DNA of 32,526 nt, from NCBI GenBank assembly GCA_900696625.1, contig CAADGU010000106.1, forward strand, positions 1 to 32,526, written 5' to 3'. Both the position numbers and the translations under genes were made by a program. Origin of the DNA: an uncultured Chloroflexota bacterium. Lineage in GTDB: Bacteria; Chloroflexota; Anaerolineae; Promineifilales; Promineifilaceae. Below the pieces are notes generated by a model. The model did no database searches, was not told the origin of the DNA, and was given only the letters and a program-made list of their open reading frames with translations. Positions within the stretch are counted from its first letter, which is position 1. The number at the start of each line of letters is the position of its first letter. This document shows positions 1 to 32,526 of the stretch, in pieces.

Positions 1-338
1 CCCCCAGTTCTTTTGGCGAGGGGTGTGATGGGGAGTTGTATGTGGCGCATTACAGCAGCGGCAGTGGTGGGGCGGTCTATAAGGTGGGGGCAACGGCCGT
101 CAGGCAATCCCCATTGGGCGGCGACCAATTAAACTATCTGCCGTTGGTGCTGAAGGAGGAAGGTACCCCTTTTCCTGCAACGCCGACCGCCACTAGCACC
201 CTGACGGCTACGGCGACCATCACCGCGACGGCGACCATGACGGCGACCGCCACCAACACCGCCACCCCCACTGCTACCTTTACACCTACGGCTACGTTGA
301 CACCAACGGCAACCAGTGAGCCGCCGGGGTGTAATTGA
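1..338 (+). CDS. C-terminal fragment of a secreted beta-propeller (glucose/sorbosone dehydrogenase-like) protein
   Basis: The reading frame is open from base 3 and ends at TGA 336-338, so the 5' end lies outside the window. The visible start, FGEGCDGELYVAHYSSG followed by AVYKV, resembles the last blade of PQQ-type glucose/sorbosone dehydrogenase propellers, where a GELYV strand and a VY-(R/K)-(I/V/L) strand close the ring. After it come NYLPLVLKEE and about 50 residues of Thr/Ala/Pro repeats (roughly bases 175-325) ending in PPGCN. Low-complexity Thr-rich tails are usual in extracytoplasmic proteins, and a YLPLV-type segment near the C-terminus recurs in secreted Chloroflexota proteins (from memory). 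The propeller assignment rests on about 25 residues. The Thr-rich tail is certain; the enzymatic identity is tentative. The gene converges on the Rieske gene. Confidence 0.55.
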   Translation, partial: PSSFGEGCDGELYVAHYSSGSGGAVYKVGATAVRQSPLGGDQLNYLPLVLKEEGTPFPATPTATSTLTATATITATATMTATATNTATPTATFTPTATLTPTATSEPPGCN

Positions 339-386
339 GTAATGGGGCAATTGGGTGATTGCAAAGTTACCCAATTGCCCCATTAC
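339..386. terminator. Perfect 18-bp inverted repeat between convergent genes
   Basis: Bases 339-356 are exactly complementary to 369-386, with a 12-nt loop. The hairpin begins one base after the stop of the propeller fragment and its right arm covers the stop of the Rieske gene (383-385), so it can fold at the 3' end of both transcripts. There is no T-tract, so classical intrinsic termination is not demonstrated. The arms are built from the same CAATTG/TTAC vocabulary seen in the gaps at 12419-12490 and 25473-25532. Confidence 0.6.
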
Positions 387-727
387 AACTTCACCTTAAC
401 GACGCCGCCTTCTTCCTTCACGGCAAACAGTTTCAGGCGGTAATTTTCGTCGGTGGGCCAGAGGATACGGCCGTTGCGTACATCAAAACAGTATTCATGA
501 TCGGGGCAGGTGATTTTGAAGCGGCTCAGCCAGCCATCACCCAGGTTGGCGGCGGCGTGGGGGCATTGGGCACTGAAGGCATACACGCACCCTTCGTAGC
601 GGGTGAGCAGCAGTTTACGGCCGTTGATGGTTACGGCCGTTAGTTCTCCTTCTGGCACGGCATCCGCCGCCACCGTCTCAAAATAACCCTCTGCATCCGC
701 TATTGCTTTAGACTTAAACAACTGCAT
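383..727 (-). CDS. Rieske-type [2Fe-2S] ferredoxin
   Basis: A 114-residue single-domain soluble protein. The two cluster-binding loops are present: C55-P-H57 and C74-P-D-H77, separated by 16 residues, matching the Rieske C-x-H...C-x2-H pattern. The fold context is also typical: a FSAQCPHAAANLGDG loop, then ITCPDHEYCFD and a Pro/Thr-containing third strand. There is no membrane anchor or signal peptide. The size fits stand-alone NirD/BphF-like Rieske ferredoxins that pass electrons to oxygenases or reductases, but no partner oxygenase is in the window. ATG at 727 has only a weak GAAGA upstream. It follows the TlpA-like gene by 28 bp on the same strand, so co-transcription is likely. The stop codon lies inside an inverted repeat shared with the convergent gene. 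Confidence 0.88.
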   Translation of the reverse strand: MQLFKSKAIADAEGYFETVAADAVPEGELTAVTINGRKLLLTRYEGCVYAFSAQCPHAAANLGDGWLSRFKITCPDHEYCFDVRNGRILWPTDENYRLKLFAVKEEGGVVKVKL

Positions 728-736
728 TCTTCGAAG

Positions 737-764
737 CCCGATTCCCGATCACCGGTTACGGGCC
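737..764. repeat. Short heptamer array between Rieske and TlpA-like genes
   Basis: Four consecutive 7-mers read on the plus strand: CCCGATT, CCCGATC, ACCGGTT, ACGGGCC. The array overlaps the stop codon of the TlpA-like gene (756-758). It is the shortest and most degenerate of the heptamer-periodic intergenic arrays in this window. Confidence 0.45.
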
Positions 765-1403
765 AGCTTCCGCCAGCAGCGCTTCAATTGCCGCCACTGC
801 TTCTTTGTCTGACCCTCTGGTAAATTCGCCAATGTGAACGTAGCGAATACGGCCGTTTTTATCAATTAAATACGTCGTCGGCCAATACCGCTGCCCGTAA
901 GCATCCCAGGTCAGGCGCTCATTGTCAATGGCTACCGGGTAGGTGATGCCGTTTTCAGCCAGAGCGTTAGCCACATTATCCACATCCCGTTCAAATGAAA
1001 ACTCCGGGTAGTGGATGGTGACAACGGCAAAATCTTCGCCGCTGTACTGTTCATGCCATTGCTTAATCCATGGTGTGGTGCGCTGGCAGTTGATACAGGC
1101 AAATGTCCAGAATTCCAACAGCACCACCTTGCCGCGCAGAGAGGCCAGGCGGATGGGTTCGTCAGCGTTCAGCCAGGTATCATTTTTGACTTCGGGGGCA
1201 AGACCCAGGTCGGGCAAATCAGCTTTCATGGGCGTCTCCGTGGGGGTGGTTATAGGCATAACAGTGGCCGAGAATCGAGCCTCGGTTAGGGCTTCTGCTG
1301 CCGGCCCTTCTACGTCCGGTTCTATTGGCATCCCGCCGCTCGCGCAGGCCGCCAACGCCAGTACACAGCTCACAACAAACAGGAATCGGATGAGTGTCTT
1401 CAT
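756..1403 (-). CDS. TlpA/DipZ-type thioredoxin-fold lipoprotein
   Basis: A 215-residue protein. The start at 1403 was chosen because GGAGG lies 7 nt upstream and the product then begins with a clean lipoprotein signal, MKTLIRFLFVVSCVLALAAC, with the lipid-modified Cys at residue 20. A low-complexity linker (to about 70) leads into a thioredoxin fold. The redox motif is C103-I-N-C106 in a FWTFACINC context, the form typical of the TlpA-like C-terminal domain of DipZ. The cis-Pro loop (WPTTYLID) follows near 165-172. The role is probably periplasmic/extracellular thiol-disulfide exchange. It lies 75 bp after the end of the conflict operon on the same strand and just before the Rieske gene, so it may be a separate redox unit or a read-through gene. 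A weak 6-bp hairpin (about 1426-1441) lies in the upstream gap. Confidence 0.87.
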   Translation of the reverse strand: MKTLIRFLFVVSCVLALAACASGGMPIEPDVEGPAAEALTEARFSATVMPITTPTETPMKADLPDLGLAPEVKNDTWLNADEPIRLASLRGKVVLLEFWTFACINCQRTTPWIKQWHEQYSGEDFAVVTIHYPEFSFERDVDNVANALAENGITYPVAIDNERLTWDAYGQRYWPTTYLIDKNGRIRYVHIGEFTRGSDKEAVAAIEALLAEAGP

Positions 1404-1478
1404 GCTTTTTCCTCCATCACCCATCCTAGGCGCCACCGCCTACGGAACACTTACGGAGTTGTTACAGGAGCATTACCT

Positions 1479-2210
1479 TTATTCCGTCCGACGCAGCCGT
1501 TTGAGGACAAATTTGGTGGCTGCCCCCGCGCTTTTGGCAAGGATGGCATTGGTGAAGAGATTGGTAATGCCTTCAACGGCTGCCGGGGCCATATCCACAA
1601 TATCTTGCACGAGATCGGCCACTTTTTCGTCGTCGGCCGTTTCCCCTTTGGCTGTTTCTTCTTTCAGTTCATTCACTTTGGCGACGGCGGCAGCCTGCTG
1701 CCCCGCTGGGGCTTGCTGTGCCACCTGTTGCAGCAGCGGCGCAAAGAGAGCGTTCAATTGTTCGGGCGGAATGCCCTGCTGAATGTGGACTTCGGCGTGC
1801 GCATGATCACCAATGGCAATGCCCTGTCCGGAGGCCGTAATTTTATCGCGCCCCATAATATCCCCGCCGGCTTTGTCGCCGTACACGATGTCACCTTGCA
1901 CAATGGTTTGCCCGGCAGCAGAAGAGGCGCTCCACGGGCCGGATTGAGGTAGCTGCAAGTCATCCGGGACGGGAGGCCAATACTTGTTAGGGCGTTCAGT
2001 CGCTGCCAGCGTCACCAATTCCGGCAGCCGCCCCTCGCGGGCCAGGCGCAGCATCAGCCCCCGCAGTTTGGCGGGCAGCACTTCGCCGCCGGGAATGCTT
2101 TCGTCGTTGATATGCAGGTACAAGCACAACATGCGGAACTCTTCCAAATTGAAGCTTTCCACCAATAAGTTGTGCAGCATAATCAAATAGGGTTCGGTAC
2201 TGTTGCTCAT
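1479..2210 (-). CDS. Effector-associated-domain (EAD-like) protein with GDxxYGDK beta-repeat
   Basis: 243 residues; ATG at 2210 has GAGGA 5-6 nt upstream. Residues 1-75 form a compact alpha-helical domain (LEEFRMLCLYLHI, GRLPELVTLA) that reads like the death-like effector-associated domains of bacterial STAND conflict systems (family knowledge; exact EAD class not assignable by eye). Residues 106-135 carry a short beta-repeat, GDIVYGDKAGGDIMGRDKIT, nearly repeated in the FGE-like protein of the same operon. Residues 138-243 are helical, Ala/Gln-rich, ending in a basic KRLRR tail. There is no obvious catalytic motif, so an adaptor or assembly role is inferred. It is the last gene of the four-gene conflict operon, 76 bp downstream of the nSTAND gene. 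It contains no exact ACGGCCGT. Confidence 0.7.
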   Translation of the reverse strand: MSNSTEPYLIMLHNLLVESFNLEEFRMLCLYLHINDESIPGGEVLPAKLRGLMLRLAREGRLPELVTLAATERPNKYWPPVPDDLQLPQSGPWSASSAAGQTIVQGDIVYGDKAGGDIMGRDKITASGQGIAIGDHAHAEVHIQQGIPPEQLNALFAPLLQQVAQQAPAGQQAAAVAKVNELKEETAKGETADDEKVADLVQDIVDMAPAAVEGITNLFTNAILAKSAGAATKFVLKRLRRTE

Positions 2211-2286
2211 CAGTTTCCTCGTTTGTTGGGTGGTTTTCTAAATCGCCGCCTGATTTGGAAAATCGGCCCACAGCTATGATACTCGT

Positions 2287-5200
2287 TTATGGTGAGACAA
2301 TGCGCAGGGTGAGTGTGTACAGTTCAGTGCTGAACGGCCGTCCTACCAGAATGGTGTAGACGCCATCTTCCGGCAGCTCAAAATCTTGAATGCGGGCATC
2401 ATAACTGAGTGGGCCATCACCGCTGTCATCATCCTCTATCAAAGTCATGCCCCCTGGCGCAATGAGGGTCAGGTAAGGGTCAAAGAATTCGTTGGGACTT
2501 TCCAGGTCTATGGTTACCCGATCCCCCGCCCGGCCCGTGAACTGCCAGAGTAAATTATCGAGCGTCGTGGAAGTTGCCGTGCCCATGCCGGACTCGTCAT
2601 CAATGTCGAGAGGTAAGGGCGGAAGACTGTCCTGAGTGAATGTCAGGTCATAATTACCTGAAGAACTATCATAAGTTCCCACTTCAACAAAATAGGTACC
2701 GGCCTGATAAAGTGGCACCATGCCTGTGTTACCACGCCGGTTGCCGTAACCGGCTTCCGCATACCCCAATTGATTCCATTGCCCATCATATAGGTTCAGA
2801 AAAGCGTTTATGTTCTCATCCGCCATCGTCAGGGTAATAGAAACCACATCGCCTACTTGAGCTTCAAACGCCCATACCGTACCATCTGCGGTGTGAGCGG
2901 TCTCGGTTTGATGGGGTATTAACGGCCGTGCCGCCCGCTCCCATACCGACAGCCCATACGCCCCATCTCCGCCCCCGCTGCTGCTGGTCTGGAGGAAATA
3001 AGGGCCGGTTTCAGGAGCAACAAACAGAGAAATCTCGGCCGGCAGCCCGGCCTCAACCCTGTTGCCGTCTCTCAAATAGTTGCCATTCGCATCTAAAAGC
3101 GTCAGAAAGGCCGTGTTTTTGTTATCGGCCGGTTCCATTGCCACCGAGATGATGTCCCCGGCCTGCAAATCTAGTTGCCAGATCGGGGTTGTGGCCGCAT
3201 TTCCGGACACGTTGTCACCCAGAGCTAACGTGGGCAGGTTCCGGGCCAACGTCAGCACGTAAGCGCCGGAACTGCCGCCATAACCAGCGGCGCTGATGAA
3301 GTATGTGCCACTTTCCGGCAGAGACAGAACAATGAGTGAATTTAAACTACCGCCCATGTCATCGTTAACGGCGATAATCATGCCATTCTCATCCAAAACG
3401 CGCAGCAATGGGTCCAGCCTGGGTTCTTCAGCATTCATTGTAATGACAACTACCTCATTCGCCTGTCCGTCAAATCGCCACATGGGTTGTTGGCCTGTGG
3501 TGGCCCGCGCTGGCTGATCGAATTGAATCGGCTGCTCTGCCATCGCCATAAGTAACTGGCAGGACTCCTCTACGCCGATATTAAAACATAACGTATTGTA
3601 GAGGGCGACCAATTTTTCTCCGAAAACAGGCTGCATGATGGGAGGCAGTTGTGTTATCTGCGATGAAAGTGGTTGCAGTTCGGCTACCATCATTTCATAA
3701 TCCTGGCCCTCCTGGTAAAGGCCAACCGAGGCGCTGCGCAGGAGGTTTATCATATCCCGTAGGGCCGCTCTGCCCAGGTTATCTTCGCCAATACGCTGAG
3801 ACAGCACCATCATCTGGTCAATGCAAATCGTGAGCTGCGGCGCTGTGCTATCTAACAAGTGGCGCAATAAAGTTTGTATACCCCAATTCTCAAAGATTGC
3901 TTCGCCGGGCAGCGTTTGCTGTGATTCTTGAGCATAGACGAGCGCCTGGGCAAAGATATCGGCGGCCGTTTCCTGGCCCGCCCTGGTGCATTTTCTCATC
4001 TCTATGGCGGCCTGCTCCAGTTTTTCTTGTGCGAAGGAAATGTCTAGACCGTAGTCCAGGTCATAGGGGGTACAACTGTCTGTGTATTGGCCTTGCGCAA
4101 AAACAGTGTCAAAGTTGAGGGTGGGAAAAGCGGTGCGCCACTCGTTGGCCGTCAGGTTGCGACCGGCCAATTGGCAGGCAATGGCCGGCCAGTTGGCCAC
4201 GGCCGTGTTATACCAGGTGAATTGGTTGCGTAGATCGGCGGTGACAATGGCTGGCGGATTCAGGATGGGCTGCACGGCCGTTAATCCAGAATCCAGCTGC
4301 AGCGGTGAACCTATCTGGCTGAAGTCTATGTCACTATCTTCCCGGCGCACCTGCCACCATTGCACCCACCCATTACACGCCGGGCATTCCCCAGAATTAC
4401 CGGCCGTATATAAAAATCCCGTGGCCCGGTCTTCACCTGGCAGGTAAACAATCGTAAGCAGCGGATATTGAGTGAGCGGCACAGAATCAGGGTTACACTG
4501 CCGTTGTTGAAAATCAACGAAAAAAAGATTTTGTTCGTTATGCCAGACCAGCCGAGAATCACCGCTCAGGAAGGTCAATGACGCCGCGTTATTGGCCCTG
4601 GGTTCACACTCCCTGTTCACGCGCGCCAGGTTGCCCTGGCTGTCTAATTCCCACAATTGCAGAAAACACACTTGCTCCTCTGTTGCAGTGCTGCCTGGCG
4701 TGGCCGCAGGCGCTGCCGGTGTGGCCGTGGGCAATGCTGCCAACGTGACTGAAGACCGGCACCACACAACAGCCAATCTTTGACCATTTTGGTTCAGGGC
4801 CAAAGCCTTGATTGAACCACCCTGGTTTTCAGGTAAAGGGCTAAAACTTAGTTCTAGTGGCTCCTGTGAGAGGGGCACAGCCAGGGATGGGGCGTCTATC
4901 CAGGCAATCTCACCGGCATTGTTGCTGAAAGCAAGCGAACGGCCGTCTGCGCTGGCGGCGACACGTTCAATGCCTTTATCGGGCAACGTGACGGTCATCA
5001 ATTCCGAGTTTTGGATAGCCCAGAGCGTATTGGCGGCCGGAATAAACAGCGCCAAATCAGGGACATCGGTCAAATTAGCGCGAAAACCAGCTTCACCCGA
5101 CTCACCCGAAACAGCGTAATCGGCCAACGAAGTCAACAAAGCACTACGGACAAAGTCCTGTGTCACATCTTTTTCAATGAGGTCGGCGTCGCTGGTGGTT

Positions 5201-7176
5201 ACGGCCGCTGCCTGTTTCTGAGCTTCAACAGCCAGCAGTAACCCACCGATGGTGTTGCCACTGGCGCGATAGCTTTGGGCCTGGTTGGCCAACCAGAGAG
5301 CTTTGGCAATGTCTTCGGCAATTTCCGCATCCGCCTGGGCGGCCACGGCCGTGGCTTCGGCATTTCTGGCGTTGGCGGCCTCGGTTGCCTGGGCCATTGC
5401 GGCGGCATCAGCTGTGGCTCTGGCCTCTTGGGCTTTAGCTGCTTCTGTTACCGCAGCCACCGCGTTTGCCGCCGCTGCTGCTTCGGCCGCTTTAGCGTTA
5501 GCCGCTTCCGTCACGGCAATAGTAGTCTGCCTATTGGCCTCTCTGCGTTGAATCTGTCCGTATACGGCCAGCGTCAGGGCAATAACCAGAGCAATCGCCA
5601 CGCCTACGAGCAAACGTGTACGCTGTCGTTCGCGTAATTTCGTGGCTTGCAGGTCTTGTTCGCGCTGGGCGTCTTCGCTGGCTTTGAGGTAGGCAGTGGC
5701 TTCATCTGGTAATCCTTTGATGGTTTGCTCTTGCTGCCGCGCCAGAAGTAGGGCATCACCTGACAAAAGCAAGGCTGGTTCATTGGTGCGGGCATATTGA
5801 TAGGCGGCGCTGAGCCAGGGGATGTTGCGCGTTTGCGCTTCCTGCCACTGCCGGTTGGCCTGACGAATGGGGTTGACAAAAGAGTCATGCACCAGTTCCA
5901 CAAACGGCCGTCCGCCGCGCATGTCATTCCGTACCAGATGGTGTTTTTCATCTAACAAACGTACCACCGCTTCCGGCATCCCCTGAGTAGATTCTTTTCC
6001 CCGCGCTACCAGATTACGAATACCGGCTGAGGTAATCAGCACTTCCGAGAACCAACGGCGCAAGTCATATTCACTGACGTTGACATCTGCGTGAGCAAGC
6101 ACGGCCGCGATCGCCTGTTCATAATAACCGGCCAACGCTGTGTCAATGAACGCCGCCAGCGGATCGGTTGCCGCCTGTCCATCAGCCAACTGCTGCGCGG
6201 CGTGGTTTACATCAGACATGGTGATTCTGTCGCCGGGTATTTCCTGTACGCTTTGCCAGAGTTGGTAACAGACCACTTGCAACTGCACCGGCTCCACATA
6301 TGGTCCTAAACGTGCCTCATCCCCATCAGTGTCTCGCAAAGAAGTCTGTACCCGCCGCAAATAGCGCACCAGCTTTTCCGGCACATCTGGCGAAAACGGC
6401 CGTTTCCCTTTGGCAGCCGGTAAACTCACCGCTTCCAGAGCCGCTTCGTGCTGCATTCGCTGCATGTAGTAGCGTGTGCGTAAGCCGTCAGGCAGGTAGT
6501 TCACGTAAGGCGAAAGCTGGGCGATGTAATCCTCGCGCATACTAAGCATCACATACAGATAGGGGTCAGCAGCCATGGCCCCGGCTAACTGCTGGAAAAA
6601 GGCAATGCGTTCCCCTTCCAACTCAGGATGCAGCGTAAAAATCTCTTCAAACTGGTCAATAATGAGGGCGCGTGGTTTGATGGGCTGAACTTCCTCTAGT
6701 TCAGCCTCGTCAGCCACCGATTGAGCCGTGTCGGTGGGTACATGTGTGTCCTCACCGGCGTAAACCCAACGGCCGTCCACAAGCGCCAGGTCCAACAAGC
6801 AATTGGCCAAATCCAGGCTGGCCAGTTCCTCCGGCTGGATATGCACCCCCAGACTCACCATGAGGTTAAAAGTGAATGTGTTTTTGATGGGTACACTGAC
6901 GTCCACCGAATCGCCTACCCGCCCCACCGGCAGCATTTCAAAACCACCCTGGGCCTTTTCCAGCATGGGCAGCAGGCGAGCATTGATGAGGGACGTTTTC
7001 CCGGCGCCGGATTGGGCGTAAAACAGTACCAGCCGCCGTGCCGTCAGCAGCGCCAACAATTCGTTCGCTTCCTGGTTACGGCCGTAGTACCAATCCTGGT
7101 CATCCTTCACAAAAAAACGCGGTCCTACATACGGGTTAGACCGCGCTGTACTTTCTCCATTCTTGTTTGCGCTCAT
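2287..7176 (-). CDS. Transmembrane nSTAND1-type ATPase with propeller-like region and four PPC domains
   Basis: 1629 residues. ATG at 7176 overlaps the SIR2 gene's TGA in an ATGA, so translational coupling is likely; an earlier in-frame start 33 bp upstream is less plausible. The N-terminus has the nSTAND entry NPYVGPRFF...YYGR, a Walker A-like AQSGAGKTS (54-62), Walker B LIIDQFEEIF (about 171-180) and a winged-helix-like ELVHDSF (about 427-433). One TM helix spans about 522-540, followed by a long Ala-rich coiled coil (to about 625), a degenerate WD-like propeller region (about 700-1000), a helical stretch, and four PPC-like beta-sandwich repeats (about 1225-1315, 1327-1415, 1427-1515, 1533-1629). 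Basic residues before the TM suggest ATPase inside and PPC domains outside. By family analogy it is a sensor/switch; the ligand is unknown. Confidence 0.82.
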   Translation of the reverse strand: MSANKNGESTARSNPYVGPRFFVKDDQDWYYGRNQEANELLALLTARRLVLFYAQSGAGKTSLINARLLPMLEKAQGGFEMLPVGRVGDSVDVSVPIKNTFTFNLMVSLGVHIQPEELASLDLANCLLDLALVDGRWVYAGEDTHVPTDTAQSVADEAELEEVQPIKPRALIIDQFEEIFTLHPELEGERIAFFQQLAGAMAADPYLYVMLSMREDYIAQLSPYVNYLPDGLRTRYYMQRMQHEAALEAVSLPAAKGKRPFSPDVPEKLVRYLRRVQTSLRDTDGDEARLGPYVEPVQLQVVCYQLWQSVQEIPGDRITMSDVNHAAQQLADGQAATDPLAAFIDTALAGYYEQAIAAVLAHADVNVSEYDLRRWFSEVLITSAGIRNLVARGKESTQGMPEAVVRLLDEKHHLVRNDMRGGRPFVELVHDSFVNPIRQANRQWQEAQTRNIPWLSAAYQYARTNEPALLLSGDALLLARQQEQTIKGLPDEATAYLKASEDAQREQDLQATKLRERQRTRLLVGVAIALVIALTLAVYGQIQRREANRQTTIAVTEAANAKAAEAAAAANAVAAVTEAAKAQEARATADAAAMAQATEAANARNAEATAVAAQADAEIAEDIAKALWLANQAQSYRASGNTIGGLLLAVEAQKQAAAVTTSDADLIEKDVTQDFVRSALLTSLADYAVSGESGEAGFRANLTDVPDLALFIPAANTLWAIQNSELMTVTLPDKGIERVAASADGRSLAFSNNAGEIAWIDAPSLAVPLSQEPLELSFSPLPENQGGSIKALALNQNGQRLAVVWCRSSVTLAALPTATPAAPAATPGSTATEEQVCFLQLWELDSQGNLARVNRECEPRANNAASLTFLSGDSRLVWHNEQNLFFVDFQQRQCNPDSVPLTQYPLLTIVYLPGEDRATGFLYTAGNSGECPACNGWVQWWQVRREDSDIDFSQIGSPLQLDSGLTAVQPILNPPAIVTADLRNQFTWYNTAVANWPAIACQLAGRNLTANEWRTAFPTLNFDTVFAQGQYTDSCTPYDLDYGLDISFAQEKLEQAAIEMRKCTRAGQETAADIFAQALVYAQESQQTLPGEAIFENWGIQTLLRHLLDSTAPQLTICIDQMMVLSQRIGEDNLGRAALRDMINLLRSASVGLYQEGQDYEMMVAELQPLSSQITQLPPIMQPVFGEKLVALYNTLCFNIGVEESCQLLMAMAEQPIQFDQPARATTGQQPMWRFDGQANEVVVITMNAEEPRLDPLLRVLDENGMIIAVNDDMGGSLNSLIVLSLPESGTYFISAAGYGGSSGAYVLTLARNLPTLALGDNVSGNAATTPIWQLDLQAGDIISVAMEPADNKNTAFLTLLDANGNYLRDGNRVEAGLPAEISLFVAPETGPYFLQTSSSGGGDGAYGLSVWERAARPLIPHQTETAHTADGTVWAFEAQVGDVVSITLTMADENINAFLNLYDGQWNQLGYAEAGYGNRRGNTGMVPLYQAGTYFVEVGTYDSSSGNYDLTFTQDSLPPLPLDIDDESGMGTATSTTLDNLLWQFTGRAGDRVTIDLESPNEFFDPYLTLIAPGGMTLIEDDDSGDGPLSYDARIQDFELPEDGVYTILVGRPFSTELYTLTLRIVSP

Positions 7177-8390
7177 GCTGTCTTTGCCCCCTGGCTCCAC
7201 TTTTGCCACTCATGCCATAAATCGGTGATAAATTGATCGCTGTCGCCATAACGAACGTCTAAACGCGCCTGCTTAAAATACTCTTTCAGGTAATCGCCCG
7301 CTTTCTCTTTATCTTCCACCAACGGTTGATCGCCCACTTCAATTTGAATAGCCGTGCCGGGCAGCCGCCGCTGCACCAGTCCTGGCCCGGAACTGAGCAG
7401 ACCGCGAAACAGCACCCGCAAATCCCAATCTCCCAGCCGAAAGCCCAACAGCAGCAGGGATGAATTATTTAGCTCAGCCTGCAAATAAGGGGGAATGATG
7501 CGCTCGCCGCTGTCGCCGGGTAAATCACGGGCCAGGGTCCACAAAAAATCGAGATAATCATCTTCACTCAAGACCAACGATTGTGGGTACTGTTCCATGC
7601 CAAACAAGTGATACACCACCGGGTTATTCACATCGGGTGTGTAGTTTGGGTCTGATTCATGTTCTTTTGATAGATTGAGGGGACGGCCGTTCCAAAAACA
7701 CAAACGGCTCTTCGGGTTCTTTCCGGCAGCCTCCAGTTCCCGTTCCACAAAATTGTAGTAACTGGTGGTCAAATAGATTTTCAGTGGCAGCCGGGCCAGT
7801 ACGCGCAATGGGTCTTCTTTGCCTTCTGGAAATTGGGGATAATCCAATTCAGTTACAATATCGGCAAACGTCAGCGCCTGTTCATTGCCAAGCTGGGCAA
7901 TATAGGCTATTTCCTCCTGATCATCCTCTTCTTCGGCAATACCCCTGGCAATTTCCAGCAGCAGACTCTTCAGAAACGTTAAGTAATCCTCTTTGGCCGT
8001 TACCGAATTTTCTCTGTCCAGGATATGGAATTGGGCGACACGGGCAATGAGATACCGGTCGGTTAACGGGTAGTTTATTTCTCTGGCCCAATACTGTGCC
8101 AACTCTTCGATCACGCTGAACCGTTCAAAATCAATCTGGCCATTGGCCTTTGCCTCAACGCCAAATTCGTCTGTCGCTATTACTTGGGCTTCTATCAGGT
8201 CATCATTGTTCGGTTCCTGATCGCCATGGGCGTCAAAAATGTGCGCCAGACGAATGGTATCGCCAATGATGGGGATGAGTTGTTGGCGATGAATGGCCCG
8301 GCAGCGCTGCTCAAAAAACGTATCCGTCTGCGTGGCCAGCCGACTCTGGCTGGCCTGCATCATACGCATTCTTCTGGTATTGATGGTCAT
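7173..8390 (-). CDS. SIR2-like (SIR2_2-type) effector protein, catalytic motifs diverged
   Basis: 405 residues from ATG 8390, which has GGGAG 7 nt upstream and lies one base after the FGE-like stop; its own TGA overlaps the nSTAND ATG. Family-typical landmarks: LIPIIGDTIR (38-47) at the place of the GAGxS loop, LPLKIYLTTSYYNFVE (about 201-216) where TTNYDxxxE is usual, YHLFG with H261 at the catalytic-His position, LVLSEDDYLDFL, and LLLLGFRLGDWDLR (312-325), a strong signature of SIR2 domains in prokaryotic immune proteins. In known members this domain hydrolyses or binds NAD. Here the glycine loop is degraded and the catalytic Asn is Ser, so the NADase activity shown for ThsA-like proteins may be altered or lost. 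There is no TM segment; soluble. The fold is fairly secure, the activity uncertain. Confidence 0.75.
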   Translation of the reverse strand: MTINTRRMRMMQASQSRLATQTDTFFEQRCRAIHRQQLIPIIGDTIRLAHIFDAHGDQEPNNDDLIEAQVIATDEFGVEAKANGQIDFERFSVIEELAQYWAREINYPLTDRYLIARVAQFHILDRENSVTAKEDYLTFLKSLLLEIARGIAEEEDDQEEIAYIAQLGNEQALTFADIVTELDYPQFPEGKEDPLRVLARLPLKIYLTTSYYNFVERELEAAGKNPKSRLCFWNGRPLNLSKEHESDPNYTPDVNNPVVYHLFGMEQYPQSLVLSEDDYLDFLWTLARDLPGDSGERIIPPYLQAELNNSSLLLLGFRLGDWDLRVLFRGLLSSGPGLVQRRLPGTAIQIEVGDQPLVEDKEKAGDYLKEYFKQARLDVRYGDSDQFITDLWHEWQKWSQGAKTA

Positions 8391-8391
8391 A

Positions 8392-9420
8392 TTAAGTCTC
8401 CCAATTGAGCGCCACCCGAAAACCAACACGGCCGTTGGTCAACCCACACAAATAAGGCAGTTCTGATGACCGGCGGGCTGCCCGCAAAGGTATATCCGCC
8501 ACCAACGCCGCTCCGCCCCGCGTTACCCGCCGCACCTGCCGGTTCACGTTTAGTTCATCTACCCCTTCATTGGGTTTCCAGGGTAAACGCCAGGGATAGG
8601 GGCTGCGCCTGTCCTGCGGGAAGCGCCGCTGCCGTCCCCACAACGTAGTTGTCCACTCACGCCCATTGCCTGCCATGTCAAAGCAGCTATAGGGGCTGCT
8701 CCCGCCGGGATAAGCGTCTACCTCTCGCACGACTGTACAATCCACATTACAGTTTGCCCCGTGCTGCCATTCGTTCCCCCAGGGAAAGAGTTGCCCTTGT
8801 GTTCCCCTGGCTGCCTTTTCCCACTGCGCTTCTGAGGGGAGGGTATACGGCCGTCCCGTTTGCTCAATTAGCCAGACGCAGTAAGCCAAAGCGTCATACC
8901 AGGTTACGCCCAACACAGGCAAATTCAGTTGGTCCGGCGCCGGCTGGTTGCCATTGCGCCAACCCAATTCTGGCGGCACAAAGCCGCCGGTTGCCTGCAC
9001 AAAGCGGGCGTATTGCGCATTCGTGACCGGGAACTTGCCGATGCGATAGGCTGGCAGTTCCATCGTGAACTGTGGTGTTTCCCATCCGGGAATACCCTCT
9101 CCTGGCTGGCTGCCCATCAAGAATGGGCCGGCCGGGACCAACACTGTTTCTGGCTCCCATGATTCCCGTTCCAGTTCGGCACGGCCGTAATCCTCTTCCT
9201 GCGCCTGTTCACTGGCTGCCAATAACTGCCGCACCAATTCCGGCGGCATATTCACCTGCACTTCGTAATTGTAGGCCACGGCCCCGGCGCCGATGGCGAT
9301 CCCCTTTCCTGACGCCGTAATTTTATCCCGCCCCACCTTATCCCCATAGGTCAAATCGCCAAATACAGTGTCCCCTCCCGGTGAAGTGGATGACGGATCG
9401 ATCACATGATCCTCAGACAT
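8392..9420 (-). CDS. FGE-sulfatase (C-type-lectin-fold) domain protein with N-terminal GDxxYGDK beta-repeat
   Basis: 342 residues; ATG at 9420 preceded by AGGAGGG. Residues 16-50 are the GDTVFGDLTYGDKVGRDKIT repeat segment shared with the EAD-like protein; 60-88 is a helical linker; 90-342 is a formylglycine-generating-enzyme/sulfatase-modifying-factor domain (VPAGPFLMGS, PVTNAQYARFV, VTWYDALAYC, LPSEAQWEKAARG, FPWGNEW, DMAGNGREW at 248-256, and C-terminal RGG...VGFRVAL). The two copper-binding cysteines of true FGE are absent in the RGGAALVADIPLRAARRS stretch, so sulfatase maturation is unlikely. Such domains otherwise act as ligand-binding lectin-like modules. It is the first gene of the conflict operon. 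A role in recognition or assembly, with the EAD-like protein, is inferred from the shared module. Confidence 0.85.
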   Translation of the reverse strand: MSEDHVIDPSSTSPGGDTVFGDLTYGDKVGRDKITASGKGIAIGAGAVAYNYEVQVNMPPELVRQLLAASEQAQEEDYGRAELERESWEPETVLVPAGPFLMGSQPGEGIPGWETPQFTMELPAYRIGKFPVTNAQYARFVQATGGFVPPELGWRNGNQPAPDQLNLPVLGVTWYDALAYCVWLIEQTGRPYTLPSEAQWEKAARGTQGQLFPWGNEWQHGANCNVDCTVVREVDAYPGGSSPYSCFDMAGNGREWTTTLWGRQRRFPQDRRSPYPWRLPWKPNEGVDELNVNRQVRRVTRGGAALVADIPLRAARRSSELPYLCGLTNGRVGFRVALNWET

Positions 9421-9512
9421 CTTGCCCTCCTATGGTTAGGCTTTATCAACCGGTAGCGGTTTGCATGTGGTCATCATTGCGCCCAATGTAACCATGAAAA
9501 CCCCATACGACC

Positions 9513-9542
9513 AGTATACGTTAATACGCCAGATGTACACAA
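9513..9542 (-). promoter_or_regulatory. Candidate promoter of the conflict operon
   Basis: On the minus strand, TATACT (9518-9513; 5 of 6 matches to the -10 consensus) is preceded by an 18-nt spacer and TTGTGT (9542-9537; TTG matches only). It would give an untranslated leader of about 85 nt ahead of the SD-preceded ATG at 9420. Motif-only evidence. Confidence 0.3.
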
Positions 9543-9583
9543 TCTCGACGAAACTGCCCGAACTACAACCTGACCAAATTAAG

Positions 9584-9632
9584 TTTGTAGTAGCCGCTTC
9601 AGCGGGCAATCGGCTAAAGCTGTTGCTACGAA
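9584..9632. repeat. Double-hairpin dispersed element, copy 1
   Basis: TTTGTAGT at the left and GCTACGAA at the right enclose two small hairpins: CCGCT-tc-AGCGG and CGGCT-aa-AGCTG, the second with one G-T wobble. The inner sequence matches the copy at 22335-22386 closely, while the ends match both that copy and 11439-11494. No coding capacity. It resembles a REP/MITE-like element, with no transposase in the window. Confidence 0.7.
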
Positions 9633-9724
9633 TCCCACAAATTTAGTTTGTTGAGGTGCTGCATACAGCTATCAAACAATTTGATCGTTGATTATTCGTT
9701 TATGCTGTGTGACTGCCTGAGAAT

Positions 9725-11425
9725 TTACGCAAGGGAAGGGACTGTTACGTCCAGTAACAACCCCAATTGGGCCACGGCGGCGCGCAAGGATTCCCAATGA
9801 GCGGCGGGGATGGCTACGGCCAGATCGCCCAGGCTTTCGCCCAGATAGTCGCGGGTTTTGGGGTTGGCGCGTAGGGTGTCCAGGATGGCGGCGTCACGCA
9901 CACGGAGGATCACGGCCGTTTCCAACCGCCCTTCCATTCCCTTCTCACCCCAGCGCCCAATGCCCCGTTTGATGCTGGCAGGCAGCCCACCAGCCACATC
10001 TTCCAGGAATTGCACAATGCGCTCTGGGAAGATGCCCTGTTTTTGCGCCCGCGCCAGTGAGGTGGGCGTCAGCCGGTACTGGTACGGTTTGCCCGGCTGC
10101 GCAGGCAGCATCTCGCTGATGCGCCCCACCTGAAAGCGGTGGTAGCGGTTGGCGTTGCCCGGGGCCAGGATGATGGCGTCCGGCTGCACAATGAGCGGCG
10201 CAGGTACTTCATGGTTTTCGGCGGGTACGCCGTTGAGCCATTCCACGGCGCGGTCGGTGAGGGCGAAGGCGGGGTGGTTTTCGGGGACAATTGTGACCGC
10301 CAGCCCCAACCATACCAGCGGCGCCTCCACCAGATAGCGCAGCAGCCGCCCTTCCACCCGCTCCCAACTTTCAAAGCCGTTCAGGTATTGGTTGCTGGCC
10401 AGGTCACGCACATACCAGGTGTCATAATTGCCATCGGGGCGCTGAAAATCAGGGTCGTTGGTTTTAATGGTGGCCACCAGATCATCCAGGCGATACCATT
10501 CAGGGTCACGGGGCAGGGCATCCAGCAGGGCGGTGCGGGCCAGGATAGGGTCATTATGCCATTGGTCGCCTTCGCAGCGCAGGCCAGGGGTGCGGAGCAG
10601 TTCGTTCCAACTGCTGCTGCTCCACGCTTCGGCCAGGGCGCGCAGTTGGGTCTCGCGGCTGTTTTTGAGCCAGGTCACGGCCGTCGGCAACGGCCTTAGC
10701 CGATTCTCTTGCAGCGCCAACAGTCCCATCTCCGTCGCCAGGTTCAGCAGCAGCGAACGCCGTTCCGGGTGGGGGTTCAGTAAAAATCTGGTGGTCTCAT
10801 CCAGTTGCCCGGCCTGCAAACCATCTTGCTGCGCCAGGGTTATGAGCGTGGTCATGTCATCTACTGCGTCGGTGACATCGGGCGGCAGGGTGAGGCTGAG
10901 CGATAGGGGCAGCAGGGTTGGGATGGATTCAACGGTTGTGGTGGGGGTGGTGACCGCCTGGGCAGAGCCGGCCGCAGCCGTTGCACCCTTTTTTGCCGGT
11001 TTGGGGAATTGCGCCATTAACTCATCCGGCAGGTAGTAAAATTCAATAACGCCTTCAGCCGTTTCATCAAACCCCCGGTATAAAAAACCACGATACCACA
11101 ACGCTTCGGCGGCATTGGTCGGGTCAAACCAGGGTTCTTCCCGCTCCAGCCGCCCCGGCCCCATCAGGCGCACATCGCCAAAATCACGGGCAAAAGCGGC
11201 TACCGGCATCCGTCCGCCGGCCTGCACCAATGCCTGAATGCCGTTGGCTTCTTCCGGCGGTAGATAGCCAACTTCTTCCGGGAAATTCAACTGGCTCAGA
11301 GCAGCCGCCAACTCCTTCACGCAGGCGGCTTTGCCCGACCCGGTTAAATCCAGGTCCCACCATTCGCCAATCACGCGCAGGACAATCAGTTCGTGTTCTT
11401 GTAAAGCCTGAGTTAATGAATGCAT
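9725..11425 (-). CDS. Helicase-associated (XPB/Ssl2-like C-terminal) domain protein, no helicase core
   Basis: 566 residues. The C-terminal part contains IVQPDAIILAPGNANRYHRF, then YRLTPTSLARAQKQGI and a lineage of short winged-helix-like helices, which fits the Helicase_C_3 (XPB/Ssl2-like DNA-binding) family found in Actinobacteria and Chloroflexota. The N-terminus (LTQALQEHELIVLRVIGEWW) and middle (LNLATEMGLLALQ, WYRLDDLVATI) also look like winged-helix repeats. There is no Walker A or DEAD/DEAH box, so this is not a complete helicase; a DNA-binding or transcription/repair accessory role is inferred. A Thr/Val-rich linker lies near residues 148-166. ATG at 11425 has no clear SD. A perfect 20-bp hairpin element lies 18 bp upstream. 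It is unusually sparse in ACGGCCGT (two in 1.7 kb). Confidence 0.65.
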   Translation of the reverse strand: MHSLTQALQEHELIVLRVIGEWWDLDLTGSGKAACVKELAAALSQLNFPEEVGYLPPEEANGIQALVQAGGRMPVAAFARDFGDVRLMGPGRLEREEPWFDPTNAAEALWYRGFLYRGFDETAEGVIEFYYLPDELMAQFPKPAKKGATAAAGSAQAVTTPTTTVESIPTLLPLSLSLTLPPDVTDAVDDMTTLITLAQQDGLQAGQLDETTRFLLNPHPERRSLLLNLATEMGLLALQENRLRPLPTAVTWLKNSRETQLRALAEAWSSSSWNELLRTPGLRCEGDQWHNDPILARTALLDALPRDPEWYRLDDLVATIKTNDPDFQRPDGNYDTWYVRDLASNQYLNGFESWERVEGRLLRYLVEAPLVWLGLAVTIVPENHPAFALTDRAVEWLNGVPAENHEVPAPLIVQPDAIILAPGNANRYHRFQVGRISEMLPAQPGKPYQYRLTPTSLARAQKQGIFPERIVQFLEDVAGGLPASIKRGIGRWGEKGMEGRLETAVILRVRDAAILDTLRANPKTRDYLGESLGDLAVAIPAAHWESLRAAVAQLGLLLDVTVPSLA

Positions 11426-11438
11426 AGCTTGATGATTT

Positions 11439-11494
11439 GTTTGTAGTAGGCGATTTATCGCCTATTTATGGCGATAAATCGCCTACTACGAACA
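11439..11494. repeat. Double-hairpin dispersed element, copy 2 (perfect 20-bp stem)
   Basis: Bases 11443-11462 pair exactly with 11470-11489 across a 7-nt loop. Each arm is itself a small palindrome, GGCGAT-tt-ATCGCC and GGCGAT-aa-ATCGCC, so the DNA can fold as one long hairpin or as two hairpins on an outer stem. The outer ends TTTGTAGT and ACTACGAA match the copies at 9584 and 22335. It sits between the lipid-kinase stop and the helicase-associated start. Confidence 0.8.
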
Positions 11495-11500
11495 GTGTAT

Positions 11501-12406
11501 TTACACCATTACGTCAATGGCGGCCGGCAGGCTGACCACCGTCACCTGGCGCACGTTGTCTTTGGTGTAGGCAAACACTTCGCCATCGGTGTGGATGGGT
11601 ACGGGGCGGTCGGCGCGGACGGTGATGCGCCGGTTTTGCCGCAGCGCGATGGCTTTGTGGCTGCCATGTGTACCCTTTTTCACGCGCAGCAGCATCAGCA
11701 GCATCGTCAGGCGGCCCACCGGGCTAACCAGACAGGTGTCAATCAGATCGTCATCGTGGCGAGCATTGGGGGTGAGCAAAAAACCACCGCCGCCGCGTGG
11801 CCCCACGCCAAAGGCCAGAAACAGCGATTCCTGTTGTACGTGTTCTTCGTCAAAGCGTATGTCCAGGTAGGGTTTGTCGTAGTAGAAGGTGATGGTGCGC
11901 AGGGTGGCCAGCAGGTACATGGCAAAGCCATGAACGCGGGTGATGTTCTCAGCTTCGACGACAATGGTGGCGTCGAAGCCGATGCCCATGTTGTTGTCGA
12001 AGATGCGGTAACGGCCGTGATCATCCTCCACCCGCGCCAGATCAAGGGTGCGGGGCTGGCCGGTGAAGAGGGTTTTCACGGCCGTGCCCACATCACTCGA
12101 AATACCCAATGACCAGGCCAGATCGTTGCCGGAGCCAATGGGGATGATGCCCAACCGGGTGGTGGCTTTGTCGCCCAACACCAGCCCGTTGACCACATCG
12201 CTGATCGTACCGTCGCCGCCGGCGGCCGCGACCAGGTCGTAGCCTTCATTGGCGAATTGGCGGGCCAGTTCACGGCCGTGCCCCGGATATTCCGTCAGGG
12301 CAATTTCAATGCCGCCATAGGGCCGCGCGGCCGTTTCAATTAACGCCTGATACTGCCGCCCCCGGCCATTGTCTGCATAGGGATTTAAGATGACTTTTGC
12401 GCGCAT
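11501..12406 (-). CDS. Diacylglycerol kinase-catalytic-domain lipid kinase (YegS/BmrU/LCB5 type)
   Basis: 301 residues from ATG 12406, which gives the canonical opening MRAKVILNPYADNGRG; a TTG 24 bp upstream lies within an intergenic repeat and is rejected. The nucleotide-binding loop is A-GGDGT-ISDVVNGL (GGDGT at 63-67) and the second motif is GIIPIGSGNDLAWSLG (GSGND at 91-95), both diagnostic of DAGK catalytic domains. The C-terminal half carries the beta-sandwich lipid-binding region with a RGGGGFLLTPNA loop and DDDLIDTCLVSP. It probably phosphorylates diacylglycerol or a related lipid at the membrane, recycling lipid for phospholipid synthesis; substrate not decidable. There is no good SD. 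The upstream gap is a long imperfect inverted repeat. Confidence 0.9.
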   Translation of the reverse strand: MRAKVILNPYADNGRGRQYQALIETAARPYGGIEIALTEYPGHGRELARQFANEGYDLVAAAGGDGTISDVVNGLVLGDKATTRLGIIPIGSGNDLAWSLGISSDVGTAVKTLFTGQPRTLDLARVEDDHGRYRIFDNNMGIGFDATIVVEAENITRVHGFAMYLLATLRTITFYYDKPYLDIRFDEEHVQQESLFLAFGVGPRGGGGFLLTPNARHDDDLIDTCLVSPVGRLTMLLMLLRVKKGTHGSHKAIALRQNRRITVRADRPVPIHTDGEVFAYTKDNVRQVTVVSLPAAIDVMV

Positions 12407-12418
12407 GGGTTGTGTGGG

Positions 12419-12490
12419 GTAATTGGGCAATTAAGTAATTGGGTAATTGTCTGAGTTGCCAATTACTTAATCACTTAATTACCCAATTAC
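12419..12490. repeat. Imperfect intergenic inverted repeat of TAATTGGG/CCCAATTA units
   Basis: The gap between two minus-strand genes is made of TAATTGGG-like units on the left and complementary CCCAATTA-like units on the right, giving an imperfect stem of about 30 bp with its centre near 12450-12458. The outer 18 bp pair with one mismatch. The unit vocabulary recurs at 339-386 and 25473-25532. It could act as a processing or termination hairpin for the upstream gene; no T-tract follows on the minus strand. Confidence 0.6.
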
Positions 12491-12514
12491 TTTTTCCTCC
12501 AGGTTATTCTCCAC

Positions 12515-13183
12515 CTATTCTAACGCATCACGCATCACGGCCGTTGCCATATGTTCCAGGATTTCTTTTTCGCTGACCACGCCTTCAATGTGGACACGGC
12601 CGTTCAGCACGGTATGCGGCAGGTAGTGTACCGAATACCGCTCCACAATCACCGGGAACTGGTCGGCCATAATCACAAACACGCGCACCTGGGGGCTGGC
12701 GGCGGCCATATTCGTCAGCGGGTGAGCCATCATCACCCCGGCTTCATTGTCTGGGGCGGTGATCAGTTCGGCGCGAACTTCTTTTTCCAGTTTGCTCAGT
12801 TGGATGCGGGTCAGCGCCTCCGAGGTCATGCCGCGAAAAGAGGCAGCCTGGATAGCGGCAATGAGAATGGTCATGGCGTAACCATGCGGCAGGCCAATCA
12901 GGCGGATACCACAATCCTCGTGGGCAACGGCCGTGCCGCGCATGACGCCAATAACGGGCCAGTAATCATAATTTGGCTGGCGTGGGCGCTGCTCGCTGGA
13001 AATGGGGTCAAAATGGTCGGCCAACGTCTGGCACAGCCGCATCGCTTCCGCTTCCCTGAGGCTGCTTTCATCTCCCCAAACTACCAGGTGTACCGGTTCC
13101 GGCAAATGGGCCAGCAGCGCCGGTAACTGCGCCCACGTTTCTTCGTCAAAAGGAAGGTCAGATTCGTTTGTTGATTGCGTCAT
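12515..13183 (-). CDS. Redox-inactive PDO/AhpF-N-like protein with two thioredoxin folds
   Basis: 222 residues. The order of elements matches protein disulfide oxidoreductase / AhpF N-terminal proteins: fold 1 (about 28-118; VHLVVWGDE, LADHFDPIS, then a GLPHGYAMTILIAAI helix) and fold 2 (about 136-212; ITAPDNEAG, QFPVIVERYSVHYLPHTVLNGRVHIEGVVSE). In active homologues fold 2 begins with a CPYC-like motif at the site that here reads PDNEAG, while the cis-Pro loop (YLPHTV) and the NG-x5-G turn are intact. Fold 1 also lacks CxxC. It is therefore predicted to be a structural or regulatory homologue without disulfide chemistry. The last residues (VMRDALE) and the stop are encoded by GTGATGC heptamers (12525-12538). 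No SD is visible before ATG 13183. Confidence 0.6.
   Translation of the reverse strand: MTQSTNESDLPFDEETWAQLPALLAHLPEPVHLVVWGDESSLREAEAMRLCQTLADHFDPISSEQRPRQPNYDYWPVIGVMRGTAVAHEDCGIRLIGLPHGYAMTILIAAIQAASFRGMTSEALTRIQLSKLEKEVRAELITAPDNEAGVMMAHPLTNMAAASPQVRVFVIMADQFPVIVERYSVHYLPHTVLNGRVHIEGVVSEKEILEHMATAVMRDALE
12525..12538. repeat. Two GCATCAC heptamers inside the 3' end of the PDO-like gene
   Basis: Two exact tandem 7-mers (12525-12531, 12532-12538), running directly into an ACGGCCGT octamer (12537-12544). The same unit, read as GTGATGC on the other strand, recurs at 18139, 19269, 22539, 28497 and 31145. Here it is translated as the C-terminal tail of the protein. Confidence 0.6.
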
Positions 13184-13196
13184 ATCGTGTTGTGGT

Positions 13197-13223
13197 GTGG
13201 GGCGATTTGGAAAATCGCGCTAC
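13197..13223. repeat. Half-copy of the TTTGTAG double-hairpin element
   Basis: Read on the minus strand: TTTGTAG, then GCGATTT-tcc-AAATCGC, i.e. the left end and one hairpin of the dispersed family without the second hairpin or right end. Its TTTGTAG provides the TAG stop of the glycosyltransferase gene. A related GATTTTCC-AAATC stretch lies in the gap near 2250-2265. Confidence 0.5.
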
Positions 13224-14548
13224 AAATTGGGCAGCATATACCGGTAAAGCGCCACCAGATCGAGCAGGACAAGGGCCAGTCCTAACCCGACGGGCAGCAG
13301 ATAAGGCAGGTGAGGCTGGCGCACTTTTTCGGCCAGGATCACGACCCAGGCGCCCAGGCCAACGGCCGTGCCCAACATCAAAGGAATGAGCGCCGGAAAC
13401 AGATACCGCCCCTGGTGCTGTACAAAGGTCAGATTGTAACCCACATACAAGACCACCGTAAACAAGGTCAGCAGCGCCAGGATGGTGAATTGCAGATTGG
13501 AAATGGGCAGGCGGCGCAGCCAGCGTTGCGATGCGCCGGGGGAAGCAGGCCAGACAAAGGGCGCTAACAAGAAGCCGATCACGGCCGTGACCACCAACAG
13601 CAACAACAAGCCAACTATTCGCGGCGGCATGGGCACGGCCATCCAGCCAAACTGCCCCCAAAAGCTGTTGAACGTCGTTTGCAAAAAGCGCGTCACCGTG
13701 CCACCCAGACCATATTGGGTGATCCATTCGGCCGTGCGAATCTGGCCCACCACCACTGCGTCATGGCGCGTTTTACCCAGAATGTCCAGGCCGCCATACA
13801 CCACCAGATTCCGCCCCCACCACAGCGCCCCCAACAAAAACGCCGGGGCAAACACACGCAGCCCATCCCGAACGATTTGCCCCCACTGCCGCCACTTTTG
13901 CCAGACAAGGGCAACGGCAATCACCGGGGCCATCAGATAAACCGTGCCTTTGGTGAGGAAACCTAAACCCAGCAGCAGCCCCAGCCACCAGAGCAAACGG
14001 GATGTTTCCGGCTGCTGGGTCCATTTGAGCAGCAGCAGCAGCAGCGCGGCGATGAGCAATTCGGCCAGGGCGTCATTATTGGCGGAAGCCATTATGTGCA
14101 GGTGTTGGGGGAGGAAGGCGACCAGCACGGCCGTACTCCAACCCACCCACGCTTGCTGCGGCAGCAGCAGCCGGGCGACAGCGTAAGCGAGTACCACCAC
14201 GCCGGCCCCCAACACCAGCGACAGCAGCCGCATGGACACCAGCGACCCACCTGTAAACAGGAAAACAGGCGTTTGCAGCAGGTAATACAGCGGCGGCTGC
14301 CAATCTTCATACGTGATGGGGCTGATGTCATATTCAGGTGCAAAGCGGGAACTAACCACTTCGTTGCGGTACAGTTCGTCGTAGTCGCTCCATTCCATGA
14401 CGGGTAAACGGCCGTCGGCCAACTGCCGCACATAGTTATAATGCGCCGGTTCGTCGGGGCTTTGCCAGGCCGGGGTTTGCCGGGCATACAAAATGCCCAG
14501 CCCAAAATAAGTGATGACAATGATGAGTAACGGTATACTCTTGTGCAT
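13220..14548 (-). CDS. GT-C-fold membrane glycosyltransferase-like protein
   Basis: 442 residues from ATG 14548 (a GTG six bases upstream is the alternative). About ten hydrophobic segments run along the protein. The first extracytoplasmic loop carries QSPDEPAHYNYVRQLADG and, further on, YEDWQPPLYYLL: the D-E pair and W-Q-P-P-L-Y-Y motif are typical of DUF2142/PMT/ArnT-like GT-C enzymes that transfer sugars from polyprenyl-phosphate donors at the outer membrane leaflet. A Leu-rich run (LLLLLL, from CAG repeats at 14028-14045) is part of a TM helix. The C-terminus is a final TM followed by YRYMLPNL. The stop codon comes from a repeat half-element. No SD; a TAGAAT (14562-14557) ending 8 nt before ATG suggests a leaderless mRNA. 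Substrate unknown. Confidence 0.8.
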   Translation of the reverse strand: MHKSIPLLIIVITYFGLGILYARQTPAWQSPDEPAHYNYVRQLADGRLPVMEWSDYDELYRNEVVSSRFAPEYDISPITYEDWQPPLYYLLQTPVFLFTGGSLVSMRLLSLVLGAGVVVLAYAVARLLLPQQAWVGWSTAVLVAFLPQHLHIMASANNDALAELLIAALLLLLLKWTQQPETSRLLWWLGLLLGLGFLTKGTVYLMAPVIAVALVWQKWRQWGQIVRDGLRVFAPAFLLGALWWGRNLVVYGGLDILGKTRHDAVVVGQIRTAEWITQYGLGGTVTRFLQTTFNSFWGQFGWMAVPMPPRIVGLLLLLVVTAVIGFLLAPFVWPASPGASQRWLRRLPISNLQFTILALLTLFTVVLYVGYNLTFVQHQGRYLFPALIPLMLGTAVGLGAWVVILAEKVRQPHLPYLLPVGLGLALVLLDLVALYRYMLPNL

Positions 14549-14562
14549 GGGCACGGATTCTA
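14534..14562. promoter_or_regulatory. Interlocked divergent start region with opposed -10-like boxes
   Basis: The kinase ATG (plus, 14547-14549) and the glycosyltransferase ATG (minus, 14548-14546) share one CATG at 14546-14549. TATACT (plus, 14534-14539) ends 7 nt before the kinase ATG, and TAGAAT (minus, 14562-14557) ends 8 nt before the other ATG. Neither gene has an SD. Each putative promoter therefore lies within the other gene's 5' coding region. -35 matches are poor (3 of 6 each), so this is a motif-level hypothesis. Confidence 0.35.
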
Positions 14563-17500
14563 ACCCATTTAGCCTGATGAATCATTCGGCGCGTTCTAAA
14601 CTGTTTACCTATGCGGCGGCGGCGTTCTTGATGTTGATAGCCCGATTGCTGCTGATGGTGGTGGCCTGGCAGCCACCGGCGGCGATGCATGTGTTGTGGG
14701 CTTTTGCCAGCGTCAATCTGGCGTTGTTTGTGGCTGTGTTGGCCCTGGCCCGTTTTTACACCCGCCGGGATGCGGTCTATTTGTTTATCGGCATTGGTTA
14801 TGTGGGTGTTGGTTTGTTGGGCGCGTATTATCTGGCGTTGCTGTGGTGGTCATTAACCGGGGGCACGGCCACGCCGCAACTGGGCGTATGGCAGACGGCG
14901 GCTGTTTTTCTGGCGATATTTTTGGCAGGAAGCTGGCTGATATGGCTGCGCACCGAAAAATGGCAGCAGGTGAAATGGCCGGTGTGGGTGGGGGGCACGG
15001 CCGTGCTGTTGTTGAATGTGGCCTATTTTGCCATCGTTCCCGAATTGGCCGGTATTACCAGATTTGCCGGTGGACATCTGGCAACGGCCGTTGCCGCCAC
15101 CTTTTTCCTCATCGCCCTCCTGGGTTATCTACAAAAAAACCAATGGCGCACCGACGCCTTTGAACACTCCCTCATCCTGGCGTTGGTCATCATTTATACC
15201 AGCCAGCTTTTGTTTCTAGCCTTTGCCGATAATTTCTTCGATGCCCTGGCTGTGGTTGCCCTCATGGCCCAGGCCGTCAGTTACCTGGTTGTGCTGTTAG
15301 GGCTGCTCATCAGCATCATCTCCATCTTTCGCCAGGCGGAAATGATGGCGGCTGCCCAGGCCGAGGCCAACGAGACCCTGCAACGCGAAATCGGCGAGCG
15401 CAAACGTATTGAAGCCGCCGAGAATGAACAACGCCAGCTGGCTGAAGCCCTACGTGAAGTGGGCAATGCTTTAAGTTCAGTATTGGATTTTGACCGGCTG
15501 CTGGATATTTTGCTCGACCAGATGGCGCGTGTGCTGCCCTACGATACGGCCAACGTCATGTTGGTGCATGGCGATGAAATTGAAATTGGCGTCACCCGCG
15601 GTTATGGGAAGGATATCCGCCCCGGCGCGCCGCAGCGGTTCCATGTGGGGCGTATGCCCAGCTTGCAGCAGTTGTTACATACAGGAGAACCGGTTATTGT
15701 GCCGGACACGGCCGTGTCTGACTTCTGGGTGAATCCCCATGAATCGCCGCACGTCCGTTCCTGGGCCGGCGCGCCCATCAGCATCAAAGGCGATGTCATT
15801 GCCATCCTGGCTCTCAATAACAGCCACCCCGGTTTTTACCAACCAGAAGCGGCGGCCCGCCTTTCTGCCTTTGCCGGGCAAGCCGGTGTCGCCTTTGAAA
15901 ACGCCCGTCTTTACGAGCAAGTGCGGCAGCGCGTCGCCGAACTGGCTACCCTCAACACTATCAGCCAGGCCATCTCCTCCACCCTGGATTTGCCGGAAAC
16001 GTTGACGGTGATCACCGAAAGCACCGTGCGTCTGCTGCGTGTGGAAGCCGCCTCGGTGGTTTTGCTAGACCCGGCTGCGGGCGACATGATGTTTGCCGCC
16101 GCTTCGGGGCAGGCAGCCACCTTTGTCAAAGGGCAGCGGCTGGCTTTTGGGCAAGGGGTCATTGGGTGGGTGGTGCAAAATGGTGAACCGGTATTGGTGC
16201 CAGATACCGAACATGACACCCGTTACTTTAGTGATTTTGATGAAAAAAGCGGGTTTGTGGCCCGTTCAATTTTGTGTGTACCCTTGCAAGCCAAAGGGCA
16301 AACAATCGGCGCCCTGGAAGCCATTAACAAAGAAGATGGTTTCTTTGCTGAAGAAGATTTGGAACTGCTCATGCGCCTGACCGCACCGGCGGCCACCGCC
16401 ATTGAAAATGCCCGGCTTTTTGCCCAGGCGCAGCAGGAAATTGCCGAACGGGCGCGGGTAGAAATGGCCCTGGAGGCCGAACGCTCATTGTTGGCGCGGC
16501 GTGTGGCCGAGCGCACCGCCGATCTCAGCGCCGCCAATGCCGAACTGGCCCATGCCGCCCGCCTCAAGGATGAATTCCTGGCCAGCATGAGCCATGAACT
16601 GCGCACGCCGCTGAACGCCGTTCTGGGTATTTCGGAGGCGTTGCAGGAAGAGGTGTATGGGCCGCTGAATGAAAACCAGATTATGTCGCTGCGCAGCATT
16701 GAAGAGAGTGGGCGGCATTTGCTGGCGCTGATCAACGATATTTTGGACCTGTCCAAAATTGAAGCGGGCAAGTTGGAGCTAGAATTGACGGCAGCGCCGG
16801 TGGAGATGATTTGCCAGGCCAGTTTGCGCATCATCAAACAAAATGCCCACAAGAAGCGGCTGACCATTCATTCTTCTTTTGACGGCGCGGTGACGACCAT
16901 TCAGGCGGATGAACGGCGCTTGAAGCAGATATTGGTCAATTTGCTGGCTAATGCGGTGAAGTTTACGCCGGAGGGCGGCAAAATCGGTCTGGAGGTGGTG
17001 GGCGACACGGCCGTTGGCGTGGTGCATATCACAGTGTGGGATACGGGCATTGGCATTGCCGAAGAGGATATGGCGCGGCTGTTTCAGCCGTTTGTGCAGC
17101 TAGACAGCCGCCTGGCGCGGGAGTATGGCGGCACGGGCCTGGGCCTGTCTCTGGTGCAGCGGATGATGGATTTACATGGGGGAACCGTTGCCGTTGAAAG
17201 CGAAGTGGGCAAAGGCAGCCGCTTTATCATTTCCTTCCCCTGGCAGCAGGGGGAGCGGCCGGTATTGCCGTTGGCGCAGGCGCAGCAGACAGATGGCGGT
17301 TTGGGCCGGCTATTTCGGCTGGCGCTGGTGGTGGATGATTCCCCGGCGGCGGTGGCGCAGTTGAAGCGCTATTTCCATGAATTGCACGTGGATGTGGTAT
17401 CGCTGCCAGCGGGGGATGAGGTGGTGGCGAAAGCGGCGCTGATTCGGCCCGATGTGATTGTGCTGGACATTTTACTGCCGGATATTTCTGGTTGGGAGGT

Positions 17501-18128
17501 GCTGTCCCGTTTGAAGGCTGATCCTCAAACGCGGCATGTACCGGTGATTATTGCCTCGGTGATGGATGAACGAGAAAACGCGCTGGCGGTGGGGGCGGCT
17601 GATTGTTTGCTGAAGCCGGTGACGCGCCAACAACTGCGCCAGGCTTTGCAGCGATTGATGATGCAGGTGAACCGGGTGCAGACACGGCCGTTCCCCCCGC
17701 CGGTACCTTCAGATTTACCAGACTCCTCGCCGCCCGCCGCCCGCCGCCGTATTTTGTTGGCCGAGGATAATGCGGCCAACATCCATGCCTTTTCAAATTA
17801 CCTGGCGGCCAAAGGGTATGATATGATGGTGGTGCATAACGGCCGTGACGCCGTTGACCGGGCCAAACAGGAAATCCCAGACCTTATCCTCATGGATATT
17901 CAAATGCCCCACATGAATGGCCTGGATGCGATTCGGGAAATCCGGGCTGAGGCCAGCTTAAGGCAGGTGCCCATTATCGCCGTGACGGCGCTGGCGATGC
18001 CCGGCGACCAGGAAAAATGCCTGGCTGCCGGCGCCAACGATTACCTGAGCAAACCGGTCAGTTTGAAAGAGTTGTTGGAACGTATTGAGTTGCAGTTAGC
18101 AGGTACTCAAGCGTCACGCATTACGTGA
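14547..18128 (+). CDS. Membrane-bound hybrid sensor histidine kinase (8 TM, GAF-GAF-HisKA-HATPase-REC-REC)
   Basis: 1193 residues from ATG 14547; ATG 14577 would also leave every domain intact. Eight hydrophobic helices fill about 19-258, followed by a coiled coil (ANETLQREIGERKRIEAAE). Two GAF domains follow (about 310-458 and 465-632; second with FGQGVIGWVVQNGEPVLVPD). The HisKA phospho-acceptor is H683 in FLASMSHELRTPLN, and the HATPase has N-box LVNLLANAVKF, G1 DTGIGI and G2 GGTGLGLSL. Two receivers follow: REC1 with D974 (VIVLDILLPD) and REC2 with D1117 (LILMDIQMPH). It senses an unknown signal through the membrane or GAF modules and passes phosphate His to Asp internally. The last residues (ASRIT) and TGA are written by the repeat that starts the next gap. 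The following receiver-kinase gene is the likely partner. Confidence 0.93.
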   Translation: MGTDSNPFSLMNHSARSKLFTYAAAAFLMLIARLLLMVVAWQPPAAMHVLWAFASVNLALFVAVLALARFYTRRDAVYLFIGIGYVGVGLLGAYYLALLWWSLTGGTATPQLGVWQTAAVFLAIFLAGSWLIWLRTEKWQQVKWPVWVGGTAVLLLNVAYFAIVPELAGITRFAGGHLATAVAATFFLIALLGYLQKNQWRTDAFEHSLILALVIIYTSQLLFLAFADNFFDALAVVALMAQAVSYLVVLLGLLISIISIFRQAEMMAAAQAEANETLQREIGERKRIEAAENEQRQLAEALREVGNALSSVLDFDRLLDILLDQMARVLPYDTANVMLVHGDEIEIGVTRGYGKDIRPGAPQRFHVGRMPSLQQLLHTGEPVIVPDTAVSDFWVNPHESPHVRSWAGAPISIKGDVIAILALNNSHPGFYQPEAAARLSAFAGQAGVAFENARLYEQVRQRVAELATLNTISQAISSTLDLPETLTVITESTVRLLRVEAASVVLLDPAAGDMMFAAASGQAATFVKGQRLAFGQGVIGWVVQNGEPVLVPDTEHDTRYFSDFDEKSGFVARSILCVPLQAKGQTIGALEAINKEDGFFAEEDLELLMRLTAPAATAIENARLFAQAQQEIAERARVEMALEAERSLLARRVAERTADLSAANAELAHAARLKDEFLASMSHELRTPLNAVLGISEALQEEVYGPLNENQIMSLRSIEESGRHLLALINDILDLSKIEAGKLELELTAAPVEMICQASLRIIKQNAHKKRLTIHSSFDGAVTTIQADERRLKQILVNLLANAVKFTPEGGKIGLEVVGDTAVGVVHITVWDTGIGIAEEDMARLFQPFVQLDSRLAREYGGTGLGLSLVQRMMDLHGGTVAVESEVGKGSRFIISFPWQQGERPVLPLAQAQQTDGGLGRLFRLALVVDDSPAAVAQLKRYFHELHVDVVSLPAGDEVVAKAALIRPDVIVLDILLPDISGWEVLSRLKADPQTRHVPVIIASVMDERENALAVGAADCLLKPVTRQQLRQALQRLMMQVNRVQTRPFPPPVPSDLPDSSPPAARRRILLAEDNAANIHAFSNYLAAKGYDMMVVHNGRDAVDRAKQEIPDLILMDIQMPHMNGLDAIREIRAEASLRQVPIIAVTALAMPGDQEKCLAAGANDYLSKPVSLKELLERIELQLAGTQASRIT

Positions 18129-18159
18129 TATGTGACGAGTGATGCGTGACGTGTGAATA
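18125..18159. repeat. Five GTGAxxx heptamers between kinase genes
   Basis: Contiguous units GTGATAT, GTGACGA, GTGATGC, GTGACGT, GTGAATA (18125-18159), immediately followed by the GGAGAGG Shine-Dalgarno of the next gene. The first unit supplies the TGA stop of the hybrid kinase. Confidence 0.8.
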
Positions 18160-18171
18160 GGAGAGGTTGCC

Positions 18172-19263
18172 ATTAACGAGATACCCCAAATTCTCATTGT
18201 GGATGATGAACCCAGTGCGCGGCAGACGATGGAAATGCTGCTGCTGCGCGAAGGTTATGACCTGGCGTTTGCCGCCGATGGCTATGAGGCGCTGGCGCAT
18301 CTGGATGAAGAGTCGGCTGACGTTATTTTGCTGGATGTGATGATGCCGGGCATGGATGGTTTTGAACTGTGTGAACGGCTGCGCCGTAATCCCAAATGGC
18401 AGCATGTGCCCATTATTTTGGTGACGGCGCTGGACAGCAAACAAGATTTGGCGCGGGGGTTGGAGGCGGGCGCCGATGACTTTTTGCATAAGCCATACAA
18501 CGGGTTGGAACTGCGGGCGCGGGTGCGTTCGATGCTGCGCATTAAACAGCGGCACGATGAACTGCAAACGGCGCTGCAACTGCGGCAAGACCTCTCCAAT
18601 ATGATTGTGCATGATATTCGCAGCCCGCTCTCGGCAATCCTGATTTCTTGTGATTTGTTGGAAATGGAAGTGGGCGCCGCTTCTATGCCCCTGTCTACTA
18701 TTCGCGGCGAAGCGGCGCGGTTGAGTAGTTTTCTGACGGATATGCTGATGATGGCGAAGATGGAACACGGCCGTCTCATGCTGGCCCGTTCGGAAGTGGA
18801 TATGAATGAATTGGTCACGGCCGTGCGCGACAGTTTTGTGCCCATGGCCGGGTTGAAAGACATTTCATTTGTTACCCATTTGCCGCCGCAGACGTGTAAA
18901 TTGACGGTGGATGCCAGTCTGTGGCGGCGTGTGCTAGATAATTTGCTCACCAACGCCATTAAATTTTCGCCGACCGGTGGGCAGATTACGCTGCGTTTGA
19001 GCTACCCGGAACAGGAGGCGGCATCGGACGTGGTGGCCGGTACACGGCTGCGGCTGGAAGTGATGGATGAGGGGCCGGGTATTCCCGAAGAACATCGGGA
19101 AACGATTTTTGACAAGTTTAAGATTGTGGCTGCCAAACGGCGCGATGTGGCCCAAGTGGGGTTGGGGCTGGCTTTTTGCAAGATGGTGGTGGAGGCGCAC
19201 GACGGCCGTATTCACATGACGCCGAATACACCACGTGGTTCCATATTTGTTATTGAATTATGA
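18172..19263 (+). CDS. Receiver-histidine kinase (REC-HisKA-HATPase)
   Basis: 363 residues if it starts at ATT 18172, which follows GGAGAGG by 5 nt and keeps the first receiver strand (PQILIVDDEPS). The first GTG (18199) would delete beta-1, and the frame opens only after TGA 18154, with no ATG/GTG/TTG between. So either a rare ATT start is used or a single base differs from ATG here. The receiver phospho-site is D55 (VILLDVMMPGMDG) with the K-P loop at HKPYNG. HisKA has H147 in NMIVHDIRSPLSAI, and HATPase has NLLTNAIKFSP, DEGPGIPEEH and VGLGLAFCKMV. There are no TM segments; cytoplasmic. A receiver in front of a kinase suits relays in which another kinase, here the upstream hybrid, controls it. 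Confidence 0.9.
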   Translation: MNEIPQILIVDDEPSARQTMEMLLLREGYDLAFAADGYEALAHLDEESADVILLDVMMPGMDGFELCERLRRNPKWQHVPIILVTALDSKQDLARGLEAGADDFLHKPYNGLELRARVRSMLRIKQRHDELQTALQLRQDLSNMIVHDIRSPLSAILISCDLLEMEVGAASMPLSTIRGEAARLSSFLTDMLMMAKMEHGRLMLARSEVDMNELVTAVRDSFVPMAGLKDISFVTHLPPQTCKLTVDASLWRRVLDNLLTNAIKFSPTGGQITLRLSYPEQEAASDVVAGTRLRLEVMDEGPGIPEEHRETIFDKFKIVAAKRRDVAQVGLGLAFCKMVVEAHDGRIHMTPNTPRGSIFVIEL

Positions 19264-19268
19264 CTGGC

Positions 19269-19303
19269 GTGATGCGTGACGAGTGACGAGTGACGAGTGA
19301 TGC
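19269..19303. repeat. Five GTGAxxx heptamers before the esterase gene
   Basis: Units GTGATGC, GTGACGA, GTGACGA, GTGACGA, GTGATGC at exact 7-bp spacing from 19269 to 19303. The array fills nearly the whole gap between the receiver-kinase stop (19261-19263) and the esterase ATG (19307). Confidence 0.85.
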
Positions 19304-19306
19304 TGT

Positions 19307-20206
19307 ATGGATTGGATTTCACCATTGTCATTAACGGCCGTCCTGCTGGCGGGGGTGGGTGTGGCCTGGTGGCGACGCCGGCGGCGGTTGCATACCCTTC
19401 TGGCCACTGTCGAGGTTATTACTGTGCCCGATTTCTATTCGCATCATCTGGAAAATGCACGGCCGTTACACGTTTACCTGCCGCCCCATTACCACCACAC
19501 CGACCAGACCTACAAACTGCTGCTCGTCAACGACGGCCAGGATAGGGAGGCGCTTCATTTGCGGCAAACAGTAGCCACGCTCTATGCCCGCCGCCAGATG
19601 GAACCGCTGGTGGTGGTGGCGATCCCGACGAATGAGGAGCGGTTGGCGGAGTATGGCACGGCCGTTGCCGCCAACGCGCGCGGCCTGGGCAGCAAAGCGG
19701 CGCTGTATGCCTTGTTTGTGACCGAAGAACTGCTGCCCTTTGTGCGGGAAAATTTCCGGGTGAGTGAGCGGGTAGCCGACACAGCAATTTTAGGCGCATC
19801 GTTGGGTGGTTTATCGGCGTTTGATATAGCCTGGAACTTCCCCGATGAGTTTGGCATGGTGGGCGTGATGTCTGGCTCCTTCTGGTGGCAGGCGGCCGAT
19901 GATGAAACCAGCATTGAACCGGGCGAACGCATTGCCCACAGTCTGGTGCGGCAGGGGCCAAAACGCGAGGGCCAACGCTTCTGGTTTGAGGCGGCTACGC
20001 AGGATGAATTTGAAGACCGCGACCAGGACGGCGTCATAGACGCCATTCAAGACACACTGGAATTGATAGACGAACTGGAAAAGCTGGGTTACCGGCGGGG
20101 CCAGGATGTGGTGTATGTGGAAATGCCCGGCGGCCGTCACAATTACGACACCTGGGCGCGGGCGCTGCCCAAATTCTTGGGGTGGGCTTTCCCGGCCCAA
20201 AGCTAA
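19307..20206 (+). CDS. Membrane-anchored esterase D / enterochelin-esterase-like hydrolase
   Basis: 299 residues. An N-terminal hydrophobic segment (8-22) followed by WWRRRRR predicts a single membrane anchor, probably N-out given the basic residues after it. The catalytic domain (about 36-295) is an alpha/beta hydrolase of the putative-esterase (PF00756-like) family: RPLHVYLPPHY, LLLVNDGQD, the nucleophile elbow G163-A-S165-L-G-G and a C-terminal H278 in GGRHNYDTWARALP. An insert at about 237-245 reads DRDQDGVID, an EF-hand-type DxDxDG loop that probably binds calcium and carries the region where the acid residue is expected. Substrate unknown (an acyl ester). No SD is visible, since the upstream gap is a heptamer array. 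It converges on the methyltransferase gene. Confidence 0.8.
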   Translation: MDWISPLSLTAVLLAGVGVAWWRRRRRLHTLLATVEVITVPDFYSHHLENARPLHVYLPPHYHHTDQTYKLLLVNDGQDREALHLRQTVATLYARRQMEPLVVVAIPTNEERLAEYGTAVAANARGLGSKAALYALFVTEELLPFVRENFRVSERVADTAILGASLGGLSAFDIAWNFPDEFGMVGVMSGSFWWQAADDETSIEPGERIAHSLVRQGPKREGQRFWFEAATQDEFEDRDQDGVIDAIQDTLELIDELEKLGYRRGQDVVYVEMPGGRHNYDTWARALPKFLGWAFPAQS

Positions 20207-20317
20207 ATCTCTCAACAGCAATTCTCAATTTGCCCCCAACCTGCCGTAGGGGTGGGGCGGCGCGGGTTCCGTCTGGGCAAAGCATGGGGCCTTGTGGGGC
20301 CTTGTCTCCGCGCCGTC

Positions 20318-21097
20318 TCACCCAAACCTGCCCAAATGGGGCGAGACATATAGTTCGGTGGTGTAGAGGACGGTGACACGGCCGTCCACCTGATATTTGT
20401 CAAACAGTTTGCGTAAAGCCGCCAGCATCGGTTCATAGTGGGGATGTCCAGTCAACGGCATCATTGAAGAGGAGAGGGTGCGCCCTTCCAGCCCGGCATA
20501 ATCAAACTGCTGCACATTCACAAAAGAGCGAAATTGGTGAGAATCACCCAGAATAAACTCCGGCCCGCGTTCGTGCCCACCTTCGCGGCGCGGCCGTCCC
20601 GTGTCATCCCGTGCATACGCCACCAGAATCCGCTCATACGCCCGCATGAAATCAGAGCCATCTACGTGCCGCGTGTTCCAGACCAGGGCGATGTGGCCGC
20701 CCGGCTTCAAGATGCGCTGCCATTCGGCGCGGGTGGGTTCAGGCGCAAACCAGTGGGCGGCCTGCCCGGCCACCACAAAATCTACGCTGTGATCGGGCAG
20801 GGTGGTGGCTTCGGCCGTGCCGTTGACGCTGGTGAAGTGGGGGTAATCGGCCAAAAACCCTTCACCCGCCGTCCGCATCTCGGCATTGGGTTCCACGCCG
20901 TAAACGGGGTTGCCATTGTCCAGAAAGAGGCGGGTGAGCAGGCCGGTGCCGGAACCGATGTCGGCGACGACGGCCGTCTCCGCCAACCCCCATTCATCAC
21001 GCAGGCAGGCGAGTACGGCCGTAGGGTAGCTGGGCCGGTATCTGGCGTAATGGGTCACACGGTCAGAAAAACGTTGGGTGGGGGCGTGGTTGGTCAT
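20318..21097 (-). CDS. Class I SAM-dependent methyltransferase
   Basis: 259 residues. The SAM-binding motif I is VADIGSGTGLLTRLF (about 44-58), followed by GVEPNAEMR (motif II acidic residue), the SVDFVVAGQAAHWF segment and ILKPGGHIALVWNTR, all in the order of the Methyltransf_11/25 family. The N-terminus RFSDRVTHYARYRPSYP is the form seen in UbiE/tam-like enzymes with unknown small-molecule substrates. Cytoplasmic, no TM. The start at 21097 has only a weak upstream AGGA. It is followed on its strand by 111 bp before the convergent esterase end, holding a tandem GGGGCCTTGT pair (20286-20305) and little else. Confidence 0.88.
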   Translation of the reverse strand: MTNHAPTQRFSDRVTHYARYRPSYPTAVLACLRDEWGLAETAVVADIGSGTGLLTRLFLDNGNPVYGVEPNAEMRTAGEGFLADYPHFTSVNGTAEATTLPDHSVDFVVAGQAAHWFAPEPTRAEWQRILKPGGHIALVWNTRHVDGSDFMRAYERILVAYARDDTGRPRREGGHERGPEFILGDSHQFRSFVNVQQFDYAGLEGRTLSSSMMPLTGHPHYEPMLAALRKLFDKYQVDGRVTVLYTTELYVSPHLGRFG

Positions 21098-21114
21098 CAG
21101 GCGGATCCTGTTTG

Positions 21115-21166
21115 TTGAGATTGAGAGATTGAGAGATCTAATCTCCTAATCTCCCAATCTCTTGAT
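21115..21166. repeat. Octamer-type intergenic inverted repeat
   Basis: Left side GAGATT/GAGAGATT units (21117-21137) pair with AATCTC-rich units (21141-21161) across a 3-nt loop, 18 of 21 positions. It fills the gap between the methyltransferase start and the asnA stop. It has the same design as the other array gaps but an 8-bp period. Confidence 0.65.
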
Positions 21167-21181
21167 TTCCTGCATTCTACC

Positions 21182-22312
21182 CTATTCCAACACAAAGATG
21201 TTCTTCTTCGCCCCCATCTCTTTCAAAATTTTGGGCCAGACGGTGACGCTGACTTCGCCCAGGTGTGCTTTGCGCAGCAGCAGCATGATGGTGCGTGATT
21301 GCCCAATGCCCCCGCCGATGCTCAGCGGGATCTCGTCGTTCAGAATCGCCTTGTGATAGGGCAGGTTTAAGAATTCAAGCTGCCCGGTCATTTCCAACTG
21401 CTGTACCAGAGTGCGTTTGTTCACGCGGATGCCCATGGAGGAAAGCTCATGACGGCGGCGCGTGACCGGATTCCAGACCAGGATATCGCCATTCAAGCCA
21501 TGCATGGGACGGCCGTCCTCCGAGATCGTCGGCGTCACCCAATCATCATAATCGGCGGCGCGCAGTTCATGCGGGTAGCCATCGCGCAGCGTCCAGCCAA
21601 TGCCATAGATGAAGACGGCGGGGAATTCTTGCAGCACGGCCGTTTCCCGCTGTTTGCGCGGCAGGTTGGGGAACATGTCCAGAATATCCTCGGCATGCAA
21701 AAAGGTCAGTTCATCGGGCAGATCGGGGTAACGGTCATCACGTAACTTGGGAAACAGCCCCTGCACATAACTTTCCGCGCCTTTGATCACCTTCCAGATT
21801 TTGGTGACAACGGCCGTCAGAAATTCCAGATTGCGCTGGTCTTCCGTAATGGTGCGCTCCCAATCCCACTGGTCTACATAGGCGCTGTGGTCGTGGTCCA
21901 GGAAATAATCCTTGCGCACGGCGCGCATATCGGTGAGCAGCCCCTCGCCCGGCTGCATGTCAAACTGTTTCAGCGCCATGCGTTTCCACTTGGTCGCCGC
22001 CTGCACCACTTCCGCATCAACGGGGTGCTGATCGTAATCATTGCTGATGTGGAAACGCACCGGGGTGCGCGAGCCATCCCGATCCAGATAATCGTTGACG
22101 CCGCTGTCCACATCCACAATCAACGGCACCTCGACCATCATCAGGTTTAATTCTTTGCACAGGTTCTGTTCAATGTATTGTTTGGCGGCGTAAATCGCCT
22201 GTTGGGTTTCTTTGGGCGTCAGCGAGGAACGGTAATCATCCGGCAGGACGTGCCACAGATCATCATAATTGCCAATGCCCGGCCCGGCCAAATCTGCAAC
22301 CTTGTTAAGCAT
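21182..22312 (-). CDS. asnA: Aspartate-ammonia ligase (asparagine synthetase A)
   Basis: 376 residues; ATG at 22312 preceded by AAGGAG 8-9 nt upstream. Class-II-synthetase-like AsnA signatures run through the protein: VEVPLIVDVDSGVNDYLD near the start, RFHISNDYDQHPVDAEVVQAATKWKR, LTDMRAVRKDYFLDHDHSAYVDQWDWE, and near the C-terminus LSIGGGIGQSRTIMLLLRKAHLGEV. It makes asparagine from aspartate, ammonia and ATP via an aspartyl-adenylate. It is somewhat longer than the roughly 330-residue enterobacterial enzyme; the extra length is spread through insertions rather than added as a domain. Its 5' flank carries a double-hairpin element (22335-22386) just beyond the SD. No riboswitch or regulator site was recognised. 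Confidence 0.95.
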   Translation of the reverse strand: MLNKVADLAGPGIGNYDDLWHVLPDDYRSSLTPKETQQAIYAAKQYIEQNLCKELNLMMVEVPLIVDVDSGVNDYLDRDGSRTPVRFHISNDYDQHPVDAEVVQAATKWKRMALKQFDMQPGEGLLTDMRAVRKDYFLDHDHSAYVDQWDWERTITEDQRNLEFLTAVVTKIWKVIKGAESYVQGLFPKLRDDRYPDLPDELTFLHAEDILDMFPNLPRKQRETAVLQEFPAVFIYGIGWTLRDGYPHELRAADYDDWVTPTISEDGRPMHGLNGDILVWNPVTRRRHELSSMGIRVNKRTLVQQLEMTGQLEFLNLPYHKAILNDEIPLSIGGGIGQSRTIMLLLRKAHLGEVSVTVWPKILKEMGAKKNIFVLE

Positions 22313-22334
22313 GATCTTTTCTCCTTGTTGGGTG

Positions 22335-22386
22335 TTTGTAGTGACCGCTTGAGCGGGAAGAGCCGGCTAAAGCCGTTACTACGAAC
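22335..22386. repeat. Double-hairpin dispersed element, copy 3
   Basis: TTTGTAGT and ACTACGAA ends enclose CCGCT-tg-AGCGG and CGGCT-aa-AGCCG, joined by a short GAAGAG linker. It is the best-formed copy with the CCGCT/CGGCT type of inner hairpins. It lies 9 nt beyond the asnA SD, so it falls in the asnA leader or promoter region. Confidence 0.75.
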
Positions 22387-22531
22387 TAAAAGTGGGGGAT
22401 TGGTAAACTGGACGCTCTTTGTAGGGAGAAGTGGACACGATGAGAGAAGACATCCGCCAAAATGGTAGACAGGCACGGCCGTGCTGTCATGTATCAGTTG
22501 TCATCTGTTGATGGGCAAAGTGTCACTTCTG

Positions 22532-22594
22532 TTGATGCGTGATGCGTGATGCGTGATAGATCAATAACCGATAACCGATTACCGATAACCGTTT
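22532..22594. repeat. Compound heptamer array downstream of cdd
   Basis: Nine contiguous 7-mers on the plus strand: TTGATGC, GTGATGC twice, GTGATAG, ATCAATA, then ACCGATA, ACCGATT, ACCGATA, ACCGTTT. Two unit families (GTGATGC and ACCGATA) are joined without loss of the 7-bp phase. The array runs into the cdd stop codon (22593-22595). Between it and the asnA element (22387-22531) there is one ACGGCCGT within a longer near-palindrome (about 22471-22491) and no gene. Confidence 0.85.
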
Positions 22595-22991
22595 ACGGCA
22601 AATGCTCTGGGCCAAAGTGGTCGGGGAGGAGAGTGTAAAGGGTGGTGGCACGGCCGTGCCCTGCTGCATCCACCAACCACACCGGCACATCCCCGGCAAA
22701 TTCGGCCAACACCTGGCGGCAGGCGCCGCAGGGTGAACCGGCATTTTCCGTGGCTACCGCCACCGCCACAAACTCGCGGCAGCCTTCGGACACGGCCTTA
22801 AACACGGCCGTGCGCTCCGCACAAATCGTCAGCCCGTAGGAGGCATTCTCCACGTTGACGCCGGTGAAGATACGGCCGTCCGGCGTCAGCAGCGCCGCCC
22901 CCACCGGGTATTTTGAATAGGGCGCATACGCCTGCCTCCGCGCTGCCACCGCTGCCTGAATCAATGCTTCTCGTTGACTGTCGCTGATCAT
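22593..22991 (-). CDS. cdd: Cytidine deaminase
   Basis: 132 residues, the normal length of the homotetrameric form. Zinc-site and catalytic residues are visible: C57-A-E59 (E59 the proton shuttle) and P-C88-G-A-C91-R-Q, with the substrate loop GVNVENASYGLTICAE. It deaminates cytidine and deoxycytidine to uridine and deoxyuridine in pyrimidine salvage. ATG at 22991 has GGGAGG about 8 nt upstream. That SD is directly joined to the heptamer array separating it from glmU (37 bp between the genes), so a glmU-cdd transcript is likely. The stop codon is within an array unit. Confidence 0.95.
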   Translation of the reverse strand: MISDSQREALIQAAVAARRQAYAPYSKYPVGAALLTPDGRIFTGVNVENASYGLTICAERTAVFKAVSEGCREFVAVAVATENAGSPCGACRQVLAEFAGDVPVWLVDAAGHGRATTLYTLLPDHFGPEHLP

Positions 22992-23003
22992 GTAATTGCC
23001 TCC

Positions 23004-23052
23004 CGGACTTCGGACATCGGATTACCGATTACGGATTACCGATTACCGAAAA
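23004..23052. repeat. Seven-unit heptamer array at the glmU-cdd junction
   Basis: Plus-strand units CGGACTT, CGGACAT, CGGATTA, CCGATTA, CGGATTA, CCGATTA, CCGAAAA in perfect 7-bp register. It occupies nearly the whole intergenic gap and extends into glmU, encoding its last residues (SVIGNP) and stop. Confidence 0.88.
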
Positions 23053-24054
23053 CGGCGGTACGGCCGTGCCCGCCGCTACCTCTGCCTTCACTACCATAGC
23101 CATTTCCACCCGGCAGCCGTCGCCTATCTGTGCATCCCGTAAAACGGTGTTGGGGCCAATGATGCAGTCTGTGCCAACGGCCGTGTGCCCTTGCAAATAA
23201 CTGTTGGGCCAGATAACGGTATCCTGCCCAATTTCCACATCAGTGTCAATATAGGTGCTGTCCGGGTCAATCAGCGTCACGCCATGTGCCAGCCAGTAAT
23301 TGGTGGCGCGCCGGCGAAACGCCTTTTCCACGGCGACCAGTTCCGCTCGTGTGCCCGCCCCCAGCCCTTCGTCTGGGTCATCCGTAATGACAGCTTCTAC
23401 GCGCAAGTTTTGGCGCACGGCCGTGTCAATTAAATCCGTCAGATAATACTCCGGCCCCCGCCGTGCCTGGCGCAGCGGCAGGTCGTGGAGATGGCTCCAC
23501 AGGAAATCGGCGTCGAAGCAGTATGCCCCCACGTTTTGCTCGCGTATCGTCAGCAGCTTCTCACTATCGGGCCGGTTATGCGCCTCGGCTGCCTCCACAA
23601 TTTCCAGGACCATCCCGTCTGCGCCGCGCACAATACGGCCGTAAGCACTACCCGGATCGCCCATCACCGTGAGCATGGTGAGGGCAGCGTTGCTTTCTGC
23701 CTGCATGGCTGCCAGCCGCCGCAGCGTCTCCGCCCGCAGCAGTGGCATATCGCCGTAGGTGACAATCACCTGGGTTGCCTTGCCCTTCAAAGCAGCTTCG
23801 GCCATCAGCGTGGCATGGCCCGTGCCTAATTGCTCTGCCTGCACCACATATACCGCCCGGCTGCCCAGCAGCGCCCGCACGCCATTCGCCCCAGGGCCAA
23901 CCACCAGCACCGGCGGCAGGTCGGCCACCTGTGCCGCTGCCTCAAAGATATGCTGCACCATCGGCTTGCCGCCGACCTCATGCAAAATCTTCTGATATTT
24001 AGAGTTCATCCGCGTCCCCTGCCCGGCGGCGAGCAGGATAGTTGCTAAAGCCAT
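23029..24054 (-). CDS. glmU: GlmU-type UDP-GlcNAc pyrophosphorylase, C-terminally short
   Basis: 341 residues from ATG 24054 (AGGAG 5 nt upstream); an earlier in-frame start 99 bp upstream lacks support. The uridylyltransferase domain is complete: LLAAGQGTRM (7-16) with K at 24ff, EQLGTGHATLMAE, VTYGDMPLL, AYGRIVR, and DEGLGAGTRAELVAVE near the domain end. A few left-handed beta-helix hexapeptide repeats follow (DVEIGQDTVIWPNSYLQG to GDGCRVEMAMV), but the protein stops about 110 residues before bifunctional GlmU (about 456) would, without the acetyl-CoA-binding coils. It therefore probably makes UDP-GlcNAc or a related UDP/dTDP sugar but not GlcN-1-P acetylation. The last residues are written by the heptamer array, so the end may have been trimmed by it. 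Confidence 0.85.
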   Translation of the reverse strand: MALATILLAAGQGTRMNSKYQKILHEVGGKPMVQHIFEAAAQVADLPPVLVVGPGANGVRALLGSRAVYVVQAEQLGTGHATLMAEAALKGKATQVIVTYGDMPLLRAETLRRLAAMQAESNAALTMLTVMGDPGSAYGRIVRGADGMVLEIVEAAEAHNRPDSEKLLTIREQNVGAYCFDADFLWSHLHDLPLRQARRGPEYYLTDLIDTAVRQNLRVEAVITDDPDEGLGAGTRAELVAVEKAFRRRATNYWLAHGVTLIDPDSTYIDTDVEIGQDTVIWPNSYLQGHTAVGTDCIIGPNTVLRDAQIGDGCRVEMAMVVKAEVAAGTAVPPFSVIGNP

Positions 24055-24097
24055 TTCTTCTCCTCGACCAGCAGTCTTGGTGAGCCTGCTGTATCGG

Positions 24098-24532
24098 TTA
24101 TCTTTCTTTCGGCCATCCTGCTTCTTTATGCTTCTTGCGATGGCAATTTGCACACCTGACCTTACATTTTGCTATTTCTCGCTGAATGGAGTTTATGCCG
24201 TACCCGTGTCGAACCATCTTCGAGATAGTATGTCTTTTAACCCCCTTCACATGGTCAAACTCCAGAACGGCCGGATCAGATTTACCACAGTCAACACATG
24301 GGTGGGTTTTTAGATAATTTTGCACATACTGGCGGCCAGCAAGAGTTGCTTCTTGCTTCTTTTTCAGCATGTTTTTCTTGTGGACTGTCTTGTTTTTGGC
24401 GTACCATTCGTTTTTTTGAATCTTTTGGCACTCACGACAAGTCCTTTGTCTGACTCCCAGATTTTTCCACCGCCAGTTAAATTCAGACTCGTTTTTGGTT
24501 TTCGAGCAATGGTTACAGGTGATCATCTCCAT
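24098..24532 (-). CDS. Small zinc-binding HNH endonuclease-like protein
   Basis: 144 residues, basic. There are three Cys pairs plus an HNH core: C6-x2-C9 and C32-x2-C35 form an N-terminal zinc ribbon (CNHCSKTK, TCREC). Then HPC79VDC82, F-D93-H94-V and C127-A-N-C130-H131-R-K-K-H give the HNH/zinc frame used by free-standing phage and bacterial HNH nucleases. It is visibly AT-richer and Lys/Asn-richer than its neighbours and has no ACGGCCGT, which suggests recent arrival. No integrase, intron or att repeats are visible. ATG at 24532 has only a weak GAGA upstream. It lies between the glmU start and the tRNA-Gln gene. Confidence 0.8.
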   Translation of the reverse strand: MEMITCNHCSKTKNESEFNWRWKNLGVRQRTCRECQKIQKNEWYAKNKTVHKKNMLKKKQEATLAGRQYVQNYLKTHPCVDCGKSDPAVLEFDHVKGVKRHTISKMVRHGYGINSIQREIAKCKVRCANCHRKKHKEAGWPKER

Positions 24533-24604
24533 CGGAAATTCTCTTAAACATCTGATAGTGGCGTGGCGAATTAATCAGAGAGGGGCATAAGCCGTAGAAA
24601 CAAA

Positions 24605-24630
24605 AAAGAGGCTATAAAAATAACCTCTTT
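24605..24630 (-). terminator. Rho-independent terminator of tRNA-Gln
   Basis: On the minus strand AAAGAGG (24630-24624) pairs with CCTCTTT (24611-24605) across an AT-rich loop, and the right arm continues into a T-run (24607-24602). It begins 17 nt after the tRNA 3' end. Confidence 0.75.
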
Positions 24631-24646
24631 GGCATTGGTCCTCAAG

Positions 24647-24718
24647 CTGCGGTGCTAGGATTCGAACCTAGGAATGGCGGGTTCAAAGCCCGCTGCCTTA
24701 CCACTTGGCGACACCGCA
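24647..24718 (-). tRNA. tRNA-Gln (anticodon TTG)
   Basis: A 72-nt cloverleaf on the minus strand. The acceptor TGCGGTG pairs with CACCGCA plus discriminator G. The D-arm is GCC...GGC, the anticodon stem GCGGG/CCCGC has loop CTTTGAA (anticodon TTG, reads CAA and probably CAG), a 5-nt variable region follows, and the T-arm is CTAGG-TTCGAAT-CCTAG. CCA is not encoded. A candidate promoter lies directly upstream and an intrinsic terminator directly downstream, so it is a single-gene unit. Confidence 0.95.
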
Positions 24719-24731
24719 GTAACGAAGGCGG

Positions 24732-24761
24732 ATATTAACACAATCAGGTAGCGCCAGGCAA
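24732..24761 (-). promoter_or_regulatory. Candidate promoter of tRNA-Gln
   Basis: On the minus strand TTGCCT (24761-24756), an 18-nt spacer and TAATAT (24737-24732). The predicted start is about 7 nt before the mature tRNA 5' end. Four of six consensus matches in each box. Confidence 0.45.
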
Positions 24762-24848
24762 GGGCAGTTCCGTTTTTTTGGGCAGTGCCAGGCAAGAGGG
24801 GTAATGCGCTGGTCAGACCCAAAGAGGTGCTGCCTTTTGCCTGACACT
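24751..24848. repeat. Scattered GCCAGGCAA motifs in the recR-tRNA gap
   Basis: GCGCCAGGCAA (24751-24761) and GTGCCAGGCAA (about 24785-24795) lie in direct orientation, and the near-complement TTGCCTGACAC (about 24837-24847) is inverted at the end of recR. A GGGCAGT pair flanks a T7 run (about 24764-24787). No gene; possibly the decayed equivalent of the array gaps elsewhere. The first copy overlaps the putative tRNA -35 box. Confidence 0.35.
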
Positions 24849-25449
24849 ACAATTCTTGCCGCCCTTCCAGCGCCCGGCCCAGGGTAATTTCGTCGGTGTA
24901 TTCCAGGTCGCCGCCGACGGGCAGGCCACGCGCCAGCCGCGTCAGTTTAGGCACGGCATCGCCCAGCCGCCGCTGCAAATAGAGGGCAGTGGATTCCCCT
25001 TCCAGCGTGGGGTTGGTGGCCAGGATGATTTCCTGGAATGTGTTTTGCGCCACCCGCGCCAGCAGTTCTTCGATGCGCAAATCTTCGGGGCCAACCCCTT
25101 CCACCGGGGAGATGGCGCCATGTAGGACGTGGTAACGGCCGTGAAACGCCCGTGACCGCTCAATCGCCAAGACATCCAGCGGCTCTTCCACCACACACAG
25201 CAAGCTGTCATCCCGGTTCGGGTCGCTGCACAATTCGCAGGGGTCGGCTTCGGTGATGTTGAAGCAAACCGAGCAGAAGCGGGTGCGCTCCACCAGGTCA
25301 CGCAGCGCGTCGGCCAGTTCCAGCGCCTGCTCATCTCCTACCCGCAGCAGATAAAACGTCAGCCGCGCCGCCGACTTGGGGCCAATGCCCGGCAGCCGCG
25401 CAAATTCGTTGATCAAGCGTTGTACCGGTTTGGGAAGTGCGTTTGCCAT
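24847..25449 (-). CDS. recR: Recombination mediator protein RecR
   Basis: 200 residues from ATG 25449; an upstream frame extension to 25509 runs through repeats and is rejected. The order is N-terminal helix-hairpin-helix (LPGIGPKSAARLTFYLL), C4 zinc finger C59-x2-C62...C71-x2-C74, then the Toprim domain (LCVVEEPLDVLAIE, YHVLHGAISP, EIILATNPTLEGESTALYL) and a C-terminal GLPVGGDLEYTDEITLGRAL. It works with RecO/RecF to load RecA on gapped DNA. It follows ybaB and dnaX on the same strand, the conserved dnaX-ybaB-recR arrangement. Its SD lies in the right arm of a 9-bp hairpin (25452-25471). Confidence 0.97.
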   Translation of the reverse strand: MANALPKPVQRLINEFARLPGIGPKSAARLTFYLLRVGDEQALELADALRDLVERTRFCSVCFNITEADPCELCSDPNRDDSLLCVVEEPLDVLAIERSRAFHGRYHVLHGAISPVEGVGPEDLRIEELLARVAQNTFQEIILATNPTLEGESTALYLQRRLGDAVPKLTRLARGLPVGGDLEYTDEITLGRALEGRQEL

Positions 25450-25451
25450 GA

Positions 25452-25471
25452 AATATCCCCAAGGGGATATT
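25452..25471 (-). promoter_or_regulatory. Hairpin covering the recR Shine-Dalgarno sequence
   Basis: AATATCCCC and GGGGATATT are exact complements with a 2-nt loop, ending 2 nt before the recR ATG. The GGGGA that would serve as SD is inside the stem, so folding would mask it unless opened by ribosomes or another factor. Confidence 0.5.
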
Positions 25472-25472
25472 A

Positions 25473-25532
25473 AGTTATTGGGTAATTGAGTAACTGGGTA
25501 ATTACACAATTACACAATTACTTAATTACCCC
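25473..25532. repeat. AATTAC-type intergenic array between recR and ybaB
   Basis: Plus-strand GTAATTG/GTAACTG-like units on the left and a run of AATTACAC, AATTACAC, AATTACTT, AATTACCC octamers on the right; left and right parts are partly complementary. It runs into the ybaB stop. Same unit vocabulary as 339-386 and 12419-12490. Confidence 0.6.
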
Positions 25533-25924
25533 AATCCCAATCCACCCAACATATCTTCCAGCCCACCGCCTAATCCGCCGGTGATGCTCTCCATTTTCTG
25601 GGCAGACATGGCCTGTGACTGTTCGATGGCCGAGTTGACGGCTGCCGTCAGCATGTCTTGCAGCATCTCTACTTCAGAAGGCTGCAACAATTCAGGTTCA
25701 ATCTGGATGGACTGTACCCGTTGGTGGCCGGAAATGACGATGCTGATAGCGCCGCCGCCGACCGTGACGGTGATAAATTCGTTTTCCAGGTTGGCCTGGG
25801 CGGCGGCCATTTCCGCCTGCATCTGCTGCACCTGGGCCATCATGGCGTTGGGGTTATTTGTTTTTGGTTTGCCGCCACTTTTTTTCGCAGTTGAACTGCG
25901 GCGGCTGAATGATCGTTTGGACAT
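25526..25924 (-). CDS. ybaB: YbaB/EbfC-family nucleoid-associated protein
   Basis: 132 residues; ATG 25924 with AGGAG upstream. The core (about 28-115) has the family pattern: an N-terminal helix rich in Met/Gln (MMAQVQQMQAEMAAAQANLE), the FITVTVGGGAISIVISGHQRVQSIQIEPELL beta-hairpin and a C-terminal helix VEMLQDMLTAAVNSAIEQSQ. A basic Ser/Lys extension (residues 1-26) precedes it and a Gly-rich tail (GGLGGGLEDMLGGLGLG) follows. It binds DNA as a dimer and co-occurs with dnaX and recR, as here. The N-terminal basic tail is longer than in the roughly 110-residue bacterial norm and may add DNA contacts. Confidence 0.94.
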   Translation of the reverse strand: MSKRSFSRRSSTAKKSGGKPKTNNPNAMMAQVQQMQAEMAAAQANLENEFITVTVGGGAISIVISGHQRVQSIQIEPELLQPSEVEMLQDMLTAAVNSAIEQSQAMSAQKMESITGGLGGGLEDMLGGLGLG

Positions 25925-25945
25925 AGTTTCTCCTCTTGGCGTTGC

Positions 25946-26029
25946 CCGTTATCGGTAATCCGTAATTCGTAAACCGACTTCGGTTCACGGCTCACGGGTT
26001 ACGGTTCACGGAACACGGGTTATTCTTCA
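25946..26029. repeat. Twelve-unit heptamer array between ybaB and dnaX
   Basis: Twelve consecutive 7-mers in one register from 25946 to 26029, including CCGTTAT, CGGTAAT, CCGTAAT, CCGACTT, CGGTTCA (twice), CGGCTCA and CGGGTTA (twice). The consensus drifts from CGGTAAT to CGGTTCA while the phase is kept. It is the longest array in the window. The dnaX stop (26020-26022) lies in a CGGGTTA unit. Confidence 0.88.
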
Positions 26030-27612
26030 CTCACCACCCCGCCCAATTCATGGGCCAGGGCTTCAAAATCCTTTTTGTCTACAGTGACGGTGTACTCGCT
26101 GGTGTTGACGGCGCGGATGGTGCAGGGCTGCCCGGTGAGATCGCTGAGGATGGCCCCTAGCAGCTGCGCCGCGCCACGTGTATCGTCGAATTTCATTTTG
26201 AAGATGGGATAATCAAAGCCGATCACGGCCGTACTCCCCTCTACAGCCAGCGGTTTGCCCATGTTCAACAGGGCGGGCATATTCTTGTTCTCGGCCCCGG
26301 CGCGGTTTACCATCTCCCGCCAGTGTGATTGGATGACGGCTAAGGTGAGGGTGGGCACGGCCGTACTCGCCCCATCCGTTTTTGCTTTGCTCTCTTGGGC
26401 TTTGGGCGGCCCAACGGGGGCAGGTTGGGGTGGAGGAGCGACGGGCGCACTCTGGATGACCGATGTTGGGGCGGCGGCGGTGATGACCGGTGCTGCTTGT
26501 GGTGGCATGATGGCGGCCGCCGGGGCCGGCTCGCCGGGCAGCATTTCTATAAAGGCCAGTTCCAACGGCAGCTGCGGCTGCCAGCTTGAAGCGGGTGTCA
26601 GCGCCGCGTCGTTAAACTTTTTAACCGCTTCGATGAGCCCCTGGCGGGGGGCGCGTTGGGCCTGGGCCAGCATAGCCGCTTTTTCTTCCGGCGTAGCTTC
26701 CAGCACAATCTCCGCGCCGGCCGCTTGCAGCAGCAAAAGCTGGCGCAAATAGGCCACCATCTGGCGGCAAAACTGGCGGGCATCCGTGCCCACTCCCAAC
26801 GCCTGGTGAATGAGGCCCAGCCCAGCGGCGCCGTCACGGTTGAGCCAGGCGTTTACCAGTTCCATCACGGCCGTGTCCGAGGCCACCCCTAATACACTTT
26901 GGGTGCGTTCGGCCGTAATCACGTCGCCGGGTGAGACCACCAGTTGATCCAGCAGGCTTTCCGCATCGCGCAGGCTGCCCGCGCCCTGGCGGGCAATCAT
27001 CGTCAGCGCTTCTGGTTCGATGGTGAAATCTTCCTGGACAGCCAGCCATTGCAGCCGGGCGGTGATTTCGGCTTCGGTGAGCAGGCGGAAGTTGAACTGC
27101 TGGCAGCGGGATTTAATGGTGATGGGTACTTTGTGTTCTTCGGTGGTGGCCAGCACAAATTTGACGTGCGGCGGCGGCTCTTCCAGCGTTTTCAGCAAGG
27201 CGTTGAAGGCGGCGGTGGAGAGCATATGCACTTCGTCAATGATGTACACTTTGAAACGGCCGTCGCTGGGCGCAAAGTTGATCCTATCCCGCAAATCTCG
27301 AATATCGTCCACGCCGGTGTTGGAAGCGGCGTCAATTTCGATCAGGTCGAGGAAACGGCCGTCGGCCACCGATTGGCAGATGCGGCAGTGACCACACGGC
27401 CGTTGTGCCGCGTCGTCGTGCAGGCAGTTGACGGCCTTAGCCAGCAGCCGCGCCGAGGTGGTTTTGCCGGTGCCGCGCGGCCCGCAAAAAAGGTAGGCAT
27501 GCCCCACCCGATCCGCCGCCACGCTGTTTTGCAGGGTGCGGGTGATGTGTTCCTGGCCGATGACATCGGCAAAGGTTTGCGGCCGCCATTTGCGGTAGAG
27601 TGCCTGGGACAT
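26020..27612 (-). CDS. dnaX: DNA polymerase III subunit gamma/tau
   Basis: 530 residues. The AAA+ clamp-loader module is complete: YRKWRPQTFADVIGQEH, Walker A GPRGTGKTT (44-52), zinc module C63/C73/C76/C79, Walker B IIDEVHM (124-130), sensor 1 LATTE and the SRCQQFNF arginine-finger region. A lid/collar domain follows to about 370, then an Ala/Pro-rich linker and a C-terminal domain (LAVIQSHWREMV to the end) like tau domain V that contacts the polymerase or helicase. It loads the beta clamp at the replication fork. ATG at 27612 has no SD; a TTGCCG-17-TAAACT promoter predicts transcription starting at or next to the ATG. It is the first gene of the dnaX-ybaB-recR unit. Confidence 0.96.
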   Translation of the reverse strand: MSQALYRKWRPQTFADVIGQEHITRTLQNSVAADRVGHAYLFCGPRGTGKTTSARLLAKAVNCLHDDAAQRPCGHCRICQSVADGRFLDLIEIDAASNTGVDDIRDLRDRINFAPSDGRFKVYIIDEVHMLSTAAFNALLKTLEEPPPHVKFVLATTEEHKVPITIKSRCQQFNFRLLTEAEITARLQWLAVQEDFTIEPEALTMIARQGAGSLRDAESLLDQLVVSPGDVITAERTQSVLGVASDTAVMELVNAWLNRDGAAGLGLIHQALGVGTDARQFCRQMVAYLRQLLLLQAAGAEIVLEATPEEKAAMLAQAQRAPRQGLIEAVKKFNDAALTPASSWQPQLPLELAFIEMLPGEPAPAAAIMPPQAAPVITAAAPTSVIQSAPVAPPPQPAPVGPPKAQESKAKTDGASTAVPTLTLAVIQSHWREMVNRAGAENKNMPALLNMGKPLAVEGSTAVIGFDYPIFKMKFDDTRGAAQLLGAILSDLTGQPCTIRAVNTSEYTVTVDKKDFEALAHELGGVVSEE

Positions 27613-27618
27613 GGGGCT

Positions 27619-27647
27619 AGTTTAGCGTAAGCGTGGGGGGGCGGCAA
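27619..27647 (-). promoter_or_regulatory. Candidate dnaX promoter, leaderless
   Basis: On the minus strand TTGCCG (27647-27642), a 17-nt spacer and TAAACT (27624-27619). The predicted start site coincides with the dnaX ATG at 27612, consistent with the missing SD. Confidence 0.4.
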
Positions 27648-27688
27648 GATGGGGCGGCAGGGTAGAGATTATCAATTTGGAAAAGGGG

Positions 27689-27717
27689 TTGACGAAAGTG
27701 GGGGAACGCGGTAGTTA
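27689..27717 (+). promoter_or_regulatory. Candidate promoter of the ABC ATPase gene
   Basis: TTGACG (27689-27694; 5 of 6) with a 17-nt spacer and a poor -10 (TAGTTA, 27712-27717). The predicted start lies within a few bases of ATG 27727, and no SD is present. The -10 is weak. Confidence 0.3.
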
Positions 27718-27726
27718 TTTGCGTGT

Positions 27727-28506
27727 ATGGTCAACACGTCCCGCTCAGAACCAGATAATGCCGCCCCTGTCGCCGACGGCCGTCCCACTTTGCAGGTGAG
27801 TGGTTTACAGTTTGCCTACCCGGATGGCCAGCAGGCGTTGCAAAACGTCTCGCTGCATATCGCTGCCGGCGAAAAGGTGGCGCTGGTGGGGCCAAATGGG
27901 GCGGGCAAAAGTACGCTGATGCTGCATCTAAACGGCCTGCTGCACGGCGCAGGCGAGATTGCTGTGGCCGGGCTGCCGGTGGTAAAAGCCAATTTCCCCG
28001 TCATCCGCGCTAAAGTGGGTATGGTCTTTCAAAACCCGGACGACCAGCTTTTTTCGCCAACGGTGTTTGAGGATGTGGCCTTTGGCCCGCTGCATATGGG
28101 CTACCCGGAGGCGGAAGTGCGGCAGCGGGTGGCGGCGGCGCTGACGGCCGTGGGTATGGCCGCCCACAGCAGTCGTCTATCCCATCATCTGAGCATTGGC
28201 CAGAAAAAACGGGTGGCGATTGCCACCGTGCTGGCGATGAACCCGGAAATTTTGGTGCTGGATGAGCCATCTGCCGGTTTAGACCCGCGTGGGCGCCGGC
28301 AGCTCATTAACCTGCTGCGCGACCTGGCGCTGACGATGTTGGTCTCTACCCACGATATGCTGCTGGTGCAGGAGCTATTCCCCCGCATGGTTATTATGGA
28401 TGAGGGACGGATTGTGGCCGATGGGCCAACGGCCGTGCTGCTGCCAGACGCGGCGCTGTTAGAGGCGCATGGGTTGGAGGCGGTGGGGGGAAGCCATGAT
28501 GCGTGA
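27727..28506 (+). CDS. CbiO/EcfA-type ABC transporter ATPase, orphan
   Basis: 259 residues. Walker A GPNGAGKST (55-63), Q-loop FQNPDDQLFSPTVFEDVAFGP (the FQNPDDQ form is characteristic of CbiO/EcfA), signature LSIGQKKR (155-162; second Gly of LSGGQ replaced by Ile), Walker B ILVLDEP and switch STHD (H209). The family energises ECF-type uptake of metals or vitamins with an EcfT membrane partner and a substrate-binding S component. Neither partner is in the window, though they may lie elsewhere. The final residues (SHDA) and TGA are written by the TGATGCG array. It is divergent from dnaX across 114 bp. Confidence 0.92.
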   Translation: MVNTSRSEPDNAAPVADGRPTLQVSGLQFAYPDGQQALQNVSLHIAAGEKVALVGPNGAGKSTLMLHLNGLLHGAGEIAVAGLPVVKANFPVIRAKVGMVFQNPDDQLFSPTVFEDVAFGPLHMGYPEAEVRQRVAAALTAVGMAAHSSRLSHHLSIGQKKRVAIATVLAMNPEILVLDEPSAGLDPRGRRQLINLLRDLALTMLVSTHDMLLVQELFPRMVIMDEGRIVADGPTAVLLPDAALLEAHGLEAVGGSHDA

Positions 28507-28596
28507 TGCGTGATGCGTGATGGATTCCGATTCACTTGAACACTTGACACCCAAACACCTGACACCTGACACCCAAACACCTGATACCTGAACACT
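28497..28596. repeat. Two-part array: TGATGCG heptamers then CTGACAC/CCAAACAC units
   Basis: Three exact TGATGCG units (28497-28517) plus TGATGGA, then from about 28532 a mixed 7/8-bp series (TTGAACAC, TTGACAC, CCAAACAC, CTGACAC, CTGACAC, CCAAACAC, CTGATAC, CTGAACAC). The first part encodes the ABC ATPase's last codons and stop. Bases 28597-28655 hold no further repeat; TACACT (28643-28648) ends 7 nt before the next ATG. Confidence 0.8.
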
Positions 28597-28655
28597 TTCT
28601 AAATCGTCAGGAAGTCGTAGAAAACATTTGCTGAAAATGGCTTACACTTGAGGGC

Positions 28656-31139
28656 ATGTCCAACGAGTTTGAGTGGAAAACCGAAGAAGAGGCTGGCTGG
28701 GAGGAAGAGATCGCTGTGCCAGAGACACGGCCGTCTCGCCCTTTTCCCTGGAAACTGTTGGCGCTGGTGCTGGTAGTGGCCCTGGTGGTAGTGGGTGGGG
28801 CGCGCTGGCAGCTAAACCGGCAGGTGAGCGCCGCCACTGCCAACGTGGAAAATGAGGTGCGTGCGGCCCACCGGTTTTTGCATCAAGTTGCCGGTAGACA
28901 GGATGAAGATTTATTCAGGTCCTTGTTGTCGGGGCGGGATATGGCCTGGACAGAAGTGCAAAAAACGTTGGTGGCGGAAGGTTGGTTTGGTAACCCACCA
29001 TTGCTGGGCTGGACGGCCGTGCCCCCGGCAACAGACGCAGGCCAGACAGTTACGGCCACCGTTCCCCTCACCATCACCCTCTCCCCCGATTTTTTCACCG
29101 CTGAAGTGCAAAGCGAACAGGACTACCAACTGCTCAATCCCCAGGGCATGACGGAAACGGTGACACTGCGGCAAACGGCCGTGTACCGCAAAGGCGAAAG
29201 CCGCTGGCTCTATGCCCCGCCGGATGATGAATTTTGGGGGCGCATGGTTTTTCACAGCGGCGAGTACATTTCCGTGCTGTACCCAGAACGGGACGAAGCT
29301 ATTGTGCAACAACTGGCGCAAGACCTGGACGATCTGGCACAGGCGGTTTGTCGGGAGTTAGCCACGCGCCGTTGTTTGCAGCGGGCGTTGGTGCAGGTGC
29401 GCTTCAGCAAAGAGCCGGCCACTCTATTATCCGGCGCAGATACCGGCTTTTCCCTGCACATTTTAAGTTTGCCCACGCCATCCTTGATGGGACTGCCGGT
29501 AGATGAGGCCGGGTATCAGGCCTTGTTCCGGGCTTATGGAACAGTGGTGGCCACAACCCAGATTACCCAACAGGTCAGCTATGAATGCTGCCGCTGGCAG
29601 TTGTTGTATGAGGCAATGTTAGACCGGCAGTTGCACCGCCTGGGGTTGAAAGCCTGGCCGCTAGACCCGGCCACGTATGACCAGTTGTTGGCGCAGCCTG
29701 TTCCCGGCGGTTTGTCCCGGCTGCTGGTCAATCGCCCTGATTTTTCGGCGGTGGAGCGGAAACAGATTGACGCCTTTGTGGAATTTTTAGAGTTCGTCGT
29801 TTCTCCTGAGGTGACGTTGGCCGAGATGCAGCGCACATTGGCCGATGCCCGGAGCATGACGGTCTGGGTTAACCAGTACGTGGACACCCCATTTGCAGAA
29901 GATACCATCACCTTAGACCAGGCATTATTCCGGTATATGCTGCAACAAACGACCTACGCCCAGATGCGCCAACCACCTTTTCCCTTGCCAGACGCCCGCA
30001 TTCAACTGCTGTGTAACACGGCCACCCGTAATGACGCCAGCGTGGGGGTGTATGAATATATGCTTGCCGCCGAAAGCTGGCAGGCGCAATTTTATGAGGA
30101 AGGCTCCCTGTTTTGGGCTATTGCCCAACCGATTCCGTCCGCGCCAGACCTGATTTTTCTTGTGGAATTTCCTGACGAACATGTAGATGCCATCACGTAT
30201 TCCATGTTAGAAAATGGGCAACGGGTGGCTTCTTTTATGCTCGAAATGGGAGCGGGAAGGAGCAATTATTTTCTGTGGAGCGGCGACCCACACGGCCGTT
30301 ATCTGCTGCTGGCCCGTTGGGATGTGGGGGACACGCCGCCGGATTTCCGCCTGTTGGATGTGGCCGCCTGCCGCCAGGGGGCGTGCCGGCCGTGGCCGGT
30401 AGATGGGCCGTTGATCTGGTCGCCAGACGGCCGTCACACCCTTGCCATACTCTCAGAAGAGGCAGAAACGTCCACTCCTTCTGACCCACCCGTTATCTGG
30501 TTGGGTGACGCCACGGGCGCAAACCGGCAGGCGGTGGGGGTTGGTCTGGGGCCGTTTTGGCTGGATGAGAGTACGTATGGGTATCAACGGTTGGAGGAAT
30601 GGGTCACGGCCGTGATTGGTGAAAATACGCCGCGCCGCCTGTTTACGGTCGAGGATTTATTAGCGGTTATGCCCCAGGCGCAGCGCCCTCAATCATTGGC
30701 TATTGGCAGCCCTATTGCCGCGCCGGGCCAGCCAGGCCAATTACTGGTACGAGTTAACTCCCATTCAGGGCCAGGGCAGATCGCGTATCTATTCGCGCTG
30801 ACACTGACGCCAGACCTGTCCCAGGTGCAAAGCATCAGCCAGTTATCCGCAAGTGGGCAGGAGGGTTGGCACGATATTTCACCAGACGGCCGTTGGCTGG
30901 TAGCGTATGAGAGCCTTAGATTTGGCGGCGTGGCTGTGGCGCTGCAAAATCTGCAAACCGGTGACTTACGGGCGCTGCCGTCTATCTCGTCTAATTCATT
31001 CAACCTCTCCTGGTCGCCTGATGGCCGGTGGTATATACGCGCTGGTGATGGTTTGCTGGCGCTAGGCGCGCCCGACGCCAACTATGAGCGGTACATTTTT
31101 CACGACTATGGCGCCTGTTATGAGGTTTTTTGGAAATAA
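28656..31139 (+). CDS. Membrane-anchored protein with TolB-like C-terminal propeller, function unknown
   Basis: 827 residues. A cytoplasmic acidic N-terminus (FEWKTEEEAGWEEE) precedes one TM helix (about 34-49), so most of the protein is outside. Residues 55-500 are a family-specific region: an NTF2-like-looking start (VENEVRAAHRFLHQVAGRQDEDLFRSLLSG), a pair of adjacent Cys in SYECCRWQLLYEAM, and helical stretches. From about 540 the sequence has WD/TolB-like blades (WSPDGRHTLAIL, DISPDGRWLVAY, LSWSPDGRWYIRAG). No catalytic motif was recognised. The next gene is a paralogue in tandem. No SD at the ATG (AGGG is 1 nt away, too near); TACACT suggests a leaderless start. Confidence 0.75.
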   Translation: MSNEFEWKTEEEAGWEEEIAVPETRPSRPFPWKLLALVLVVALVVVGGARWQLNRQVSAATANVENEVRAAHRFLHQVAGRQDEDLFRSLLSGRDMAWTEVQKTLVAEGWFGNPPLLGWTAVPPATDAGQTVTATVPLTITLSPDFFTAEVQSEQDYQLLNPQGMTETVTLRQTAVYRKGESRWLYAPPDDEFWGRMVFHSGEYISVLYPERDEAIVQQLAQDLDDLAQAVCRELATRRCLQRALVQVRFSKEPATLLSGADTGFSLHILSLPTPSLMGLPVDEAGYQALFRAYGTVVATTQITQQVSYECCRWQLLYEAMLDRQLHRLGLKAWPLDPATYDQLLAQPVPGGLSRLLVNRPDFSAVERKQIDAFVEFLEFVVSPEVTLAEMQRTLADARSMTVWVNQYVDTPFAEDTITLDQALFRYMLQQTTYAQMRQPPFPLPDARIQLLCNTATRNDASVGVYEYMLAAESWQAQFYEEGSLFWAIAQPIPSAPDLIFLVEFPDEHVDAITYSMLENGQRVASFMLEMGAGRSNYFLWSGDPHGRYLLLARWDVGDTPPDFRLLDVAACRQGACRPWPVDGPLIWSPDGRHTLAILSEEAETSTPSDPPVIWLGDATGANRQAVGVGLGPFWLDESTYGYQRLEEWVTAVIGENTPRRLFTVEDLLAVMPQAQRPQSLAIGSPIAAPGQPGQLLVRVNSHSGPGQIAYLFALTLTPDLSQVQSISQLSASGQEGWHDISPDGRWLVAYESLRFGGVAVALQNLQTGDLRALPSISSNSFNLSWSPDGRWYIRAGDGLLALGAPDANYERYIFHDYGACYEVFWK

Positions 31140-31144
31140 AGATC

Positions 31145-31190
31145 GTGATGCGTGATGCGTGAGGTCACTCTGGTCACGCATCACGCATCA
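31145..31190. repeat. Perfect 17-bp inverted repeat built of GTGATGC heptamers
   Basis: Bases 31146-31162 pair exactly with 31174-31190 over an 11-nt loop. Each arm is GTGATGC-type tandem units (31145-31151, 31152-31158 and their complements). It lies between two tandem paralogues, directly before the AAGGA SD of the second, so it could terminate or attenuate between them. Confidence 0.75.
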
Positions 31191-31202
31191 AAGGATTCAC
31201 AC

Positions 31203-32526
31203 ATGCCGGCTGATTTTGAATGGGTGACGGAAGACGAGGGTGATTGGCCAGAACCGTCGCTGCCGCCGCCACCCCGACCGCGTCGGGCCATTCCCTGGCG
31301 CTGGCTGCTGATCCTGCTGCTGGTTGTGGCTGTGAGTGGCCTCTGGCTGGCGGGGCAGATGCAGCGGCGGGTAGAGGCGGCGACTACGGCCGTTATCCAG
31401 GATGTGCGCGCCGTGTATTCGCTGTACACCCGCGCCGCCCAAAACCAGGACGCCGATTTGATCAAAACTGTTATTTCCGGCTCATCGCCGGTCTGGTGGG
31501 AGGGTCAGTTAGCCCTGCTCTCTGAAGATTTACTGCTGGGGCGGTGGTCCATGGGGCTGCTGTCCCCTGAAAACGGCCGTGCCCCCGAAATTGTAGACAT
31601 TATTCCTGCTGCCGATCTGAGCCAGGCGGAAGTGATAGCCCGGCAGCCGTTTACCGTTGTCCATGCCGACGGCCGTAGCGAAACCGTCACCCTGGAAACC
31701 ACCACTCTCTTGCGGCAAGGGGTTGACCGCTGGCTGGTGGCGGCCCCGCATACCGGGTTTTGGGGGGAGTGGCAGGTGTTAAACGGCCGTGCCCTCACCC
31801 TCATCTACCCCCAGCGTGATCAAGAAGCGGCCGAAAAACTGCTGCCCGGTTTAGAAGCCGAACTGGCCCGCGCCTGCCGCCAATTAGACCTGCCCTGCCC
31901 GGCAGCCAACAGCTATACCATCCGCCTGGACACCGACCCCGCCAGCCTGCTGCAAGCCGCCGATCCCGTGGCCATGCTCACCCGCCAGCCCATCCTCAAC
32001 CTGCCCGCGCCCACGCTGGTGGGCCGCCCCCTAGACACCGCCGGCGAGCGGGCGCTGCTGCGGGCTTATGCCGCCCACTTCATCACGGCCGTGCTGGTGT
32101 ATAACACTGGCTGGCGCTGCTGTGAACAGGGTCTTTTTCATCAAGCCCTGATAGATTACCAACTGGCGCAGCTAGACCTGCGCCCCTGGCCGTTGCGCGC
32201 CAACCACTATCAAACCATGGTGCATGATCCCCTGGTGGGCGTGGCCGCTCTCGGCCGCTACTGGCATGAGCCACCCGTTCGCCCCATCAGCGGCATCGCC
32301 CAACCCCAGATTTACACCATGATCGCGGTGCTGCTGCGCCAGAAGCCGGCGCTCAATCCTTATGCCCTACAACATCGCCTGACGGTGGCGGAGAGTTACC
32401 AGTATTGGGTTGCCAACCACACCGGTTTTAGCTTTGTGAATCAGGGTCATTTTCAGGAGGCGTGGTTGGCGCATGTGCAGGCAAACCTGGCGACGCCTGC
32501 GGCTGATTTGCCCCTTCCGGCCCAGG
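31203..32526 (+). CDS. Membrane-anchored protein, paralogue of the preceding gene (3' truncated by window)
   Basis: The frame is open from ATG 31203 (AAGGA 7 nt upstream) to the window end, 441 codons seen. The layout repeats the 827-residue neighbour: acidic FEWVTEDEGDWPEP tail, TM at about 34-51, then RRVEAATTAVIQDVRAVYSL...NQDADLIKTVISG aligned to the neighbour's RQVSAATANVENEVRAAHRF...RQDEDLFRSLLSG. The doublet Cys is kept (WRCCEQGLFHQAL). The paralogues have diverged widely except in layout, so the duplication is old. The C-terminal propeller, if present, is outside the window. Function unknown; an extracytoplasmic, probably ligand-binding or sensing role is a guess. Confidence 0.75.
   Translation, partial: MPADFEWVTEDEGDWPEPSLPPPPRPRRAIPWRWLLILLLVVAVSGLWLAGQMQRRVEAATTAVIQDVRAVYSLYTRAAQNQDADLIKTVISGSSPVWWEGQLALLSEDLLLGRWSMGLLSPENGRAPEIVDIIPAADLSQAEVIARQPFTVVHADGRSETVTLETTTLLRQGVDRWLVAAPHTGFWGEWQVLNGRALTLIYPQRDQEAAEKLLPGLEAELARACRQLDLPCPAANSYTIRLDTDPASLLQAADPVAMLTRQPILNLPAPTLVGRPLDTAGERALLRAYAAHFITAVLVYNTGWRCCEQGLFHQALIDYQLAQLDLRPWPLRANHYQTMVHDPLVGVAALGRYWHEPPVRPISGIAQPQIYTMIAVLLRQKPALNPYALQHRLTVAESYQYWVANHTGFSFVNQGHFQEAWLAHVQANLATPAADLPLPAQ

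Follow-up and report, generated by a model that had tools for sequence, protein, structure and literature searches.

RAYTs are usually seen as vertically inherited, domesticated transposases that share one genome with their repeats. In the REPINs and RAYTs of Pseudomonas fluorescens SBW25 (Bertels and Rainey 2011, PMC3116915), as in the elements analysed here, inverted doublets with a fixed internal distance and conserved outer ends carry compensatory changes, lie between genes and have a RAYT gene adjacent. According to the survey that defined the families GTAG-1 to GTAG-24 (PMC3733652), these repeats have GTAG at one end, a 5-13-bp stem and a TY loop, and form head-to-head dimers and heterodimers with alternative complementary stem residues, again as found here; the survey also records GTAG repeats in Chloroflexi (Thermomicrobium roseum GTAG-23) and in Cyanobacteria. 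The REPIN/RAYT family described below is a new one of this known kind. In the window, by which we mean the whole 32,526-nt stretch of Chloroflexota DNA that was analysed, the elements at 9584, 11440 and 22335 are very probably REPINs, that is, non-autonomous mobile DNA consisting of two inverted GTAG-type REP units.

An earlier note on this DNA had singled out three related structured copies, and direct reading confirmed them as head-to-head REP doublets, all three intergenic, with the architecture GTTYGTAGTR-6-bp stem-TY-stem, a linker and an inverted second unit. The canonical REPIN (11439..11493) reads G-TTTGTAGTAGGCGATTTATCGCC-TATTTAT-GGCGATAAATCGCCTACTACGAA-C, and its units at 11440-11462 (+) and 11470-11492 (-) form a near-perfect 23-bp inverted repeat (11440-11492) around the 7-nt linker at 11463-11469. 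On one side, the start codon of a 566-aa ORF (9725..11425, minus strand) is 14 nt downstream of the doublet; on the other, about 8 nt away, is the stop of a 309-aa ORF (11501..12430, minus strand) whose product looks, by eye, like a diacylglycerol/lipid-type kinase. The doublet at 9584..9632, read directly as TTTGTAGTAGCCGCTTCAGCGGGCAATCGGCTAAAGCTGTTGCTACGAA, is partly degenerate, with a left unit at 9584-9606 (+), a right unit at 9610-9632 (-) and stems of the GCCGCT and ACAGCT/ACGGCT type. The third element (22334..22386) is a hetero-doublet in which an ACCGCT unit (22335-22357, +) and an ACGGCT unit (22363-22385, -) flank a 5-nt linker, and which, as read from its sequence, may join two stem types in one element; downstream of it, after 22 nt, comes the ATG (22312) of a 376-aa minus-strand ORF (21182..22312) that looks, by eye, like an aspartate-ammonia ligase. 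The two mini-hairpins reported earlier are indeed the best fold of the 9584 doublet, whereas the 11440 homodimer folds best as one long hairpin; the supposed AA loop of the second hairpin is the TT loop of the unit seen on the opposite strand. What had been taken for a half-copy at 13197-13223 is instead a lone REP from another GTAG family (13201..13226, minus strand; TTTGTAG-C-GCGATTT-TCC-AAATCGC), which is kept at the same spot in the related genomes G002-G005, and whose type flanks another RAYT (L096) in G005.

Searches of the window's 6.95-Mb genome (G000) for further copies, proposed in the earlier note, returned many of them, with strong compensatory changes. The doublet pattern TTTGTAGTN{20,50}ACTACGAA had 40 matches and its reversed control 0, and an exact-pattern search found 172 copies of the unit TTYGTAGTRGGCGATTYATCGCC versus 0 for the control; because the control patterns give nothing, neither doublets nor unit can be due to chance. 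The pattern GTAGTAGGCGATTN{2,8}AATCGCC had no match in the genome scan because it demanded a loop longer than the actual 2 nt. The commonest unit is present in 114-144 exact copies in four of five congeners, and the same exact-pattern search found none in the fifth (G001); an RNA-model census gave at least 150 scored candidates per genome, and copy numbers were taken from exact patterns instead. Most units are arranged as head-to-head doublets (64/73 in G000, 96/116 in congeners), and the linker measures 7 nt in 68 of the 80 doublets sampled (27/32 and 41/48, respectively). Hence, the repeated entity in the genus is the doublet rather than the unit, with an internal distance fixed by the 7-nt linker. 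An outermost G...C pair occurs at 73 of 74 doublets with this linker, so that the true ends extend by one more base in either direction. Two apparent regularities were dropped: a polarity with TTT on the left and TTC on the right, which arose because of the motif chosen for the search, every end combination being present elsewhere in the genus (CT 23, CC 17, TT 8), and a pairing rule within the linker, since all three pairs form in only 1 of 74 cases.

The earlier statement that structure rather than sequence is conserved holds for five stem pairs, but GTAGTR and the TTYA apex are fixed. In alignment A1, 94.3% of cells are paired versus 69.5% in shuffles, and two-sided changes number 41 versus 12.7; in A2, which comprises the units flanking RAYTs of the cognate clade, 100% of cells are paired, with 33 two-sided changes versus 9.1, and the invariant columns are GTAGT and T/TTYA. 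GTAG, at one end of the palindrome and outside the pairing, is invariant in both. The units thus have the features by which GTAG-type REPs are recognised, namely an unpaired terminal GTAG, high intergenic copy number and a stem conserved in structure. Across the RAYT clade, which we followed over 12 loci in several lineages, the flanking units hold GTAGTR and TTYA constant while the five stem pairs covary, and stem class tracks RAYT clade. The clade and its flanking repeats therefore amount to a natural mutagenesis series, in which GTAGTR and TTYA never change and other bases only covary.

Both occupied and empty sites, the comparison suggested by the earlier note, were found among congeners. 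The 11440 site is occupied in G002, and the orthologous site is empty in G005 and G001; comparison of the filled 11440 site with its empty counterpart shows no target duplication. At the 9584 locus of G004 the element is absent and the surrounding ~100 bp differs too, so that more than the doublet itself may have changed there. Such differences speak to gain or loss rather than to mechanism. We infer that the doublets are mobilised. Of the REP/MITE-like element proposed earlier, the REP part is upheld by the copies, the RAYT and the empty sites; MITEs are marked by DDE-type terminal inverted repeats with target site duplication, and the transposase linked to these doublets is of the HUH/Y1 type instead.

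Judged from sequence, the cognate transposase of the doublets is an HUH/Y1 RAYT present in relatives. It has the motifs NHYH (HUH), WY and YIHYNP, the last with the single catalytic Tyr; its sole PDB match, in which the HUH and Tyr motifs line up, is TnpA-REP 4er8 (E 6e-7); and the homologue from Candidatus Parabeggiatoa scores 81.6 bits against NCBIfam NF047646 REP_Tyr_transpos (cut-off 80). Family doublets adjoin the RAYT in G022, G023, G043 and G004, and likewise a decayed RAYT in G005. Thus, the Y1 TnpA_REP-type transposase anticipated by the earlier note exists in relatives, flanked by exactly these doublets, but none of the cognate clade was detected in the window's own genome, a draft MAG. 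Nor was a close relative detected in the draft MAG G003, and the cognate RAYT was undetectable in ten REP-bearing genomes of the family; it is decayed or undetected in several repeat-rich genomes, that of the window included. It should be noted that repeat-flanked genes tend to land at contig breaks. Among the repeat-bearing genomes, 7 of 17 hold RAYT pieces, as against 0 of 35 without the repeats (Fisher p = 1.5e-4, relatedness of the genomes being ignored). Two other candidates in G000 were set aside: the RAYT L011/L097, which carries its own GGAG-TTCGCACGCCCACGTGCGAA repeats, and L012 (392 aa), which matches Y1 weakly.

The placement of the doublets bears on a different explanation, namely that they act in cis as RNA structures between cistrons (insulating translation, or serving mRNA processing or stability) and are held by selection, with mobility merely historical. 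Doublets crowd the ~25-nt gaps of co-directional genes, ~17 nt ahead of the start codon. In the G000 sample, called with a simple home-made gene caller and limited to doublets with certain end motifs, 15 of 23 lie in residual gaps of <=40 nt, which make up 6% of intergenic bases (p 2e-13), typically 16-22 nt ahead of a start codon and 5-24 nt past a stop; of five doublets called inside ORFs, four are at the 5' end, where the start probably lies further downstream, and the fifth is at the end of a contig. This concentration near starts and stops, the 172 intact copies in a genome where no cognate RAYT was detected, and the literature on REPs within reach of stop codons, where an effect on translation is reported (Liang et al. 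2015, as cited in PMC12306157), all favour an RNA role. However, the elements are missing from G001 and from orthologous sites of close relatives, they are linked to and co-occur with the RAYT, and purifying selection against insertion into genes or Shine-Dalgarno sequences accounts for much of a placement that was, moreover, scored with this gene caller on motif-selected doublets. We therefore regard this explanation as unlikely; the structured RNA offered as an alternative in the earlier note is not needed to explain the data, although the doublets are probably transcribed. Their crowding ahead of ribosome-binding sites predicts measurable expression effects on the downstream gene.

It is considerably less probable still that the doublets are mobilised by the genus's other Y1 enzyme, an IS200-like TnpA beside a HAD-hydrolase gene (L083, L084, L089, L094). 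Arrays upstream of it do hold TTTGTAGGTGCAGTTTYAACTGC units with the TTTGTAG-2 nt-6 bp-TT/TC-6 bp layout of the doublets, and it is found in G002-G005 and missing from the repeat-free G001. Yet it is classed as an IS200/IS605 transposase, not a RAYT (NF033573), its flanks are without GGCGAT or ACSGCT doublets, with none on both sides, and it sits in fixed synteny and is lost or missing in the repeat-rich G000, while exact family doublets flank the RAYT instead. That the doublets are intrinsic terminators acting in both directions, or the operator of a transcription factor, spread by chance and selection, is hardly credible, for although they are palindromic, intergenic and frequently near stop codons, no T-tract follows the hairpins, the sampled sites are mostly between co-directional genes right before a start codon, GTAGTR is fixed while the stem sequence varies, and the elements are linked to a RAYT.

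If the doublets are REPINs moved by the RAYT, this HUH/Y1 single-strand DNA transposase, encoded elsewhere than the doublets, would recognise, on single-stranded DNA, GTAGTR and a short hairpin capped by TTYA, and would cut and rejoin the DNA such that a whole doublet is copied or moved to a new intergenic site. Insertions just upstream of ribosome-binding sites would be tolerated, or may be selected as transcribed hairpins.

The Chloroflexota unit (a 23-mer) and the RAYT clade are also present in Candidatus Parabeggiatoa (Gammaproteobacteria; Beggiatoaceae, giant sulfur bacteria), where a unit identical to the Chloroflexota one flanks the RAYT. Since both are common to the two groups, transfer between phyla is implied. 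The Parabeggiatoa RAYT groups with that of G004 only (support 89/92). Among the viral contigs and plasmids searched, viral contigs gave one match, no close RAYT was found on plasmids, and no transfer vector was identified. On balance, we lean towards the view that a complete REP/RAYT pair crossed between Chloroflexota and Beggiatoaceae and respread as tandem head-to-tail units rather than 55-bp doublets, and that GTAGTR and the TTYA cap are all that the RAYT reads, so that the five lower stem pairs drift freely by compensation. With the 23-mer and the RAYT clade present in both phyla, the transfer of such a repeat/transposase pair can be put to a direct test.

Compared with SBW25 (PMC3116915), the REP sequence and RAYT lineage are different, the element has 55 bp with a 7-nt linker whereas the GI doublet is longer (16-mer starts 71 bp apart), and, unlike in SBW25 REPINs, several stem classes may combine within one doublet. 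The family may equal one of the 24 families GTAG-1 to GTAG-24 (PMC3733652); uni-REPs are reported there to lie near the upstream stop at a varying distance from the downstream ORF, whereas most of the elements sampled here are close to both. The RAYT resembles TnpA-REP subclass 2.8 (PMC6006769), an assignment made on motifs alone, in its NHYH HUH motif, W[YH], YIHYNP tyrosine motif and proline-containing N-terminus, and in having flanking GTAG REPs and a sporadic distribution across phyla; however, that subclass has been described in Cyanobacteria, with long REPs, and the present RAYTs are from Chloroflexota and Beggiatoaceae, with short, 6-bp-stem REPs. Finally, E. coli BIMEs and their TnpA-REP (PMC8266576; PDB 4er8) likewise combine inverted intergenic GTAG REPs with a single-copy HUH Y1 transposase, but the E. 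coli REPs are long and have a bulge, whereas those described here are short perfect palindromes, as in group 3 REPs.

Reading of the sequence confirmed the three palindromic copies at the coordinates reported in the earlier note (9584-9632, 11439-11494 and 22335-22386), and showed that every window copy consists of two inverted, head-to-head copies of one unit separated by a short linker. The unit is TTYGTAGTR followed by a 6-bp hairpin stem that closes on a 2-nt TY loop, with its partner on the opposite strand; the "AA loop" described previously is the TT loop as read on the other strand. The canonical element is 55 bp, because 73 of the 74 doublets with a 7-nt linker are enclosed by a further G...C pair. 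The supposed half-copy at 13197 is a single REP from another GTAG family, with a 7-bp stem and a 3-nt loop. Its position is kept in four congeners (G002-G005), and REPs of this type flank L096, a transposase (RAYT) gene of G005. Separately, the window contains 79 occurrences in 32.5 kb of the octamer ACGGCCGT, a HIP1-like over-represented palindrome, and an intergenic AT-rich dyad (TAATTGGGCAATTAAGTAATTGGG...) at 12417-12492, which has relatives elsewhere in the genome.

Compensatory changes in the stems, sought as a check of the earlier reading, were found. Among 35 distinct units, 94.3% of the stem cells were paired, versus 69.5% in shuffles, 41 cells carried both-sided changes, versus 12.7, and the covariation score was 0.585, versus 0.192; slid-alignment controls collapsed. 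In a set of 19 units, drawn almost wholly from the flanks of the clade's RAYT genes, pairing was complete (114 of 114 stem cells), with 33 two-sided changes versus 9.1. The proposal that structure rather than sequence is conserved therefore holds for the five variable, covarying stem pairs, but not for the GTAGT columns, the T-A pair at the top of the stem and the TY loop, which are invariant apart from Y. The 11440 doublet folds as a long single hairpin. However, 15 of 32 doublets in the window's genome, G000, are hetero-doublets that unite different stems, and therefore this hairpin cannot be the required form.

The family is indeed dispersed genome-wide. In G000 (6.95 Mb in 641 contigs), the pattern TTTGTAGTN{20,50}ACTACGAA gave 40 matches versus none for the reversed control, and exact copies of the unit TTYGTAGTRGGCGATTYATCGCC number 172. 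Congeners G002-G005 contain 144, 114, 119 and 131, congener G001 (97% complete) has none, and each remaining genome of the family has 0-3. The ACSGCT stem class, as at 9584 and 22335, is present 16 times in G000 and 7-24 times in G002-G005, and is predominant in other genera (e.g. G012, G020 and G023). Comparison of occupied and empty sites, as had been suggested, showed that G002 carries the 11440 doublet and that G005 and G001 lack it in the matching gap, where no target duplication could be seen; in the 9584 region, G004 differs across a stretch longer than the doublet. In a G000 sample drawn only from loci retrieved with two patterns, with approximate start codons, 18 of 23 doublets lie between co-directional genes (simple gene caller), and 15 of 23 lie in residual gaps of <=40 nt, a class that makes up 6% of the intergenic sequence (p 2e-13). 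A start codon usually follows 16-22 nt further on, often with a Shine-Dalgarno-like sequence in between.

Pfam Y1_Tnp matches in G000 are limited to one RAYT (L011/L097), rejected as the cognate enzyme because it has its own GGAG repeats, and a weak match in a 392-aa protein (L012). A ~390-aa protein of this kind is kept in many genomes of the family, and may be a domesticated relative or a false match. The genus has several further RAYT genes (L082, L085, L086, L087, L090, L091, L092, L096 and L097), most of them bordered by palindromes of their own, many of these with GGAG in place of GTAG. Upstream of an IS200-like TnpA gene that adjoins a HAD-hydrolase gene lie ~118-bp tandem arrays (L084 1500-2050) that contain hairpins of the GTAG and other types; the array unit recurs dispersed across the genus. 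Two G000 contigs, C474 and C231 (L143, L144), share exactly 127 nt where the missing IS200-like tnpA would have its stop codon, as if a branch of the assembly graph ended at this point; strains with and without this gene may coexist.

The cognate RAYT was reached through a scan of public genomes with a family 23-mer. Many copies are present in Candidatus Parabeggiatoa sp. nov. 2, one of whose contigs carries a RAYT ORF (L175 444-1610) between such copies. Profile NF047646 and PDB 4er8 identify its predicted product as TnpA-REP, with an in-frame C-terminal fusion to a nuclease domain of the Uma2 type (PF05685, 50.9 bits). As query, it retrieved genes of 58-61% identity in G022, G023, G043 and G004 (truncated in G004, where the contig ends), fragments in G005 and G018, and, in G002, a fragment at a contig edge; matches in G003 and G001 were distant (27-34%), and there was none in the draft assembly of G000. 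Family doublets abut the gene in G022, G023, G043 and G004, and still abut the broken gene of G005. The Y1 transposase that the earlier note proposed to seek is thus present in relatives. In G000 itself, the repeats are probably relics, or their RAYT falls in a gap of the assembly. Of the 17 genomes with either repeat class, 7 have RAYT pieces of >=50% identity; of the 35 that have neither class, none does (Fisher p = 1.5e-4, treating genomes as independent, uncorrected for relatedness). In other Chloroflexota, less closely related RAYTs of this clade (L283-L285, L287 and L288) have flanking GTAGTR-6 bp-TY-6 bp units whose stems differ (CCGCCT, CCGACT and ACGACT); no such units were found near L286 or the more divergent L280.

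Among the matches listed, the 23-mer is present in Parabeggiatoa, Thiomargarita, Anaerolineales HSG24/HSG25 and further Chloroflexi MAGs, and at least two Cyanobacteria have one copy each. It is also found on one viral contig (L282, IMG/VR). Stray Chloroflexota contigs are an unlikely source of the Parabeggiatoa copies, because the sampled loci have 40-45% G+C, versus about 57% here, and dozens of contigs bear units. Parabeggiatoa and G004 have the GGCGAT stem in common and group together in the RAYT tree (support 89/92, under the starred level). The simplest reading of these sequences is that unit and RAYT would have come to be common to the two phyla through transfer; gene exchange across phyla between filamentous gliding bacteria has been proposed before (PMC6390638). 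The arrangement differs: Chloroflexota have 7-nt doublets, whereas most of the 153 Parabeggiatoa units stand singly or in head-to-tail series (51 head-to-tail neighbours, 11 doublets).

Based on TnpA-REP biochemistry (PMC8266576), the RAYT would bind the folded single-stranded unit, its cleavage would require GTAG, and the doublet would spread through strand transfer. The mobilised REP-like element suggested by the earlier note is, in our view, of a known kind, a GTAG REP/REPIN with a RAYT, but belongs to a new family. Its unusual points are the sharing across phyla, the exchange of stems while GTAGTR/TTYA stays fixed, and the placement in short intercistronic gaps; for published uni-REPs, the distance to the downstream ORF varies (PMC3733652). 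In a comparison of motifs only, the RAYT clade agrees with the published TnpA-REP subclass 2.8 in NHYH, WY and YIHYNP (cf. PMC6006769).
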